Of a DNA stretch of 64,000 nucleotides, positions 1-64,000 are shown one piece after another; position 1 is the stretch's first letter, and every line of letters starts with the position of its first letter. The stretch spans positions 1 to 64,000 of the forward strand of contig PKUA01000076.1 in the NCBI GenBank assembly GCA_002868905.1, in the 5' to 3' direction. Both the position numbers and the translations under genes were made by a program. Below the pieces are notes generated by a model. It was not told the origin of the DNA. It did no database searches and saw only the letters and a program-made list of their open reading frames with translations. The stretch comes from Desulfuromonas sp. Lineage in GTDB: Bacteria > Desulfobacterota > Desulfuromonadia > Desulfuromonadales > Geothermobacteraceae.

Positions 1-157
1 TCAACAAAACAATCGGTATCAAGATAAAATCGAAAACGACAAATCGCGTCGTTTCCAGCCCGATATATGCTCAAATCGAAAAACGCCTATCTTCCCAACC
101 GAAAATAGTCGTCAACATTCCCCCCCCGAAAAAAAATGATTAACTGCAGAGAATATC
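1..157. other. Leader downstream of the GEMM riboswitch, no gene seen
   Basis: This AT-rich stretch is the minus-strand continuation of the riboswitch transcript; the gene it controls lies beyond the left edge. A short minus-strand hairpin (165-161 with 152-148) reuses the 3' strand of aptamer helix P1 and is followed about 11 nt later by a run of eight T (136-129). That could be a weak terminator competing with P1. No open reading frame with a ribosome binding site was recognised on either strand. Confidence 0.4.
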
Positions 158-257
158 GACTCTCTTCGGCGACCCGGCTACCCACCTTCGAAAAAACTTA
201 GCGAACCCGTGGCTCTGCGTCAGTGGATCACTCCACCTTTGCTCTTATCGGAGAGTC
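158..257 (-). promoter_or_regulatory. GEMM-I cyclic dinucleotide riboswitch, probably cGAMP-selective (GEMM-Ib)
   Basis: Read on the minus strand, this has the GEMM-I layout: P1 formed by GACTCTC and GAGAGTC, the GCAAA strand, a P2 hairpin closed by a GTGA tetraloop, the conserved ACGCAGAGCC segment, a CTAAG element resembling the tetraloop receptor in P3, and the terminal GGTAGCCGGGTCGCC. Aligned by eye to the Vibrio Vc2 aptamer, the ligand-selecting base (Vc2 position 20) falls at window position 243 and is A, not G. That change is the mark of Geobacter-type aptamers that sense 3',3'-cyclic AMP-GMP. The controlled gene is outside the window. The aptamer call is strong; ligand identity is inferred. 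Confidence 0.85.
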
Positions 258-275
258 TTCTACTAATTGTCTAAA

Positions 276-304
276 ATTCTAATTTTCTAACTAGCCAAAA
301 TCAA
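276..304 (-). promoter_or_regulatory. Sigma70-like promoter for the GEMM riboswitch transcript
   Basis: On the minus strand a -35 TTGATT (304-299) and a -10 TAGAAT (281-276) are separated by 17 bp. The predicted start near 269 is about 12 nt before helix P1 of the riboswitch, as expected for a riboswitch leader. Confidence 0.55.
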
Positions 305-376
305 TGCTTTTAATAAAACAGCACTTAATGTGTGCAAAAAACCATTTAATGGTAGGCAGTTGTGAAATGATCTCGA

Positions 377-922
377 TCAGAGGTACAACCAGACAAACAT
401 AAGCGGAACAATCACTCCGACACCGGTTAACACCAGGCCGCGTCGAAGAGTTTTTTTGCGGATCATCAACAACCCGCTGAGCGCAAGGAAACCAAGGGCC
501 ACGGCATAGAGGTCGGCCACCCAGGTCCAGGCCTTTTTCGGATGATTGAGATGGAGGAAATTCATTGCCCGCAAACCGGGGCGGGGGATTGCTTTTTCGT
601 AGACAACCTGGCCGGTGCGCAAGTCAATCAGGATCGAGCGTTTTTCGACGAACAACTGTAGCTGGCCGGGTGCCGGCAGGTAGCTGCTCTCAAGCTCCCC
701 TGTTTCACCGAGACGCCTAAGGATCTCCCGCTGGGTCGTTAACTGGACCGGGTCGCCGGCTACAGGGCCGATTTCGGCTGTCGCTGTTTCGATGGAGTAA
801 CTCGGGTTCCAGTCGGCGACATGGTTCACCGCCACCCCGGAGATGGCGTAGACCAGGGTCAGGCCGATGCAGAGGAATCCGATATCGCGATGCAGGAGAT
901 AATTCCAGCGCCGCCAATTCAT
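377..922 (-). CDS. PepSY-associated transmembrane-helix protein
   Basis: A 181-residue inner-membrane protein. An N-terminal helix follows the start MNWRRWNYLLHRD, a soluble PepSY-like region (about 30-125) faces the periplasm, and two hydrophobic segments close the protein (about 130-155 and 160-180). The motif HLNHPKKAWTWVADLYA before the third helix is typical of PepSY-TM proteins, which are linked to iron or cofactor handling and cell-surface redox, mostly without defined activity. I chose the ATG at 922 because it lies 4 bp after the stop of the DUF4920 gene; longer forms would overlap that gene. It is probably the last gene of a three-gene operon. Confidence 0.75.
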   Translation of the reverse strand: MNWRRWNYLLHRDIGFLCIGLTLVYAISGVAVNHVADWNPSYSIETATAEIGPVAGDPVQLTTQREILRRLGETGELESSYLPAPGQLQLFVEKRSILIDLRTGQVVYEKAIPRPGLRAMNFLHLNHPKKAWTWVADLYAVALGFLALSGLLMIRKKTLRRGLVLTGVGVIVPLMFVWLYL

Positions 923-926
923 GGTG

Positions 927-1388
927 TCAAAGCCCCGGAATCTCCGCTCCCAGGCCGCGCAAGCGGATGACCCGTTCGCCGGTGGTGACGGAGGCTGGGT
1001 CAAACGGGATTCCTTGCTCCTCGGCGTGGTGCTTGCTTCGGGCCAGGACCTGCTCCCGGGTCAGCTCGAACACTTCCACCACCCCCTCGACTTCGGCCTG
1101 CTTGCCGCGAGCTTCGAGAGGGAAGACGATTTCGCCATCGGTCACCTTGACCCTTATTTTCTCGTAGGGTCGATCGCCGGCGACGTAAATCCAGCAGCCG
1201 CGGCGGGCACAGACATCGACGATCAAGCCGCTCACCTTGACCTGTTTCCCGAGGTACTCTTCGGGTTGGTCGAGAATTGAAGAAATTGCCGTAGTCTCTG
1301 CGAGAGAGACCCCGTTGCCGAACGACTTGGCCAATACCGTGTTGGTCATCAACAGAACCATAGCCAGCAAGAGCAGAAAAGTTCTCAT
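927..1388 (-). CDS. Exported DUF4920-type protein
   Basis: The 153-residue product begins with a clear signal peptide (MRTFLLLLAMVLLMTNTVLA), so it is exported. The mature part is a small beta-rich domain with a CxxRGCW motif (about residues 60-66), which matches the DUF4920 family of periplasmic proteins; the paired cysteines could bind a metal or form a disulfide. It lies between a DUF302 gene and a PepSY-TM gene on the same strand, so the three may act together in envelope redox or metal chemistry. No enzymatic function is established for the family. Confidence 0.7.
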   Translation of the reverse strand: MRTFLLLLAMVLLMTNTVLAKSFGNGVSLAETTAISSILDQPEEYLGKQVKVSGLIVDVCARRGCWIYVAGDRPYEKIRVKVTDGEIVFPLEARGKQAEVEGVVEVFELTREQVLARSKHHAEEQGIPFDPASVTTGERVIRLRGLGAEIPGL

Positions 1389-1436
1389 AAATCCTCCGCC
1401 GAGGGGTTCCCGGCTGAAATCTTGGTCATTGGTTAA

Positions 1437-1862
1437 CTAGAATAGGGAGATTTTCTTTTTCAACTTCGGCAGCTCCTCCACCATCTCTTCCAACAGCTCC
1501 TTGATTTGCATGGTGGTTTCAATGGCAATAGGATTTTTGATCAGGTCCATGATGTTCAGCGGGTCTTTCACCATAACCTTGCAACCACCGCTTTTCAGCT
1601 CGTAGATAATGATGTTGCACGGCATCAGCAGGCCGATGTTGATATCGGCGTTGAACAGCTGCCCGGCGAACTCCCGGTTACAGGCACCGAGAATTACGTA
1701 GCGACCGAAATTTTCCTTGTCCTGCTCTGAGAGCAGGTCGCACAGGTGGAGACGAGTAAAAATCCTGAAGCCGCGTTTCCCCAGAAGTTCCTCGACCCTC
1801 GAGATCAAAGTTTCGAAAGCGAGGTCAATTGAGCATCCGAACCCGTAACCACAATCTTCCAT
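1437..1862 (-). CDS. DUF302 family protein
   Basis: The translated start is probably the ATG at 1862, preceded at suitable spacing by GGGAG, giving 141 residues. The sequence matches the DUF302 fold: an N-terminal amphipathic region, the segment YVILGACNREFAGQLF, and MPCNIIIYE followed by a VKDPLNIMDLI stretch. DUF302 proteins are small, often found beside membrane or sulfur/redox genes, and have no proven activity. No signal peptide is seen. It is the first gene of the minus-strand group with DUF4920 and PepSY-TM; the next gene starts 48 bp downstream. Confidence 0.75.
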   Translation of the reverse strand: MEDCGYGFGCSIDLAFETLISRVEELLGKRGFRIFTRLHLCDLLSEQDKENFGRYVILGACNREFAGQLFNADINIGLLMPCNIIIYELKSGGCKVMVKDPLNIMDLIKNPIAIETTMQIKELLEEMVEELPKLKKKISLF

Positions 1863-2031
1863 ACTGACGCTCCCTTGGTGGACTGATTCCCTCCAACCCA
1901 AAATCCATTCGCATCCAATGGGAACAGCCTGCCGCACATTCATTCAAAAATCAATATATTTAACATTAAATTTTACCCCTTCTGGTAAGCAAGTTTTCGC
2001 CGCCGACACAAGCAAACGACCCAAATTATGC

Positions 2032-2056
2032 TATATTTAAACCAAACCCAACCTCA
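2032..2056 (+). promoter_or_regulatory. Extended -10 element and leader of an orphan transcription unit
   Basis: TATATT at 2032-2037 is preceded by TG one base earlier, an extended -10. No good -35 is visible. It points at a strong Shine-Dalgarno (AAGGAGG around 2056-2063) and a hairpin 170 bp downstream. Confidence 0.35.
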
Positions 2057-2071
2057 AAGGAGGAAGGCATT

Positions 2072-2116
2072 ATGATTGTCTCTGAGCCGCCGGGTCACGT
2101 CAGTGCAGGACAATAA
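2072..2116 (+). CDS. Possible 14-residue peptide with a strong ribosome binding site
   Basis: ATG at 2072 follows AAGGAGGAAGG at 8-14 nt, the best Shine-Dalgarno in this 800-bp gap. It opens a reading frame of 14 codons (MIVSEPPGHVSAGQ) ending in TAA. The peptide has no recognisable function. It could be a leader peptide, a small protein, or a chance frame inside a regulatory RNA. A perfect 11-bp hairpin lies 90 bp downstream. Confidence 0.3.
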   Translation: MIVSEPPGHVSAGQ

Positions 2117-2205
2117 AAACAATCAAAGTGAATTGCGGGACATGATGCCTGAATGATCCCGACCAGTTTCCCACGACGGGAATTCGCACAGATTGAAAAG
2201 ATTAA

Positions 2206-2237
2206 CAAAGCGCCCCCAACGATTGAGGGGCGCTTTG
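2206..2237. terminator. Perfect hairpin, likely transcription terminator
   Basis: CAAAGCGCCCC and GGGGCGCTTTG form an 11-bp perfect stem with a 10-nt loop. Downstream on the plus strand the sequence is only moderately T-rich; on the minus strand it runs into TTAATCTTTT, so it may end transcripts from either side. Confidence 0.55.
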
Positions 2238-2692
2238 CTGTTTCAGCTGTTAAAATCCGAGCAGAGTTATATTGTAATGCATGACACGACAATTTCGTCG
2301 GCGGTCTGTCAACAGTTTTTCCCGGAAAGCACGTCCATTTTCTCACAACGACACACGCCCATCCCACAATCAACACGAAGCCGGACAAACCACACGCAAT
2401 GCCATTCACCCTCTATTCATTTACCGGGACTGGTCGATCAACCGGCTTTCCCAGTCGGCCCATCGTGGACAACTTGACAGAACCGGGCAGAATGATAGCC
2501 TCTAACTATATGGAATAAATACATAATTATCATCAAGAGCCAAAGACTTTGTCATGCTTTACCCGAGACAGAAACGACTCTTCACCATCCATACTTGCTT
2601 CATCGCCCATGACTTGGGAAACGTCCGTCTCGACGTTGCGCCTCCCAACCATCCCCCACAGGTGGTTGTTCCACTCGGTATCGGATCACAAA
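2238..2692. other. Gap without a supported gene
   Basis: Open frames here have no ribosome binding site and no recognisable product. The frame of the phospholipase D gene is open upstream to 2549, but the extra residues do not look like family sequence, so I treat them as noncoding. Confidence 0.4.
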
Positions 2693-4819
2693 ATGGGTTC
2701 TGAGAACATGGCCCTCCAACTGGAAAATAATTGCTGGCGCATTGCAAAGGCAAACCGTACGGCATTTCTGATCGACGGTGAAGACTACTTCCGGGCGATC
2801 GCGGAAGCGTGCGAAGCGGCACGAAGCCTTATTATCATCATCGGCTGGGACATCGACAGCCGCATCCGGCTGCGTCGCGGCAAAGACGACAAACAGGAAA
2901 CGCTGAAGCAGTTTCTGGATCGTCTTGCAACTGAAAAACCGGAACTGCAAATCTACCTGCTCGAGTGGGACTTCGCCATGCTCTACTCCATGGAGCGGGA
3001 GACCTGGCCCATTTTCAGCCTCGACTGGCAGACCCATCAGCGGGTTCACTTCGAGCTTGATGACGCCCACCCGGTCGGAGCTTCCCATCACCAGAAAATT
3101 GTCACGATTGATGACAAGCTGGCTTTCGTCGGGGGATTTGATCTCGCCTGCGCACGTTGGGACACCTCGGAACACCTGCCGCATCATCCTCAGAGAAAAG
3201 ACAATGGTGACAGCCACGACCCGTTTCACGACGTGCAAACGCTGATCGATGGTGACGCTGCCGAGGCAGTAGCAGAGTTGGCCCGACGCCGCTGGCGGAA
3301 TTTGACGGGCGATGACCTGCCGGAGGTTGCGGCATCCGGACAGGACCCTTGGCCGGATGCCGTACCGGTTGACCTGAAAGATGAAAACATCGCCATCCTC
3401 AGAACAGAACCGGAGCATGAGGGGGAAAGTGAAGTCAGGGAAATCGAGGATTTTTACCTGTCTGCGATCGAACAGGCGAAACACCAGATTTACATCGAAA
3501 ACCAGTACCTGACCTCACACGTTATAGGGAACGCCCTGGAAGATTCTTTATCCAAAAAATCCGGTCCGGAAATCCTCATCGTTTTGCCGAAAGAATGCTC
3601 AGGCTGGCTGGAAAAGGAGACCATGGGTGCCCTGCGACAGCGCCTGTTGCAACGTCTGCGGGATGCAGACAAGCATAAAAGATTGAAAGTCTTCTATCCC
3701 GACCATTGCGACCTCGAGGAAGGGATCATCAACGTCCACAGTAAGCTCATGATTGTCGATGGCCGCCTGGCGACCATCGGCTCGGCCAACCTCAGCAACC
3801 GTTCCATGGGATTTGACACCGAATGCAACCTCGCCCTCACGGGAGACGATGACACCGCCACCAAACAGATGGTTTCTTCCCTGCGGGATCGATTGCTGGC
3901 CGAGCACCTCGGTTGCGATCCGGAGAAGGTCAAAACAACCTTTGAGAAATGCGGTTCGCTGCTCAAAACCGTCGAAAGTTTAGCCGGGGGACAAAGAACC
4001 CTGCGCGACCTCCCGTGCATCGCCACAGACCATGTTATTGACAGCCTGTCCGCCGACACCCTGGTCGACCCCGAACGTCCATTGCAGATAGAGCAATTCC
4101 TCGATTACTTCGGCATCGGCACCGAGACACGGGAGGAGCAGGGCAGTATAAGGCAGAAGCTGTGGTATTTCCTCGGTACTCTGGCGTTTTGCCTGCTGCT
4201 CGCCATTTTGTGGCGACTCTCTCCACTCGGGGAGATGCTCACCATTGACACGTTGCTCAACGCGGCTGACCGCATTCGGGAAAGTGTTTTCACGGTGCCG
4301 ATCGTCCTGGCGATCTACCTCATCGGCAGCTGCCTGATGTTTCCCGTCACCTTGATGATTGTCGCCACGGCGATCAGCTTCGGACCGGTTATGGGGTTCA
4401 CCCTGGCATTCAGCGGCAGCCTGCTCGGCGGACTCGCCAGCTACCTGGCCGGACGCTGGCTCGGACGGGACGTGGTCAGAAAACTTGCCGGTGATCGTTT
4501 GAACAGGCTAAGCCGTCGCCTTGCACGGCGAGGCTGGCTGACCATCGCCCTGGTCAGGGTCGTGCCGATTGCCCCCTTTACCATCATCAACCTGGTTGCC
4601 GGATCGACTCATATCTCAACCCGGTCCTTTCTGATCGGTACGGCGGTCGGGATGGGGCCCGGCATCATGGCGATCATGCTGTTCGAGGGAGGGATCGAAC
4701 AGGCGCTGCGCAATCCGAACTGGGGAACAGTGCTCCTCGCCGTTGCCGCCATTGTCGGTGCAGTCCTGTTGCTCTACCTTGGAAAACGATGGCTCCTGAA
4801 GCGCGAGAAAGAGATATGA
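2693..4819 (+). CDS. Phospholipase D family protein fused to a VTT (DedA/TMEM64-like) membrane domain
   Basis: About 708 residues in two halves. The N-terminal half (to about 470) is a phospholipase D fold with both HKD motifs: HHQKIVTIDD near residue 133 and HSKLMIVDG near residue 345. The C-terminal part has a run of hydrophobic helices and the VTT signature region around SCLMFPVTLMI and VRVVPIAPFTIINLVAG, related to DedA/TMEM64 proteins that move or remodel phospholipids. Together they suggest a membrane-bound phosphodiesterase or transferase acting on phospholipids. The start is uncertain: ATG 2693 and ATG 2708 (MALQLENNCWRIAK) are both possible and neither has a strong ribosome binding site. 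The stop overlaps the next gene by ATGA. Confidence 0.85.
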   Translation: MGSENMALQLENNCWRIAKANRTAFLIDGEDYFRAIAEACEAARSLIIIIGWDIDSRIRLRRGKDDKQETLKQFLDRLATEKPELQIYLLEWDFAMLYSMERETWPIFSLDWQTHQRVHFELDDAHPVGASHHQKIVTIDDKLAFVGGFDLACARWDTSEHLPHHPQRKDNGDSHDPFHDVQTLIDGDAAEAVAELARRRWRNLTGDDLPEVAASGQDPWPDAVPVDLKDENIAILRTEPEHEGESEVREIEDFYLSAIEQAKHQIYIENQYLTSHVIGNALEDSLSKKSGPEILIVLPKECSGWLEKETMGALRQRLLQRLRDADKHKRLKVFYPDHCDLEEGIINVHSKLMIVDGRLATIGSANLSNRSMGFDTECNLALTGDDDTATKQMVSSLRDRLLAEHLGCDPEKVKTTFEKCGSLLKTVESLAGGQRTLRDLPCIATDHVIDSLSADTLVDPERPLQIEQFLDYFGIGTETREEQGSIRQKLWYFLGTLAFCLLLAILWRLSPLGEMLTIDTLLNAADRIRESVFTVPIVLAIYLIGSCLMFPVTLMIVATAISFGPVMGFTLAFSGSLLGGLASYLAGRWLGRDVVRKLAGDRLNRLSRRLARRGWLTIALVRVVPIAPFTIINLVAGSTHISTRSFLIGTAVGMGPGIMAIMLFEGGIEQALRNPNWGTVLLAVAAIVGAVLLLYLGKRWLLKREKEI

Positions 4820-5511
4820 CCGACCGGGAATCATTGCGCCTGGCGACCTGGAACATTCATATGGGGGTCGGCCTCGACGGGCAACGGGACATTCAACGGG
4901 TCGGACAGGTGATCGGCGAGATAACTCCAGACGTGATCGGCTTGCAGGAAGTTGACAACCGGCCCGGGCAAAACGGTGACGATTTACAGCAGCTCGGGCA
5001 TCACACCGGACTGGAGATCGTAAGCGGGCCGACCATGCAGCGTTCAACGGGGGATTACGGCAATGCCTTGCTGACCCGGCTTCCCATTCTAAAGGTCGAA
5101 CGCCACGACATCAGCTTTAAAAAGAGGGAACCGCGTGGTTTACTGATCGTGCATCTCGATTGGAACGGTGAAACCATCCAGATTGCGGTCACCCACCTCG
5201 GACTGAAAGCGGGTGAACGACGTCACCAGGTCCAACATCTCATCGACTTCCTTGATCAACCAGGCCGCTTCCCCCTGGTTCTGATGGGCGATTTTAACGA
5301 ATGGCTTTTCCTGGGGAGGCCGATGCGCTGGTTGCGACGTCACTTCGGCCGTTGGCAATCGCCGCGAAGTTTCCCGTCGAAACGACCGCTGCTCCGGCTT
5401 GACCACATTCTGGCCGATCCCCCGACGAGGTTAAACCGTCCAGCCCTCCACAACTCCCCTCTGGCGAAAACCGCCTCAGACCACCTCCCCCTGGTCGCCT
5501 ATTTCCAATAA
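4816..5511 (+). CDS. Endonuclease/exonuclease/phosphatase family protein
   Basis: 231 residues with the EEP fold: TWNIHMG near the N-terminus, the catalytic Glu in IGLQEVD, THLGLKAGERR, the metal/catalytic MGDFNEW and the terminal SDHLPLVAY. No signal peptide. The ATG overlaps the stop of the phospholipase D gene (ATGA) and GAGAAAGAG precedes it, so the two are translationally coupled. In this pairing the enzyme is more likely to cut a phosphodiester or phosphomonoester of a lipid headgroup than DNA, but that is inference from context; this pair of genes is widespread in bacteria. Confidence 0.8.
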   Translation: MTDRESLRLATWNIHMGVGLDGQRDIQRVGQVIGEITPDVIGLQEVDNRPGQNGDDLQQLGHHTGLEIVSGPTMQRSTGDYGNALLTRLPILKVERHDISFKKREPRGLLIVHLDWNGETIQIAVTHLGLKAGERRHQVQHLIDFLDQPGRFPLVLMGDFNEWLFLGRPMRWLRRHFGRWQSPRSFPSKRPLLRLDHILADPPTRLNRPALHNSPLAKTASDHLPLVAYFQ

Positions 5512-5620
5512 ACCGACCGGCGCTACCGTCAACATCACCACCAAGTTCACGCAGCGGTCTCGGGAACAGCTTCACGCAGCACGCCACCGGGATTGATAAC
5601 CTGAGGAAAGCACACGTTCC

Positions 5621-6973
5621 TTATAATTGCTTGACCAGTTGGCGCGCCGCCGTCTGCACCGGGTCCCAGACGGGAGAGAACGGTGGGGCGTAGCTCAGAT
5701 CGAGGTCAATGACATCTTCGACTGTCATGCCGGCCGTCAGGGCAGTGGCGACGGTGTCGATCCGCTTGGCGGAACCCTCCAGCCCGACGATCTGGGCGCC
5801 GAGCAGGCGACCGCTTCCCTTTTCGCCGAGCATTTTGACGGTCACCTTGCCCGATCCCGGAAAATAACCGGCCCGGGTCTTGGCGGTGATGGTCGCGGTG
5901 GCATACTCAAAGTCGAGTTTTTTCAGCTCTTTCTCCTGCAACCCGGCCCGAGCGACCTCGACCCGGCAGATCTTGCTGACGGCGGTCCCGACCACCCCGG
6001 GGAAACGGGCCTCCCCGCCGGCGAGGTTGGTGCCGGCCACCAGGCCCTGCTTGTTGGCCACCGTCCCGAGAGCAATATAAGTCGGTTCTCCGCTGAGGCG
6101 GTGAACAGTGGCAACACAATCCCCCGCAGCCCAGATATTGGATGCGCTGGTCCGCATCCGGTCATCGACCAGGATCCCATTTTTTACGCCGAGATCGAGC
6201 CCGGCGGCCGCAGCCAATTCCGAATTCGGGCGCACCCCCATGCCGAGAATAACAACATCGGCCGGCAAAGTGCGACGGTCGGTGACAACCGCAGTGACCC
6301 GACCATCGCGTGTCTCGAACCCGGTCATCGTTTCAGACAGATAGAGCGTCACCTCCGCCTCCCGCAACGCCTGCGACACCAGGGCGCCCATATCGGGATC
6401 GAGGGTCCCCATGACTTCGGGACCATGCTGAACGAGAGAAACATTCAAGCCCTTGCGAATCAGGGCTTCGGCCATCTCCAGCCCGATATAGCCGCCGCCG
6501 ACCACCACGGCCGTGCGCGGTTTCTCCTCGGCCAGGAATTGGTGTACGCGGATACCGCTGCTCAGGGTTGACAGCCCGAAAATCCCGCGCGAATGGCTCC
6601 CGGGCACATCCGGGCAGAACGGACACGCCCCGGTCGCGATCAGCAGCTGATCGTAGGGTTCGCTGACCTCCTCGTCCTCGCGGGTACGGATCGCAACCTG
6701 CTGCCGTTCCGGATCGATGGCGATGACCTCGTGGCCGGTTCGCACATCGATATTGTATTTGTCACGAAAGGTTTCGGGCGAGCGGGCCACGAGGTGATCG
6801 ACATTCTCGACCAGACCACCGATAAAGTAAGGCATACCGCAGGCCGAGTAGGAGGTGAAATCGGTCCGTTCCAGGACCAGGATCTCCCTTTCCGGCTGTT
6901 CTCGACGAATCTTGGATGCGGCACTCATGCCGGCGGCGTCCCCGCCGACAATGACGACCCGGTCTTTTGACAT
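5621..6973 (-). CDS. FAD-dependent CoA-disulfide reductase-like / NADH oxidase-like oxidoreductase
   Basis: 450 residues of the pyridine nucleotide-disulfide oxidoreductase family. The N-terminal FAD site is VIVGGDAAGMSAA. The single active cysteine is C45 in SYSACGMPY, the SxxxCGxPY motif of CoA-disulfide reductases and NADH oxidases/persulfide reductases. The NAD(P)H site is VVVGGGYIGLEMAEAL, the second FAD motif is NIWAAGDC, and a dimerisation domain ends the protein. No C-terminal rhodanese domain is present, which argues against the fused CoA-disulfide/persulfide reductases. It stands alone; a 14-bp perfect palindrome lies about 90 bp upstream. The exact substrate (CoA disulfide, polysulfide or oxygen) cannot be read from sequence. 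Confidence 0.85.
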   Translation of the reverse strand: MSKDRVVIVGGDAAGMSAASKIRREQPEREILVLERTDFTSYSACGMPYFIGGLVENVDHLVARSPETFRDKYNIDVRTGHEVIAIDPERQQVAIRTREDEEVSEPYDQLLIATGACPFCPDVPGSHSRGIFGLSTLSSGIRVHQFLAEEKPRTAVVVGGGYIGLEMAEALIRKGLNVSLVQHGPEVMGTLDPDMGALVSQALREAEVTLYLSETMTGFETRDGRVTAVVTDRRTLPADVVILGMGVRPNSELAAAAGLDLGVKNGILVDDRMRTSASNIWAAGDCVATVHRLSGEPTYIALGTVANKQGLVAGTNLAGGEARFPGVVGTAVSKICRVEVARAGLQEKELKKLDFEYATATITAKTRAGYFPGSGKVTVKMLGEKGSGRLLGAQIVGLEGSAKRIDTVATALTAGMTVEDVIDLDLSYAPPFSPVWDPVQTAARQLVKQL

Positions 6974-7063
6974 AGGAGATCCTTTCCCCTGGGGAACATT
7001 TCACTGTGCGATCATGGCCAAGTTTATCCAGTTTGGGCCACCAAGCAAGAACCCTGTAAGTTT

Positions 7064-7077
7064 CGAATCATGATTCG
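7064..7077. promoter_or_regulatory. Palindrome upstream of the flavoprotein gene, candidate operator
   Basis: CGAATCATGATTCG is a perfect 14-bp palindrome 91 bp before the start of the minus-strand oxidoreductase. No partner regulator gene is adjacent. Confidence 0.3.
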
Positions 7078-7252
7078 CAGCCACGCAAAGCTCAAACTGA
7101 CTTGTCCCGATAAGCTGTTAGACTTCAACCTGAAGCAACAGACTCAAATACGACTTGCAGATGGATTGGGATGACCATGCGCCGCCTCAAGGCACAGCAC
7201 CTCACACTGTATTAAAACCACGAGCTTTATCCCAAGGCTCGCAGGTTCTACC

Positions 7253-7370
7253 CCCCCCTTTCTCCTGGGGGAGAAGGTGCCCGTAAGGACGAATGAGGGG
7301 CATTATGTTCTTTGTGTTTCCCCTCACCCGGCGCTTCGCACCACCCTCTCCCTGAGGAAGAGGGAAAATG
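7253..7370. repeat. Degenerate palindromic repeat of the CCCTCWCC...CTCCC type
   Basis: Two arms of about 47 bp in inverted orientation (7253-7300 and 7321-7370) both read CCCCTCA...CACC(T/C)TCTCCC...GGAG when oriented alike, separated by an AT-rich 20 bp. This is the pattern of the short extragenic palindromic elements found in many proteobacterial genomes. A spurious open frame runs across it. No terminal transposase-type repeats or target duplication were identified. Confidence 0.55.
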
Positions 7371-7466
7371 CTCTTTAATTTATCAGGACTCAATTCCAGG
7401 AAGAAATTATGCTTTTCGGTGCATAGTTCTTAGTACACAAACGGCCCGAGCACGTCCCCGAACACG

Positions 7467-7499
7467 AATCGGCCCAACCGAAATTCGGTTGGGCCGATT
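7467..7499. terminator. Strong hairpin terminator after yciH
   Basis: AATCGGCCCAACCGAA pairs perfectly with the mirror arm ending GGTTGGGCCGATT. It lies 34 bp beyond the yciH stop. The T-rich tail (TTTAGTATTTT) is on the plus-strand side, so it may act in both directions. Confidence 0.6.
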
Positions 7500-7532
7500 T
7501 AGTATTTTCATAACCGGGACCAGGTCAAGACA

Positions 7533-7898
7533 TCAACCGCCGCTTAGCTTCACCTTCCATCCCTTGGCTGAAAGCAGATCGACCAGCAGGTCCCGGTGAT
7601 CACCCTGGATCTCGATCACCCCGTCCTTCAGGGTGCCACCGGTCCCGCACTTCTTTTTCAATTCCTTGGCCAATTGCTTAAGCTCAGCCTCAGGCAACGG
7701 GACGCCGCTGACGAGCGAGACGCCCTTCCCCTTGCGTCCCTTGGTCTGACGCCCGACCCGGACCACGCCGTCCCCGGGCGACCCCTCCGCCCCCTGCTTT
7801 CGGCAGGCGCACGCCGCAACCGGCTTACCGCAACCGGGGCACATCCGACCGTGTTCGCTTGAGTAAACGAGGCCGCTATTTGATCTATTGCGTACCAT
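7533..7898 (-). CDS. yciH: Translation initiation factor SUI1/eIF1-like protein YciH
   Basis: 121 residues. The C-terminal half carries the SUI1/eIF1 fold with KKKCGTGGTLKDGVIEIQGDH, the most conserved stretch of the family, which binds the small ribosomal subunit and checks start selection. The N-terminal part has a CPGC...CAC cysteine cluster (about residues 19-31) that looks like a zinc ribbon, seen in many bacterial YciH proteins. The ATG at 7898 follows a modest AGG. It is last on the strand after the KamA paralogue, 45 bp downstream of it; functional linkage is not obvious. Confidence 0.85.
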   Translation of the reverse strand: MVRNRSNSGLVYSSEHGRMCPGCGKPVAACACRKQGAEGSPGDGVVRVGRQTKGRKGKGVSLVSGVPLPEAELKQLAKELKKKCGTGGTLKDGVIEIQGDHRDLLVDLLSAKGWKVKLSGG

Positions 7899-7943
7899 GT
7901 GCTGCCTTTCGACAGGAGGAAAAAGCTACCTCAAAAAAGGGCT

Positions 7944-9137
7944 TCAGAGAGTAACTTCCCCCAAATCGTCGAGCCATCCACCCTCTTCCGTCAGTTTTCG
8001 GACCAACATGCGCGACGCCTCTTCCGGGTGTTCCTGGCGGGCATGAATTTGCTTGAGAAGCAATTTATCGTCGATCCGGCCGCAAATTTCAAGTTTTCCG
8101 ATATCGTGGCCGATAATGAACTTGAAACGCTTTGCGTAACCGTCGAGGCGACGCCGGGCCTGGTCGACCATGTCGACACCCGCTTTGAGCGGAACCTGGA
8201 AATGGTGTCTGACTCGCGCGACCGGCATGCACTGGTAGAGATAGTATGGATTCACCCCGATCCGGACCAGCCCGTCCATCAGGTCGACCAGGGTCTGTTC
8301 ATCGTCGTTGATCCCCTTGAGCAGGACCGCCTGATTGTTGACACTGATACCCGCCTCCCTCAACTCCAGGACCGCGCGTTCCGCCACGGGGGTCAGTTCG
8401 GCCGGGTGATTGAAATGGGTCGGCACGAAGAGAGTCTTCTTACGATTGAATTCCTTAAGGAAATCGATCAGCTCCCGGTCGAAAAACCGGAACGGGAAGA
8501 CAACCGGTGCCCGTGATCCGATCCGCACGAAATTGAGGTGCGGAATCTCCAGCAGCGGCGTCAGCATCTCCTTGAGAACGTCGGTCGGGAGCAGGAACGG
8601 ATCACCTCCGGAAACCACCACGTTGGAGGTCTCCGGGTGGTCGGCGATGTATTTTGCGGCGTTGCGGAAGTTGGTCACCGTCTGCTCGTTGGGCAGGCCG
8701 ACCATCCGCTTGCGGAAACAGTGGCGGCAATACATGGAACAGTATTCCGTGGCGACAACCAGGGCGGTATAGGAGTACTTGTGCAGGATCCCGTTCCCTT
8801 TGTCGTGCTTGTCATCACCGTAGGGATCCTTGGTGGTCTCTCCCATCTCCCCGGCGACGATCAACTCCTCCGCCCCGGGAACAGCGAGTTTGCGGATCGG
8901 GTCGTCCGGGTTCTCACCATCAATGAGACCGAGGTAGTAACGGGGGATATTCATCGGGTGAGCCGCTACGACCTCCTCCAGTTCGGCCACCTCTCCGATC
9001 GACAAGGGGTGGTAGTTCTGCAACTGGGCTACGCTGGTGATGTTGTGCTGCAACTCCTGCTGCCAATCGATATCATACCAATCGTCAAAATCAGGGTTGA
9101 CATGGTCAAGGTCGAATTTACTTGCGAGTAAAGACAT
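7944..9137 (-). CDS. KamA-family radical SAM protein, divergent lysine 2,3-aminomutase paralogue
   Basis: 397 residues. The radical SAM cluster motif is C133SMYC137RHC140, and the barrel has SGGDPFLL and FVPTHFNHP as in lysine 2,3-aminomutase. Yet the two aspartates that hold the lysine side chain in that enzyme are absent: the YQCD motif is YQCMPVARVRHHF here, and the DAPGGGGK motif is replaced by a GHDIGKLEICG segment, whose lysine may still carry PLP. It is therefore probably an aminomutase for another substrate. It lies 65 bp after a small membrane protein downstream of ablAB. AGGGA precedes the ATG. Other readings: a glutamate-type aminomutase, or an EF-P-modifying type, but neither motif set fits. 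Confidence 0.8.
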   Translation of the reverse strand: MSLLASKFDLDHVNPDFDDWYDIDWQQELQHNITSVAQLQNYHPLSIGEVAELEEVVAAHPMNIPRYYLGLIDGENPDDPIRKLAVPGAEELIVAGEMGETTKDPYGDDKHDKGNGILHKYSYTALVVATEYCSMYCRHCFRKRMVGLPNEQTVTNFRNAAKYIADHPETSNVVVSGGDPFLLPTDVLKEMLTPLLEIPHLNFVRIGSRAPVVFPFRFFDRELIDFLKEFNRKKTLFVPTHFNHPAELTPVAERAVLELREAGISVNNQAVLLKGINDDEQTLVDLMDGLVRIGVNPYYLYQCMPVARVRHHFQVPLKAGVDMVDQARRRLDGYAKRFKFIIGHDIGKLEICGRIDDKLLLKQIHARQEHPEEASRMLVRKLTEEGGWLDDLGEVTL

Positions 9138-9202
9138 TTGTTTCCCTGGGTTGAGGTTAAAGTTTCAGCCTATTTGACGCGTCAATTACAATCTCACGCC
9201 AA

Positions 9203-9385
9203 TCAAAGCCATCCGAGCTCACGTGAGGCGAAAAGAACACCCGCCGTCACCACCAGGGCAAAAACCAGGTTGAGCCCGGCAAAGATGAAAAGCAGGCAGC
9301 TGGCCACTTGGTTCTTCTTCCATGCGAGACAGCCAAGGTAGAAACTCAACAAGGCGCAGGGGATGGCGATAATGACAAAAATCAT
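9203..9385 (-). CDS. Small membrane protein between ablB and the KamA paralogue
   Basis: A 60-residue frame with two hydrophobic helices (about residues 1-20 and 27-52) joined by a short WKKNQ loop. It starts 23 bp after the ablB stop on the same strand, with GGAG about 13 nt upstream of the ATG. No family is recognised. Its place inside the osmolyte operon suggests co-expression, but coding status rests only on position and hydrophobic pattern. Confidence 0.5.
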   Translation of the reverse strand: MIFVIIAIPCALLSFYLGCLAWKKNQVASCLLFIFAGLNLVFALVVTAGVLFASRELGWL

Positions 9386-9408
9386 GTCATGCCATCTCCA
9401 GGACCGAC

Positions 9409-10242
9409 CTAAAGCGGTTTATACCAGACATTCATGCTCTCCAGGTCACCGGAGATCTGGGTGTTATTGACCAGGGTGCCGGAGAAGATGTAGCCGTGCT
9501 TGGCGAATGTCAGATTCATCCCGAACGAGTAGGAACGGGCGATGGTATAGGCGGTTTTAATGCCGATCTTGCCCACCCCCCCCTCCATCTGCTCCAGCAG
9601 GAAGGTCGCCAGGCCGAGCCCGCGACATTCGGGTAACGTGGCAAAGTCGGTCATCTCGGCGTTCTGCCCTTCGAAATCAATTTCAGCCGAGGAGAGGGCG
9701 ATTAATTCGTCCCCGCGCCGAATGCCGAAGTAGATCAGGTTCTCATCCATCGTCTGAACCAGATAGGCGGGATCATGAATCGGAAACGGATAAGACGCGA
9801 ACACCGCTTTGTAGAGTTCGGCCATATCCTCGGTGTCCTGCTTGCGCATCGTGCTGAAATGGCAACCCTCCGGCAAGGCCGGCTCACCCGTTACAACCGG
9901 TTTCTTCTCCGCGGTCTGCAAAATCTCGGCGACGAGCTTGGACTGCTGCTCTGTCCGTCGAGGTTCGCAGAGGAACCTGCTGAAAAAATATCCCTCGTCC
10001 TCGCCCCGGAACAGATTCGGAATCTTTGCCTCTTCGACAAAGCCTTTCTCCAGGAATCCGCTGCGGGCAAACGATGGCGACTTGACGAAAATTTTCGAGT
10101 AACCTTTCGTCTCCGCCAGGGCGACGACATAATCAACGATTTGCGGATAGTCCTGCGGATCGATCTTCATGACATAGGCCCGGTCGTTGGCCGTGCCGTG
10201 CTGAATCACCGAGTTACCGAATTTTTCCACTTGGTCACTCAT
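9409..10242 (-). CDS. ablB: Putative beta-lysine N-acetyltransferase AblB
   Basis: 277 residues from the ATG at 10242. The C-terminal half is a GNAT acetyltransferase domain with the acetyl-CoA loop [14 protein letters not shown]; the N-terminal half is the family-specific part that starts [12 protein letters not shown]. AblB acetylates the epsilon-amino group of beta-lysine to give N-epsilon-acetyl-beta-lysine, a salt-stress solute of methanogens and some bacteria. The gene overlaps the end of ablA by 8 bp, which fixes the pathway. An upstream in-frame ATG at 10266 is possible; neither start has a strong ribosome binding site. Confidence 0.9.
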
Positions 10243-11551
10243 CGTCCCGACGCCGCATCCTTTCATTGTTTTCCGGGGTCAGTGAAATAGTCTTGTCGTG
10301 GTCGGCGAGCAGCTGTCCGATCCCGGTTGCCAGGTACTCGTCCGCATCATCCAGGGGAAGCTGCAGGTCGCAGTCGTCGCATTTCCGATCGCAGAAAACC
10401 GGCTCGTAGCTGTCCGGCTCCTGGTAGGTGGTGATAACCCCTTCGTAGTTGCGCAAAATCACCTTGTTGGTAGAGAGCGAGATCAGGTAATTCGGATTGA
10501 GCGGGATCTTGCCCCCCCCACCCGGTGCATCGATCACATAGGTCGGGACGGCGAAACCGCTGGTATGACCGATCAGGCTCTCCATGATTTCGATCCCTTT
10601 GCCGACCGGGGTCCGGAAATGGCTCAGCCCTTCCGAGAGATCGCACTGGTAGAGGTAGTAAGGGCGCACCCGGTTATCGACCAGCTTGTGCATCAGGGCC
10701 TTCATGATCCGCTGGCAATCGTTGACGCCGGCCAGCAGGACCGTCTGGTTGCCGAGCGGGATGCCGGCATCCGCCAATTTGCGTAGCGCCTCCTTGGAGG
10801 AAGCGGTCATCTCCCGCGGATGGTTGAAATGGGTGTTGAGCCAGACCGGGTGGTGCTTGCGCAGCATCTCGACCAGGCCTTCGGTGATGCGGTAGGGGAG
10901 CACCACCGGCATCCGGCTGCCGATGCGGATCACCTGGACGTGCGGGATCTTGCGCAGCTCGGTCAGAATCCAGTCGAGGTAATCGTCCGAAAGCATCAAA
11001 GGGTCGCCACCGGAGAGCAGCACATCGCGGACGACCGGATTCTCCCGGATGTAGTCCAGCCCTGCGAGGATCTCCTGCTTGCCCGGGATCGAGTCGACAT
11101 CACCGACCTTCCGCTTCCGGGTGCAGTGCCGGCAGTACATGGAACAGACGTTGCTGATATGAAGCAGGACCCGGTCCGGGTAGCGATGGGTGATTCCCGG
11201 GACCGGGCTGTCCTTGTCCTCGGCCAACGGGTCGGCCATATCATGCTTGTCGATATTCAGTTCGGCCGGGGACGGGAACGACTGCTTGAAAACCGGGTCG
11301 TGCTGATAATCGTCCGGATTGATCAGTGAAAGATAATAGGGGGTAATGCAGAGGGGAAACTTCTTCAGGGTCAGCTCTATTTTCTTCCGCTCCAGGGGAT
11401 CGAGGCTGATACCGAGCAGCGTCTCGAAGCTGTCGACCTCCTGGATCGAGTTCCTCAACTGCCACTTCCAGTCCCGCCATTGGGACAGGCTGGCATCCTC
11501 GGGGGAAATTTTTTCGGCTATTTCCTGCTGGTTAGCCGAGTAGATAGACAT
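10235..11551 (-). CDS. ablA: Lysine 2,3-aminomutase AblA
   Basis: 438 residues, the normal length. The 4Fe-4S/SAM motif is C136SMYC140RHC143TRKRKVGD. The lysine-binding aspartates are both present in [19 protein letters not shown] and [12 protein letters not shown], the latter with the PLP lysine. The C-terminal [11 protein letters not shown] cysteines match the zinc-binding region of the clostridial enzyme. It converts L-lysine to L-beta-lysine, the first step of N-epsilon-acetyl-beta-lysine synthesis with AblB. AAGGAG precedes the ATG. A MarR-type gene lies just upstream on the same strand, with a palindrome in the 97-bp gap. Confidence 0.95.
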
Positions 11552-11619
11552 TCCTTACTCCTTCGGTTGCGGTTGCCGTAGCCAAGACGCAATACGTCGT
11601 GGCTGAATGCAACCTTCAA

Positions 11620-11639
11620 TTGATTCGCGCGCTTCAATC
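11620..11639. promoter_or_regulatory. Imperfect palindrome between marR-type gene and ablA, candidate operator
   Basis: ATTGATTCGCGCGCTTCAAT matches its reverse complement at 16 of 20 positions, typical in size for a MarR-family site. It lies 69-88 bp upstream of ablA and directly after the stop of the MarR-like regulator. Confidence 0.4.
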
Positions 11640-11648
11640 GTATGATTT

Positions 11649-12278
11649 TTAGGAATTTGGTGTTGGTTTCAATTCATCGGAGTTTGCCTGGACGATCGGA
11701 CCGGTTTCCAGAACCGGGGAGGCCTCGATCCGATCAGCCTCCATTAGATCAACGACCTTCTCCAGTGCCAGGGTAATCGAGACCTGTTCGAGTTCCGGTA
11801 AGCTCTTCAGTGCCTCGGCCAGGGTGTCCTGCAACGAAGACGGGGCGCGTTCCACCAACCGCTCCCCTTCAGATGTCAGGCCGACCAGGACCTGGCGACG
11901 GTCTTTACTGTTCCGTTGTCGGCTCAGCAACCCCTTCTCTTCCAACCGGTCGATAATGCCGACCACGGTGCTCGGGCTGAGATAAATCGTCTGGGCGAGG
12001 CGGGTCGTCGTCAGCGGACCACCCTCCTTGATGGCCAGCAGGCACCCGAGTTGAGGACCGGTCACCTTGTGGTTCTGGGAAAGTTTCTTGGAATGGATTT
12101 CCACCGCACGGATGATTCGCCTCAGGGACTGCAATATACGCAGCTCATAGCTCTCTGAGGGGACCGCCGGCGTCTCGGCAGGACCCGGCAGGATCTTCTT
12201 CTCCCTACCGGCCTCCGGGACATCTCCCCCCTTTATCGACCCGGTAGATTCTGCTTGGTTATCAGATGATGTCGTCAT
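11649..12278 (-). CDS. MarR-family transcriptional regulator of the ablA operon
   Basis: 209 residues. A charged, probably disordered N-terminal tail of about 40 residues precedes a winged helix-turn-helix with PQLGCLLAIKEGGPLTTTRLA, the recognition region YLSPSTVVGIIDRLEEKGLLSR and the wing NSKDRRQVLVGLT, all standard for MarR. It is upstream of ablA on the same strand, so control of the osmolyte genes is likely, perhaps in response to salinity, though the signal is not visible. The C-terminal tail after the dimerisation helix is also longer than usual. A promoter with an overlapping palindrome lies upstream. Confidence 0.85.
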   Translation of the reverse strand: MTTSSDNQAESTGSIKGGDVPEAGREKKILPGPAETPAVPSESYELRILQSLRRIIRAVEIHSKKLSQNHKVTGPQLGCLLAIKEGGPLTTTRLAQTIYLSPSTVVGIIDRLEEKGLLSRQRNSKDRRQVLVGLTSEGERLVERAPSSLQDTLAEALKSLPELEQVSITLALEKVVDLMEADRIEASPVLETGPIVQANSDELKPTPNS

Positions 12279-12323
12279 GGCTTGTCAATTTCGTTCCTGT
12301 TGAAATGGTTCGTGTGCGAAAGG

Positions 12324-12352
12324 TTCTAACACAAACAATTAACACGTGTCAA
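12324..12352 (-). promoter_or_regulatory. Promoter of the MarR-type gene with overlapping E-box-like palindrome
   Basis: On the minus strand, -35 TTGACA (12352-12347) and -10 TTAGAA (12329-12324) are 17 bp apart. The palindrome TTAACACGTGTCAA (12339-12352, 12 of 14 symmetric) covers the -35 box, a good position for a repressor, possibly the MarR protein itself. Confidence 0.5.
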
Positions 12353-12479
12353 ATCAGGTCCACAACCGCTGAATGACTGAAAAGAGCAAACATCATTGCC
12401 GCTCAACCGGTTTCCACCTATAATTTCAATAATTTTCCGTTTCAGAATTTTTCTCTCCCCTGGAAATGGCTTCGGACAC

Positions 12480-14477
12480 ATGGGAATTGCAGCTGACATC
12501 GTCATTATTATCGTTGCCGGGCTTCTCGGCGCACTGATCGCACACCGGCTGAAACAGCCGCTGATGCTCGGCTACATCCTTTCCGGCATCCTGATCGGTC
12601 CGTTTACCCGCGGCATTGCGGTCGGCGGAGTCCACGACATTGAAAAACTGGCCGAGATCGGCGTCGCCCTGCTGCTGTTCGCCCTCGGGCTCGAGTTCTC
12701 CCTGAAAGAGCTGAAACCGGTTCGCACCATCGCCCTGATCGGCACTCCGCTGCAAATTCTGCTGACCACCGCCTTCGGTTTTTTGATCGGGCGCTGGCTC
12801 GGCTGGGAGACGATCCCCGCCCTCTGGCTCGGTGCACTGATTTCCTTCTCCAGTACCATGGTGATTCTCAAAACCCTGATGGCCCAAGGGGTGATGGGGA
12901 CCCTGTCGAGCCGGGTCATGATCGGCATTCTCATCGTGCAGGACCTGGCGGTGGTCCCGTTGATGATCATGCTGCCAAAATTGAGCGACCCCGCCACCGG
13001 TCTGCCGGCCCTCGGCCTGGCCGCCTTAAAATCCGCCTTATTCCTCGGTCTGATGCTATTCATCGGCACCAAGTTGTTACCGTGGCTGCTGCGCATGATC
13101 GCCCGCTGGAATTCGCGCGAGCTGTTCCTGCTCTCCATAACCGCTATCGGCCTCGGCATCGGCTACGCCACCTACCTGGCCGGCCTCTCCTTCGCCTTCG
13201 GTGCCTTCGTCGCCGGATTTGTCCTGAGCGAATCGGACTACGGGCACCAGGCTCTGAGCGACATCATCCCGCTGCGCGACCTGTTCGGCCTGCTCTTTTT
13301 CACCTCGGTCGGGATGCTGCTCAACCCCGCTTTTTTAATTGAAAACTGGCTGGAGGTCCTGGGCCTTGTCCTGCTGGTCGGCTTGGGCAAAGGGACCCTG
13401 ATGGCCATCCTGACGCGCGGCTTCGGCTATGGCAATGTCGTGCCGTTCGCCGTCGGTCTCGGCATGTTTCAGATCGGCGAGTTCTCCTTCCTGCTGGCCC
13501 AGGAAGGGTTGAGAAATGACGCCTTGAGCTACGATCAGTATTCCCTCGTCCTCTGCGCCACCATCATCAGCATGGTCCTAACCCCCCTGGTCTCAGGATT
13601 GACCACGCCGTTCTATGCCTTGCGGAAAAAGACCTCCAGGAAAGAACCCCTGGAGACGGTCAATATTTCCGCAAGGGAATTGCGGGACCACGTGGTCGTG
13701 ATCGGTGGTGGCCGGGTCGGGCAGCATGTCGCCAGGGTCCTGAACCAGCTCGAGGTTCCGTTTATTATCATCGAAGTCAGCCATCGCCGTTTCGAAGAGT
13801 GCAAAGCGGCACAATTTCCGACCATTTTCGGCGATGCCAGCCAGTCCCCGGTGCTTGAAGCAGCCAACATCGGACTCGCGCAACAACTGCTGATCACTGT
13901 TCCGGCCATCGTCCCGACCCAGACCATCGTTCGGCATGTGCATCAGCACCACCCCGGATTGAATGTCGTGGTCAGGGCCGAAGGGGAACAACAGATGCAG
14001 ACCCTCTATGGCGAGGGGGTCTACATGGTCATCCTGCCGGAGCTCGAAGCCGGTCTCGAAATCGCTCGCCAGGCCCTGCTGCACCTGAACATGCCGATCC
14101 CGGTTATCCAGCGTTATACCGACGCCATCCGCCGGGAGCTCTATCATCCGATTTTCGAAACCCGGGACGACCATAAAGAAATCAGACAGTTGAAAAACGC
14201 GCGCGACCTACTGGAGCTCACGTGGGAACGGATTACCACCGACTCACCGGCCTCAGGAAAAAACCTGCGCGAATTGGAGGTTCGCCGTTGCACCGGCGTC
14301 TCCATCGTCGGAGTCTTGCGCAATGGCGATTTCGTTCCGAATCCGGGGGCAGGGTTTGAACTCAAGGCAGGTGACCTGGTGGCAGCGATCGGCAACTCGG
14401 AGCAGCGGCAGGCTTTCACCAGCTTTCTCAAGACCGGCGTCAACGTCTGTACTTTGGCGGAGAGCGGCGGGTCATAG
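12480..14477 (+). CDS. Kef-type (CPA2) cation:proton antiporter with TrkA-N and TrkA-C domains
   Basis: 665 residues from the ATG at 12480. Residues 1-380 form about 12 transmembrane helices of the Na+/H+ or K+/H+ exchanger fold ([24 protein letters not shown]). Then comes a TrkA-N nucleotide-binding domain starting [16 protein letters not shown] (about residue 400) and a C-terminal TrkA-C domain (about 575-655). It should exchange potassium or sodium for protons under nucleotide or thiol control. Longer in-frame starts exist upstream but only non-ATG and without family-like sequence. Its location after the ablAB regulator fits an osmotic-stress theme. Confidence 0.9.
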
Positions 14478-14563
14478 GGGAGGCCCGCCTCACAACAGTC
14501 CCTCAAGAACGGACCCGGCAGATCGGTTCCTGCGGCCCAAACATCCGTCATGAAATCAAACAA

Positions 14564-14579
14564 CTGTGCTTTTGCACAG
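14564..14579 (+). terminator. Hairpin after the antiporter gene
   Basis: CTGTGC-TTTT-GCACAG, a perfect 6-bp stem, is followed by a second near-perfect hairpin (GATTCGT / ACGAGTC, about 14583-14602) and TACTTTTA. No long T run, so termination would be modest. Confidence 0.35.
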
Positions 14580-14645
14580 TCCAGATTCGTGACAAAACGA
14601 GTCTACTTTTACGGAAGCACACGTGTTTTTTCTTGATTCCCTGCG

Positions 14646-14770
14646 TATAATCATAACCATCGAAAGGTTGTTGTGGCAGGCAACCTGGAGATAACCTTCT
14701 TCAACAAACCTCCTCAAAGCAAGATCTGGCCCCACAGTTTACTACCTCCTGAACTGTGGGGCTTCTTTTT
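14646..14770 (+). ncRNA. Candidate small RNA with two CCTCC loops and an intrinsic terminator
   Basis: A consensus -10 TATAAT at 14646-14651 is followed by about 110 nt without an open reading frame, ending in a strong terminator (14729-14770). The 5' part can form GGTTG/CAACC. Two unpaired ACCTCCT-like segments (about 14708-14713 and in the terminator loop near 14744-14750) could bind ribosome binding sites. The -35 region is poor. It matches no RNA family I know. It could instead be the untranslated leader and attenuator of azlC. Confidence 0.45.
14729..14770 (+). terminator. Strong intrinsic terminator
   Basis: GCCCCACAGTT pairs perfectly with AACTGTGGGGC and is followed by TTCTTTTT. Confidence 0.85.
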
Positions 14771-14915
14771 CACCTGTCCTGGATTAAGAAAAATTCCACC
14801 TCCCCTACCAACCTTGTCGGTGACCAGCCGAGTGATTTAGTGTATGTAATAGGTTAAACGATCGACCCTCGTTAAACACTTGAGATTCAATAGTTCAATT
14901 TTACGGAAACCGGAT

Positions 14916-15629
14916 TTGAGAACCTCTTCAACCCCCGACAAATCCCTGCGAGAAGGTGCTTCCGCCGCATGGCCGATCTGCCTCGGCTACTTCCCGATCG
15001 GCATGGCGCTCGGAGTACTTGCCCAGCAGGCGGGGCTCGGACCGGTCTGGATCGGGCTGATGTCTGTGTTGGTGTTCGCCGGCAGCGCCCAGTTTATCGC
15101 GGTGGCGATGATCGACGGCGGCGCCACCGCAGCCTCCATCATCTTCACCACCTTCGTGGTCAACTTCCGGCATGTACTGATGAGCGGCGCACTTGCGGTC
15201 CCACTGCGGGGCGTGAAGAGACGGTTCCTGTTGCTGTTCGCCTACGGCATCACCGACGAGAGCTTCGCGGTCAACATGACCCGCTTCCGGCAGGGGCACT
15301 GGGACCGCTGGCGCGCTCTGGTGGTGCACCACACCGCCAACCTGACCTGGATACTGGCGACCATCACCGGTGGCGTCGTCGGCACCCTGATTCCGCCCGG
15401 CTCGTTCGGCATCGACTACGCCCTGCCGGCGATGTTCATCGCCCTGCTGGCGCTGCAGCTGCACGGACGCATCTACCTCGTCACCGGGACGCTGGCTGCG
15501 GTAATCGCCGTCGTGTGGAAGCTACTGATTCCGGGCGACAGCTATATCGTCGGGGCGGCGGTCAGCGCAGCGACCCTCGGTTTTCTGCTGCGGCGCCGTG
15601 CCTTTAGTACCGGGAAGGAGGGGGAATGA
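14916..15629 (+). CDS. azlC: AzlC-type branched-chain amino acid exporter, large subunit
   Basis: About 237 residues with seven or more hydrophobic helices. Conserved AzlC features are GYFPIGMALGVLAQQAGL, FAGSAQFIA, NFRHVLMSG and YGITDESFAV. With AzlD it forms a membrane pair that exports branched-chain or related amino acids. No ATG fits the N-terminus; I chose the TTG at 14916, which is preceded by GGAAACCGGA, over the TTG at 14880 with no ribosome binding site. It overlaps azlD by 4 bp. Confidence 0.85.
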   Translation: MRTSSTPDKSLREGASAAWPICLGYFPIGMALGVLAQQAGLGPVWIGLMSVLVFAGSAQFIAVAMIDGGATAASIIFTTFVVNFRHVLMSGALAVPLRGVKRRFLLLFAYGITDESFAVNMTRFRQGHWDRWRALVVHHTANLTWILATITGGVVGTLIPPGSFGIDYALPAMFIALLALQLHGRIYLVTGTLAAVIAVVWKLLIPGDSYIVGAAVSAATLGFLLRRRAFSTGKEGE

Positions 15630-15940
15630 CCTTCGAGAACTACCTGCTGCTGTTGCTGGGGATGGGGAGCGTGACATACCTGCCGCGGCTATTACCGCTG
15701 CTGTTCCTGTCGCAGCGTGAGCTGCCACGCTGGCTGGTCGATTGGCTGGAATTGATCCCGGTGGCGATTCTCGCCGCGCTGCTGGCACCCTCCTTGGTCA
15801 TCGAAGGTGATTCCGGGCGGCTTGACCTGCTGCGCACCGAGTTCTGGATTGCGATACCGACCTTGCTGTTCGCCTGGAAGACCAGGTCCCTTGGCGGATC
15901 GGTTCTCCTCGGGATGATGCTGTTCTGGTTGTTCGGCTAA
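15626..15940 (+). CDS. azlD: AzlD-type branched-chain amino acid exporter, small subunit
   Basis: 104 residues with three to four hydrophobic helices and the family stretch VTYLPRLLPLLFL near the N-terminus, which is the usual size and pattern for AzlD. The ATG overlaps the azlC stop (ATGA), and GGAAGGAGGGGGA just upstream is a strong ribosome binding site. It ends 4 bp inside the convergent minus-strand gene, so the two transcripts run into each other. Confidence 0.85.
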   Translation: MTFENYLLLLLGMGSVTYLPRLLPLLFLSQRELPRWLVDWLELIPVAILAALLAPSLVIEGDSGRLDLLRTEFWIAIPTLLFAWKTRSLGGSVLLGMMLFWLFG

Positions 15941-16530
15941 CGATTCATGCGCTGGTTGACCAGGTCGGCCCGACTGACCAGCAACTGCCCTTGCAAGTCG
16001 AGCAAACCGAGGTAGGTGCGGGAGCTGAAATCGAAGACTTCGACGAACAGTTTGTCGGGCGAATAGTCTTGCCGTAAGCTCTTGAGATGATCGGACTTCA
16101 ACAGGGCTTCCAGTGACGGAAACACCACCGGTCGCAACCTGAAATAGACCGGCCGCGGATCGCTCTGCTCCAGCATGGAGAGCAGGGTCCGATAGCTACC
16201 ATCACCCAGCTGATTATTGGTCGAGATCATGAACATCCGGTCCCAACCGTGCAACCCGCGCCGACTGTACTTGAGGCGGGGGTTTTTCAGGATATCGCAT
16301 CCATACAGCTTCCCCATTCCCTCGACCAGCTCCTGCTCGCTCTCGAACGTCAATTCGACCCAGGTGCCACCCGGGTTGAGTTGGATATCGAACCTCTCCA
16401 GGTCATCCAGTGAAAAGCAGGTTTCGATGCCGAGGTTGTTGGTGTCGCCGGTGTCAATGTAGCGGACAGCGCCGGCAGGCATGACCAAAAGAAAAACGAT
16501 CAGAGCCGAAAGTGTGCTGCGCAAAAACAT
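15937..16530 (-). CDS. Exported protein of unknown function
   Basis: About 197 residues beginning MFLRSTLSALIVFLLVMPAGA, a clear signal peptide. The mature part is charged and rich in beta-type sequence, with YIDTGDTNNLGIETCFSLDDL and one more cysteine in GKLYGCDIL; the two cysteines may form a disulfide. No family recognised. The start is uncertain: a TTG at 16536 has AAGGA at good spacing, the ATG at 16530 is too far from it, and an ATG at 16581 would add a cytoplasmic extension. It is last in line after the DUF423 gene and the cobamide operon, and may be read from that transcript. Confidence 0.6.
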   Translation of the reverse strand: MFLRSTLSALIVFLLVMPAGAVRYIDTGDTNNLGIETCFSLDDLERFDIQLNPGGTWVELTFESEQELVEGMGKLYGCDILKNPRLKYSRRGLHGWDRMFMISTNNQLGDGSYRTLLSMLEQSDPRPVYFRLRPVVFPSLEALLKSDHLKSLRQDYSPDKLFVEVFDFSSRTYLGLLDLQGQLLVSRADLVNQRMNR

Positions 16531-16591
16531 CTGCAAGCTTGAATTCCTTTCTCTTTTCCAGACGTGAGCCTCTTGATTCATACTGCGTGAT

Positions 16592-16972
16592 TCAACCGGA
16601 TTTGACAACCCCCCAGGCGAGCAACGCCCATCCGGCGAGGAAGGACACTCCACCGAACGGGGTAATCGCACCAAGGGGACGGACTCCGGTCAGGGCGAGC
16701 AGGTAGAGGCTGCCACTGAACAGGAGGATACCGAGCAGAAATGCCCAACCGGCTCGCCTGTGGGCAATCGATGCCGCCTCGCCCCGGAGCAGCACACCGA
16801 CCAGAAGCAGCGCCAGGGAGTGAATCTGCTGGTAGTCGACCCCCTTGTTCCAGACCCTCAGCAGGTCGTCGCTCAGCCTCCCTTCGAGTCCATGGGCACC
16901 AAAGGCTCCGAGGGCGACACCGATAAAACCGCTGAGCGCCCCGAGCAACACGAATACCTGGTCGATTTTCAT
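16592..16972 (-). CDS. DUF423 (YgdD-type) small membrane protein
   Basis: 126 residues with four hydrophobic helices. The signature GAFGAHGLEGRLS after the first helix, followed by NKGVDYQQIHSLALL, identifies DUF423. The function of this inner-membrane family is unknown. The ATG at 16972 lies just past the cobD stop, with GAAAAGAG before it; a TTG at 16985-16987 would overlap cobD. It appears to be a passenger at the end of the cobamide operon. Confidence 0.85.
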   Translation of the reverse strand: MKIDQVFVLLGALSGFIGVALGAFGAHGLEGRLSDDLLRVWNKGVDYQQIHSLALLLVGVLLRGEAASIAHRRAGWAFLLGILLFSGSLYLLALTGVRPLGAITPFGGVSFLAGWALLAWGVVKSG

Positions 16973-16979
16973 TCTCTTT

Positions 16980-18071
16980 TCACTCAAGCAGATCCTCCAT
17001 TGCGGTTAGCAGACGACTGTTTTCTTCCCGGGTTCGTACCGCCACCCGCAGGAACCTCTCGGACAGCCCATCGAAGTTGCTGCAGTCCCGCACCAGGACT
17101 CCCCGGCGACGCAGGGATGCGGTTATTTGTACGGCGGAAGAGGCTGAGTCAGGCAACCGAAACAACAGGTAATTGGCGACCGAGGGGTAGACGTGACAGC
17201 CGAGACGTTCCAGGCCGGCCGCAAGTTCGGTTCGCCAAGCGGCAAGCGCAACCAGAGTCTCGTCACGATATTCTCCCGCCGTCAGACAGGCACGGGCCGC
17301 GGCAATCGCCGGGGTGCTCAAACGCCACGGTTCCCTGGCGGCCCTGATCGCCTTCATCCCCCGTGATGAGCCGGCCAGGTAGCCGATGCGCAGACCGGGG
17401 AGAGCATAGAACTTGGTCATGGAACGAAACACCCAGAGATGATGTTCCACCCCCACCCGGTCAATCACTGACAGGTCGGGGGCAAAATCGACAAACGCTT
17501 CGTCTACGACGACCTGGCACACACCCCGGCAGCCATCGACGACTTGCAGAACCGTCTCTCGCGGGATCCCGCTACCATGAGGGTTTCCCGGATTGGCAAA
17601 CAGTACCAGGTCAAAACCGTTGCCGGCGACGGCAACCAGACGATCGGGATCGACGGACTCACCGGGTGCGACCTTGAAGTTCTCGATGCTGCAGCCGACC
17701 TGGGTCAGGGCGGGCTGATACTCGCTGAAGGCGGGGGTCACCAACAGGGCTCGCCGTGGCCGCAGCACCCTGGGGACAAGGTAGATCAACTCGGTCGAAC
17801 CGGCCCCCGGGAGCAGGCACTCCTTGGGGAGTTGATGAAAGGCCGCCAGGTCGACCTGCAGGGAAGAAGCGTCAACCTCCGGGTAGTGCCCGCAGGCTTC
17901 GAGAGCCTCCGTGGCCGCGCTCATCGCCTGCGGCGGCGCGCCAAGCGGGTTGATGGAAGCTGAAAAATCGAGAATTGCCTCCGGCTTGATCCCGAGTTCG
18001 GTGGCGGCGGCAAAGACATCACCACCATGTTTTCTCTCATTCGACCGTTGCTCGCTCAGAATCTCTCCCAT
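16980..18071 (-). CDS. cobD: L-threonine-O-3-phosphate decarboxylase CobD
   Basis: 363 residues of the class I/II aminotransferase fold. The PLP lysine lies in FRSMTKFYALPGLRIGY, preceded by the cofactor-binding VVDEAFVDF and by FANPGNPHGSG. The N-terminal HGGDVFAAATELG and DFSASINPLG are typical of CobD. The enzyme makes (R)-1-amino-2-propanol phosphate, the linker between the corrin ring and the nucleotide loop, which CbiB attaches. AGGAGGG precedes the ATG. It follows cbiB after 24 bp in the same operon. Confidence 0.92.
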   Translation of the reverse strand: MGEILSEQRSNERKHGGDVFAAATELGIKPEAILDFSASINPLGAPPQAMSAATEALEACGHYPEVDASSLQVDLAAFHQLPKECLLPGAGSTELIYLVPRVLRPRRALLVTPAFSEYQPALTQVGCSIENFKVAPGESVDPDRLVAVAGNGFDLVLFANPGNPHGSGIPRETVLQVVDGCRGVCQVVVDEAFVDFAPDLSVIDRVGVEHHLWVFRSMTKFYALPGLRIGYLAGSSRGMKAIRAAREPWRLSTPAIAAARACLTAGEYRDETLVALAAWRTELAAGLERLGCHVYPSVANYLLFRLPDSASSAVQITASLRRRGVLVRDCSNFDGLSERFLRVAVRTREENSRLLTAMEDLLE

Positions 18072-18095
18072 TTTGGCGATTTCCCTCCTGAAACC

Positions 18096-19034
18096 TCAAT
18101 AACAGGGCCAGATCATCAGCAGGCCGAGCCCGAGTCCGAGCAGCGCGGTGGCGTACATCAACCGCACGGCAGCCCGATAACTCTTTATGGTGATGCGCCG
18201 GTCCGCATCGCCGAGGGTCGGTTTATCGACCCGCTCGCCGAAATAAATCGCCGGACCGCCGAGCTGGATACCTATGGCGCCCGCCGTGGCCGCTTCCGGG
18301 AATCCGGCATTCGGGCTGCTGGTCTTACGGGCGTCGCGCAGCATGATCTTGGCGGCGGCCCAGGGGTTGAGGCCGAGGGGGAACGACGCCAGGACCATCA
18401 GAATACCTGTGAGGCGGGCCGGCAGCAGGTTGACCAGATCGTCAAAGCGTGCCGAGGCCCACCCCATCTCCCGGTACTGGTCGTCAGTGTAACCGACCAT
18501 CGAATCGAGAGTATTCGCTGCCTTGTACAGCATCGCAAGCACCGGGCCACCAAGAAGCAGATAGAAAAGCGGACCGATCACTCCATCGGATGTGTTTTCG
18601 GCGACGGTCTCGATACAGGCCCGCAGGATCCCCTCTTCGTCAAGCTGGCTGGTCTCCCGACCGACAATGAGCGACAAAGCCCGCCGCGCCTCCTCGATCC
18701 GGCCCTGCTCCAGGAAACGGATGACCCGACGACTCTCCAGGTGCAGTGAGCGCAGGGCGAGAGTCGTATAACCGAGCCAGATGGTGGCCGCGTATCCGAC
18801 CCAGGGATGGATCGCCGCAGCGAACCAGAGCACCCCCAACGTCACCAACCCGGTCATGGTCAGGGTGCCGAGAGCCAACAGGACCCCGGCCAACCGACGA
18901 TTATTCAGCACACTCGCCAGCAACAGCTCGAGTCGCTTGATAAACCGCCCGATCCCGATCACCGGATGCGGCCAGCCGTGCGGATCGCCGAGTAGCAGGT
19001 CGAGCAGGAACGACGCCGGGGCCAGCCAGATCAT
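18096..19034 (-). CDS. cbiB: Adenosylcobinamide-phosphate synthase CbiB
   Basis: 312 residues, an integral membrane protein with about five helices. The family hallmarks are LLLGDPHGWPHPVIGIGRFI at the N-terminus, VAENTSDGVIGPLFY, NTLDSMVGY and GFPEAATAGAIGIQLGGP. It joins aminopropanol phosphate to adenosylcobyric acid at the membrane. Its ATG overlaps the stop of the upstream cbiH-cbiP gene (ATGA), and cobD follows. Confidence 0.95.
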   Translation of the reverse strand: MIWLAPASFLLDLLLGDPHGWPHPVIGIGRFIKRLELLLASVLNNRRLAGVLLALGTLTMTGLVTLGVLWFAAAIHPWVGYAATIWLGYTTLALRSLHLESRRVIRFLEQGRIEEARRALSLIVGRETSQLDEEGILRACIETVAENTSDGVIGPLFYLLLGGPVLAMLYKAANTLDSMVGYTDDQYREMGWASARFDDLVNLLPARLTGILMVLASFPLGLNPWAAAKIMLRDARKTSSPNAGFPEAATAGAIGIQLGGPAIYFGERVDKPTLGDADRRITIKSYRAAVRLMYATALLGLGLGLLMIWPCY

Positions 19035-21352
19035 GACACCACCTCGTCGAGCCCCGTCAGGCTGAACAGGCGAGGGAGGTCGAGATGGGCGGCCAGGTGA
19101 TCCGCCAGGCTGTCGAGTTCCACGTCGAGACTCTGTTCCTCTCCAATCACCGGAGCCAGACCCCGTCCTCTCCGAAGCCGGTTCAGCAGGGCATCACGAA
19201 CGTGCCGGTTCCGGAACAGGTCATGCAGGTAACTCCCCCAGACCCGCCCGTCCGGGCTGACCGCCCCGTCGGCCAGGTCGACCCCGGTCGTTCCCCGCCG
19301 TAACAGGAGGGCGAACGGCTGCGCAGATTCGCCACGCTCGGTCTCCCCCATGTGGATCTCGTAGCCGGAGACGGCCGAATTGTCAGGCAGCCCGGCCAAT
19401 CCCGCACCGGGTGCAAGGACACCTTCGACCTGGTGGGTCTGCTTCTGCGGCAGCATCACCGTCGTAACGTCGAGCAACCCCAGGCCGGCAAGCTGTCGAG
19501 CTTCCCCCTCGACTCCGTCCGGGTCGGCAATCTCGCGACCGAGCAGCTGGAAACCGCCGCAGATGCCGATGATCGTTCCGCCGGTTTCATAAAATTCATG
19601 AATGGCCGCATCAAAACCTCTTTCATCCAGCCATTGCCGATCCGCCAGGGTGCTCTTGGTCCCGGGGAGTATCAGTAAATCGAGATCGGCGATATCGGCG
19701 GCGTCCTCAACGTAGCAGAGTTCGACATCGGCCTCCCGTTCCAGCAGGTCGAAATCGCTGTAGTTGGAGATACGCGGCAGCCGAACCACGCCGACCCGCA
19801 GCCCTTCCCCCTGGGCCCGTTTAGCTTTATGTCGCAACGCCAGTGAATCCTCTTCCGGCAGCCGGAGCGACAACCAGGGGAGAACGCCGAGGACCGGGAT
19901 GCCGGTCCTCCGTTCCAACTCCTCGATTCCAGGCTGCAACAGGCTGGCATCGCCACGGAACTTGTTGATGATCACTCCGGCCAGCAGGCCCCTCTCCTCC
20001 GGTGTCAACAGCGCGATGGTGCCATAAATCGAGGCGAACACGCCGCCGCGGTCGATATCCGCGACCAGCAGCGCCCGGGCTCCGGCTGCGGCTGCGACCC
20101 TGAGGTTGGTGATGTCCTGCTCCCGCAGGTTGATCTCGGCGATACTGCCGGCCCCCTCCATGACCACGACCCGGTGCTCCCCGCGTAATTCCTTCAACGA
20201 CGTCATCACCGCCTGCCACGCCTGCGGTTTGTAGGCGTGATACTCGCGTACCGACATGTTGCCGACCGGTCGGCCGTGCAGGATCACCTGGGAACCCGTC
20301 TCCGAATTCGGCTTGAGCAGCACCGGATTCATGTGGACGCTCGGCTGCAGTCGACACGCTTCGGCCTGCAGCGCCTGAGCGCGTCCGATCTCCCCGCCAT
20401 CCGGCGTCACCGCCGAATTGAGCGCCATGTTCTGCGCCTTGAACGGTGCCACGTCAACCCCCTGCCGTCGCAACAGGCGACAGAGTCCGGCCGTAACCAG
20501 GCTCTTGCCGACATCGGAACCGGTCCCGCCGATGAACAGGGCGCCCCCCCCGGCATTGGATTCAGCGATGTTCTTCGAGGCGGGGCTGTCCTGATCCGAA
20601 CCACCCCTAACGGCCAGGTAACCCCGCGGGGTCACCATCCTCCCGAAATCATCGACAAAGGTCGTGGTGTTACCGATGATCACCATGGAGAACATGTCGA
20701 TCCGGCAGTCGGTAAAATTCGCCAGGGTCGAAACCTCGACCTCCTCCCCCGAACGCATGGCGTTCCGGACGATTCCAACCGGCGTATCGGCCCGACGATG
20801 ACTCAGCAAAATCTCGCGAGCGATTTCGACCTGGGTGACACGCCCCCTGCTCTTTGGATTGTATAGGGCGATGACAAAGTCGGCGCCTGCCGCCGCCTCC
20901 AGCCGCCGGGTGATGCTCGCCCACGGAGTCAGCAGGTCGGAGAGAGAGATGACGGCGAAATCGTGCATCAGGGGAGCGCCGAGCCTGGCGGCCGCGGCCT
21001 GGACCGCCGAGATCCCGGGGACGACCTCGACGTTCACCCCTTCCGGCCCTTCGACCTGCTGCAGTTCGAGGACCAGTCCGGCCATGCCGTAGATGCCGGC
21101 ATCCCCCGAGCAGACCAGCGCGACCGTCGCCCCGGCAGCGGCGCGCCGCAGCGCCTCGCGACAGCGCTCGGTTTCCTGGCGCATACCGGTGGAGAAGGTC
21201 TCCTTGCCGGAGAGCAGCTCCGGGATCAGTTCCAGGTAGGTTTTATAGCCACTGACCACATCCGCTCGCTCGATGGCGGAACGGGCCGCCGGCGTCAGGT
21301 ACGCCGTATCGCCCGGTCCCAGTCCGACGATGTACAGGGTTCCGCTGCTCAT
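19031..21352 (-). CDS. cbiH-cbiP: Fusion of precorrin-3B C17-methyltransferase (CbiH/CobJ) with cobyric acid synthase (CbiP/CobQ)
   Basis: 773 residues in one uninterrupted frame. Residues 1-248 are a SAM-dependent tetrapyrrole methylase: IVGLGPGDTAYLTPAA, CSGDAGIYGMAG, VPGISAVQAAAA, ALYNPKSRGR. A 20-residue polar linker (about 249-268) leads into a full cobyric acid synthase: P-loop GGTGSDVGKS, KAQNMALNS, EGAGSIAEINL, DIDRGGVFAS, and the glutaminase nucleophile in GICGGFQLLG. The two steps are far apart in the pathway: ring contraction at C17, and amidation of four side chains. It overlaps cbiG upstream and cbiB downstream by 4 bp each. Confidence 0.93.
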   Translation of the reverse strand: MSSGTLYIVGLGPGDTAYLTPAARSAIERADVVSGYKTYLELIPELLSGKETFSTGMRQETERCREALRRAAAGATVALVCSGDAGIYGMAGLVLELQQVEGPEGVNVEVVPGISAVQAAAARLGAPLMHDFAVISLSDLLTPWASITRRLEAAAGADFVIALYNPKSRGRVTQVEIAREILLSHRRADTPVGIVRNAMRSGEEVEVSTLANFTDCRIDMFSMVIIGNTTTFVDDFGRMVTPRGYLAVRGGSDQDSPASKNIAESNAGGGALFIGGTGSDVGKSLVTAGLCRLLRRQGVDVAPFKAQNMALNSAVTPDGGEIGRAQALQAEACRLQPSVHMNPVLLKPNSETGSQVILHGRPVGNMSVREYHAYKPQAWQAVMTSLKELRGEHRVVVMEGAGSIAEINLREQDITNLRVAAAAGARALLVADIDRGGVFASIYGTIALLTPEERGLLAGVIINKFRGDASLLQPGIEELERRTGIPVLGVLPWLSLRLPEEDSLALRHKAKRAQGEGLRVGVVRLPRISNYSDFDLLEREADVELCYVEDAADIADLDLLILPGTKSTLADRQWLDERGFDAAIHEFYETGGTIIGICGGFQLLGREIADPDGVEGEARQLAGLGLLDVTTVMLPQKQTHQVEGVLAPGAGLAGLPDNSAVSGYEIHMGETERGESAQPFALLLRRGTTGVDLADGAVSPDGRVWGSYLHDLFRNRHVRDALLNRLRRGRGLAPVIGEEQSLDVELDSLADHLAAHLDLPRLFSLTGLDEVVS

Positions 21353-22413
21353 GACTCGACCTTTTGCGCCACCGCCACGGTGACGTTGCCGAGTTTTCGT
21401 TTCGGCACCAGCAACGGACCGCTACCGGCCGCAAGCACGGCCGCCGGCTCGCAGACCCCCTTGGCGCCGACCGCGGCAAGCACATAAGGGGACGGGGTAC
21501 CGGGGACGTCAACCTCATTCAGATCGGCGCTGGAATAAAACACGATCGGGAGCTCCCGACCGGTCGCGAAGTCGAGCAGGCCGACCTCGTCCCGTTTGGC
21601 GTCGATACTCGCCACGGAACAGAGAGATGCCGTGCTGAGGCCCGCGTCCGTGAGCGTCACGTCAACCGCGCGGGCGATCTCGGCGGTGGAGGTGTCACGG
21701 TTACAGCCGATGCCGACCACCAGGTCACGCGGCCGCAGCGCGAGCCAGTGCGGCTCATCCTCCAGCCCCGGAATGTGGTCGCGACCGACCCAGACGATGC
21801 CGTGCGGTTGGCACTCCAGCGCCTCCTGTCGGCTCTGGCAGGTAACAACACGCCGGTTGTCGGCGTAATGCGTATCTATCATCCTCTCGGGATCGACCAG
21901 GGCGACCCGCTCCCCTTCGAGCAGCATCCGGTTGAGATGCTTGATGTGGGAGACCGGCTCGACCAGCAGACCCGCCGTGCGGGCCGCCTCGTCCCAGGCG
22001 CAGAGTTGGTTGACATCGGTCGCGGTCGTGATCACCGGGGTCGCGCCGAGGGCGTGGCCGATCTCCTCGGCCAAGCTGTTGGCGCCGCCGAGATGCCCCG
22101 ACAGCAGGGAGATGGCGAACTGGCCCGCCTCGTCGAGCACGACCACGGCCGGGTCGTGCTGTTTGCCTCTCAGGTGCTGAGCCAGCAGGCGCACGACGAT
22201 ACCGGTCGCCATGATACAAATCAGCCCCTCGAACTGTTCGAACAGGGTGGCGATCCGAACATTGAGCGGCTCCCGGTAATAGCGGCAGGCGTCATCGGTG
22301 CGGAATCTCTCCGGCAGCCAGACTTCGACCCCGGACAGAAGGGTTCCGAGACGCCGGGCGAGATCGGCCCCGTTGGGAGTGATGGCGAGAATGGCAAGAT
22401 TCATCGGGGACAT
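21349..22413 (-). CDS. cbiG: Cobalt-precorrin-5A hydrolase CbiG
   Basis: 354 residues. The N-terminal domain starts NLAILAITPNGADLARRL and contains IMATGIVVRLLA and LLSGHLGGANSLAEEI; the C-terminal domain has GIGCNRDTSTAEIARAV and ends VLAAGSGPLLVPKRKLGNVTVAVA. CbiG opens the delta-lactone ring of cobalt-precorrin-5A with loss of acetaldehyde, an anaerobic-pathway step. The start is chosen at ATG 22413; a second ATG at 22404 (MNLAIL) is equally good and longer frames would overlap cbiF. It overlaps the downstream cbiH-cbiP gene by 4 bp. Confidence 0.92.
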   Translation of the reverse strand: MSPMNLAILAITPNGADLARRLGTLLSGVEVWLPERFRTDDACRYYREPLNVRIATLFEQFEGLICIMATGIVVRLLAQHLRGKQHDPAVVVLDEAGQFAISLLSGHLGGANSLAEEIGHALGATPVITTATDVNQLCAWDEAARTAGLLVEPVSHIKHLNRMLLEGERVALVDPERMIDTHYADNRRVVTCQSRQEALECQPHGIVWVGRDHIPGLEDEPHWLALRPRDLVVGIGCNRDTSTAEIARAVDVTLTDAGLSTASLCSVASIDAKRDEVGLLDFATGRELPIVFYSSADLNEVDVPGTPSPYVLAAVGAKGVCEPAAVLAAGSGPLLVPKRKLGNVTVAVAQKVES

Positions 22414-22432
22414 GGACACGTGAGCAGGGGCC

Positions 22433-23224
22433 TCATTCCGGTTGACCTTCCCTGAAACCGTGGGTGAAATCGGCCGCATAGAGTCGGGACTTGTGCGACA
22501 CGCCACGATTCCGCGCGTTCAGGACCTCGCCGACCAGCACCAGCGCCTGGCGGGTGATCCCGGCGTCCGCCACCTTCTCCCTGATATCTTCGAGAGTTCC
22601 GAGCAGGCTCACCTCATCCGGCCAGCTTGCGCGGTAGACCACCGCGACCGGGGTCGCTTCGGTGAAGGCCCCACCGGCAAGCAGGTCGGGAATGACACGA
22701 TCCAGAAGGCCGACCGAGAGATAGAGGCAGAGGGTACCGCCATTGGCAGCCAGCCGCCGAAGCTGCTCACGTTCGGGCACCGGGGTCCGGCCGGCGGCGC
22801 GGGTCAGCACCAGGGTCTGCGACACCTCCGGCAGAGTCAACTCCTGGCAGAGAGATGCCGCAGCCGCGAACGCGGCCGTCACCCCGGGGATCACCAGGTA
22901 GGGAATCTGCTCCCGGTCAAGCACCTCCATCTGCTCCTGGATCGCCCCGTAGAGCCCCGGATCGCCGGTATGGAGGCGCACCACCCGCTTGCCGGCACGT
23001 ACAGCGGGGATCATGTTTTCCATCACCTGTTCGAGGGTCAGTGACGCCGAATCGATCGCCTCGGCCCCCTGTGGCAACTCGTCCAGCAGGGCCGGGTTGA
23101 CCAGGGAACCAGCGTAGACGACCAGATCGGCCATCTGTAATGCCTTCAACCCCTTGACCGTAATCAGCTCGGGATCGCCCGGCCCGGCACCAACGAACAG
23201 GATAGGATGGAGAATCGTCATCAT
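22433..23224 (-). CDS. cbiF: Cobalt-precorrin-4 C11-methyltransferase CbiF
   Basis: 263 residues of the SAM-dependent tetrapyrrole methylase family. The N-terminal FVGAGPGDPELITVKG, the LHTGDPGLYGAIQEQ loop and VIPGVTAAFAAAA are diagnostic, and LTRAAGRTPVPE matches the CbiF/CobM branch. It methylates C11 to give cobalt-precorrin-5A, the substrate of CbiG encoded next. It starts 7 bp after the cbiL stop. Confidence 0.93.
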   Translation of the reverse strand: MMTILHPILFVGAGPGDPELITVKGLKALQMADLVVYAGSLVNPALLDELPQGAEAIDSASLTLEQVMENMIPAVRAGKRVVRLHTGDPGLYGAIQEQMEVLDREQIPYLVIPGVTAAFAAAASLCQELTLPEVSQTLVLTRAAGRTPVPEREQLRRLAANGGTLCLYLSVGLLDRVIPDLLAGGAFTEATPVAVVYRASWPDEVSLLGTLEDIREKVADAGITRQALVLVGEVLNARNRGVSHKSRLYAADFTHGFREGQPE

Positions 23225-23231
23225 GGCAGCA

Positions 23232-23948
23232 TCACTTCTTCACGATAATCAGTGACAGGTAGTGCAGGTCGTCCTCATCTACCGCGTCGAGATTGTGCCA
23301 GATCGCCTCCTGCGGCAACCCGACCTGACGGACATAGACGGCCGACTGGAGCAAATCAAGTTCACGCAGCAACTCTTTCACCCGTCCGAACACCCGTGCG
23401 ACCTTCATCAACACCACAGTATCGAACTGTTCGAGGGTCTGGCGCAATCGACCATCCTCGAAGGTCGCCGGCAGGATGGCGACCCGTTCATCGGCGAGGG
23501 CGAGCGGCAAATCCGCTGCCGCGGCCGCAGCCTGAATCGACGAGAGCCCCGAAATCACCTCGACCCGGGCCTTCGGCATCTGTTCCAGCAGAAAACGTCG
23601 CAGGTAAAGAAAGGTACTGTAGAGGTAAGGATCCCCGAGGGTGACGAAAGCGACCCGACGGCCGCCGGCGAGCAGTTCGGCCACCTCTTGCGCCGCATCG
23701 CGCCAGAACTGTTCGAGTTCGGCCGGATCCTTGCGCATCGGGTAGAGCTGCTCGCGCAACTCCTGCCGCTCCGGGTCGAGATGCGGCGCGACGATTCCGG
23801 CTGCAACCGACCCCCCTTCCCGGCTCGCTTTCGGCGCCAGGATCACGTCGGCTCCCTGCAACGCCTTGACCGCTTTCAGGGTCAGAAGTTCGGGGTCACC
23901 GGGCCCGACACCGACCGCGACCAGGCTCCCTGCTCGTGTTCCGTCCAC
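23232..23948 (-). CDS. cbiL: Cobalt-precorrin-2 C20-methyltransferase CbiL
   Basis: 238 residues, tetrapyrrole methylase fold. VGVGPGDPELLTLKAVKAL opens the protein, followed by ILAPKASREGGSVA, TLGDPYLYSTFLYL and VISGLSSIQAAAA, which mark the CbiL/CobI group. It is the first methylation of the cobalt-containing ring. The ATG begins directly after the cbiET stop with no gap. It should act on the product of CbiX, encoded upstream in the operon. Confidence 0.93.
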   Translation of the reverse strand: MDGTRAGSLVAVGVGPGDPELLTLKAVKALQGADVILAPKASREGGSVAAGIVAPHLDPERQELREQLYPMRKDPAELEQFWRDAAQEVAELLAGGRRVAFVTLGDPYLYSTFLYLRRFLLEQMPKARVEVISGLSSIQAAAAAADLPLALADERVAILPATFEDGRLRQTLEQFDTVVLMKVARVFGRVKELLRELDLLQSAVYVRQVGLPQEAIWHNLDAVDEDDLHYLSLIIVKK

Positions 23949-25160
23949 TTACTGCTTGACCGCCGCGATGATATAGACCGGGTTGTAGGCCTCGAACATC
24001 TTGTAATCCGACAGCGGCCGGGTCCGGGAAATGTTCACCGTCGTCACCTCGACCTCGTAACCGGCATTGTCGAAAAACTCGGTCGCCGCGGTCAGGGTGT
24101 CGAGGGTGATGGCGTTGAGGACGATGCGTCCCTCGGCCGGCAGCCTTCGATCGGTAATCTCGAGAATTTCCCAGAGATGTCCGCCACTGCCGCCGATAAA
24201 AACCCGATCAGGGTCGGGGAGATCATCGAGGCACTCCGGGGCGTGCCCGTCGACCAGAGTGATGTTGCGGGCGTTGAACTTCTGCAGGTTCTGCTTGATG
24301 AATTCGCGGCACTCCGGGTTGCGCTCGATGGCGAGGATCTTGCCGTTCGGCAGCAGATGATCGGCCTCGATGCTGACCGAGCCGGAGCCGGCGCCGATAT
24401 CCCAAAGGGTCATGTCGTGCCTGAGGCGAAGCTTGGCAAGGGTAATGACCCGAACCTCCTCCTTGGTGATCAGCTTCTTCACCGTGGCGAAGTCTTCGTC
24501 CGGAATCCCGAGCCAGGAGCTCTGTCCCTCCCCGGCGGACTCGTACTGTTTGATCAGGATCAGAACGTTAAGCGGAGCGGCATCGATTTCCAGCAGGCCG
24601 CGCACATCGGTCTCGATAATCCGCTCCTGCTCGCCGCCGAGGCTTTCGCAGAGCCAGGCCGCGTAGCCGTCCCGTCCACGTTCCAGCAATTCTTTCGCAA
24701 TCGCCTTCGGGGTGTTGGTCTCATCGGTCAGGATCGCGGCCTTGTCGTTGGCAACGATCCGGTCGACCGCAGCCTTGACTCCCCGGCCGTGAGCCGAGAC
24801 AAACACCGCGTCGTCCCACGGCTCCTGGATCTTGGCAAAGGCATACTGCACCGAGCTGACGTTCGGGACGAACTCGAACTCCTCATCCGGCAGGTTGCGC
24901 AGCAGGTAGCGTCCGATACCGAAAAAGAGGGGATCGCCCGAGGCGAGGACGACGACCTGTCCCTGTTTTTTCTGTAACAGCGGCACCATCTCACCGAGGT
25001 TGCTGCCGATAGCAAACCGCTCCTTGTCGAATTCGGGAAAGAGGTCGAGCTGCCGTTCACCGCCGACCAGCAGGTCGGCCTGCTGAATCAACTCAAGCGC
25101 CCGCTGGCTGAACCCTTCCTGCCCTTCGACACCAGCACCAACCACGTAAATCATGTTCAT
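23949..25160 (-). CDS. cbiET: Fused cobalt-precorrin-7 C5-methyltransferase / C15-methyltransferase-decarboxylase CbiET
   Basis: 403 residues. The N-terminal half (1-205) is CbiE: VVGAGVEGQEGFSQRA, LASGDPLFFGIGRYL, VPNVSSVQYAFAK. The C-terminal half (about 215-403) is CbiT, a Rossmann methyltransferase with WDIGAGSGSVSIEA, the acidic AIERNPE and FIGGSGG. The fused form is common (CobL type). It methylates C5 and C15 and removes the acetate carboxyl from ring C. It starts 5 bp after the cbiD stop. Confidence 0.94.
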   Translation of the reverse strand: MNMIYVVGAGVEGQEGFSQRALELIQQADLLVGGERQLDLFPEFDKERFAIGSNLGEMVPLLQKKQGQVVVLASGDPLFFGIGRYLLRNLPDEEFEFVPNVSSVQYAFAKIQEPWDDAVFVSAHGRGVKAAVDRIVANDKAAILTDETNTPKAIAKELLERGRDGYAAWLCESLGGEQERIIETDVRGLLEIDAAPLNVLILIKQYESAGEGQSSWLGIPDEDFATVKKLITKEEVRVITLAKLRLRHDMTLWDIGAGSGSVSIEADHLLPNGKILAIERNPECREFIKQNLQKFNARNITLVDGHAPECLDDLPDPDRVFIGGSGGHLWEILEITDRRLPAEGRIVLNAITLDTLTAATEFFDNAGYEVEVTTVNISRTRPLSDYKMFEAYNPVYIIAAVKQ

Positions 25161-25165
25161 GCTCC

Positions 25166-26227
25166 TCAGTCTGGGCAGACGCCGAAGCGGCCTGCCGGTT
25201 TGCCATCATATCCAGCCAGAAGAATACCAACGGAGACACCCGGTGCCCATCCCGCCAGCACGGTCAACGCCTGGGCCGCCACCCGCCTGACCAGGGGGTG
25301 CTGCGGACCGTAGCGCAGGAACAGTTCCCGGGCCGTATGCGCCAACTCTAGCTGTTTAGCCTCGGCATGGTCAAGACCGGCGTCATGCCCCCAGGCAACC
25401 AATTGCTGCAAATCAAGGGTCGAATGCCTGACATGGGTCTGCCGATGACCGCAGGCGATCTTGACCAGCTTGGCGAACTGGGCCGCGACCAGCAGGTGGG
25501 GTAGCCCCTTGCGGTGACAGGCCTCGGCCGCGAAAGCGACGTGATCGCCCATCATGACAAACCCCTCCTCGGGAAGATCGAATTCCTGGAGCGCGACCCG
25601 TTCGCTGCTGCGTCCGGTGCTGCAAACCAGGGTGGTCAACCCGGCGGCGATGGCGACATCGATGGCGACCGCCATGGTGTCGGTCCAGGCCTGATGAGAA
25701 ATCGGCTTCACCACTCCGCTGGTGCCGAGAATCGACAACCCTCCCAGGATGCCGAGCCTGGCGTTAAGCGTCTGTTCCGCACGGGCTTCGCCGTCCGGGA
25801 TCGAAATCGTCACCTCAACCCCACCCTCAGGCAACACCTCCCGCACCGCGTCCGTAATCATGCGGCGCGGTACCGGATTGATCGCCGCCTCGCCGACCGG
25901 CACGGCCAGTCCCGGCTTGGTGACCCGCCCGACCCCGACACCGGCTCGGATATCGACACCGTCAGACGAAATTCGGCGGACCCTGGCGTGGACCTCGACG
26001 CCATGGGTCACGTCCGGATCGTCACCGGCGTCCTTGATCACGAAGGCCCGGGCCACCTCTCCCTCGATGTTTTCGGCGTGCAACTCAAATTCTGCGCAGA
26101 AACCGGCAGGCAGATCGATCTCCGCACAACCGGCCGGTTTCCCCTCGCGCAGCAAAAGGGCCGCCCCGCGCGCCGCGGCGGCGGCACAGGCACCGGTGGT
26201 GAATCCGTAGCGTAGCTTGCGGCTCAC
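25166..26227 (-). CDS. cbiD: Cobalt-precorrin-5B C1-methyltransferase CbiD
   Basis: 353 residues. The family-defining N-terminal YGFTTGACAAAAARGAALLL is followed by KDAGDDPDVTHG, INPVPRRMI, SILGTSGVVKPIS and MGDHVAFAAEAC, all characteristic of CbiD, which is unrelated to the other ring methylases. It methylates C1 in the anaerobic pathway and so confirms the oxygen-independent route. The start MSRKLRYG fits the family. Confidence 0.95.
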   Translation of the reverse strand: MSRKLRYGFTTGACAAAAARGAALLLREGKPAGCAEIDLPAGFCAEFELHAENIEGEVARAFVIKDAGDDPDVTHGVEVHARVRRISSDGVDIRAGVGVGRVTKPGLAVPVGEAAINPVPRRMITDAVREVLPEGGVEVTISIPDGEARAEQTLNARLGILGGLSILGTSGVVKPISHQAWTDTMAVAIDVAIAAGLTTLVCSTGRSSERVALQEFDLPEEGFVMMGDHVAFAAEACHRKGLPHLLVAAQFAKLVKIACGHRQTHVRHSTLDLQQLVAWGHDAGLDHAEAKQLELAHTARELFLRYGPQHPLVRRVAAQALTVLAGWAPGVSVGILLAGYDGKPAGRFGVCPD

Positions 26228-26251
26228 GCGCGAACCTTCCCCGGAACCGGT

Positions 26252-26887
26252 TCAACCATCAACCCGGCCGGCTTCGATCAGGAGTTGGTTGCAGATAGCG
26301 ACGGCAATGGTCGACCCTCCCTTACGCCCCAGGGCGAGGATCGATGGCAGACCCGATTCCAGCAGCGCCTGTTTCGATTCGGCGGCACCGACGAAACCGA
26401 CCGGCACCCCGACCACCAGCTTCGGCTTGGCCTCACCTTCCGCCGTCAAGCGGAGCAGCTCGTAAAGAGCGGTCGGAGCGTTGCCGATGAGGAATATCTC
26501 GGCGCCCGCGGCGACCCCTTTGCGCAGGGCGACGATGGAACGGGTCACCCCTTCGGCCCGCGCCTGCTCGGCCACGTCGGCGTCCGCCACGTGGCAGGCG
26601 ATGCTGGCGCCGACCTTGGCCAGGCGCGCCTTGCCGACCCCGGAGACAATCATGTTGGTGTCTGCATAGATCCGGGCACCGCCACGCAGCGCGGTCATGC
26701 CGTTTTCGACCGCCTCCGGAGAAAACTTAAGAGCCTGGATGAAATCAAAATCGGCCGAGGTGTGGATCACCCGCCGCACGATCGGCCAGTGCTGCGCATC
26801 GAACCCGTGTCCCTGTGCTTCCCGGTCGATAATGGTAAAGCTTTCCGCTTCGATCGCGGACGGGTCGCGGAGAATAACGTCTGCCAT
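26252..26887 (-). CDS. cbiC: Cobalt-precorrin-8 methylmutase CbiC
   Basis: 211 residues. His42 in VIHTSADFD is the catalytic histidine that shifts the methyl group from C11 to C12; IYADTNMIVSGV and FLIGNAPTALYEL are conserved, and GVPVGFVGAAESKQALLE closes the active site. The product is cobyrinic acid, the substrate of CbiA. It begins 6 bp after the cbiX stop. Confidence 0.94.
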   Translation of the reverse strand: MADVILRDPSAIEAESFTIIDREAQGHGFDAQHWPIVRRVIHTSADFDFIQALKFSPEAVENGMTALRGGARIYADTNMIVSGVGKARLAKVGASIACHVADADVAEQARAEGVTRSIVALRKGVAAGAEIFLIGNAPTALYELLRLTAEGEAKPKLVVGVPVGFVGAAESKQALLESGLPSILALGRKGGSTIAVAICNQLLIEAGRVDG

Positions 26888-26893
26888 ATCCGG

Positions 26894-27295
26894 CTACCCG
26901 TTCCCTTCGGTCAAGGTCCAGCCAGCGCCGCTGGCGGTCTCACCGAGCCGCTGACAGACCACCTCGGCCAGTTTAGGATGGACCCCCAACGGCGGACCGA
27001 GGATCATCTCCAGTCCCTCGTGGCGCTTGGCCGCCTGCTCCATCTCCTCCGGCAAATCCTGCAGCACGTGAGCCCCGGCGAACAGGAAATAGGGGTAGAG
27101 CAGGATCCGCTTCGCCCCCTGCTCGACGCACCGGTCGATGCCGGTCTGGATCGAAGGCTCGTGTAATTCCCGAAAAGCGACTTCGACGATCGGGCAACCG
27201 GTCTGCTCTCGCACCATCAGAGCAATCTTCCGCAGGGCATCGTTCGCCTCGGAAATACGGGACCCGTGTCCCATCAACAATACGGCTGTCTTCAT
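26894..27295 (-). CDS. cbiX: Short sirohydrochlorin cobaltochelatase CbiX
   Basis: 133 residues, the size of the short homodimeric CbiX. His10 in LLMGHGSR and the histidine in YPYFLFAGAHVLQDLP are the metal-binding residues; EVAFRELHEPSI lies between. It inserts cobalt into sirohydrochlorin at the start of the anaerobic pathway. AAGGAGA precedes the ATG. The polar C-terminal tail is not histidine-rich, unlike many CbiX proteins. Confidence 0.92.
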   Translation of the reverse strand: MKTAVLLMGHGSRISEANDALRKIALMVREQTGCPIVEVAFRELHEPSIQTGIDRCVEQGAKRILLYPYFLFAGAHVLQDLPEEMEQAAKRHEGLEMILGPPLGVHPKLAEVVCQRLGETASGAGWTLTEGNG

Positions 27296-27325
27296 ACTTG
27301 TCTCCTTATCTCAACCATAAGCGAA

Positions 27326-28633
27326 TCAGATTTTATCACCTTTGAGATCGGCACGAAACAACTCCCCCGCTCCGCGCGAGGCGCAGAAATCGCCGCACAT
27401 GGTGCAGGTCTGCTCATCCTCAGGGGTGCGGCTGGCACGGATCGCTCGCGCATCGTCCGGGAACAGGGCAAGTTCGAACTGGCGGTTCCAGTCGAGATCG
27501 CGCCGCGCCTTGCTCATCAGCTTGTCCCGCTCCCGGCCACGCTCGGGGTACTTGTTCATGTCGCCGATGTAGGCGGCGACCTTCGCCGCCTTGACCCCTT
27601 CGATGACGTCCTGCTCGTTCGGCAGCGCCAGGTGCTCGGCCGGAGTGATGTAACAGATCAGGTCGGCGCCGTAGCGGCTCGACTGGGCCGCGCCAATGGC
27701 GGCGGTGATGTGATCGTAACCGGGGGCGACATCGGTGGCGATCGGTCCGAGCATGTAGTACGGCGCGTCGCCGCTCATCCGCTTCTGCATCCGGATATTC
27801 CCCTCGACCTCGTCGAGCGGGACGTGCCCCGGCCCCTCGACCAGCATCTGGCACCCCATCTCGCGGCCGAGCTCGGCCAGCTCGCAGTTGATAATCAGCT
27901 CCTGCATCATCGCCCGATCGGACGAGTCGTGGATCGCCCCGGCCCGCAGGCCGTTGCCGAGAGAGAGAACCGTATCGTACTTTTTCAGGATCTCCACCAC
28001 CCGGTCGAATTTCTCGTAGAGCGGGTTCTCCCTATTATTGGCGATCATCCAGGCGACCATCGAAACACCACCCTTGCTGACCAGACCGCCATAGCGGTAT
28101 CCCTGCTTCCGCAGCCGCTCGATCGTGTAAAGGTTGATGCCGCAGTGGATCGCCATGAACGCCATGCCGTCGGCGCACTGCTGCTCGATCAGGTCGAACA
28201 GCAGCTCCTCATCGAGCTTGTTCGGATCGCCGTAACGCCGGGCCGCCTCGCAGAACGCCTGATAGAGAGGGACGTTGCCGACCGGGAGATCGACGGCGGC
28301 GATCACCTCACGGCGGACCCGGTCGAGGTCGCCACCGACGGAAAGCTCCATCAGAGTGTCGGCCCCGGCATTTTGCGCAGCCTTCGCCTTGGCGATCTCG
28401 GCCGCGTAGTCGACGATATCGGAAGACGTTCCGATCGACGCGTTGACCTTGGTCCGGAGCCCCTTGCCGATCCCGACCGGGCGCGGCTGACGCTGCCGGT
28501 TCCAGGGGATGACGATCTTCCCCTCGGCAACCAGCCGCCGCACATCCTCCTCAGCAACCTGTTCCGTTTGCGCTACCGTCGCCATCTGCGGGGTGACCAC
28601 ACCCTGACGGGCGAGTTCTATCTGGGTCGACAC
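27326..28633 (-). CDS. bzaF: 5-hydroxybenzimidazole synthase BzaF (ThiC paralogue)
   Basis: 435 residues related throughout to phosphomethylpyrimidine synthase ThiC: NASIGTSSD, ADTLMELSVGGDL, MAIHCGINLYTIERL, SKGGVSMVAWMI, LSLGNGLRAGAIHD, VEGPGHVPLDEV, LGPIATDVAPGYDHITAAIG, and the C-terminal 4Fe-4S motif CTMCGDFC. Position between cbiX and cbiA inside a cobamide operon identifies it as BzaF, which turns aminoimidazole ribotide into 5-hydroxybenzimidazole, the base of factor III. Desulfuromonas and Geobacter homologues have this activity. No bzaC, bzaD or bzaE is nearby. A role in thiamin synthesis cannot be excluded from sequence alone. Confidence 0.88.
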   Translation of the reverse strand: MSTQIELARQGVVTPQMATVAQTEQVAEEDVRRLVAEGKIVIPWNRQRQPRPVGIGKGLRTKVNASIGTSSDIVDYAAEIAKAKAAQNAGADTLMELSVGGDLDRVRREVIAAVDLPVGNVPLYQAFCEAARRYGDPNKLDEELLFDLIEQQCADGMAFMAIHCGINLYTIERLRKQGYRYGGLVSKGGVSMVAWMIANNRENPLYEKFDRVVEILKKYDTVLSLGNGLRAGAIHDSSDRAMMQELIINCELAELGREMGCQMLVEGPGHVPLDEVEGNIRMQKRMSGDAPYYMLGPIATDVAPGYDHITAAIGAAQSSRYGADLICYITPAEHLALPNEQDVIEGVKAAKVAAYIGDMNKYPERGRERDKLMSKARRDLDWNRQFELALFPDDARAIRASRTPEDEQTCTMCGDFCASRGAGELFRADLKGDKI

Positions 28634-28655
28634 CTTGAAATCCTCCTTGAAACAG

Positions 28656-30017
28656 TTATCCGTTCGCGTGCGAACGACAAAATTGGATGAAATGATCCGC
28701 CAGCAGCGGGTTGCTGCCGAAATGCAGGTGAACGTAGCTCGCCAGCAGGTTGTTCAGCCGGAAACCTTCCCGACCGAGGTCGGCACCTCCCTTGCGGGTC
28801 AGCTGGTAGCAGCGCCGAATCGAAGTCGGCAGATCGAGCTCCGAGTAGTGAAATTCATGGCCGCGGGCCGTGGTTCCGGTCGGCCCGAGCGGTGTATCGG
28901 CCTGGAACTCGACCTGCCGGTAGCCAAGCGCTTTCCGTTTCGGCAACAACCGGGCACGCCCCGGCAGGACACCGGCCATATCGTAACCGTCGATCCCCTC
29001 AGCCAGGAGCAACATCCCGCCGCACTCGGCGTAAACCGGCAGGCCGGCTGCGACAGTTGAACGCAAATCCTCCAACAGGCCCTGGTTAGTGGCCAGTTTC
29101 TCCGCGTAAAGTTCAGGATAGCCACCACCGAGGTAGAGCCCATCCAGACCGGCTGGCAACCGATCACCGGCCAACGGCGAGAACGTGACCAGTTCGGCGC
29201 CCGCCCCGGCAAGCAGTTCCAGGTTCTCAGGGTAGTAGAAACAGAAGGCCTTGTCCCGCGGAACTCCGATCCGGACTTGAGGGGTCAGGCCTGGACATTG
29301 GACAAAATTGTCCAATGTCCAGGCCTGACCCCGATCTTCAAACAATCGATCGAGGTCGAGGTGCGCTTCGACCAGGTCGGCGAGGGCTGTATAGTCGCCT
29401 CCCCCCTCGTCAGCCGTCACCAGGCCGAGATGCCGCTCCGGCAGGGCAACCTGCTCATCCCGCGGCAGGCAGCCGAGCAACGGTGGCAACCCGGGAGTCG
29501 ATGCTAGCGCTCCCCTCAAAAGTTCAGCGTGACGCGCGCTGCCGACCCGGTTGCAGATCACCCCGGCGAATTCCAGTTCGGGGGAGAACTCGACGAAACC
29601 TTTGACCAGGGCGGCGATGCTGCGGGCCTGGGAACGGGCATCGACCACCAGTAAAACCTGCCCTGACAACCACCTCGCGATCTCGGCGGTCGATCCCTCA
29701 TCGCTGTCGCCGCAGGCGCCGTCGAACAGCCCCATCACCCCCTCGACAATGGCGACCTCTGCGCCGTGGCAACCGCTGGCATAACTCTCACGAACCGCCT
29801 CTTCACCGCACATCCAGCCATCCAGATTGCGGCTCGTCCGGCCACAGGCCGCGGCGTGATGCCCCGGGTCGATGAAATCGGGACCAACCTTGAACGGGGC
29901 CACCCGGATCCCGCGACGCCGCAACGCGGCAAGAAGACCGAGAGTGACGGTCGTTTTGCCGCTGCCGCTGGCGGGCGCCGCGATGACCAGGGGTGATAAG
30001 AGGGATGGTTGCGACAT
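28656..30017 (-). CDS. cbiA: Cobyrinic acid a,c-diamide synthase CbiA, with a palindrome-encoded insert
   Basis: 453 residues. The N-terminal ATP-dependent half has the P-loop PASGSGKTT, VGPDFIDPGHH and EGVMGLFDG; the C-terminal glutaminase half has VRIGVPRDKAFCFYYPENLELL, LGGGYPELYAE, the nucleophile in YAECGGMLLL and GHEFHYSE. It amidates side chains a and c with glutamine. Residues about 229-246, in the linker between the two halves, are encoded by a perfect 52-bp palindrome (29281-29332). The frame is kept and all motifs are present, so the enzyme is probably active. Confidence 0.93.
   Translation of the reverse strand: MSQPSLLSPLVIAAPASGSGKTTVTLGLLAALRRRGIRVAPFKVGPDFIDPGHHAAACGRTSRNLDGWMCGEEAVRESYASGCHGAEVAIVEGVMGLFDGACGDSDEGSTAEIARWLSGQVLLVVDARSQARSIAALVKGFVEFSPELEFAGVICNRVGSARHAELLRGALASTPGLPPLLGCLPRDEQVALPERHLGLVTADEGGGDYTALADLVEAHLDLDRLFEDRGQAWTLDNFVQCPGLTPQVRIGVPRDKAFCFYYPENLELLAGAGAELVTFSPLAGDRLPAGLDGLYLGGGYPELYAEKLATNQGLLEDLRSTVAAGLPVYAECGGMLLLAEGIDGYDMAGVLPGRARLLPKRKALGYRQVEFQADTPLGPTGTTARGHEFHYSELDLPTSIRRCYQLTRKGGADLGREGFRLNNLLASYVHLHFGSNPLLADHFIQFCRSHANG
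29281..29332. mobile_element. 52-bp palindromic element inserted in cbiA
   Basis: Two perfect 25-bp arms (beginning GGGGTCAGGCCTGGAC, ending the mirror GTCCAGGCCTGACCCC) flank a 2-bp centre. Ends of the form GGGGTCAG...CTGACCCC are typical of scattered palindromic elements that travel with Y1/RAYT-type transposases in proteobacteria. No second copy and no transposase occur in the window, and no target duplication is visible. Confidence 0.75.
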
Positions 30018-30024
30018 GTTCGGA

Positions 30025-30627
30025 TTATCCGTTCACAAGACGGACTGTCACATACCCGTCGTCGAAATAGTCAATGATGTTACGGCAACCGTAATCCTGC
30101 TCCAGGTGAAACAGACGGTCCAACGGGGCACCGATGGCATCGAGCAGTATCACCCGGTTGACGCCACCGTGAGCGACAACCGCCACCTCCTCCCCGCGAT
30201 GCCGAGAGACGATGTCCGTGATGGCCGGCCTGACCCGTGCCGCCAATTGCAACAGGCTCTCTCCTTCCGGAACCCGGAAATGAACCAGGTCGTCAAGACG
30301 TCCCTGCCACTCATCCGGCCAGCGCTTTTGGATCTCCTTCCAGGTGAGACCTTCCCACTTGCCGATATGCAATTCACGCAGGTCGGCCAACTCGGTCGGC
30401 CGCAGCCCGTGGAACGCGGCGATCGCCTCGGCCCCGACCCGACACCGCTGCAGATCGCTGCAGTAGATGGCCCGCAATTCCTTATCTGACAAGCCTTGCG
30501 CGAAGGAGAGTGACTGCTCTCGGCCCAGATCAGTCAACGCAACATCCCGTTGACCATTGTAGCGCGCCTCCCCGTGCCCCTCGACCTGGCCGTGGCGCAG
30601 CAGATGAATCCGCGTTCGTTGTGTCAC
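30025..30627 (-). CDS. cobC: Alpha-ribazole phosphatase-type histidine phosphatase CobC
   Basis: 200 residues of the histidine phosphatase family. LLRHGQ carries the catalytic His, DLQRCRVGAEAI the arginine loop, LRELHIGKWEGLTW the family acid region, and VVAHGGVNRVIL the second His. In this operon it most likely removes phosphate from alpha-ribazole phosphate or the cobamide phosphate in nucleotide-loop assembly. The start overlaps the stop of cobS by 4 bp, and cbiA begins 7 bp after its stop. Confidence 0.9.
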   Translation of the reverse strand: MTQRTRIHLLRHGQVEGHGEARYNGQRDVALTDLGREQSLSFAQGLSDKELRAIYCSDLQRCRVGAEAIAAFHGLRPTELADLRELHIGKWEGLTWKEIQKRWPDEWQGRLDDLVHFRVPEGESLLQLAARVRPAITDIVSRHRGEEVAVVAHGGVNRVILLDAIGAPLDRLFHLEQDYGCRNIIDYFDDGYVTVRLVNG

Positions 30628-31373
30628 GCCAACACCGCCAGGATCGACAACAGGGTGAAAACTTCGATAATCTCGGTCGAGGCCCCGAGGACGTCTCCCG
30701 TCACTCCGCCAAGTCGCCGCTGGAAAAATCGGATCAGGACCATGGCGGCCAGACCGACCAGAAATACCAGAAAAATCCCCTTCAGACCGAACAGGACGAA
30801 GGAGGCCAGGAGCATCGTTCCGGTGGCGAGCATGGTTTCCCGCTCACCGACCTGTTCGATGAACGCGGCCCCGGTTCCCTCCGGACGCAGGTAGCGGCAG
30901 AAAGCGGCCAGCATCACCTGAACCCAGCGCCCGGCGCACGGCATGAACATCAACGCCGCATGCTTCATCTCCTGTGGGAGGTGAAACAGGGAGAGGTACT
31001 TGAGCAGGAGAATCATCACCAGGGCGACGGCGCCGATCGCCCCGACCCGACTGTCCTTCATGATGGCGAGAATCCCTTCCCGGTCCTTGCCTCCGGCCAG
31101 GCCGTCGATCAGGTCGGCCATCCCATCGAGATGCAACGCTCCGGTCACCATCACCAGGATCAGCAACAGCAGGCAATCGAGCACGGCGCGTGGCATAAAA
31201 GCACCGAGCAGCCAGTCGAGGATCACCAGCCCGACCCCGATGGCGAGACCGACAGCCGGGAAGAATCCCATGCTGCGCGCCAGGCGGCCGGAGTCAATCT
31301 CAACATCCCGGGCCGTCGGAAGAATGGTCAGAAACGCTGCTGCCAGGCGGAAGTCCCGCCACTCCCGTTTCAC
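30624..31373 (-). CDS. cobS: Adenosylcobinamide-GDP ribazoletransferase CobS
   Basis: 249 residues, an inner-membrane protein with several helices. The N-terminal [14 protein letters not shown] and the metal-binding [32 protein letters not shown] are diagnostic. It condenses adenosylcobinamide-GDP with alpha-ribazole (phosphate). ATGA overlaps join it to cobT upstream and cobC downstream. Confidence 0.94.
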
Positions 31374-32422
31374 GCCTGATCCTTGTCGGAGACACCGGCT
31401 TCATCGAAGGTCCGGATATCCCGGTACCCCTGCAGGGCGGCTTCGATCAGGCTCATCACCAAGGCCCCACCGGTCCCTTCACCGAGACGCAGACCGAGAT
31501 CGAGCAGCGGCTGCTGCCCGATCCGATCCAGCATATGGACATGACCGATCTCCACCGACTTGTGGGAAGCAAACAGGTAGTCCTTGACGTGGGGATGCAA
31601 CTCGGAGGCAATCAGCGCACCGGCGGTCGAAATAAAGCCGTCGACCACCACCGGGATCCCGAGCGCGGCGCAACCGACGATCAGCCCGGCGATACCGGCG
31701 ATTTCAAAACCGCCGACCTTGGCCAGCACGTCAATCGGGTCGTCCGGGTTCGGCGCGTTCACCTCCAGTCCCTTCTGGATGGCAGCGATTTTCCGTTGCA
31801 AGCCCTCGTCATCGATGCCGGTGCCGCGATGGGTCAACTGCTCGACCGCCAAACCGGAGAAAGCCGCGAGGATCGCTGAGGAAGGGGTGGTGTTGCCGAT
31901 TCCCATGTCGCCGGTCCCGACCAGATCCATCCCCGCATCCCGGGCGTACAAGGCGAGCTCGATGCCGGTCTCCAGCGCCTGCACCGCCTGTTCCCGCGAC
32001 ATGGCCGGTCCCCGGGTGAAGTTGGCGGTGCCTCTGGCAATTTTCTTATCAATTAATCCGGCGAGCGATTCGAACTCATGGTCGACTCCCATATCGACCA
32101 CGATTACCTCGGCTTCGGCGTGCCGCGCCAGGGCGTTGATCGCCGCACCGCCGTCGATGAAATTGTAGACCATCTGCGGAGTGACCTCTTTCGGGAACGC
32201 GCTGACCCCCTCGGCCACGACACCATGATCGCCGGCGAAGGTGAACACGACTTTTTTCCGGATGGCGTCACGCCCGGTGATCGCCACAAACCGTCGCGCC
32301 AATTCTTCGAGGCGCCCGAGGGAACCCTGCGGTTTCGCCTGACTGTCGATACGAGCCTGGACTTCGTTCAGCCGGGCCGGGTTGACCGGCTTGATCTTAT
32401 CGAGTGCGGTGGAAATGTCCAT
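31370..32422 (-). CDS. cobT: Nicotinate-nucleotide-base phosphoribosyltransferase CobT
   Basis: 350 residues from the ATG at 32422, with GGGAGA about 10 nt upstream. [27 protein letters not shown] near residue 70, [16 protein letters not shown], and the catalytic Glu in [17 protein letters not shown] near the C-terminus are the family hallmarks. It activates the lower-ligand base as its alpha-ribotide. With BzaF in the operon the natural base is expected to be 5-hydroxybenzimidazole; CobT specificity cannot be read directly. Confidence 0.94.
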
Positions 32423-32455
32423 GAATCGATTCTCCCTTTTGTGCAACAATCAAGG

Positions 32456-32980
32456 TTATTTCAGGCGTAGCGGCAGACCGGAAGCGACCAGCCACGCCTC
32501 GGTGGCGGCACAACCCAGCTTCTGGTTGACCATCCCGGCAAGATCCCTGAATTGACGCGCCATCCGATTCTCCGGCACGATCCCGGAACCGAGTTCATTG
32601 GTGACCAGGAACAGCGGCGCCGGGAACTGGTCGAGGCTGGCGATGAAGTCATCCACTGCCTGCAGAACCGGTTCGGACTGCTCCCCGTGGTGAAAATAGA
32701 GATTGGTCAGCCATAAGGTGATGCAATCGACCATGACCGCGCCGTGGCCTGACGCAAATTCCCGCAAACGCTCTCCGGCGAGATCAAGCGGCTCCTCGCA
32801 GGTCTGCCATCGCTCGGAGCGCAGCTCCCGATGCCGGGCGATCCGCTGCGCCATCTCATCATCCTCGCAGCGGGCCGTCGCCACGTAAAGCAAGGTCCCG
32901 GCCTGTTCTTCGCAGCAGCGCTGGGCAAATCCGCTCTTGCCTGAGCGGGCGCCGCCGGTGATCAGCACGATCCGTTGCAT
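32456..32980 (-). CDS. cobU: Adenosylcobinamide kinase / guanylyltransferase CobU
   Basis: 174 residues. The P-loop GGARSGKSGFAQ is followed by TARCEDDEMAQRIARHRELR, which contains the guanylylated histidine region, and by VTNELGSGIVPENRMARQFRD. It phosphorylates adenosylcobinamide and adds GMP before CobS acts. The start codon overlaps the cobO stop by one base. Confidence 0.94.
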   Translation of the reverse strand: MQRIVLITGGARSGKSGFAQRCCEEQAGTLLYVATARCEDDEMAQRIARHRELRSERWQTCEEPLDLAGERLREFASGHGAVMVDCITLWLTNLYFHHGEQSEPVLQAVDDFIASLDQFPAPLFLVTNELGSGIVPENRMARQFRDLAGMVNQKLGCAATEAWLVASGLPLRLK

Positions 32981-33501
32981 CAGAATTCAATCCCTTCGCG
33001 CGCCGGAATCCCCTGATCGTAGGGATGGCGGATCTTCTCCATGCTGGTGACGAGGTCGGCGGTATCCAGCAGTTGCATTGGCGCATGACGACCGGTAAAA
33101 ACCACTTCCAGAGCCAGAGGTCGTTCGCGTAAAAAACTCGCCACGCTCTCCCAACCGAGATATTCGTGATGGAGTGCGTTGTTCAATTCGTCAAAGACAA
33201 CCAGGCGAAAATTCCCCTCACTCAACCGGTGGCATGCTTCAGCAAAGGCCTGCTTGACACTGGTCGCCACCTCGGCCCGGTCGGCCTTCCCGTCAATCAC
33301 CCCGACCCCCGCTTCAAGCAGTGTGATCCCCGGGAGGTCGCGCAGCAGGCGGATTTCACCACTGACCGGATCGATCGGTTTCAGGAACCGGACCAGCAGA
33401 ACAGGCCAGCCATGCCCCAGAGCCCGCAGGATCAACCCCGTTGCCGCCGTGGTCTTCCCTTTTCCATGACCGGTGTATACCTGTATAAGTCCTTGTCCCA
33501 T
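32980..33501 (-). CDS. cobO: Cob(I)yrinic acid a,c-diamide adenosyltransferase CobO
   Basis: 173 residues from ATG 33501, which begins MGQGLIQVYTGHGKGKTTAATG with the P-loop of CobO/BtuR proteins. VRFLKP, VVFDELNNALHHEYL and VFTGRHAPMQLLDTADLVTSM are typical. It adds the 5'-deoxyadenosyl group to cobalt. It is the first gene of the operon; the frame is open further upstream but that sequence belongs to the riboswitch leader. GAGGG lies about 9 nt before the ATG. Confidence 0.93.
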   Translation of the reverse strand: MGQGLIQVYTGHGKGKTTAATGLILRALGHGWPVLLVRFLKPIDPVSGEIRLLRDLPGITLLEAGVGVIDGKADRAEVATSVKQAFAEACHRLSEGNFRLVVFDELNNALHHEYLGWESVASFLRERPLALEVVFTGRHAPMQLLDTADLVTSMEKIRHPYDQGIPAREGIEF

Positions 33502-33540
33502 CGCCCTTACACCCTCGACATTGATGCCGGTCCAAGCAAA

Positions 33541-33571
33541 TAAAAACCCCGGGCCAAAACGGTCCGGGGTC
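33541..33571 (-). terminator. Riboswitch-controlled terminator upstream of cobO
   Basis: On the minus strand ACCCCGGACC pairs with GGCCCGGGGT and is followed by TTTTTATTTG, a proper intrinsic terminator between the aptamer and cobO. The upstream segment GGTCCGGG (33599-33592) is perfectly complementary to CCCGGACC in its 5' arm and can form an antiterminator. Confidence 0.75.
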
Positions 33572-33631
33572 AGCAGCGCAAGCGGTGTCGACCCGGACCC
33601 CTCCCACGCAGGACCGGTCAAAACTCAAGCG

Positions 33632-33808
33632 TCTGGGCAGGTCTCCTGGCTTGTGGTTCATCCTCGGGTCGCACCTTCCCGCCGGTTTGACCGGCAGTGG
33701 TTGTCTCGACCGTCGTCACCACTCACAGTTGCGGGGCAGCGAGGGAGTCTCACCCTCTTCCCTATTCTTCCACCTTCGCGTTTCGAAGCTTCGGCGGACA
33801 CCCAAACT
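33632..33808 (-). promoter_or_regulatory. Cobalamin riboswitch of the cob operon
   Basis: The minus strand carries the conserved cobalamin aptamer segments in order: GGGTGTCCGCC, GGGAA with GGTGAGACTCCC, CGCTGCCCCGCAACTGTGA, a GGGAAGGTGC-type segment, AGGATGA and finally CACAAGCCAGGAGACCTGCC (the B12 box). A terminator and a matching antiterminator follow before cobO, so ligand binding should stop transcription of the whole operon. Confidence 0.95.
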
Positions 33809-33817
33809 ATCTGATGA

Positions 33818-33847
33818 TATGTAGCAGAGGGAGGTATTGGCTGTCAA
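33818..33847 (-). promoter_or_regulatory. Promoter of the cobamide operon
   Basis: A consensus -35 TTGACA (33847-33842) is followed after 18 bp by TACATA (33823-33818). The predicted start, about 33811, is at the 5' edge of the riboswitch aptamer. Confidence 0.6.
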
Positions 33848-34084
33848 CGAACCAGATCAGGATTGAAACGACAAGAGGGCACTCAGAGGAAATCCTTGTC
33901 AGTAGCTTTTCCAAGCACTATTATCTGAAAAGCGTCTTGGCTGTTTTTAATATTGCAACCAAGCGCTGCAGGCCGGCCTCACCGAAGGCCCTCTCTTCAG
34001 GCTCGGAAACAGAACAACAACCTTGATGCCGGCATATGGAAATGTGCCTAAATTCCTACCCTGTATCCATTGCAAGGAGGCCAC
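33848..34084. other. Gap between the divergent cob operon and the cytochrome gene
   Basis: No gene is supported here. An imperfect CCAAG...CTTGG pairing followed by CTGTTTTT (about 33920-33955) could be a hairpin, and AAGGAGG at its end belongs to the cytochrome gene. No clear promoter for the cytochrome is seen. Confidence 0.3.
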
Positions 34085-35446
34085 ATGAAACGCTCGTTTT
34101 TTCTCGTTTCACCGCTCTTTATCCTTATCATAATGGCGGGGTGCACTCCCTTGAAAAAGTCCCCGGAACCAGCCCCTGACCAAGTTGAAGCTGTCAGTGG
34201 CACTGAACAACCTGCCGAAATCGCCAAAACCGAAACAACGGAGCCTCAAATCTTCGAGCCGGGCTCTTTTGACAACCCGAAAAATTGCCGCGAATGTCAT
34301 CGGCAAATCTATGAAGAGTGGTCGCATTCCATGCATTCCAAAGCCTGGACCGACCAGTGGTATCAGCCGGACTTCCAGTTAGCCCACGAGGAAACCGAAG
34401 GGGCCACCGATATGCTTTGCGGGGCCTGTCATGCGCCGATAGCGGCCCGAACCGGGCAGCTCCCGCCGGCCGACGGCAGCAAATTCGACCAGACCTCGCA
34501 GCAAGGGATATCCTGTGACTTCTGCCACACGATCTCCGGCATCGACCAGATGTACAACATGGGTCAAATCTCCTCTCCCGGCCCCATCAAGCGCGGGCCA
34601 CGCGGGGACGGTCGTTCCCTCTATCACGAGGTGCAATATTCAGAACTTCACACCAAAGCCGACTTATGCGGCTCCTGCCACATGGTGATTCATCCGGCCA
34701 ACGGCACCCGCATCATCGACACCTGGGAAGACTGGAAGAGTAACCAATACGGGAAAAAAGGCATCACCTGCCAGGACTGCCACATGACCCCCACCCCGGG
34801 TATCGCAATCAATCCCGGGCGCTCATCCCTGATGGGTAAACGGCGTGAAACTGTGGCCTTCCATGGTTTTATCGGAGGCAGTTCCTACATCCAGGAAGAA
34901 ATGGGCAACCACGCCCAGGCGGAAATGTCTCGTGAATTCCTGCGCGCCGCAGCAGAGCTGAAGCTGGCGGAAAAAGTGACCGAAGACGGCACTCTTGAAT
35001 TGACGGTCGATGTGCACAACGTCGGCGCCGGACACAAGATCCCAACCGGGACCACCTATATCCGCATCATGTGGTTGCAGGTTGAGGTCGCCGACGCTTC
35101 AGGCAAGGTAGTTTACAGCTCGGGCCAGGTTGATGAGAACAACCATGTCGACCCGGATGCCGTCTTTTTCCGCGTCCTGTTCCGGGACGCCGACAGCAAC
35201 CTGACCGGAAAAAGCTGGCGTGCCCAGAGCATCGGCTACGACCGGCGAATTCCCGCCAAGGGCATGGACAGCGAAACATATCGCATCCCCTTGCCCGCGC
35301 AAGGAGAGTACCAGATCACCACCCGGCTGATGTACCGCTCCGTGGCCCAGCAAAGCCTCGATGAGATCTTCACGCGCACCGGACAACAGCTGCCCCCTGT
35401 GGTCAGCGTCGAAATGGCCTCTGCCCAGACCAGAGTCAGTCGCTGA
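34085..35446 (+). CDS. Pentaheme c-type cytochrome lipoprotein
   Basis: 453 residues from the ATG at 34085, preceded by AAGGAGG. The signal peptide ends in IIMAGC, a lipobox, so the protein should be lipid-anchored after export. A proline-rich linker follows. Five CxxCH heme sites occur in the N-terminal two thirds: CRECH, CGACH, CDFCH, CGSCH and CQDCH, with spacing as in cytochrome c554-like multiheme proteins. Residues after about 290 hold no heme site and resemble a beta-sandwich (VDVHNVGAGHKIPTGTTYI). A role in respiratory electron transfer to periplasmic or extracellular acceptors is likely; the partner is unknown. Confidence 0.9.
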   Translation: MKRSFFLVSPLFILIIMAGCTPLKKSPEPAPDQVEAVSGTEQPAEIAKTETTEPQIFEPGSFDNPKNCRECHRQIYEEWSHSMHSKAWTDQWYQPDFQLAHEETEGATDMLCGACHAPIAARTGQLPPADGSKFDQTSQQGISCDFCHTISGIDQMYNMGQISSPGPIKRGPRGDGRSLYHEVQYSELHTKADLCGSCHMVIHPANGTRIIDTWEDWKSNQYGKKGITCQDCHMTPTPGIAINPGRSSLMGKRRETVAFHGFIGGSSYIQEEMGNHAQAEMSREFLRAAAELKLAEKVTEDGTLELTVDVHNVGAGHKIPTGTTYIRIMWLQVEVADASGKVVYSSGQVDENNHVDPDAVFFRVLFRDADSNLTGKSWRAQSIGYDRRIPAKGMDSETYRIPLPAQGEYQITTRLMYRSVAQQSLDEIFTRTGQQLPPVVSVEMASAQTRVSR

Positions 35447-35687
35447 AAAATCGGCGGGGCCTTGGAGGAAAAACCGCCAGGAGGACGCACAGCGGGAGAC
35501 AAAGCCTTGAGACCTTCGGTGAATTCGCTGGCAAATCCCGAGACGATCCGGGGCAGGCAATTGCAGACGATCCACACCCCACCGGCTGACCCGAACCGCT
35601 ACGGGGAGTTATCTACGCCCCCGGTTTGAGGAGCAGCAGCCAGGTCCCGCATTGGGTAAAGAATCCCAAAAATGGTGAATTTTTAAC
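35447..35687. other. Noncoding stretch between cytochrome and sulP
   Basis: No convincing gene. Small inverted repeats exist, for example TTGGG-N8-CCCAA at about 35652-35669, but no T run follows them. A promoter for sulP begins at 35688. Confidence 0.3.
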
Positions 35688-35716
35688 TTGCCAGCCTTTA
35701 TTCAGAAGACTATAGT
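35688..35716 (+). promoter_or_regulatory. Promoter of the SulP transporter gene
   Basis: -35 TTGCCA (35688-35693) and -10 TATAGT (35711-35716) are 17 bp apart, about 55 bp before the start codon. Confidence 0.6.
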
Positions 35717-35769
35717 CGGCGTCTTTTCTCAAAAATTCTATCCCCAAACAAATGCTGCAAGGATGATTG

Positions 35770-37299
35770 ATGTTCGAGTTCCTCGTAAGGAAAAGTACGA
35801 CTTGTAAAGATGATGTTCTTTCCGGTTTGACCGTGTCCCTGGCTCTTGTCCCAGAGGCAGTCGCGTTTGCTTTTGTTGCTGGTGTTGAACCGCTTGTCGG
35901 GCTGTATGCCGCCTTCATGGTCGGGCTGATCACCTCTGTGGCCGGTGGACGGCCAGGCATGATTTCAGGCGCGACCGGGGCCCTGGCCGTGGTTATGGTC
36001 GACCTGGTTGCCGAGCATGGCATCGAGTATCTCTTTGCCACCGTGGTGCTGATGGGATTACTGCAGATCGGTGCCGGTGTATTACGACTCGGAAAGTTTA
36101 TCCGCCTGATCCCCCATCCAGTGATGCTCGGTTTTGTCAATGGCCTGGCGATCATTATCTTCCTGGCCCAACTCAGCCAGTTCAAGGTCTCCAGGGTTGA
36201 TGGAGTGCTGCACTGGATGCAGGGACCGGCGCTATACTTGATGCTTGGCCTGGTTGCCCTGACCATGGCGATCATCTACTTCCTGCCGAAGCTGACCATG
36301 GCTTTCCCTTCGGCGCTGGCTGCTATTCTGGTGGTAACCGGGTTGGTTCACGGCTTGAACCTCGATACGCGGACTGTCGGCGATCTCGCTTCGGTTGCGG
36401 GCGGTCTGCCTGAGTTTCACCTGCCGATGATATCGCCGAGCTTTGACAGTTTGATGATTATCCTTCCTTATGCGGTGATCCTGGCTGCCATTGGCCTGAT
36501 CGAGTCCCTGATGACCATGACCCTGTTGGACGAAGTCACCGAGACACGTGGACGGGGCAACCGGGAGTGTATCGGCCAGGGTGTAGCCAACCTGGTGACG
36601 GGCTTCTTCGGTGGTATGGGCGGATGTGCCATGATCGGGCAGAGCATCATCAACATCAACTCCGGCGGTCGCGGCCGGCTCTCAGGTATTACCGCTGCGC
36701 TTTGTCTGCTCAGCTTCATCGTGTTCGCCTCGAGCCTGATCGAGATGATCCCGGTCGCTGCGCTGGTCGGAGTTATGTTCATGGTGGTCGTCGGCACCTT
36801 TGCCTGGTCGAGTCTGCGCATTCTGCACAAGATTCCGCGCAGTGATGCACTGGTTCTGGTGCTGGTATCGGCCGTAACCGTTTTCACCGATCTGGCCATT
36901 GCTGTCGGTGTTGGGGTTATCGTTTCCGCCCTGGTCTTTGCCTGGCAGAATGCACGCCGCATCGACTCGGAGATCGATATCGATGCAGAGGGCACCAAGA
37001 CTTATCGCCTTCACGGCCCGCTCTTTTTCGGTTCAGTCCGTTCCTTCCATGATCAATTCACCCCGGGCGATGACCCACAGGAAGTCGTCATTGATTTCCG
37101 AGGGTCACGGGTTTGTGACCATTCGGGAATCGAAGCGGTCAGCAACCTGACCGAGCGCTACTCGGGGCAGGGCAAGAAATTGCGTCTCAAACATCTCAGT
37201 GCCGAGTGCCGCTCACTGCTCCATAATGCAGGAAGTATGATCGAGGTGAATGTGATCGAAGATCCGCGCTATCGTGTTGCGGTCGATGAGCTTGCATAG
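35770..37299 (+). CDS. SulP family anion transporter with STAS domain
   Basis: 509 residues. About ten to twelve hydrophobic helices begin with [21 protein letters not shown], and [17 protein letters not shown] and [17 protein letters not shown] are standard SulP segments. After about residue 400 comes a soluble STAS domain ([32 protein letters not shown]). SulP proteins carry sulfate, bicarbonate or other anions; the substrate is not evident here. AAGGA lies 6 nt before the ATG at 35770. It is monocistronic, with its own promoter and terminator. Confidence 0.9.
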
Positions 37300-37313
37300 C
37301 TTGATAAATGATC

Positions 37314-37353
37314 AACAGGGCTTGCGGCTTTATGGCGTAAGCCCTGTTCTTTT
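37314..37353 (+). terminator. Terminator after the SulP gene
   Basis: AACAGGGCTT pairs with AAGCCCTGTT across a loop that can also form a short inner pairing; CTTTT follows. Confidence 0.8.
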
Positions 37354-37617
37354 GGCTCTGTTCGCGTTCTGTATTGATGAATAATGCGTCTCATAAATCC
37401 TAAGGAAATCCACTTGACGTCGATGATTCCCGCAACCCCTGCGATTGACACACACCCCTTCCCGACCCCGCGCCGCGACCTTGCAATTCAAAAAATCCAA
37501 TAGAAAATATTAGAAATAATTATTGACTCGGCTCAAACAATATTGGAGACTCTGACCTGTTTTCTGTGTCGCTTGGCGTGTCGGGAGATACCATTGGAAA
37601 GGACAGGTTTTGACTTA
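37354..37617. other. AT-rich upstream region of the DoxX-like gene
   Basis: The frame of the DoxX-like gene is open back to a TTG at 37543 but those residues do not look like the family. Several A/T runs occur; no promoter could be chosen with confidence. Confidence 0.3.
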
Positions 37618-38067
37618 ATGCTGCTCAGCAGTCATATCCTGCGCTACCTGCTGGCATTCCTCTTTCTCTGGGCAGGTATCAGCAAATTGCTAGATCCGAA
37701 GAGCTTTGCCCGCAGTATCGACGCCTTCGGCCTGGTCCCTGAGCCGATGCTTGTGGTGACCGCCCTTGGACTTCCCGTTCTGGAAATATTTATCGCGGTA
37801 GCCGTAGCACTACGGTGGCAGTGCGGACTCCCACTTATGGCGGTCACCCTGCTACTTTTCATCTGTGTGCTCTGGTACGGGGTTCTTCAGGGCCTTGACG
37901 TGGACTGTGGTTGTTTTTCGGTAACTGAACAGAGTGCCCATACCTCTTTGCGCGAAGCTTTCTGGCGTGACTGGCTGATGCTCGCTGCGGTGGTTTATGT
38001 TTTGGCCATAGGACGAATTTGGCGGCCCAGGGCCGAGTTGAAACCTCAGACGACAAGGAGTTTATGA
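37618..38067 (+). CDS. DoxX/MauE-like membrane protein
   Basis: About 149 residues with four hydrophobic helices. The first helix is followed by AGISKLLDPKSFA and a later loop has VDCGCFS, the CGCF motif of MauE/DoxX-like proteins that work with thiol-disulfide or sulfur-handling partners. It is directly followed by a periplasmic rhodanese, the two stops and starts being adjacent (TGAATG). The pair suggests membrane-bound sulfur or thiol chemistry. The ATG at 37618 is preferred on domain grounds; AAGGA is rather far upstream. Confidence 0.7.
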   Translation: MLLSSHILRYLLAFLFLWAGISKLLDPKSFARSIDAFGLVPEPMLVVTALGLPVLEIFIAVAVALRWQCGLPLMAVTLLLFICVLWYGVLQGLDVDCGCFSVTEQSAHTSLREAFWRDWLMLAAVVYVLAIGRIWRPRAELKPQTTRSL

Positions 38068-38583
38068 ATGACCAAAGGGAGAGTGCTTAAAGGATTACTT
38101 ATCTTCGGCCTGTTAGTTGCTTTTTCGGGCCCGGCGGCTGCACTTGATTGGGGCTCGAAAGAATTGGAAACCGAAAAAATCGCAATCAAGCTGACCCGCG
38201 AGGTGGTTTCCGGCGGCTACGGGGTTGTCCGTACCGACGAGTTGAAGGACTGGATGGACATGGGAAAGAAGATACTGATCGTCGACACCATGCCGCTGGA
38301 GGCAAGCTACGTCACAAAGCATATTCCCGGCGCCGTACAGTTCGAGTTCCCGATCAAAGAGGTTACAGAGTTGGACGCCAGTACGCATGCGGCTTACCGA
38401 GAACTATTAGGAGCGGACCAGGACCTTTTAGTGGTGGTCTACTGTGGTTTCACGAAGTGCGGACGCAGCCACAATGGTGCACTCTGGGCAAAAAAGCTCG
38501 GCTATACGAATGTCTTCCGCTATCCAGGGGGAATCAAAGCTTGGGCCCAGGCCGACTACCCGGTGGCCAAAGGGAAGAACTGA
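38068..38583 (+). CDS. Exported rhodanese-domain protein
   Basis: 171 residues. The signal peptide ends near AFSGPAAA. The mature protein is one rhodanese domain: ILIVDTMPLEASYVTKHIPGAVQFEFP, then the active-site loop VVYCGFTKCGRSHNGALWAKKLGY and FRYPGGIKAWAQADYPV. The loop starts with Cys and is eight residues with a second Cys (CGFTKC), more like sulfurtransferases than Cdc25-type phosphatases. AAGGAG precedes the ATG, which sits next to the DoxX-like stop. It may pass persulfide sulfur in the periplasm. Confidence 0.85.
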   Translation: MTKGRVLKGLLIFGLLVAFSGPAAALDWGSKELETEKIAIKLTREVVSGGYGVVRTDELKDWMDMGKKILIVDTMPLEASYVTKHIPGAVQFEFPIKEVTELDASTHAAYRELLGADQDLLVVVYCGFTKCGRSHNGALWAKKLGYTNVFRYPGGIKAWAQADYPVAKGKN

Positions 38584-38619
38584 AACTCAGTGTTTGAACT
38601 CTCAACCGCACGCATTATG

Positions 38620-38650
38620 AAGCCCGGCTACCATTAGCCGGGCTTTTCAT
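38620..38650 (+). terminator. Terminator after the rhodanese gene
   Basis: AAGCCCGGCTA and TAGCCGGGCTT form a perfect 11-bp stem with a 4-nt loop, followed by TTCATTT. Confidence 0.85.
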
Positions 38651-38773
38651 TTGGTGGAGCCCGTCAATTTCTCCGGGAAGCAAAAATACCGAAAGTTATG
38701 TCAGGAGGGATTGATGGCCTGGGATCTCCCTATGGGGACAATTCTGCACCTCCCTTGATAGAAGATTCGAAAG

Positions 38774-39118
38774 CTACTCGATGACCTTGACCAGCTCTGA
38801 ATCGAAATCATTAGCTTCCTTCTCCTCATAACCAACTGTGCATTGGAAGCTTGACGGTACAGTGCGGGCAGTGGTCAGGCTCACCACCAGGTGATCTTTG
38901 CTCCAGTCGCGACGAAACAGATCTTCATAGAGACCCGGGTTTTCCCGAATGGCTGTAAACATCTCGTGTAGCGTTTTGTCGAAGTGCTGCGCCAGGACTT
39001 CAGCCCAATTTTCAACGTCAATTCTGGCAACGATATTCTTGCGTAAGCTGATTCTGCAATAACCCTGCTTGGCGAGAGCCTCGCCAATGACAACCATTCG
39101 TTTCTTAGCCATCTCCAT
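38774..39118 (-). CDS. Hypothetical protein
   Basis: 114 residues, soluble, no signal peptide. The sequence is mixed alpha/beta with one cysteine (QGYCRISLRKN) and an acidic C-terminus (EANDFDSELVKVIE). AAAGGGAT precedes the ATG; an in-frame ATG two codons later is equally plausible. No family is recognised. It lies between a rhodanese gene and a zinc-ribbon-like gene without tight linkage to either. Confidence 0.5.
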   Translation of the reverse strand: MEMAKKRMVVIGEALAKQGYCRISLRKNIVARIDVENWAEVLAQHFDKTLHEMFTAIRENPGLYEDLFRRDWSKDHLVVSLTTARTVPSSFQCTVGYEEKEANDFDSELVKVIE

Positions 39119-39239
39119 ATCCCTTTCGTGCTTTGTATATTGAGCCTTGAGTATTGCATAAATAGTGTTCGATACGCTTTGTCCCTGATCGACATCTGTT
39201 CGTCATTCCGAAGCGAAGCTCCCGAAATCCGGAGAGCTT

Positions 39240-39527
39240 TCAGCCGCATGAAGTTTTTCCACAGCAGCCGCCGTGCGGTTTCCCATGCACCATTTCGTCG
39301 GTGCTTGCCTCCATCGCTGCTTCGAGGTCAGCGATGACCGCTTCGAACTGGCCGGCGGACAGCCCCTTGTCGCAGGAGGGGCAGGTGGCATAGGTTTTCT
39401 TGAACCAGCTGAGGGACTGGCAGATTGACGCTTCGCAGTAGGGGCAGTCAAGGGAGATTTTCGGATCGTTGTTCAAAGTCGGGGCCTCCGGGGAGAGACG
39501 GCGGGTCGGTATTGATCCCGCAGCCAT
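39240..39527 (-). CDS. Small zinc-ribbon-like protein
   Basis: About 95 residues. CPYCEASIC and CPSC, 17-20 residues apart, can form a treble-clef or ribbon-type metal site; a second cysteine cluster (GGCCGKTSCG) forms the C-terminus. The middle is an alpha-helical stretch. No known family is recognised. The start is uncertain, since no ribosome binding site precedes the first ATG and a shorter frame beginning near NNDPKISLDCPYC would keep all cysteines. Confidence 0.55.
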   Translation of the reverse strand: MAAGSIPTRRLSPEAPTLNNDPKISLDCPYCEASICQSLSWFKKTYATCPSCDKGLSAGQFEAVIADLEAAMEASTDEMVHGKPHGGCCGKTSCG

Positions 39528-39560
39528 GTTTTTATTTTAGCGGATTATCGGTCGAGATGC

Positions 39561-40187
39561 TCACATGAAGAAAATCCTGATTCCGACAACGATCAGCACC
39601 CCCCCCAGCAGCCCCTGGATCAAAGGCCGGTAGCCGAGGAAAAGTGGCTGGAAGGTGCGGCTGGATACCAGGTAGGCGACGGTAACGTACCAGCCGAGGG
39701 AGACCAGGAACATCGAGATGTTGAGGAAAACCTTTCCCCAAAGGGGGAACGACGGCCCCATCACCAGGGTAAATAAGCTCAGGTAAAAGGCCCAGGCTTT
39801 GGGGTTAGTCAGGTTGGTCACCAGGCCGATACGAAACGGTACCAACGGCGACGGGTCACCGCAGCTGTCCGTTGCAGTCATCCGGGTGGCCAGCCGACGG
39901 CAGGTGCGCAACATGTCGAAGCCGATCCAGGCCAGGTAGCCGCCCCCGACAATGCGCATGATCTCGATAAAATGGGGGATCGCATGGACCAGCGGGAGGA
40001 GGCCGACCAGACCGGAGAACGCGAAAATACCGCTGCCGGTGGCGACGCCCGAGGCTGTCAGCAGGCCATGGCGGCGGGATTGGTTTAACGCGGTATTGGT
40101 GACGAGGATAAAATTCGGCCCCGGGGAGACGATGGCGAAGGTGAAGACGCCGAGGAAGGTCAACAGTGCGGGCCAGGCAGAGTCCAT
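39561..40187 (-). CDS. LysE family amino acid exporter
   Basis: 208 residues with six hydrophobic helices. The N-terminal FAIVSPGPNFILVTNTALNQSRRHGL is the LysE/RhtB signature, followed by GSGIFAFSGL and GLVTNLTNPKAWAFYLSLF. It should export an amino acid or related metabolite across the inner membrane. It is the only recognisable function in this small minus-strand patch. Confidence 0.87.
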   Translation of the reverse strand: MDSAWPALLTFLGVFTFAIVSPGPNFILVTNTALNQSRRHGLLTASGVATGSGIFAFSGLVGLLPLVHAIPHFIEIMRIVGGGYLAWIGFDMLRTCRRLATRMTATDSCGDPSPLVPFRIGLVTNLTNPKAWAFYLSLFTLVMGPSFPLWGKVFLNISMFLVSLGWYVTVAYLVSSRTFQPLFLGYRPLIQGLLGGVLIVVGIRIFFM

Positions 40188-40260
40188 GGGCGCACTTTAG
40201 TCATCCTCGGCCGAACAGGCAAGCCTAAACGCAGCGCTTGCGACATCGCCTTGAAGCCGG

Positions 40261-40539
40261 TTATGGAACCTGGTAATCCGGGCCTGCGAACTGAACATTG
40301 GCCGGATCGGTACAGCGGGGAGGCGATACGGCGTGGACCCCGCCGCATGCGGGGCAGGTGTCGACAAAAGTTGCCAGGGTGAAAGTCGCTGCGCACCCCT
40401 GGCAGGTGATGGAGAGACCTCCGTTCGGAAGCGGCTGTCCCCTGAGGCTGCCACCGTGGGCCTGATAGACGAACTCAACCAACTCTTTCCCCTCGGAAAA
40501 GGGGCCGGCTCCGGTGCTACAGCTACTGCAATGTCCCAT
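40261..40539 (-). CDS. Small cysteine-rich protein
   Basis: 92 residues starting MGHCSSCSTG. Cysteine pairs occur at the N-terminus (CSSC), in ITCQGCAATF and in DTCPACGG, enough for two metal sites. AAGGAG stands about 10 nt before the ATG. No family with known function is recognised; small proteins with the same MG(H/Q)CSSC opening occur in related anaerobes. Confidence 0.6.
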   Translation of the reverse strand: MGHCSSCSTGAGPFSEGKELVEFVYQAHGGSLRGQPLPNGGLSITCQGCAATFTLATFVDTCPACGGVHAVSPPRCTDPANVQFAGPDYQVP

Positions 40540-40720
40540 GATTCATTCTCCTTACTGATTTGAAAGTTGCTCGAGAATAACGATGGGAGCAGTGCAACGC
40601 CATGACCCAGGTCAAAAGAGATGGAGCCCCTGTCTTCCGAGTGGATTTTTTGCGATACTTAGAAAAATGCTGACCCGTTATTTGGTTTCCGGGTCTGAAC
40701 TTGTCCCGTGGGAGCTTCCC

Positions 40721-41509
40721 TTGAGAAAACAACCTGTGAAAGAAGTGACTCTGTTTGTGCTCGTATTTCTGCTGCTGTTCATCCCCGGAATCGCCCTGGC
40801 CGCGCCGGCCGCCGATATCGCTCAATTGATCTCGCGGGCCGAACAGGGGGATCGAGGCGCTCGGCAGGAGCTCGGTATTCGCTATGTCACCGGCGACGGG
40901 GTCGGGGTCGATTACACCGAGGCGCGGCGCTGGTGGCTGCTCGCCGCTGCCCAGGAATCGGCGAAGGCACAGTTCAATCTCGGCATGATGGCCGAGACCG
41001 GCACCGGGGTCGTTAGGGATGCCGCAGCTGCAGCCGACTGGTATGCTCAAGCGTCCCGCCTCGGCGACGCCATGGCCCGTTTCCGCCTTGGCCTGCTCTA
41101 CAGTTCGGGGCGCGGGGTTGATGAAGACGATGTTGAAGCCGCGCGGTTGATCCGCCTGGCGGCTGAACAGGGGCTGCCCGAGGCGCAGAACGAGTTTGGC
41201 AAGATGTGCGAGGTGGGCGAAGGGACGGAGCAGAACGTCTCCGAGGCGAAAAAGTGGTACCGGCTCGCCGCCTGGCAGGGGCATGTCTTCGCGCAGAGCA
41301 ATCTCGGTTTCCAGATCTATGCCGGTGCCGGCCGACCGGCCGACTATGTCGAGGCGTACGCCTGGATCAGTCTTGCGGCCGCGCGGGGGAACGCCATCGC
41401 CAATTCCCATTTGCGCGAGCTGACAAGCAGGCTGACGGTAGAACAGATTGCCGCCGGCAAGAAGTTGGCGATGGAGTTCCAGGGGAAAATCAACGCAGAC
41501 AGGCGTTGA
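40721..41509 (+). CDS. Exported Sel1-repeat protein
   Basis: 262 residues from the TTG at 40721. The signal peptide is MRKQPVKEVTLFVLVFLLLF ending at GIALA. Five to six Sel1-like repeats follow, each with A-x2-G-D/G...G-x-D pattern: ARQELGIRYVTGDGVGVDY, AQFNLGMMAETGTGVV, ARFRLGLLYSSGRGV, AQNEFGKMCEVGEGT, AQSNLGFQIYAGAG. Such repeats scaffold protein-protein contacts in the envelope. Alternative starts are an ATG at 40667 or a GTG at 40736; the TTG gives the best signal peptide. No partner gene is adjacent. Confidence 0.8.
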   Translation: MRKQPVKEVTLFVLVFLLLFIPGIALAAPAADIAQLISRAEQGDRGARQELGIRYVTGDGVGVDYTEARRWWLLAAAQESAKAQFNLGMMAETGTGVVRDAAAAADWYAQASRLGDAMARFRLGLLYSSGRGVDEDDVEAARLIRLAAEQGLPEAQNEFGKMCEVGEGTEQNVSEAKKWYRLAAWQGHVFAQSNLGFQIYAGAGRPADYVEAYAWISLAAARGNAIANSHLRELTSRLTVEQIAAGKKLAMEFQGKINADRR

Positions 41510-41542
41510 TGAAAAAAGGGGAAGGGATCTCGAAAAAGGTCG

Positions 41543-41947
41543 TTAAGGTTGTGAGCGGATGACGACCATTTTTGCCACGGCGCTCGCCATCAGCTCCCCT
41601 TCCAGGGTGATTTTTGCCTCGACTTTGATAGTTCGCCGCACCTGTTCAATGACCCGGGCCGACGCAGCAACCTCCCGCCCCACCGGAACCGGGCGGCGAA
41701 AACGGGTTGTTAGCTCGCCGGTCACGATGTTCTCGTTCACGGTCATGCCGGCGTGGGCACAGACCTCGTCCAGCAAAGCGGAAATGATGCCGCCGTGTAC
41801 CATTTCCTTCCACCCCTGGAACTCGGCCGGGATGGTCACCGTGCAGCATGCGCTCTGCTGTTCGGAGTCGACGTCGATGGCCGCTTTGAATCCGAGCGGG
41901 TTATTCTGTCCGCAGACAAAGCAGTAGCTGTTGTCGGCAACTTCCAT
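41543..41947 (-). CDS. PaaI/hotdog-fold thioesterase
   Basis: 134 residues with the hotdog fold. MVHGGIISALLDEVCAHAG holds the conserved HGG and the Asp/Glu, preceded by CFVCGQNNPLGF, typical of PaaI-like acyl-CoA thioesterases. AAGGAG precedes the ATG. It lies downstream of the ArsR-fusion gene on the same strand, 31 bp from its stop, so it may share that transcript. The acyl-CoA substrate is unknown. Confidence 0.82.
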   Translation of the reverse strand: MEVADNSYCFVCGQNNPLGFKAAIDVDSEQQSACCTVTIPAEFQGWKEMVHGGIISALLDEVCAHAGMTVNENIVTGELTTRFRRPVPVGREVAASARVIEQVRRTIKVEAKITLEGELMASAVAKMVVIRSQP

Positions 41948-41978
41948 GGGATCTCCTTTGTCACCACGACCTGGGTGA

Positions 41979-43010
41979 TCAGTCGTTCTTCAGAGGGTCT
42001 TTGCCATTATTTCCGAGCCGTAGTCTCTCCCGGTTGCGTTCGAAGCTTTTACGGTTGTTGTAGCCACGTTCTGCAAAAGGTTGCAGCTTCTCCAACCAAC
42101 GCAGTTCCAGTTCGGCCAGTCGTTTCTCGGTATCCGCTTCCCGCTGCGGTCGGTCGAGGACGGCGAGCACCGAGAATTCGAAATTGTCGGCACCGTATTC
42201 GGCGAGTTCCTGCTGCAGCTCCGGGCTGAAGACGATTTTACCCATCTTCATCTGGAACAGTCGACTGTTGCGCTCTCCCGCGAGGTTGCGGCTGGCGGCG
42301 ACATAGGCCTTGCCATTGACCTTGTTGCGCAGCTGAAAGATGCCCATCTCGGGCGCGTTCTGTTTGCAGGCGCGAATGATATCCCTGCGGTCGCTGTTCT
42401 TCATCGATTTCCGTGTCTTCTTCTGCTCTGGCTCAAGCTGTTCTTCTGCCGCCGGGACGCTTTCGTCCCGCCAGTAGCTGGTCCCGCTGCGACGGATCAA
42501 GCCTTCATCAACCAGCAGTCGGCGGATCAGGCAGTAGTCGCCGAATATCGGCATGATCAGGCCGGTGACTTCGGTTTCGTCGTAGCGTTGTCCGGGTTCG
42601 AAGCGCCGGGCGAACTGCATGAGAATGATCAGCCGCTTTTTGTGCTGGGCCGGCAATTTGACCAACCGACCATCCTCGAAAAAGGTGTCGAGGACTTTTT
42701 GCCGGTAGTGGTCAATCCGTTCCTCCTCCACTTTTTTCCGAACCGGTGCGGCCGACACAATCTGCCGCAGGGTGGTGTCGAAAATCGCCTCGTTCGCTTC
42801 GACCACGACGTAATACTGTTCCTTGCGGCTGCAAACCAGACCAGCCTGTTCCAGCTTGCGCAAGTGGAAGGAGACGGTCGAACGCGCCAGCGCATGCCGC
42901 TCGGCCAGCTCTTCCACGTAGTGGGAGCGTTCCAGCAGGGAGTGGACGATGGCCAGGCGCGATTTGTCGGCCAGTGCTTTCATGATGTCGATACTCTGTC
43001 CGGTTTTCAT
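41979..43010 (-). CDS. ArsR-type regulator fused to DUF2087 and a GIY-YIG-like domain
   Basis: 343 residues in three parts. Residues 8-75 are an ArsR winged helix (ALADKSRLAIVHSL, ARSTVSFHLRKLEQAGLV). Residues about 105-182 are DUF2087 (KVLDTFFEDGRLVKLPAQHKKRL, YCLIRRLLVDEGLIRR). Residues about 220-320 resemble a GIY-YIG nuclease: GIFQLRNKVNGKAYVAAS and QELAEYGADNFEFSVL. The nuclease tyrosine of GIY is Phe here, so cleavage may be lost. No ArsR-type metal cysteine cluster is evident. The gene diverges from an OprC-like copper receptor and has an operator-like palindrome at its own start site. Confidence 0.83.
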   Translation of the reverse strand: MKTGQSIDIMKALADKSRLAIVHSLLERSHYVEELAERHALARSTVSFHLRKLEQAGLVCSRKEQYYVVVEANEAIFDTTLRQIVSAAPVRKKVEEERIDHYRQKVLDTFFEDGRLVKLPAQHKKRLIILMQFARRFEPGQRYDETEVTGLIMPIFGDYCLIRRLLVDEGLIRRSGTSYWRDESVPAAEEQLEPEQKKTRKSMKNSDRRDIIRACKQNAPEMGIFQLRNKVNGKAYVAASRNLAGERNSRLFQMKMGKIVFSPELQQELAEYGADNFEFSVLAVLDRPQREADTEKRLAELELRWLEKLQPFAERGYNNRKSFERNRERLRLGNNGKDPLKND

Positions 43011-43022
43011 TGTCCTGTCCTA

Positions 43023-43070
43023 TTTCGATGACCGTCGAAACAAAATAGCCAGTCCCTCCCTCTCTGTCAA
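43023..43070 (-). promoter_or_regulatory. Promoter of the ArsR-fusion gene with an operator palindrome at the start site
   Basis: On the minus strand -35 TTGACA (43070-43065) and -10 TATTTT (43047-43042) are 17 bp apart. TTTCGA-N6-TCGAAA (43040-43023), a perfect inverted repeat, covers the expected start of transcription. A second GTCGAAAtAAAA copy lies 52 bp away at 43086-43097, between the divergent genes. Confidence 0.6.
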
Positions 43071-43177
43071 TATGTTTTTATGAATGTCGAAATAAAACCC
43101 TGGTCAGTAAGGGGGAGGATTGGGTTCAAATTGACAAGCGGAACTTTTTTGAATGGGAAAAATACTTTCCGTGAGTG

Positions 43178-43206
43178 TTGTCACATTGGTGGCCGTTGTT
43201 TATAAT
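43178..43206 (+). promoter_or_regulatory. Promoter of the copper-receptor gene
   Basis: -35 TTGTCA (43178-43183) and a consensus -10 TATAAT (43201-43206) are 17 bp apart. The start codon is about 70 bp downstream. Confidence 0.7.
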
Positions 43207-43277
43207 CGATTTTTTTATTTTGTTGTCCGGTTCCCTTTGGTGGTTTTTGGTGGTTGAGCTTCGCCCAGGAGGAAAGT

Positions 43278-45380
43278 ATGTCTTTTGGTCTCATCACGAT
43301 TCTTACGCTTCTCGCAATCCATGCCAGTGTGATGCCCGTTTATTCCGCCGCGCCGGTGATTCTGGAGGAGATTCTGGTCGAAGGGGAGAAGGTCCCCCCG
43401 TCCAAGGACATTCTCTCAGTGCGGGAGGTGCGGGAGAGTCCTGCGCGGGATCTGGGGGAGGCGCTCGCAGCACTTCCCGGGGTGGAAATGGTGCGCAAGG
43501 GGACGATCGCCAATGACGTGGTGCTGCGAGGGTTGCAGCGGGACAATATTAATGTGCTTCTCGACGGCACGCGGGTGCAGGGTGGTTGTCCGTCGCGTAT
43601 GGACCCACCCGCCTTCCATTTCGATTTTGCCGAGATCGACTCGATCGAGGTAACCAAAGGTCCGTACGACTTGAGTCACTCCGGCAGCCTCGGCGGGACG
43701 ATCAACGCCGTCGGCAAAACCCCGTCCCCCGGTTCTAGCGTGGATGCCGTCCTGACCTACGGCTCCTTCGATCTTCTCCACGCCTCGCTCAGCGGCTCAT
43801 ATGCCACCAAAAGCTCCTTCGCGACGCTGGGTTACGCCTACAAGTATTCCCTGCCGACCGAGTCAGGTGACGGCAGGCGGATCACCGATATTTATCCGGA
43901 GGCCAGCAAAAACCGCTACCGTGAGGGCGACCGCGACTCCAGGGCTTACGATATCCATACCGTGTGGGCCAAGGGGGAGACCGAAATATCCGGCAATTCC
44001 CGGACCCGGCTCGACATCGCCTACCAGGACGCCGGTCACGTCCTCTACCCCGCCTTGCTGATGGATGCGGAATACGACCGGACCCTGCGGCTCAATTCTC
44101 TGACCACCATCGATCGCGCCCTCGGCCTGGAGGATATCGAGCTGCAGCTGTACTGGACCGGCGTCGACCACCTGATGCATGACGAGTTCCGGGAGAGTTC
44201 GCGTCCGAGCATGGCCGTCACCCGCGACTACATGATGCAGACCGATGCAGACACGAGCACCTTCGGTTTGCGTCTCGGGGGTGAGCGCGAAATCGGATAC
44301 GGGGTGCTTTCGATCGGGCTTGACAGTCTGTTCCGCAATTGGGACGCGGTCAACCGCAGCGCCATGTTTCAGGCCTATGCGGCTCAGCCGATGATTCCCG
44401 ATGTCGATCTGAACCAGGTTGGTATCTATGCCGAATACGTCAGGCCAACAGGAGAAAATGCGAGAATCAAGGGGGGGGTACGTCTCGACTATGCAGACAT
44501 CGACGCGAACCGGCTCAACCGGGAACGCCTCACGACCCTGTATGAGCCTTATCATGGTGACGGGCTGGAGACATCCGCCGATTTCGTCCGTTCATCCGGC
44601 TATCTGCAGTGGTCGTGGTCACCCCTGGATCGGCTCGAGGTCCTCGCCGGGGTCGCCTCCGCCAGCAGGATGCCGGACCCCCAGGAGATGTTCATCGGGC
44701 TCGAACGCCGGCCGACCATGATGATGCCGAAAACAACGGCCTGGATTGGCAACCCCGGACTCGACCCGGTTCGCAACAACCAGGCCGATCTCGGCATCAA
44801 GTACAGTGGCGGGAGTTTCGTGGTTAACGCCGCCCTGTTTTACAGTCGGATCGACAACTTCATTGAACTTGCCGATTTCTCCGACCCGGATGGTCCCGAA
44901 TTGGCAACCCTGCCGCCCGCCCGCAGTTACCGGAATATCGACGCCCTGTTCTACGGGGGGGAGCTGAGCGGACAGGCTTCACTCCCGGCCAGCTTTTACC
45001 TGGGCGGCAGCGTCGCATTGACCCGGGCGGAAAACCGCGCTACGGACGAACCGTTGGCCGAAATCCCCCCGCTGACCGGCACGCTTGCTCTCCGCTATGA
45101 CAGCGGAACCTGGTTTGTCGAACTGTTGGAGAGGATGGCTGCCAGGCAGGACCGGGTCGATAAAGCACTTAACGAAACAGAGACGCCGGGCTGGGCGACC
45201 ACCAACATCAAGGCGGGTCTGAGCTTCGATTCCTGGTCCTTGATGGCCGGGGTCAACAACCTGTTCGACCGGGACTACTTCAGTCACCTCTCTTACCAGC
45301 GCGACCCGTTCCGCTCCGGGGTGAGGGTTCCCGAAACCGGCCTGCTGGCCTTCGTCACGTTGGCGTATTATTTCAGGTAA
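43278..45380 (+). CDS. OprC/NosA-like TonB-dependent copper receptor
   Basis: 700 residues from the ATG at 43278, with AGGAGGA before it. A signal peptide (cleavage near VYSA) is followed by a plug domain (about 30-155) and a 22-stranded barrel ending in the aromatic LAFVTLAYYFR. The plug carries C104-P-S-R-M108 in VQGGCPSRMDPP, the CxxxM copper site of OprC, and the barrel has H298-L-M300, the HxM partner site. Both copper-binding motifs of that family are thus present. It should import copper across the outer membrane with TonB. It faces the ArsR-fusion gene and converges on the radical SAM cassette. Confidence 0.87.
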   Translation: MSFGLITILTLLAIHASVMPVYSAAPVILEEILVEGEKVPPSKDILSVREVRESPARDLGEALAALPGVEMVRKGTIANDVVLRGLQRDNINVLLDGTRVQGGCPSRMDPPAFHFDFAEIDSIEVTKGPYDLSHSGSLGGTINAVGKTPSPGSSVDAVLTYGSFDLLHASLSGSYATKSSFATLGYAYKYSLPTESGDGRRITDIYPEASKNRYREGDRDSRAYDIHTVWAKGETEISGNSRTRLDIAYQDAGHVLYPALLMDAEYDRTLRLNSLTTIDRALGLEDIELQLYWTGVDHLMHDEFRESSRPSMAVTRDYMMQTDADTSTFGLRLGGEREIGYGVLSIGLDSLFRNWDAVNRSAMFQAYAAQPMIPDVDLNQVGIYAEYVRPTGENARIKGGVRLDYADIDANRLNRERLTTLYEPYHGDGLETSADFVRSSGYLQWSWSPLDRLEVLAGVASASRMPDPQEMFIGLERRPTMMMPKTTAWIGNPGLDPVRNNQADLGIKYSGGSFVVNAALFYSRIDNFIELADFSDPDGPELATLPPARSYRNIDALFYGGELSGQASLPASFYLGGSVALTRAENRATDEPLAEIPPLTGTLALRYDSGTWFVELLERMAARQDRVDKALNETETPGWATTNIKAGLSFDSWSLMAGVNNLFDRDYFSHLSYQRDPFRSGVRVPETGLLAFVTLAYYFR

Positions 45381-45390
45381 TGGAGAGGCT

Positions 45391-46482
45391 TTAACCCGGT
45401 CTGTCGGTCTCGAACCGTTCCAGCCGGCGGATGGCATCGTCACGCTTGTAGCGGCAGCGCTCACAGAATTCGACCCCGATCCGACCGTCTGTCCCGAAAT
45501 TCCTCCTCAGTTCTGCGGCCTGCGAGCTCCGCCAGACCCGGCGGAAGGAGCCTTCCTGGAAAATGTTGCCGAGGGGTGATTCCCGGCGGTGGTCGCATTC
45601 GCATACCAGCAACTCCCCGTCGTGTCGCAGGCAGGGCCAGTACCACGCCTTGCGACAGAAGTTCTTCTCTGCCAGATAGATCGCGGCCTCCTCTGACCCC
45701 TGATATTGAAACGAACGGAGTTCGCGATCATGCGGGAGGGCGGTATTTTCAGGGCTGGCGTCGTAGTAGAGGCTGACGCTCTTGACCGTGTAAGCATCCG
45801 CGCCGATGTCCCGGGCCAAGTCCCTGAGGGCGTCGATTTCCACTTCGTTGTCGACGGTCGCCACGGTCCTCAGGTTGATCAGCGGCGCATTCAGTCCGAG
45901 GCGGCGTTTCTCCTCGGCGCATTTGGCGGCGAACTCCTTGACCCGGTCGACCGAGCCGTCCTGGCGGAACCGGTCGTAAACTTCCTGGCTGGTTCCGTCC
46001 ATGGAGATAATGATCATGTCGAGGCCCGCCTCGAACAGCGCGCCGACATCGTAATCTGCCCCGACTTGGGCGTTGGTGCTGATGAGGCTGAGACAGCCGT
46101 AGTTGTTGGCGAGGCGGACCATGTCGGCAATGCGCGGATGCAGCAACGGCTCTCCCCACTGCCAGAACGCAATGACCGCAAGATGCGGGCCGATTTCCTT
46201 CATCAGTCGAACATAATCATCCCACCGCATCTCCTCTTCGGACGAGCCGCCCACGTTTGTGGTGCGGGGGCATTCGGGGCAGGCAAGCTGGCAGCGAACC
46301 GTCGGTTCGAGCTGCAGGCCGAATGGGTACGACCAGGGGCGGGACCGTCGCAGTCGACTCTCGACCCCACGCAGCAGGTGATTGAACAGCCTGGTTGGGG
46401 TCAGGTTGTTGTTGACAAAGGTGAGCCGGTCGTAGTGCAGGTGGATTTCCCCCCGAAGTAATTGTGAGAGGGTCTCTTTCAT
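45391..46482 (-). CDS. Radical SAM protein with SPASM-like C-terminus
   Basis: 363 residues. The cluster motif is C64QLAC68PEC71, followed by FWQWGEPLLHP and IISMDGTSQEVYDRFR in the barrel. The C-terminal third has FCRKAWYWPC, LLVCECDHR with GNIF, and EFCERCRYK, enough for auxiliary Fe-S clusters of the SPASM/twitch type found in peptide- and sugar-modifying enzymes. It is last in a four-gene set; its ATG overlaps the stop of the TIM-barrel gene by 4 bp. No substrate is recognisable and no precursor peptide lies nearby. Confidence 0.87.
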   Translation of the reverse strand: MKETLSQLLRGEIHLHYDRLTFVNNNLTPTRLFNHLLRGVESRLRRSRPWSYPFGLQLEPTVRCQLACPECPRTTNVGGSSEEEMRWDDYVRLMKEIGPHLAVIAFWQWGEPLLHPRIADMVRLANNYGCLSLISTNAQVGADYDVGALFEAGLDMIIISMDGTSQEVYDRFRQDGSVDRVKEFAAKCAEEKRRLGLNAPLINLRTVATVDNEVEIDALRDLARDIGADAYTVKSVSLYYDASPENTALPHDRELRSFQYQGSEEAAIYLAEKNFCRKAWYWPCLRHDGELLVCECDHRRESPLGNIFQEGSFRRVWRSSQAAELRRNFGTDGRIGVEFCERCRYKRDDAIRRLERFETDRPG

Positions 46483-47387
46483 GCAGATTTTTCCTGTGCC
46501 AGCAGCTCGGTCAACTCTTTGAGGTCACGCTCCAGGGATGTGTGCCCGTGAGCCCGGTAATCGGCTTCCAAAATGATGGGGAGGGTTCGCAGCCGTTCGC
46601 TATTCTTTGCCAGAAATCCCCGCCAGGGAATATGTACATTGGAGAGAGGTTGGTGGGCTAAACGACCGTCGTGGTTGTGCAGGTGGATGCACCCTGTCTT
46701 CTTGTCAAGTGTGGACAGCGCCCCGGTCAATCCGCCCGCTTCTGCGGCGGGGAGCTTCGCCGTGAGGATAAATGGCCAGGGTGAAGCTATGTCCTGTACG
46801 CGCGCAGTCACCCGGCGCAGTACTCCCCATTCGTCGGTTTCATAGAGTCGTTCGTACAGGTGCCCGATGTCGAGGCAGATGTCCGTATCGGCAACCTCGG
46901 CCAGGGCTAACAGGTCCGGAACGCGGCGCAGATCGTCGGCATTTTCAACCAGAAAGCGCAGCCCCTGTTTTCGCGCATGTTCGGCCAGTTCGCGCACGAC
47001 CGGCGACCAGGCGGTGAGGCCTGCTTCTTCTTGCACAAAAGACGTTGTCCCCCGAACGTGGAAAACCACGTAACCGGCCCGGATCGAGGCGGCGGCGTCA
47101 ATCGTCTCGAGCAGGACCTCCCGGCTCGCTGCAGCAATGCGGGGGTGGCGGGATACGGGGTTGAGTCCCTCATAGGGGAGGTGAACGCCGAGGCTGGAGA
47201 CCGCCTTGCGCAGTTCCGAGGCGACTGCAAGTGCGCCATCTTTCCCGGGTGCGAGCGCGGTCGGTGAAGACGGCTCGGTTGACACTTCGCAGGCCGACAG
47301 GCCGAAACTCTGCTGCAGGTCGTTAAAGAGATCAACGGCTGCAGCGAAATTGTCGGCCGGTAACATCGCCAGGGCAAGTCCGATCAT
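46479..47387 (-). CDS. Xylose-isomerase-like TIM-barrel enzyme
   Basis: 302 residues of the sugar isomerase/endonuclease IV barrel. Probable metal ligands lie in VHLPYE, FHVRG, LVENADD, CLDIGHLYERLYE, HLHNHDG and ILEADY. Members act as sugar isomerases, epimerases or dehydratases with divalent metal. It overlaps the upstream glycosyltransferase and the downstream radical SAM gene by 4 bp each, so it probably supplies or modifies a sugar in the same pathway. Exact reaction unknown. Confidence 0.8.
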   Translation of the reverse strand: MIGLALAMLPADNFAAAVDLFNDLQQSFGLSACEVSTEPSSPTALAPGKDGALAVASELRKAVSSLGVHLPYEGLNPVSRHPRIAAASREVLLETIDAAASIRAGYVVFHVRGTTSFVQEEAGLTAWSPVVRELAEHARKQGLRFLVENADDLRRVPDLLALAEVADTDICLDIGHLYERLYETDEWGVLRRVTARVQDIASPWPFILTAKLPAAEAGGLTGALSTLDKKTGCIHLHNHDGRLAHQPLSNVHIPWRGFLAKNSERLRTLPIILEADYRAHGHTSLERDLKELTELLAQEKSA

Positions 47388-48673
47388 GCCACACCTCCCA
47401 GGGGGGCAGCCTTCTGTTCACTCTTAACCCTTTGAGTTGAGGATCCATCGTCGCCAATCCAGGGGCGGAAGGCCTCCAAAAGTGCGTTCGGCGACAAAAC
47501 CCGTTGGGCATGCCGTCGTCCGCGCTCCCCGAGGGTTTGCCGCAGTTCCGGCGAGTCGAACATATCCCTCATCGCCCGGGATGCCTGCTCCGGGTCGGGT
47601 TCGGCCCAGACCGCTCCTTCAAGCTCGGCATAGGGTCGGCGCTCGGCCCGGACCGGGACCAGGGAGTAGTCGATCAGCCGTGCGACCTCGGGGGACATAA
47701 AGGTGAGGTTCCCCGAGTATCCGGTCGCGATCACCGGTTTGCCGAGCAGCATCGCCTCGGCAAGCGGCAGGCCGAACCCCTCGGAGCGATGCAAAGAGAC
47801 GAAGATATCGCAAGCCAACATCAGGTCAGCCAAAGCGGCCCGGTCGAGCAGGTCGGTTTCGAGGCGGATGTTCTCGGCCGTTCCGATGGCACGTTGCAGT
47901 TCGGCCATGGTCCGGCCGGCAAATGCGACGTGGTGCAATTTGACCAGGAGCAGCGCATTCTCTTGGCCCTCAAACGCCTGCTTGAAGGCGGTAATACAAC
48001 CGAGGATGTTCTTGCGGGCCAGGTCGGAGCGGCAGTCGGCCATGCAGAGGAAAATGCAGGAATCGCCCGGAAGGCTGAAATCGACGCGACTCAGACCCCG
48101 CCCAACCGGGGTCTGCACCGGGTGCGGCACCACCTTGACCGGGACCGGACAGGTCGGTCGGAAGACGTCGGCGACGAACTCCGAAGGGACCCAGAGTTCG
48201 CTCAGGTAGCGGTAGGCGCGCGACCAGTTTCGTGGCTGAGTTGTCAACTCCCAGGCCCAGGATCCGATGATCGGGCGGCCCCGGGTCATCCCGGTCGGCA
48301 GACTCCGGAGAATCGTGCCGGTCTCCGAGGCGTTGGCGTGGATCAGCAATGGCCCCTTCGCAGGGAAGTCCACGCTGTCCTCGAATTGCAGGTTTTCAAA
48401 GTCTTTCACCCCCTGCAGATGACTGATGTCGAGCACCCCGGGTTCAAGGCCGGCCTGGCGCAGGGTGACGACTTCCTGGCGCGCCGCCTCCCCGATGCCG
48501 AGTCCGGACTGGAGAAAACCGATGATGCTCGGTCTCCCCTCCCGTTGCGGGGCGACCGGCCCGATATGGTCGAGCCTCGGGTAGAGGTAGCAGCGGTCAA
48601 CCGTGCGTTGCACGGCGCCGGGGATCGGCAGGACGCGCCACAGGTAGCGCAGCAGCGAAACAGCCGGTTTCAT
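47384..48673 (-). CDS. Glycosyltransferase, GT4-like
   Basis: About 429 residues from ATG 48673, which overlaps the stop of the upstream radical SAM gene (ATGA). The N-terminal domain has GFLQSGLGIGEAARQEV and SWAWELTTQPRNW; the C-terminal nucleotide-sugar domain has CMADCRSDLARKNILG and the EX7E region in HRSEGFGLPLAEAMLLGKPVIATGYSGN. It should move a sugar from a nucleotide donor in a retaining reaction. The acceptor is unknown; no membrane helices, so cytoplasmic or membrane-associated. Confidence 0.87.
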   Translation of the reverse strand: MKPAVSLLRYLWRVLPIPGAVQRTVDRCYLYPRLDHIGPVAPQREGRPSIIGFLQSGLGIGEAARQEVVTLRQAGLEPGVLDISHLQGVKDFENLQFEDSVDFPAKGPLLIHANASETGTILRSLPTGMTRGRPIIGSWAWELTTQPRNWSRAYRYLSELWVPSEFVADVFRPTCPVPVKVVPHPVQTPVGRGLSRVDFSLPGDSCIFLCMADCRSDLARKNILGCITAFKQAFEGQENALLLVKLHHVAFAGRTMAELQRAIGTAENIRLETDLLDRAALADLMLACDIFVSLHRSEGFGLPLAEAMLLGKPVIATGYSGNLTFMSPEVARLIDYSLVPVRAERRPYAELEGAVWAEPDPEQASRAMRDMFDSPELRQTLGERGRRHAQRVLSPNALLEAFRPWIGDDGSSTQRVKSEQKAAPLGGVA

Positions 48674-49815
48674 GCCAGGCTCCCGCAGCAGCGCAAGCAG
48701 ACCGGTGACAGGCCTGTCTCGCGCAGTCTTCGACGTAGCCGCCGGTATGGCTCCCCGTTCCATATCTCCAGAAACGGCTGCATCGCGACATTCCCCGCGA
48801 CATATTCGAAGCAGCGGCTGCGGATAATGACATCGCCATGGGCCGAAACGGTCGCCGAGGTCCAGGGGGTGAGGCAACGACTGCGGGCAACCACCCTGTC
48901 GGGCTCGTGGTAATAGGTTCGGAGCGCATTGGAGCTGAACAGCGGCGCGCTGTAGCCGATTTGGTCGTCGGTAAATTGATCCCGTAGTCGCCTGATCTGA
49001 TCATAAAGGGTTTCAACGTCGACCCGGTCCGGGGATACTCCCGCGACGCTGACCGGCGTTGCCCGGCCCATGTCGGCGAAGGTTCGGTTGTGCGCGGCGC
49101 TTGCCGATTCCGTCACGTAGTTCAGGTGAGTGAAGTTGACGAAGTCGATCCGCTCCCGGTGCAACATCTCTTCGGCGAACTCGCCCAGCCCTGCATGATT
49201 GAGGTTGCTGATGCAGTAATTGGTCGAGACCCTGGTCAATCGTCCCAACTCTTCACGGCAGCGGAGCAAGGCCCTGACCCCCTTCATGGCGCGTTGGTAG
49301 ACTCCGGGTCCCCGGATGGCGTCGTGCACCTGTTCGGTGCCGTCGAGGGAGACGACGACCGAATCAGTGCCGAGACGGACGAGGTCGGCGGCGTATCTCT
49401 CCAGCAGGATCCCGTTGGTGACCAGTTGCAGGGAGAGACCGTGACGCTTGATGGTCGCTACCAGATCCAGCAGCCTGGGGTAGAGTAGCGGTTCGACGCC
49501 GTTCAGATAAATCTTCGGCCCGAATTCGGCCAGTTCGGCTATCAGGCACTCCCACGCGGCGTGGGGGAGTGCTTCGCGGTCGTTTTGGCCCAGCATCCGG
49601 TAAAAAACTGAATCCAGGTTCTGCTGGCCGACGTCGCACATGGCGCAGCCGGCGTTGCAGTCATGGGTGACGTAGAGGAATATCTCGCGCGGTTTGAAGG
49701 CTCGCGAGCCGTCCCCGAGAGAATACGGCCAGGACTGGACCCAGTTCTGCACGAACGGTTTCATCAGGTGCGGGTGGGTAAAGACCTTGGACATGCGGCA
49801 AAGCAGCTTGTTCAT
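48670..49815 (-). CDS. Radical SAM protein, first gene of the cassette
   Basis: 381 residues. The cluster motif is C53NAGC57AMC60 in IFLYVTHDCNAGCAMCDVG. The barrel has IYLNGVEPLLYPRLLDLV and VSLDGTEQVHDAIRG, as in SPASM-type enzymes. The C-terminal part has RCLTPW, RSRCFEYVAGNV and SPVCLRCC, consistent with one auxiliary cluster. It differs enough from the other radical SAM gene of the cassette to suggest a separate reaction. The long N-terminal lead (about 40 residues) is family-specific. It begins the run of three ATGA overlaps. Confidence 0.86.
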   Translation of the reverse strand: MNKLLCRMSKVFTHPHLMKPFVQNWVQSWPYSLGDGSRAFKPREIFLYVTHDCNAGCAMCDVGQQNLDSVFYRMLGQNDREALPHAAWECLIAELAEFGPKIYLNGVEPLLYPRLLDLVATIKRHGLSLQLVTNGILLERYAADLVRLGTDSVVVSLDGTEQVHDAIRGPGVYQRAMKGVRALLRCREELGRLTRVSTNYCISNLNHAGLGEFAEEMLHRERIDFVNFTHLNYVTESASAAHNRTFADMGRATPVSVAGVSPDRVDVETLYDQIRRLRDQFTDDQIGYSAPLFSSNALRTYYHEPDRVVARSRCLTPWTSATVSAHGDVIIRSRCFEYVAGNVAMQPFLEIWNGEPYRRLRRRLRETGLSPVCLRCCGSLA

Positions 49816-50045
49816 GGATTAGGCCGTTGTAAACGGATCGGTTGAGCAGGGTTGAAGGTGTCGAGGCTCTCAAGTGACAGGGACACCACCTCGAATTTGT
49901 CAGATTCTCTTCTACATCATGCCCCGGGGCAAGTCAAACCGAAAGCCAGACATCCAAGACTTAAGTTAATGATATTGTTAATTTTTTAGCAAATGCCCGG
50001 TCGTGAAATCTTTTTGAAAATTATTGATGGGCGAAATCAGTCGTC
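49816..50045. other. Intergenic region upstream of the radical SAM cassette
   Basis: No small open frame with a ribosome binding site that could be a precursor peptide was found. The right part is AT-rich (TTAATGATATTGTTAATTTTTTAG at about 49967-49990 lies on the plus strand). No clear promoter was chosen. Confidence 0.3.
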
Positions 50046-50975
50046 TTACTCCAGCGCCCGGCGTTGCCGCGGGCTGAGCCATTCAAGCGCTTTTGCCCGG
50101 GAAATCGGTGCGAAGGCATTGAGTTTGGTTATTTGCATGTCGGTCAGGTCCGGCACCCGTCGCAGGGTCGACCACCCTGCCAGCTGTTTCTTCTGGTCTG
50201 AGGACCCTGCCGGGCGATAACTGTCGTCCAGCTGACCGGTCGCAAAACCGACCAGGACCCCAGCCGCGTCTCCGGGCGCATAGACCTTGAGGGCCGAATC
50301 GGCGGCGCGCGCCCGTTCAGAAAGTTCCTGCAGCGACAGGATCGACGGGTCGTAGATCACCCGCGTCACCTCGCGCCCTTCGAGCCAGCCGGCCTCGGTC
50401 GTTATCACCCCGTTAATCCGGCCGATCTGCGTCTCCCCGACCCAGAAGCAGTGGGAGGCGAATGCGACTTCGGCGAGTCGATCCACCCGGTTTTCGCTGG
50501 CGACCGCCTCGAGGTAAGGCGGCACCGGGCGTTTGGCGGTTTGTAGCGCCTCGACCATCCGACCGGCCAAGGCGCCAACGGTCCAGACCCGGTCTTTACG
50601 TGGGATAATATCATCCCCCGCCGCATTGAGGAATCGGACCACCTGGAAGTTCCAGGCCGGCTCGCCGAAGCGCTGCAGCAGGGCCGCATCAGCGCCGCTG
50701 CGATTGTTAAAAACCAGGACAGGTAAAAACTCGTCCTCGATCGCCTCGACCAGTAACGGATGACTCAGGACGGTCTTGCCGAATTCCTGGCAGCCACTAC
50801 AGCCGGGAACTTCCTGGAACAGGACAAAGACTGGCCGGCCGGATTCGGCGCTTCTTATCTGCGCCGCATCGAGGTCGCGTCCCCAGTGCACGGTGCCGAT
50901 CTCGATCGGGTTATCCGCCGCGGTGGCAAGCTGGGCCGTTAACAGCAGGGCGATAAGGGGCATGACCCGTTTCAT
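50046..50975 (-). CDS. Exported thioredoxin-like protein fused to an MsrA-like domain
   Basis: 309 residues. A signal peptide (MKRVMPLIALLLTAQLATAA) is followed by a thioredoxin fold with VPGC59SGC62 in FVLFQEVPGCSGCQEFG. Residues about 165-230 resemble methionine sulfoxide reductase A: HC176FWVGE181 and ITTEAGWLEGREVTRVIYDP mirror the GCFWCxE and later TGY/TGG segments of MsrA. A C-terminal helical tail has LTDMQITKLNAF and LSPRQRRALE. The first domain resembles VPGUxxT-type thioredoxin-like selenoproteins, here with Cys. It is divergent from exported msrB and msrA. Confidence 0.75.
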   Translation of the reverse strand: MKRVMPLIALLLTAQLATAADNPIEIGTVHWGRDLDAAQIRSAESGRPVFVLFQEVPGCSGCQEFGKTVLSHPLLVEAIEDEFLPVLVFNNRSGADAALLQRFGEPAWNFQVVRFLNAAGDDIIPRKDRVWTVGALAGRMVEALQTAKRPVPPYLEAVASENRVDRLAEVAFASHCFWVGETQIGRINGVITTEAGWLEGREVTRVIYDPSILSLQELSERARAADSALKVYAPGDAAGVLVGFATGQLDDSYRPAGSSDQKKQLAGWSTLRRVPDLTDMQITKLNAFAPISRAKALEWLSPRQRRALE

Positions 50976-51109
50976 GATGACTCTCTCTTTCTGCAACCAA
51001 ATAGCCGAGGTGTGTAATGCTCGTTTCTTACCTTCAGTTGCGAACTGTTAAATCCACCATAGCATGCTCGACCCGTCGTTCTGTCCCGGAAGCAGCTGGA
51101 ATCCCATAA

Positions 51110-51164
51110 CTTTACCGAATCTTTACACTCCCTTTAAGCAGCCTTTAAACGCCTTGGCTATACT
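51110..51164 (+). promoter_or_regulatory. Promoter with four 11-bp phased repeats upstream of msrB
   Basis: CTTTA recurs at 51110, 51121, 51132 and 51143, exactly 11 bp apart, ending just before a -10 TATACT at 51159-51164. No -35 consensus is present. This is the layout of tandem sites for an OmpR/PhoB-type response regulator acting as activator. Confidence 0.6.
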
Positions 51165-51223
51165 TAGACTCAAACAATAGCCGAACCGGTCTCTGCGGAG
51201 CCATTTCAAGCAAGGAGTCGATT

Positions 51224-51859
51224 ATGAAAACCGTGGCCATCACACTGCTCAGCCTGACACTGATCGTGCTCGGGGTGGTTTATGCCCAGAGCACGAGCAT
51301 GGAGAAGGGGATGAATGATACGATGAACAATCAGAAGACAACGGGGATGTCCGATTCGATGCAGCACGACCAGATGAAAACGGAGTCAAAAAAAATGATG
51401 AAAGACGAGAAGTCCATGAACTACACCAGCATCCCGAGTGACGAGGAGCTGATGAAGAGCCTTACTCCACTGCAGTACAAGGTGACCAGGCAGGATGGCA
51501 CCGAGCCGCCGTTCAATAACACATACTGGAATAACCACGAGCCGGGGATTTACGTCGACATCATCTCCGGGGCGCCGTTGTTCAGCTCGACCGACAAGTA
51601 CGAATCCGGCACCGGCTGGCCGAGCTTCACCAGGCCGCTTGATCCCGAACAGATCGTCGAGAAACAGGATCGGAGCCTCTTCATGACCCGCACCGAGGTG
51701 CGCAGCAAGCATGCCGACGCCCACCTCGGTCACGTCTTCAACGACGGACCGCAACCGACCGGACTGCGCTACTGCATGAACTCGGCGGCGCTGCGCTTCA
51801 TCCCGGCGACCGACCTGGAGAAGGAAGGGTACGGCGAGTACGCCGACCTGTTCAAGTAG
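51224..51859 (+). CDS. msrB: Exported methionine sulfoxide reductase B
   Basis: 211 residues. A signal peptide ([21 protein letters not shown]) is followed by a Met- and Lys-rich linker of about 40 residues, itself oxidisable, and then by the MsrB fold: [43 protein letters not shown] and the catalytic C184 in [11 protein letters not shown]. The two CxxC zinc motifs of many MsrB proteins are missing. It reduces methionine-R-sulfoxide in periplasmic proteins. AAGGAG precedes the ATG. msrA follows 34 bp downstream. Confidence 0.92.
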
Positions 51860-51893
51860 GCCCAGCTGTCAACCCGGCTTAATGGGAGGCGAT

Positions 51894-52484
51894 ATGACCA
51901 TCACACGAATCATCACCCTGCTCATCATCCTGCTCGCTGTCGCTATCCCGGCCCAGGCCGCCAAGGCGGTTCTGGCCGGAGGGTGTTTCTGGTGCATGGA
52001 GTCGGACTTTGAAAAACTCGACGGGGTCACCGATGTGGTCTCCGGCTTCACCGGCGGCGAGTTGCAGAATCCGACCTATAACGGTAACCACGCAGGACAC
52101 TACGAGGCGGTCGAGATCACCTACGATCCTGACAAACTGAGCTATCGGCAGCTGCTCGATCATTACTGGGTCAATATCGATCCGTTCGACAACCGCGGCC
52201 AGTTCTGCGACAAGGGGCACAGCTACCTCGCCGCCATTTTCGTTACTAACGAGGCTGAACGGACTATTGCCGAAGAGACGAAACGGGAAGTGGTCGAGAT
52301 GTTCCCGGACCAGACCGTGGTCACACCAATCCTTGACGCATCAACCTTCTGGCCGATCAAGGGGGATGAGAGCTACCATCAGGATTTCGCCAGCAATAAC
52401 CCGTTGCGTTACCAACTGTATCGCTGGAACTGTGGTCGGGATCAGCGGCTGGAAGAGATCTGGGGAGAGAAGGCGACGCACTGA
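51894..52484 (+). CDS. msrA: Exported methionine sulfoxide reductase A
   Basis: 196 residues from ATG 51894, preceded by GGGAGG. A signal peptide ends at PAQA, so the enzyme is exported. The catalytic motif AGGCFWCMES is followed by VVSGFTGGELQNPTY, GHYEAVEITYDPDKLSY, the metal-independent DPFDNRGQFCDKGHSY loop and EDYHQD-like DESYHQDF. The downstream Cys lies in LYRWNCGRDQRLEEIW. It reduces methionine-S-sulfoxide and pairs with msrB. A rho-independent terminator follows. Confidence 0.94.
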   Translation: MTITRIITLLIILLAVAIPAQAAKAVLAGGCFWCMESDFEKLDGVTDVVSGFTGGELQNPTYNGNHAGHYEAVEITYDPDKLSYRQLLDHYWVNIDPFDNRGQFCDKGHSYLAAIFVTNEAERTIAEETKREVVEMFPDQTVVTPILDASTFWPIKGDESYHQDFASNNPLRYQLYRWNCGRDQRLEEIWGEKATH

Positions 52485-52511
52485 GCCGTTATCGAAGTCG
52501 GACTGACGATC

Positions 52512-52538
52512 AAAGGGGCCCTTTCTGGGGCCCCTTTT
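52512..52538. terminator. Terminator between msrA and mscS
   Basis: AAAGGGGCCC and GGGCCCCTTTT form a strong stem with a short loop between convergent genes; T runs on both sides make it suitable for both directions. Confidence 0.8.
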
Positions 52539-52609
52539 GCTTGAAAGTTTGACAATTTTCCTTCGGCAGGAGCTTTAAGACTTCGGGTTGCAGGTGTGCG
52601 AATGAAGCG

Positions 52610-53446
52610 TCACGTCGAACCGGACGCCTGCTGCACCAGGTGCACGTCCCGCTGCGGGAACGGGATGTTGATTCCTGCCTGCGCGAATCGTTGGTGGATC
52701 TGCAGATTGACCAGGTAGAGCAGCTCGAAGTAGCGACGGGTGGGAATCCAGTAGCGGATGCCGATGTTGATCGATGAATCGGCGAACTCCTCGATGCCGA
52801 TCTGCGGTCCCGGCTCCTGCCGTACCTCTGGGATCCCCCGCAGTATCTCCTCGACCACGCCGATCGCCTGCTGCGGGTCATCGCCGTAGGAGATGCCGAC
52901 GCAAGTCTCGACAATCTTGTTCTCGAATGAGTTCTGCAGGATTTCGCCGACGATGTGTTTGTTCGGGATGGTGATCATCTCGCCATCCTCGGTGGTCAGC
53001 ACAGTGGAGGAGAGTCTGATCTCCTCGACGATGCCACTGACTCCCTTGACCAGGATGGTGTTACCGACAACGAACGGCCGCGACAGGATGATGGTCAGCC
53101 CGGCGCCGTAGTTCGACAACGGTCCCTGGATCGCCAAGCTGCTGCCGAAGGCGACGGCGCCGAGGGCGGCAATAAACGGGGCGATGGAGATGCCGAATTT
53201 GCCGATCGCCATGATGAAGACGAAAGCGAGCACCAGAACCTTGACCACGTTGCCGAGGAAATGGGCGAGGGTGACGTCGACGCCCTTTTTTTCGCACAGG
53301 TTGCCGACCGATCGTCCGAACCAGCTCGCCAGCTTCGCCCCGATGACGAGGATGATGAGGGCGCCGAGAATCTGGAAGCTGTAATTGATGATGAATTCGA
53401 CCACGACATCGTAGATTTTCTGAATGGTTGCGAGTTCCTGTTCCAT
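52610..53446 (-). CDS. Small-conductance mechanosensitive channel, MscS family
   Basis: 278 residues from ATG 53446, with GGGAGG before it. Three hydrophobic helices precede the pore-lining helix and the beta domain (GSSLAIQGPLSNYGAGLTIILSRPFVVGNTILVKGVSGIVEEI, TVLTTEDGEMITIPNKHI). The C-terminal part is the cytoplasmic vestibule. It should open under turgor drop and release solutes, which fits the osmolyte genes elsewhere in the window. A longer frame exists upstream but lacks family sequence. Confidence 0.9.
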   Translation of the reverse strand: MEQELATIQKIYDVVVEFIINYSFQILGALIILVIGAKLASWFGRSVGNLCEKKGVDVTLAHFLGNVVKVLVLAFVFIMAIGKFGISIAPFIAALGAVAFGSSLAIQGPLSNYGAGLTIILSRPFVVGNTILVKGVSGIVEEIRLSSTVLTTEDGEMITIPNKHIVGEILQNSFENKIVETCVGISYGDDPQQAIGVVEEILRGIPEVRQEPGPQIGIEEFADSSINIGIRYWIPTRRYFELLYLVNLQIHQRFAQAGINIPFPQRDVHLVQQASGST

Positions 53447-53667
53447 GATCAACCTCCCGCCGGAAAGAGGGAACCGGGCGGATGTTTCCCGGTTGCGGTG
53501 TTTTGGAAGCGTTGTTTTGACTTTAGCAGATCTGTAGCAGGTTGCTTGAAAAGGGTGGTACGATTGAGCAAAGGATCGTGTCTTGACCTTTGAGTTCCGA
53601 ATCAGGTTTACTGCGGCGTTGGATCGGCCAGGCATGGTTAAAATAAGGGAAGAGAAAACAGGACAAT

Positions 53668-54609
53668 ATGAATCTGAACAACCTCCACTGCATTGATCTC
53701 GACATGACGGCGGTCGAAGGCTTCCGCAAGTTCGTCAGCTGCTGGCTTTATCACTCCGCTGAATGCACCTTCGTGGTCGACCCCGGCCCGCTCTCGACCA
53801 TGCCACACCTGTTGGCCGAGTTGAACCGCTACGGCGTTGAGACGCTCGACTATATCCTTTTGACCCACATCCACATCGACCACGCCGGCGGGACCGGGGC
53901 GCTGGTCAAGCAGTTCCCGTCCGCCCGTGTCATCTGTCATCCCAAGGGTATTAGCCACATGGTCGACCCGGAGCAGCTCTGGCAAGGCTCGCAGAAGGTG
54001 CTCGGTGAGCTGGCCGCGGTCTACGGCGAGATCATGCCGGTGCCGCAGGAGAACATTGGCTACGCCGACCGGCTCGACAAGTGTGGTGTCAGGGTGTTTC
54101 AGACCCCGGGGCACGCCGTGCACCATTGCTGCTATCTGTTCGACGACCTGCTGTTCGGCGGCGAGGTTGCCGGGGTCCATGCGCCGATCGAGGATGGAAT
54201 CTACATGCGCCCGGCCACGCCGCCACGCTTCCTCCTTGAGGTCGCCCTCGACTCGCTGCAGCGGATGATCGACCTGCAGCCGCGCTACCTGGTTATCGCC
54301 CACTACGGCCTGGTCGAGCCGGCGGCCGACTACCTCCGGATCGCCAGCGGCCAGTTGCAGCTCTGGGTCAGGGGGATTGCGCAGCTCAGTCGCGGTGGCG
54401 AGAGTCCGGACCTGGCGAAGGTGCTGGCGTGGTTGCTGGAGCATGACGCGTATTACCGCAACCAGGATCGGCTCGACCCTGACCTTGTCGCCCGCGAACT
54501 CTACTTCATCGGCAATTCGATCAAGGGGATGAGCGAGTATGTCAACCACCTCCCGGAGGACGAGCGGCAAGCGCTGGTCCGGGGTGAGGGAGAGCGGACA
54601 CCACGATGA
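53668..54609 (+). CDS. MBL-fold metal-dependent hydrolase
   Basis: 313 residues. The metallo-beta-lactamase motif THIHIDHAGGTG (about residues 71-82) is followed by the further metal ligands H in TPGHAVHH, the Asp/His region FGGEVAGVHAP and VIAHYGLVEP. This matches the hydrolase 2 zinc or iron dinuclear site. The substrate is unknown. AGGACA lies before the ATG. The next gene starts inside the stop codon, so this is the first gene of a three-gene operon with a GreAB-like protein and a DUF309 protein. Confidence 0.87.
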   Translation: MNLNNLHCIDLDMTAVEGFRKFVSCWLYHSAECTFVVDPGPLSTMPHLLAELNRYGVETLDYILLTHIHIDHAGGTGALVKQFPSARVICHPKGISHMVDPEQLWQGSQKVLGELAAVYGEIMPVPQENIGYADRLDKCGVRVFQTPGHAVHHCCYLFDDLLFGGEVAGVHAPIEDGIYMRPATPPRFLLEVALDSLQRMIDLQPRYLVIAHYGLVEPAADYLRIASGQLQLWVRGIAQLSRGGESPDLAKVLAWLLEHDAYYRNQDRLDPDLVARELYFIGNSIKGMSEYVNHLPEDERQALVRGEGERTPR

Positions 54610-55097
54610 ACCGTGTGAACAAAACCGAGCTGCTGCAGCAGATCATCGCCACGCTGGTGGCCGATCTCGACGTGTTGACGCGGGGGGCGAAGGCGGCCCA
54701 CCTCGCCGCCACCCACGAGGAGTGCGTCCCCGACAACAAGTACGACACCACTGCCCTCGAGGCGTCGTATATCGCGCAGGGCCAGGCCAACCGCGCCCAA
54801 CAGATTCGCGAGGCCCTGGCGAGCTATCAGGGGTTGACCCTGCGGGGCTTCGGAGACGAAACGCCGGTTCGACTGACCGCTCTTGTCACACTTGAAGCGG
54901 AAGACGGAAGCTCCAAACAGGTTTTCCTCGGGCCGGCAGCGGGCGGCCTCAAGATCGTCGCCGACAGCGGCGACTGTCTGGTTATCACGCCGGAGTCGCC
55001 GTTGGGACGGGGGCTGCTCGGCAAATGCTGCGGGGACGAGATCGAGCTGGGCCGCGGCGCCGGCCAAACCAGCATGACCATCGTCGAGGTCGCCTGA
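54606..55097 (+). CDS. GreA/GreB-family elongation factor-like protein
   Basis: 163 residues. The N-terminal half is a coiled-coil-like helical pair (LLQQIIATLVADLDVLTRGAK ... IAQGQANRAQQIREALASY), and the C-terminal half the globular domain with LGPAAGGLKI, VITPESPLGRGLLGKCCGDEIEL. It lacks the exact acidic tip pair of GreA (D/E-E), showing EECVPDNKYDT instead. It may bind RNA polymerase, but cleavage stimulation is uncertain. Translationally coupled to the MBL gene. Confidence 0.78.
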   Translation: MNRVNKTELLQQIIATLVADLDVLTRGAKAAHLAATHEECVPDNKYDTTALEASYIAQGQANRAQQIREALASYQGLTLRGFGDETPVRLTALVTLEAEDGSSKQVFLGPAAGGLKIVADSGDCLVITPESPLGRGLLGKCCGDEIELGRGAGQTSMTIVEVA

Positions 55098-55121
55098 GAC
55101 GGGCGCCCGGGAGGAAACCGT

Positions 55122-55625
55122 ATGGAACATCCCGAACCGCCGCGTTACACGGACCGCCCCTTCCCCGCCTACCGCTTCCTGCCGTTCCAGGATGACCCCG
55201 AGCGCCCCCATCCGCGCAACGATCCGGCCGGGCATTCCTACCAGGAGAAAGACGAACACCTCCCGCCTTTCGTGGCCGACGCCTGGCGTGAATGCGGGCC
55301 CTACCTTTACGGAGTCGACCTGTTCAACTACGGCTACTGGTGGGAGGCACACGAAGCGTTCGAGGCGGTCTGGATGGTGGCGGGGCAGAAGGCGACACGG
55401 CAGGGGCGGTTTCTGCAGGGGTTGATCCAACTCGCCGCGGCCCAGCTCAAACGCGTGATGGGCGCGCAGCGCGGAGCGGAGTTTTTGACCGGCGCCGGCT
55501 GTGAGAAACTGTCGGAGGTCGACGGGGTTTACCTGGGGATCGACGTTGCCGCGCTGGTTGGGGATGCGAAGCTGTGTTTTGCGGAGGATTGTGGTGAATT
55601 CCCCAGCATCGAGTTGCGGTTTTAG
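55122..55625 (+). CDS. DUF309 family protein
   Basis: 167 residues. GVDLFNYGYWWEAHEAFEAVWMV and GRFLQGLIQLAAAQLKRVMG are the DUF309 core, a small all-helical fold with conserved His and Glu (EAHEAFE) that could bind metal. A proline-rich N-terminal 45 residues precedes it. GGGAGGA stands before the ATG. Function unknown; third gene in the MBL/GreAB operon. Confidence 0.85.
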   Translation: MEHPEPPRYTDRPFPAYRFLPFQDDPERPHPRNDPAGHSYQEKDEHLPPFVADAWRECGPYLYGVDLFNYGYWWEAHEAFEAVWMVAGQKATRQGRFLQGLIQLAAAQLKRVMGAQRGAEFLTGAGCEKLSEVDGVYLGIDVAALVGDAKLCFAEDCGEFPSIELRF

Positions 55626-55853
55626 GATGCAACCGGGAGAGGTAAACGGGGTTCATCCGAGGGAGGTGCATTATTGTCAGAGTGCTTGCTTGTTCGAGTT
55701 TCAGCCATGCAGACCATGAACGAATATTGGAAGAAGAGAAAACCACGACAAATAAAGTGCTTGCAATTTAGTTTTGAACTGTGCTAGCGTCGGGCAAGTT
55801 AAACGTTTGTGCAGCAGTTTGCCGGACACGATTATTTAGGTTAATCAGTCAGG
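55626..55853. other. Upstream region of the cold-shock gene
   Basis: No gene is supported. A TTGCAA at about 55763 followed by CTAGCG 17 bp later may be a weak promoter for the csp transcript, which would then have a leader of about 170 nt, as known for cold-shock genes. Confidence 0.3.
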
Positions 55854-55890
55854 AAAAACCACACAGACCTCTTGGGCTGGGTGGTTTTTT
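55854..55890 (+). terminator. Hairpin with T run in the cold-shock leader
   Basis: AACCACaCAG pairs with CTGgGTGGTT and is followed by TTTTTT. It either ends the DUF309 transcript or attenuates csp transcription. Confidence 0.65.
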
Positions 55891-55927
55891 AGTTTGTGAC
55901 AACAGGCGAAAATTGCGCACCGAAAAT

Positions 55928-55945
55928 GGGTACTAGGAAGTACCC
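55928..55945 (+). promoter_or_regulatory. Hairpin next to the csp ribosome binding site
   Basis: GGGTACT-AGGA-AGTACCC is a perfect 7-bp stem whose 3' end is 2 nt before the AGGAG of the cold-shock gene. It could limit initiation in a temperature-dependent way. Confidence 0.45.
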
Positions 55946-55958
55946 CAGGAGAATCAAA

Positions 55959-56159
55959 ATGGCAGAAGGTACAGTGAAGTGGTTCAACGACGCGAAGGGT
56001 TTTGGATTTATCGAGCAGGACAACGGTCCTGACGTCTTCGTCCACTTCTCCCAAATCCAGGGTGACGGTTTCAAATCCCTTGCCGAAGGTGATCGCGTTC
56101 GCTTTGATGTCACCGAGGGCGCTAAAGGCCCCCAATCGTCTAACGTGCAACGGATCTAA
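55959..56159 (+). CDS. cspA: CspA-family cold-shock protein
   Basis: 66 residues, normal size. [19 protein letters not shown] carries RNP1 (KGFGFI) and DVFVHFSQI carries RNP2; the C-terminus ends in [10 protein letters not shown]. It binds single-stranded RNA or DNA and melts structures at low temperature. CAGGAG is 7 nt before the ATG. The structured leader and the strong terminator on both sides fit a separate transcript. The frame extends upstream but without family residues. Confidence 0.95.
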
Positions 56160-56188
56160 TCATTTATTTCCAGCACTATCGTCGAGTA

Positions 56189-56221
56189 AACAGCCCCGCG
56201 GGATTCCCGCGGGGCTGTTTT
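56189..56221 (+). terminator. Terminator after cspA
   Basis: AACAGCCCCGCGGGA and TCCCGCGGGGCTGTT form a 15-bp stem followed by TT. Confidence 0.88.
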
Positions 56222-56282
56222 ATAGGTTGCGACGGTAAGGTGAACCCGCCACAGAAAACTTCAGGAACCGTGGGAGGACATC

Positions 56283-56462
56283 ATGGGGCGAAAACCTAAT
56301 TACGGTTACGAGAAACGTCAGAAGGAACTTGCGCGCAAAGCCAAAAAAGAAGAGAAGAGAAAGCGCAAGGTCGAAGAAGATCAAGACAATGAACAGGACG
56401 AAGGCAAGACAGAGTCGAATAACCCGAGTCCTCTAGCAAGCCCCCCCGAAGAGAGTAGTTAG
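56283..56462 (+). CDS. Small lysine-rich protein upstream of rhlE
   Basis: A 59-residue frame with GGGAGGACATC right before its ATG. It opens MGRKPNYGYEKRQKELARKA and is lysine/glutamate-rich in the middle, with a low-complexity Ser/Pro tail (SNNPSPLASPPEESS). The basic half could bind RNA. Short proteins with the same MGRKPNYG...KRQKE opening occur widely in bacteria without known function. Its position between a cold-shock gene and a DEAD-box helicase supports a role in RNA handling. Confidence 0.7.
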   Translation: MGRKPNYGYEKRQKELARKAKKEEKRKRKVEEDQDNEQDEGKTESNNPSPLASPPEESS

Positions 56463-56501
56463 CCAACAGAATCCGGGGCAGGTTTCCCAATAAAGGCAAA
56501 T

Positions 56502-57767
56502 ATGGATTTCAAGCAGTTCAAGTTTCACTCCAAAATCGAGGCCGGGGTTATCGCCGCTGGCTTTCAGCAACCGACGCCGATTCAGGCGCAAGCAATTCCG
56601 CAAATCATGCAGCAACGCGACGTCATGGGCCTGGCCCAGACCGGCACCGGGAAAACGGCGGCCTTCGGCCTGCCGATCCTGCATCGCCTGATGACGGGAG
56701 AACGCGGCTTTGTCCGCGCCCTGATTATCGCACCCACACGCGAACTCGCCGAACAGATCAACGAAAGTTTACAGCTTCTTGGCAAGCAGAGCGGTCTGCG
56801 CTGCCTGACGCTCTACGGCGGGGTCAATATCAAACCGCAAATCACGGCACTTCGTCGCGGGGCCGAGATCGTCGTCGCCTGTCCGGGACGCCTGCTCGAC
56901 CACCTCAGCCAGGGGACCATCAGCCTCAAGCGGCTGGAGGTCCTGGTCCTCGATGAAGCCGATCGGATGTTCGATATGGGATTTCTCCCTGAAATCCGCC
57001 GGGTCATTAAACATCTGCCGGTTGAACGCCAGAACCTGTTGTTCTCGGCGACCATGCCGCAGGAGGTGCGTCACCTGACCCGCGAGATCCTCCGTGACCC
57101 GACGACCGTGCAGGTCGATACCGTGGCCCCGGCGCAGACTGTCAGCCATGCGCTCTACCCGGTCTCACAGCACCTCAAGACCGACTTGCTGCTCAAGCTG
57201 TTACGTCAGACCGACACCGAATCGGTGCTGGTCTTCACCCGGACCAAACACCGGGCCAAGCGTCTCGGCGAGAAGCTGGACAAGGCCGGTTTCCGGGCCG
57301 CTTCCCTGCAGGGGAACCTCTCTCAGCCGAAGCGCCAGGCTGCGCTGAAAGGTTTTCGAAGCGGCACCTTCCAGGTCCTCGTCGCGACCGATATCGCAGC
57401 GCGCGGCATCGACGTGTCGCAGGTCTCGCATGTGATCAACTTCGATATCCCCGACTGCGCCGACACCTATATTCACCGGATCGGAAGAACCGGCAGGGCG
57501 GCGCGTAGCGGCGATGCCTTCACCATGATCACCGATGATGATCGTTCGGTGGTTCGCGCCATCGAGCGGGTCCTCGGCGCGCCAATTGATCGGCGCCGCC
57601 TGGAGGATTTCGACTACGCTGTGTCCGCCCCGGTGCAGGCAAAGCCTGGACCCCGAGGGGCGCGGCCCAAGACGTCGGCGCCCAGGGCGAAGCCGGTTTC
57701 GAGAAATCGGGGAGGACGTCCCGGCGGGTATGGGAAGCGCCCGGCCGCGCAGGCGGCTCGCCCCTGA
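56502..57767 (+). CDS. rhlE: DEAD-box RNA helicase RhlE
   Basis: 421 residues. Motifs in order: Q motif FQQPTPIQAQAIP, Walker A AQTGTGKTAAF, PTRELAEQI, DEAD in LVLDEADRMFDMGF, SAT in FSATMPQEV, VLVFTRTKHRAKRL, ATDIAARGIDV and HRIGRTGRAARSGDA. The C-terminal tail after about 370 is basic (PRGARPKTSAPRAKPVSRNRGGRPGGYGKR), as in RhlE proteins that assist ribosome assembly. It starts 39 bp after the lysine-rich small gene and probably shares its transcript. Confidence 0.93.
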   Translation: MDFKQFKFHSKIEAGVIAAGFQQPTPIQAQAIPQIMQQRDVMGLAQTGTGKTAAFGLPILHRLMTGERGFVRALIIAPTRELAEQINESLQLLGKQSGLRCLTLYGGVNIKPQITALRRGAEIVVACPGRLLDHLSQGTISLKRLEVLVLDEADRMFDMGFLPEIRRVIKHLPVERQNLLFSATMPQEVRHLTREILRDPTTVQVDTVAPAQTVSHALYPVSQHLKTDLLLKLLRQTDTESVLVFTRTKHRAKRLGEKLDKAGFRAASLQGNLSQPKRQAALKGFRSGTFQVLVATDIAARGIDVSQVSHVINFDIPDCADTYIHRIGRTGRAARSGDAFTMITDDDRSVVRAIERVLGAPIDRRRLEDFDYAVSAPVQAKPGPRGARPKTSAPRAKPVSRNRGGRPGGYGKRPAAQAARP

Positions 57768-57811
57768 TTTAGCATCTCTGCAAAGAGGGTTGTCGATTTT
57801 ATGATTCAAGG

Positions 57812-57844
57812 AGGGCCTGTGGTTAACACCGCAGGCCCTTTTTC
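57812..57844 (+). terminator. Terminator after rhlE
   Basis: AGGGCCTG and CAGGCCCT flank a 12-nt loop that can pair further; TTTTTC follows. Confidence 0.8.
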
Positions 57845-57888
57845 TGTTGAAACATCCTGTGCATATCCCGGCGCGATAAGGGCGAAAA

Positions 57889-58434
57889 TCAGGCCGGGTC
57901 TTTTCCTGGAGACCTTGACCACTCCCGAATCTTTTGCGTTTCGTTCTCCGGAATCCCGAGAGACAGCAGGAACTCGTGGTGCGCCACCGGGGCACGACGC
58001 TCGAACTCAGTGTGCCAGGCTCGCATCGCCGCTTCGTCCATACCGGCCGACGCCAGCATCTCGACCCAGATCCTCTTGTCGATGACCGGGGCGAAGCGGC
58101 CGCTGGTCATGCTCTTGAGCATGGCGGTGATGGTGTGCTGCTGAGCGCGCAGTGCGAGGATCTCTTCACCGAGTTGCTGCAACCTTTTCTCCAGAATCGA
58201 GACGCTCGGGCCGGACTCGCCGGCCAGCATCTGCTTGACATCGGCCAGGGAGAGCCCCGCCTGCCGCAGACGGACGATCCGCTCCAGGGTGTCGCGGTCT
58301 TCCTCCGAGTAGTGTCGGTAGCCTGCGGGGGAACGGCTGGCGGCCTGCAACAGGCCGATGCGGTCATAGTAGAGCAGGGTGCTGCGCGACAGGTCGAACA
58401 TTTTGCCGAGCTTTGAAATGGAATAGGTCTTCAT
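57889..58434 (-). CDS. MerR-family regulator with a small C-terminal domain
   Basis: 181 residues from ATG 58434. The MerR winged helix (YSISKLGKMFDLSRSTLLYYDRIGLL) is followed by a dimerisation coiled coil (about 75-120) and a C-terminal domain (about 128-178) beginning WVEMLASAGMDEAAMRAWH. That domain is closely repeated in the free-standing protein encoded just upstream. The family member may bind a ligand in the C-terminal domain, as TipA does. No metal cysteines are visible. The upstream small gene and this gene are on one transcript. Confidence 0.83.
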   Translation of the reverse strand: MKTYSISKLGKMFDLSRSTLLYYDRIGLLQAASRSPAGYRHYSEEDRDTLERIVRLRQAGLSLADVKQMLAGESGPSVSILEKRLQQLGEEILALRAQQHTITAMLKSMTSGRFAPVIDKRIWVEMLASAGMDEAAMRAWHTEFERRAPVAHHEFLLSLGIPENETQKIREWSRSPGKDPA

Positions 58435-58484
58435 CGGCGTTTCGTATCGTCCGGCGACTGCCGAGGCAGCCGCCGGACGATCTC

Positions 58485-58664
58485 CTAGAGTTTTCGAATA
58501 CGGGCGACCTCGTCGGGGGCGATGTCGAGCCATCCCAGAAAATCCGCATGCGCCTGCGGGTGGCGTTGTTCGAACAGGCGATGCCACCTGCGCATCGTTT
58601 CCTCGTCCAGTCCGATGTCCCTGAACATGGCGACCCACTCTTCTTTGCTGACACGATTTTGCAT
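58485..58664 (-). CDS. Free-standing copy of the MerR regulator's C-terminal domain
   Basis: 59 residues from ATG 58664, with AAGGAGAG before it. The sequence WVAMFRDIGLDEETMRRWH...FEQRHPQAHADFL aligns to residues 131-178 of the following MerR protein with about 22 identities in 45 positions. It has no DNA-binding part. It could be a ligand-binding antirepressor or coactivator, or a titrating partner. It is encoded first, so both proteins should be made together. A near-palindrome (GTCACGGCCATGAC, 58696-58709) lies 32 bp upstream. Confidence 0.75.
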   Translation of the reverse strand: MQNRVSKEEWVAMFRDIGLDEETMRRWHRLFEQRHPQAHADFLGWLDIAPDEVARIRKL

Positions 58665-58695
58665 TATCACTCTCCTTGAAAGAATTGGACTTTCC

Positions 58696-58709
58696 GTCAC
58701 GGCCATGAC
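58696..58709. promoter_or_regulatory. Near-palindrome upstream of the MerR operon, candidate operator
   Basis: GTCACGGCCATGAC is symmetric at 12 of 14 positions and lies 32-45 bp before the first gene of the MerR pair. MerR regulators usually control their own promoter. Confidence 0.35.
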
Positions 58710-58978
58710 AATGCCTTTGTAAAGTGTGAATCTATAGACGGGTCAACAGGAAAACAATAGAAAATTGGTGCAAGGAACGGACATCTTTAGGCGAAACGAA
58801 TTCGGCACCATTTCTTTGTACCGCTATCGCCAGGAATGGGGGCGAAGTGTTCTTCGATTTAATCTGACGTTACAAAACGACGGGAGGGGTGAGGCGAACA
58901 GGAAAGTTTGGCCGCCCCCCCTGCGGGTGCCGTATTCGGTGACGAACGGGGCTTGGGCTGGACGCGTTCAGTCGTCGG
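58710..58978. other. Gap without a supported gene
   Basis: An open frame on the plus strand (58765-59049) has no ribosome binding site and overlaps the dctM 3' end; its sequence resembles nothing known. Runs of C/G near 58913-58920 could be structural. No function assigned. Confidence 0.4.
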
Positions 58979-60274
58979 TTAGTTGGCCGGGAAACCGAAT
59001 ATCTGCGGGAAGACAACCAGGACGGCCAGAACAATCGCCTGCAGGATAATGAACGGTATCACCCCGGCATAGATGTCGGTCGTCCTGACCTCTGGGGGAG
59101 CGACTCCCTTCAGATAGAACAGACTGAAACCGAACGGCGGTGTTAAAAAGGAGGTCTGCAGGTTCATGGCGACCAGGATGGCGTACCAGATCGGATCGAT
59201 TCCGAGGTTGGCGGCGATCGGGGCGAGAATCGGCACGACGATGTAAGAAATCTCGACGAAGTCAATGAAGAACCCAAGGACCATAATGACCAGCATCGAG
59301 AGGATCAGGAACCCCCATTTTTCTCCTGGCAGGGACATCATAAAGTCCTCTACGATCCAGTCGCCACCGGTATAGGTGAAGACCATCGAGAAGGCCGTGG
59401 CGCCGATCAGGATGGCGAACACCATGGAGCTGATCTTGATCGTCTCGAGAGTACTCTCCCAGACCATCTTGACGGAGAGCTGACGGTACATTGCGGCGAG
59501 TACAATTGCGCCGAGGCCGCCGACCGAGGAGGACTCGGTTGGAGTGGCGACCCCGGTTAGGATTGAGCCGAGCACCAGGATGATCAGCACCAGCGGCGGG
59601 ACGATCGCCTTGAGGGCACGGAGAATCTGCTGCTTTTTTCTGCCTTGCATCTCATCAAGGCGGACCGGAGGGGCCAGGTCCTTCTTGATCCAGGTGATGA
59701 TAACGATATAGGTGACATAAAACAGAACCAGCGACAGGCCAGGCCAGAAAGCCGCCTTGAACAGGTCACCAACCGGTTCTTGGAAGACGTCGCCGAGGAT
59801 TATCAGGATGATCGACGGCGGGATGATCTGGCCTAGGGTGCCGGCACCGCAGATCGCACCGGCTGCCAGTTTCTTGTTGTAATTGTATTTCAGCATCACC
59901 GGCAGGGAGATGACGCCCATGGCGACGACGCTCGCACCCACGACTCCTGTTGACGCCGCCAGCAGGGCGCCGACCAGGACGGTCGAGATGGCAATCCCGC
60001 CCCGGACTTCTCCAAACAGAAACCCCATCGATTCGAGCAGTCGTTCCGCCAGCTTAGATTTCTGCAGAACAATCCCCATGAAGATAAAGAGGGGAATGGC
60101 CATGAGGATGGTATTGTTCATGATCGACCAGATGCGGTGTGGCATCAGGGCGAAGATCTGTGTGCCCTCGGCGAACAGGCCGAAAAAGACCGCGACACCA
60201 CCGAAGGTGAAAGCGACCGGGAAGCCGATCAGGAGCATCACCAGTGCGACACCGAACATGACGAGGCCGATCAT
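58979..60274 (-). CDS. dctM: TRAP transporter large permease DctM
   Basis: 431 residues with about 12 hydrophobic helices. MIGLVMFGVALVMLLIGFPVAFTFGGVAV opens it; PLFIFMGIVLQKSKLAERLLESMGFLFGEVRGGIAISTVLVGALLAASTGVVGASVVAMG, GAGTLGQIIPPSIILIILGDV and LVAMNLQTSFLTPPFGFSLFYLKG are the DctM landmarks. It is the driving subunit of the sodium-coupled carboxylate transporter encoded with DctQ and the binding protein. It starts 40 bp after the dctQ stop. Confidence 0.93.
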   Translation of the reverse strand: MIGLVMFGVALVMLLIGFPVAFTFGGVAVFFGLFAEGTQIFALMPHRIWSIMNNTILMAIPLFIFMGIVLQKSKLAERLLESMGFLFGEVRGGIAISTVLVGALLAASTGVVGASVVAMGVISLPVMLKYNYNKKLAAGAICGAGTLGQIIPPSIILIILGDVFQEPVGDLFKAAFWPGLSLVLFYVTYIVIITWIKKDLAPPVRLDEMQGRKKQQILRALKAIVPPLVLIILVLGSILTGVATPTESSSVGGLGAIVLAAMYRQLSVKMVWESTLETIKISSMVFAILIGATAFSMVFTYTGGDWIVEDFMMSLPGEKWGFLILSMLVIMVLGFFIDFVEISYIVVPILAPIAANLGIDPIWYAILVAMNLQTSFLTPPFGFSLFYLKGVAPPEVRTTDIYAGVIPFIILQAIVLAVLVVFPQIFGFPAN

Positions 60275-60314
60275 GATTGAGCGCCTTTTTTTATTTCAAC
60301 ATTTTTCATGGTCC

Positions 60315-60854
60315 TCATAGGACATCATCTTCTATGTGATGCTCCGGCGGCGCTTCGACGCCGCGGAATATATTGATGTTGCGAACGATGAAGCCGCATG
60401 CCGAGACGGTCAGGAAGATGAAAGAAGCCGGAATCACCGCCTTGATCAACCAGCGATGGGTCAAGCCTCCCGGGTCTCCGCTCACCTCATGAACTTCATA
60501 TGCTTCCTTGACGAACCAGATCGAACCGTTGATGATCAGGACGGCGAGGGGGATCAGGAAAATCAGGGTGCCGGCAATGTTGACGGTTGCTTTCCACTTC
60601 GGCGAGAACTGGTCGTAGAGGATATCAACCCGGACATGCCCGTCCTCCTTGAGCGTAAAGGCCATGCCGAACAGGAAGACAATGGCGAACAGGTGCCACT
60701 CCATCTCCTGCAGAGCGATCGAACCACTTTTGAAGAAGTAGCGCATGATCGCGTCGTAAAAGACATTGGCCAGCATCACCAGGTTGAGGACCCCGGCGAT
60801 CCAGCCCATGATGTCCGAGAAGCGGTCGAAGAATCGTTCCAGTTTCAGCAACAT
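60315..60854 (-). CDS. dctQ: TRAP transporter small permease DctQ
   Basis: About 179 residues with four hydrophobic helices (around 20, 55, 95 and 140). SIALQEMEWHLFAIVFLFGMAFTLKEDGHVRVDILYD is the DctQ signature. It bridges the binding protein and DctM. ATG 60854 is preferred; a GTG at 60890 would add 12 residues. It follows a terminator 130 bp after dctP. Confidence 0.87.
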   Translation of the reverse strand: MLLKLERFFDRFSDIMGWIAGVLNLVMLANVFYDAIMRYFFKSGSIALQEMEWHLFAIVFLFGMAFTLKEDGHVRVDILYDQFSPKWKATVNIAGTLIFLIPLAVLIINGSIWFVKEAYEVHEVSGDPGGLTHRWLIKAVIPASFIFLTVSACGFIVRNINIFRGVEAPPEHHIEDDVL

Positions 60855-60981
60855 CAGATCGTCTTTCAATCGGGTAGATTTAAGAAGCACTCAATCGAAT
60901 TAACATAAAGACAGCGAAAATCCGGTCAAGGTAGAACTTTCATGCTGACTCGGTGTCCTTTTGTCGACCCGTCTGGTCGAT

Positions 60982-61016
60982 AAAAAGGGCTCCCGGGAAT
61001 CACCGGGAGCCCTTTT
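60982..61016 (-). terminator. Strong terminator between dctP and dctQ
   Basis: AAAAGGGCTCCCGG and CCGGGAGCCCTTTT form a long stem that ends in a T run on the minus strand, 8 bp after the dctP stop. Most transcripts should end here, so the binding protein would exceed the permeases. Confidence 0.85.
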
Positions 61017-61023
61017 CGTCTTA

Positions 61024-62103
61024 TCAGAGATTGTCTTTCAGGTAGGTATAATCCGAAATTTCGGTCCACTTGCGGACCTTCTTCATATAGTCCTTCTGCG
61101 AATCGTAGATTTTCTTGAAGGTCGCATCCTTGGCGGCCGTCGCCTCGAGAAGCTCATTGTTGACCTTCTTCATGGCGGCGATAACCTCCTTCGGGAAGGT
61201 CCGGATCTTGATGTGTGGGAATTCTTTCTCGATCTTCGCCCAGTTGACGGCGCTGTCGTTGTAGGAACGGGCGTACATGTCGTAGGCCGCGAACTTCATG
61301 GCGGTCTCGACAATCGCCTGCAGGTGCTTGGGCAGGGCGTCAAACTTCTTCTGGTTGACTAGGAACTGTAGCTCAGTCGCAGGTTCATGCCAGCCGGTGT
61401 AGTAGTTCGGTGCGATTTTGTGGAAGCCCATGTTCAGGTCGAGAGACGGGCCGACCCACTCAAGGGCGTCAATGGTGCCACGGTCGAGGGCGGTGTAAAG
61501 CTCGCCGGCCGGGATGTTGGTGACGACGACACCGAGCTTGGAGAGGACTTCGCCGGCAAAGCCGGGAATTCTCATTTTCAAGCCTTTGAGGTCAGCAAGA
61601 GATTTGATCTCCTTCTGGAACCAGCCGCCCATCTGGTTGCTGGTGTTGCCACCCGGAAAGGAGTAGACGCCGTGTTTGTCGTAGACCTCCCTCATCAGTT
61701 CCATGCCACCGCCGTAGTAGAACCAGGCGTACTGCTCGGGAGCGATCATGCCGAACGGCATGGTGGTGAACGGCATGGTGTTGATATCTTTCCCCTTCCA
61801 GTAGTACGAGGCGGAGTGCCCCATTTCGTACTGGCCCGCCTTGACCATGTCGAGGACCCCAAACGGAGCTTTGTGCTTGTTCTTGGAGTCGATGCGGATT
61901 TCCATTTCGCCGCCCGACATTTCCTTGACCATGTCGGCCATTTTGACGACCGCATCGCCGAAGATTGGGAAGTTGGTCGGCCAGGTCATGGCCAGTTTCC
62001 AACGGTACTTCGGTGCGGCATCGGCCGGTGTCACCAGGAATCCTGTGCCGACAAGCGAAAACGCTACCAGCAAGCAAACGAGCAAACGACTAACTTTTCT
62101 CAT
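61024..62103 (-). CDS. dctP: TRAP transporter substrate-binding protein DctP, TakP-like
   Basis: About 359 residues after a signal peptide ending VTPADA. YRWKLAMTWPTNFPIFGDAVVKMADMV, PFGVLDMVKAGQYEMGHSASYYWKGKD, GGGMELMREVYDKHGVYSFPGGNTSNQMGGWF and ALEWVGPSLDLNMGFHKIAPNYY closely follow TakP, the periplasmic binder of pyruvate and other 2-oxo monocarboxylates. Three ATG codons follow GGAGG; the third (62103) has the best spacing. It binds the organic acid and delivers it to DctQM. Confidence 0.9.
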   Translation of the reverse strand: MRKVSRLLVCLLVAFSLVGTGFLVTPADAAPKYRWKLAMTWPTNFPIFGDAVVKMADMVKEMSGGEMEIRIDSKNKHKAPFGVLDMVKAGQYEMGHSASYYWKGKDINTMPFTTMPFGMIAPEQYAWFYYGGGMELMREVYDKHGVYSFPGGNTSNQMGGWFQKEIKSLADLKGLKMRIPGFAGEVLSKLGVVVTNIPAGELYTALDRGTIDALEWVGPSLDLNMGFHKIAPNYYTGWHEPATELQFLVNQKKFDALPKHLQAIVETAMKFAAYDMYARSYNDSAVNWAKIEKEFPHIKIRTFPKEVIAAMKKVNNELLEATAAKDATFKKIYDSQKDYMKKVRKWTEISDYTYLKDNL

Positions 62104-62196
62104 CATCATTCCTCCTTTTCAGCTGATATGAAGTGCATCTGGTTTGGGGCTTGGAGACAACCCGGGTTGCCTACGGTCAAAAGGTTAAAACGTTCT

Positions 62197-62228
62197 ATTA
62201 TAATTGCCTTTTTATTTGGCCCTGTCAA
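62197..62228 (-). promoter_or_regulatory. Promoter of the TRAP transporter genes
   Basis: A consensus TTGACA (62228-62223) and a consensus TATAAT (62202-62197) are present but 20 bp apart, longer than usual, as in promoters that need an activator such as a MerR protein. Confidence 0.5.
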
Positions 62229-62322
62229 ACTGACGTTCTGTTTTTTCGGCCTCTTGACGGGAAAATTGTTCGCGATAAGGTTTCTGAGTCGGAATATTCA
62301 CATTAGTCACGGGGAGTTGGCC

Positions 62323-63300
62323 ATGGCAAAAGCGATTCGGATTCACCAAACAGGCGGCCCGGAAGTTCTGCAGTGGGAAGAGGTCTCGGTCAATAATCCC
62401 GGACCGGGTGAAGTCAAGATCAGGCAGTTGGCGGTCGGCCTCAACTTTATCGATGTCTATCACCGGACCGGGCTTTACACTCTCAACGAATTGCCGGCAA
62501 CACCGGGAATGGAAGGCGCCGGTATTGTCGAGGCGGTCGGGGAAGGTGTCGGCGAGGTGTCAATCGGCGACCGGGTCGCTTACGCTGGGCTCCCAACCGG
62601 TGCCTACGCGGAAGAGCGCCTGATCCCGGCCCATCGCCTGGTCAGGATACCGGAGGGAATCAGCGATATCCAGGCGGCCGGCATGATGCTGCAAGGGATG
62701 ACCGTCCAGTACCTGCTCCGCTCAACCTATCGTGTGAAAAAAGGAGAGACGATCCTCTTCCACGCCGCCGCCGGGGGTGTTGGCCTTCTTGCCTGCCAGT
62801 GGGCAAAGCACCTCGGTGCCACGGTGATCGGGACGGTCGGCAACAGTGAGAAGGCGGCCCTGGCGAGAGCGCATGGTTGTAACCACACCATCCTCTACGA
62901 CCAGGAGGACTGGGTGGCTCGGGTCAAGGAGCTGACGGACGGGGCGGGGGTCTCGGTCGTCTACGACTCGGTTGGGCAGGCGACCTTCATGAAGTCGCTC
63001 GATTGTTTGCGGCCGATGGGTATGCTGGTCAGCTTTGGGCAGTCCTCGGGGCCGGTCTCGGCTTTCGACCCCGGAGTCCTCGCCGCCAAGGGGTCTCTGT
63101 ATCTGACCCGCCCGACCCTGATGACCTACACCGCCAAAAGGGAGGATCTGCTCGCCAGCGCCAACGAGCTGTTCAATGTGGTCGGCTCCGGAGCGGTCAA
63201 GGTTGAGGTCAAACAGTCCTACCCACTGGCCGAAGCCGCGCAGGCGCATCGTGACCTGGAGGCGCGCAAGACCTCCGGCTCGACGGTCCTGCTGCCATAG
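62323..63300 (+). CDS. NADPH:quinone oxidoreductase, zinc-independent MDR family
   Basis: 325 residues from ATG 62323, with GGGGAG before it. The N-terminal domain has GPGEVKIRQLAVGLNFIDVYHRTGLY and PGMEGAGIVEAVGEGV; the Rossmann domain begins AAAGGVGLLACQWAKHLGATVIGTVGN with the NADPH motif, and SGPVSAFDP follows. No zinc ligands are seen. It should reduce quinones or enones with NADPH. A long open frame on this strand upstream of 62323 is only the shadow of dctP. Confidence 0.9.
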   Translation: MAKAIRIHQTGGPEVLQWEEVSVNNPGPGEVKIRQLAVGLNFIDVYHRTGLYTLNELPATPGMEGAGIVEAVGEGVGEVSIGDRVAYAGLPTGAYAEERLIPAHRLVRIPEGISDIQAAGMMLQGMTVQYLLRSTYRVKKGETILFHAAAGGVGLLACQWAKHLGATVIGTVGNSEKAALARAHGCNHTILYDQEDWVARVKELTDGAGVSVVYDSVGQATFMKSLDCLRPMGMLVSFGQSSGPVSAFDPGVLAAKGSLYLTRPTLMTYTAKREDLLASANELFNVVGSGAVKVEVKQSYPLAEAAQAHRDLEARKTSGSTVLLP

Positions 63301-63312
63301 ACAACTCTTTGC

Positions 63313-64000
63313 TCAAGTCGGCAACAGGCGGGACAATAGCACCGGCACGGCGGTCTCGACGCGCAGGATTCTTTCGCCGAGGGACGCGGTGGAAAACCCC
63401 GCCTCCTGAAGCTTCTCCAGCTCGTAGGGGATAAAGCCCCCTTCGGGACCAATCGCCAGGGTGGTCGGCTCGGCGATCTCCCGCGGGAAGCCTTGTGTTG
63501 CTGCCGGGTGGGCAACCAGCCCCTTTGTTCCTGCTGTCAGGCCCGGCAGTTCATCCTCGACAAATGGCTTGAAGCGCTGACGCAGGTGTACCTCCGGTAG
63601 CAAAGTGTCGCAGGCTTGCTCAAGACCGAGCAGCAAATGTTCTCTCAGCTTTTCCGGCTGCAGCAACGGGCTGCCCCAGAAACTCTTCTCCACCCGGTAG
63701 CTGTTGATCAGGTAGATCTGCTTGACACCGAGCGAAGTGACGCTCTGCAGAACCCGTTTCAACATTTTCGGGCGTGGGAGCGCCAGCAGCAGGTTGCAGG
63801 AGAGCGGGGTCGGCGGCGGCTGGTGCAGCCGGGTTTCCATCTCCAGTCTTTCGCCGTCGATCACGCTGACGGTCCCTTCGCCCAGCAGGCCGTTCACCAG
63901 CCCGATCCGCAGCTTGTCACCGGGCTGTGCCTGGTGTACCTCGAGGATATGCTGCAGACGCCGGCCGCAGAGGCGGACGCTATGCTCACTGACAAAATCA
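63313..64000 (-). CDS. rsmE: 16S rRNA m3U1498 methyltransferase RsmE, truncated by the window edge
   Basis: The frame runs to the right edge, so the N-terminus is missing. Residues VRLCGRRLQHILEVHQAQPGDKL form the N-terminal RNA-binding domain; the SPOUT methyltransferase part has LALPRPKMLKRVLQSVTSLGVKQIYLI, LAIGPEGGFIPYELEKLQEAGF and LGERILRVETAVP. The knot residues GPEGG and LRVETA are intact. It methylates U1498 of 16S rRNA. It converges on the oxidoreductase gene 12 bp away. Confidence 0.92.
   Translation of the reverse strand, partial: DFVSEHSVRLCGRRLQHILEVHQAQPGDKLRIGLVNGLLGEGTVSVIDGERLEMETRLHQPPPTPLSCNLLLALPRPKMLKRVLQSVTSLGVKQIYLINSYRVEKSFWGSPLLQPEKLREHLLLGLEQACDTLLPEVHLRQRFKPFVEDELPGLTAGTKGLVAHPAATQGFPREIAEPTTLAIGPEGGFIPYELEKLQEAGFSTASLGERILRVETAVPVLLSRLLPT

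Follow-up and report, generated by a model that had tools for sequence, protein, structure and literature searches.

A probable cyclic AMP-GMP riboswitch with a predicted ligand-OFF platform at a contig end in a Desulfuromonas genome

Introduction

The closest described relatives of the locus presented here are the Geobacter c-AMP-GMP (GEMM-Ib) riboswitches, pilM and pgcA among them, in which a GEMM-I fold with A at the selector position occurs in an organism encoding a GacA-like Hypr GGDEF enzyme. Ligand contacts in the pilM structure include A14, A41 and C75 (PMC6274999, PMC7288161), and the pair beside the selector base there is C15-G40 (PMC6274999). A second system, the c-di-GMP-I riboswitch Cd1 of C. 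difficile, is a c-di-GMP sensor whose selector base is G; it is an OFF switch with a terminator separate from the aptamer (PMC9262584), its antiterminator being formed by the aptamer 3' strand, including the C that pairs with the ligand, and a downstream terminator strand. The engineered Vc2 G20A, with A20 next to the canonical pair G21-C46, binds cGAMP.

The window, the whole 64,000-nucleotide stretch analysed here, forms the left-hand end of the 98,298-base contig C1 in a Desulfuromonas sp. genome of 3.30 Mb in 84 contigs. Its riboswitch shares with pilM and pgcA the fold, the selector A and the presence of a GacA-like enzyme in the organism. It differs in having G-C rather than C-G beside A20, in its separate distal terminator, predicted to give an OFF switch where those of Geobacter are ON, and in lacking any known connection with cytochromes or pili. 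The platform resembles that of Cd1, whereas the selector base and its neighbouring pair are those of Vc2 G20A, here in a natural RNA with a transcriptional platform rather than the Vc2 context. In the literature that we consulted on these switches, which reports ON behaviour, we found no description of an OFF platform joined to a cGAMP-type aptamer, although this is not proof of absence. The predicted OFF platform is the sole, and modestly, new point of the riboswitch.

Results and discussion

The aptamer

The preliminary description of this DNA had proposed an intact GEMM-I aptamer on the minus strand, and a cmscan search bears this out (Table 1). The match to RF01051 (c-di-GMP-I, or GEMM-I; E 6.9e-6) covers the full length of the model, positions 1-87 of 87, and exceeds the Rfam gathering score. 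RF01051 alone was reported at the site, neither of the variant models c-di-GMP-I-GGC (RF03167) and c-di-GMP-I-UAU (RF03168) being the best match. A model derived from the copies in this genome, the window copy among them, gives 79.7 bits. The P1/P2/P3 three-way junction is complete, with a P1 of 7 bp, a P2 of 6 bp capped by its GNRA loop and the junction bases A47 and C92 (Vc2 numbering) all in place. Across 15 copies from the genome, 91.7% of cells at paired positions are indeed paired, and the covariation score of 0.539 compares with 0.223 for shuffled and at most 0.18 for slid alignments. Judged from its sequence, then, the RNA is a cis-acting GEMM-I riboswitch, its aptamer in itself ordinary and of a kind already known.

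Table 1. Features of the riboswitch locus in the window (all on the minus strand).
Feature	Position	Strand	Evidence
-35-like box TTGATT	299-304	-	promoter-site scan; weak alone
-10-like box TAGAAT, 17-bp spacer	276-281	-	promoter-site scan
GEMM-I (c-di-GMP-I, RF01051) aptamer core	165-253	-	46.3 bits against a gathering score of 35 bits
P1 5' strand GACUCUC	251-257	-	sequence; pairs 257-251 with 164-158
Selector base A (Vc2 position 20, pilM A14)	243	-	cmscan alignment; pilM contacts (PMC6274999, PMC7288161)
P2 stem-loop, GUGA (GNRA) loop at 231-228	222-237	-	RF01051 alignment and covariation
A47 equivalent, intercalating A	216	-	RF01051 alignment
P3 stem, upper part largely maintained by G-U pairs	172-213	-	covariation, comparison with the sibling copy on C56
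C92 equivalent, pairs with ligand G	169	-	RF01051 alignment
P1 3' strand GAGAGUC	158-164	-	sequence
Antiterminator strand 1, GCCGAAGAGAGUCG, holding C92 and the P1 3' strand	157-170	-	complementarity to 98-111
Intervening hairpin H1, 160-149 with 122-111, 12 pairs	111-160	-	-12.6 kcal/mol
Antiterminator strand 2 / terminator 5' arm, CGACUAUUUUCGGU	98-111	-	complementarity to 157-170
Distal intrinsic terminator; stem 112-101/94-83 has one A-G mismatch, and a U5 tract lies at 83-79	79-112	-	about -11 kcal/mol
Second terminator-like hairpin ahead of the contig end	31-57	-	sequence scan

A very improbable explanation is that the copy is decaying and has no functional target. Its P3 carries five wobbles, G-U pairs accounting for five of the seven pairs of the upper stem, the terminator stem contains an A-G mismatch, two terminators stand in succession and the contig ends before any start codon appears. 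Yet the core is intact, and comparison with the sibling copy on contig C56 shows the substitutions in upper P3 to be transitions that leave wobbles in place of Watson-Crick pairs, with pairing preserved.

Selector base, ligand supply and ligand

As had been claimed, the base equivalent to Vc2 position 20 is A: the covariance alignment with RF01051 places A243 at Rfam position 11, and the cross-numbering of the aptamer agrees with the pilM structure.

Two GGDEF proteins in the genome have the D-to-S change of the Hypr signature (GHLVGS in L071, GHLAGS in L072), both with a GGDEF motif, the combination of serine with GGDEF being the active one (PMC6456294). One of them, encoded on contig C13, is a Rec-GGDEF protein. 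The best match of its GGDEF domain is the solved GacA domain of G. metallireducens (6d9m, E 1.5e-54), with GHLAGS lying over GHLVGS, serine over serine, and the GGDEF motif is retained rather than replaced by GGEEF. The C13 protein appears to be a GacA orthologue, and two Hypr-type proteins recognised by sequence, one of them GacA-like, suggest that the host probably makes cGAMP.

Since an A20 aptamer and a GacA-like Hypr enzyme occur together in the genome, 3',3'-cGAMP is the likeliest ligand of the window aptamer. The aptamer may bind c-di-GMP as well, because A20 adjoins a canonical G21-C46 pair, as in Vc2 G20A, and not the C-G of pilM. A minority possibility to be taken seriously is that the RNA senses c-di-GMP or has dual specificity, with A20 doing no more than relax specificity in a pocket that is otherwise of the c-di-GMP-I type, with G21-C46 and a canonical junction. 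The pair concerned (12-37 in the Rfam model) is G-C in the window copy and in all A20 copies examined. The selector position is described as biasing selectivity without acting as a strict filter, mutations low in P2 also shifting selectivity (PMC9262584), and the Desulfobacca A-type aptamer gained c-AMP-GMP affinity with a loss of c-di-GMP affinity that was perhaps slight (PMC9481103). Many canonical GGDEF proteins are encoded in the genome. Against this reading, five G20 copies form a distinct set in the same genome, which suggests that two groups are kept apart, and GacA-like enzymes are encoded. The earlier proposal of a cGAMP sensor thus holds as regards the probable ligand, while an exclusive preference for cGAMP does not follow, given the G21-C46 neighbour and the published selectivity data (PMC9262584).

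Expression platform

The preliminary description had noted an alternative hairpin that reuses the P1 3' strand; it is present, but the main competition comes from the 5' arm of a terminator further downstream. Both this distal terminator and the long-range antiterminator had been overlooked. The terminator begins 51 nt downstream of the aptamer and uses no aptamer strand. Its 5' arm can pair with the strand containing C92 and the 3' side of P1 (170-157 with 98-111) through 13 pairs and one mismatch, at -17.1 kcal/mol, a value equalled in 1% of shuffles, and this pairing encloses H1. With RNA parameters, the antiterminator and the aptamer-plus-terminator states of the window copy differ by about 1.5-4 kcal/mol, as expected of a switch. 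Computed energies for the sibling copies do not favour the antiterminator in some, for example in C62b.

A separate terminator whose 5' arm is complementary to the aptamer 3' strand predicts a ligand-OFF switch. In the proposed mechanism, GCCGAAGA-GAGUCG (C92 and the P1 3' strand) would pair in the ligand-free RNA with the terminator 5' arm, extending H1 into an antiterminator so that the downstream gene is read. Binding of 3',3'-cGAMP from the GacA-like Hypr enzyme, and perhaps of c-di-GMP also, would lock P1 and C92 into the aptamer, whereupon the terminator would fold and transcription halt. We therefore favour, with moderate confidence, a cis-acting A20 (c-AMP-GMP, GEMM-Ib) riboswitch with its own promoter, acting transcriptionally as a ligand-OFF switch on a target just past the contig end.

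Comparison with other copies shows how far this platform is shared. Distal terminators of similar layout recur in most of the sampled A20 copies (38). Among GEMM-I copies of the order, picked for this comparison by similarity to the window, the motif [CU]UUCGG, complementary to the aptamer 3' strand, is present in 27 of 48 distal terminators but in only 4 of 190 control hairpins (Fisher 1.6e-18), and it occurs too in an A20 copy on a Geobacteraceae contig. The fit of each 3' strand to its own terminator rather than to those of other copies was not significant (p 0.18 for the whole strand, 0.08 for the extension). The terminator motif could have been inherited with the duplicated copies. The distal layout is also used by G20 copies of relatives. 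Because of the non-significant fit and this shared layout, the case for an OFF switch is built on layout, conservation of the motif and energetics.

The converse, an ON switch like pgcA or pilM in which the ligand-stabilised aptamer blocks termination, seems unlikely. In G. sulfurreducens, deletion of gacA lowers every GEMM-Ib gene tested (PMC6456294), pilM is an ON switch (PMC9262584), and three copies in the same genome (C51, C65 and C73) have an ON layout, with a terminator built from the aptamer 3' strand; C22 folds alike. These ON-layout copies, however, carry G20, and the window copy has a terminator separate from its aptamer, with no ligand-freed antiterminator found there.

The claim that the riboswitch has its own promoter with a 17-bp spacer is plausible. 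The sigma-70-like TTGATT-17-TAGAAT (304-276) is there, with transcription expected to start near 269, but it is weak by itself: shuffling gave equally good sites in 17% of cases, short of significance, and the stretch contains 2 promoter-like sites where 0.7 would be expected. TTGACA-type boxes lie at a similar distance in several sibling copies.

Target gene and neighbourhood

The contig ends 164 nt past the aptamer and no open frame starts between the two, in agreement with the earlier suggestion that the target lies off the left edge. The last 29 bases of the contig have no other occurrence in the genome, and DNA searches of genomes that held no same-genus relative found no syntenic copy of the locus. 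Upstream of the riboswitch, on the same strand, are a PepSY_TM-like protein and a DUF4920 protein (window 377-1388, minus strand); orthologues of the PepSY gene were found in other genera only. Elsewhere in the window is a strong cobalamin riboswitch (RF00174, 123.8 bits, 33619-33820, minus strand).

Control of extracellular electron transfer genes, also proposed earlier, is conceivable but unsupported: the genes that follow sibling A20 copies encode lipoproteins, a PilZ protein, a ShlB/TPS two-partner (adhesin-type) secretion pair and secreted proteins outside any known family, and no cytochromes. In Geobacter, control of such genes through an ON platform is the usual arrangement for c-AMP-GMP riboswitches, though it does not strictly define the class.

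The left end of contig C58 (L047:1-83) bears a strongly diverged GEMM-like element that the models do not detect. Its P1 is kept, its P2 has six pairs but a new sequence, and the terminator motif is the same, but core bases are changed. An M19 dipeptidase lipoprotein follows it. Contigs C1 and C58 could possibly form a tandem like that on C56 (164-nt gap).

Copies across the genome and the order

The genome holds 16 matches to RF01051, one of them just below the cut-off, with A20 in 11 and G20 in five. RF01051 is present in 50 of 58 genomes (the source genome and 57 relatives), and a strict A20/C92 pattern matched 43 of the 136 genomes searched in the order, which makes A20 aptamers common there.

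A pattern search of the same 136 genomes found one copy, C62:1041-1115 (L050:1041-1115, minus strand), to be unique in combining A20 with U92, giving the pocket A-A-U. It scores 34.9 bits with RF01051 and 34.0 with c-di-GMP-I-UAU, and is a naturally occurring equivalent of the engineered RNA Vc2 G20A/C92U, which binds c-di-AMP (3MUV, cited in PMC7288161). The U92 change is mirrored in its terminator (UUCGAAGA/UCUUUGGA), it lies before a secreted protein of no known family, and a diadenylate cyclase is encoded in the same genome. Contig C17 has three tandem A20 copies (C17:11616-12549; L048:2617-3550) with a common double change at Vc2 positions 24/43, from A-A to C-U, seen also in two further families (L148, L142).

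Four of the G20 copies are those on C51, C73, C22 and C65 (L056, L058, L059 and L052, respectively). C65, C73 and C22 have the pilM-like C-G at 12-37 but G at position 20. Downstream of the C65 copy is a protein that resembles cytochrome c peroxidase and contains a CxxCH haem-binding motif.

Wider significance

With its 11 A20 and five G20 copies and a GacA-like enzyme, this genome joins those of organisms likely to use cGAMP signalling. More tentatively, and at somewhat less than an even chance, the A20 GEMM-I riboswitches of the order may constitute a cGAMP-repressed (OFF) regulon with Cd1-like antiterminators, the reverse of the cGAMP-activated Geobacter regulon, with G20 copies, some of ON layout, kept in the same genomes. 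If so, rising cGAMP would shut off adhesin and other surface genes. Were the OFF platform to hold true, cGAMP would use a single RNA fold both to activate and to repress genes, and the way in which cGAMP regulons are predicted from sequence would change.
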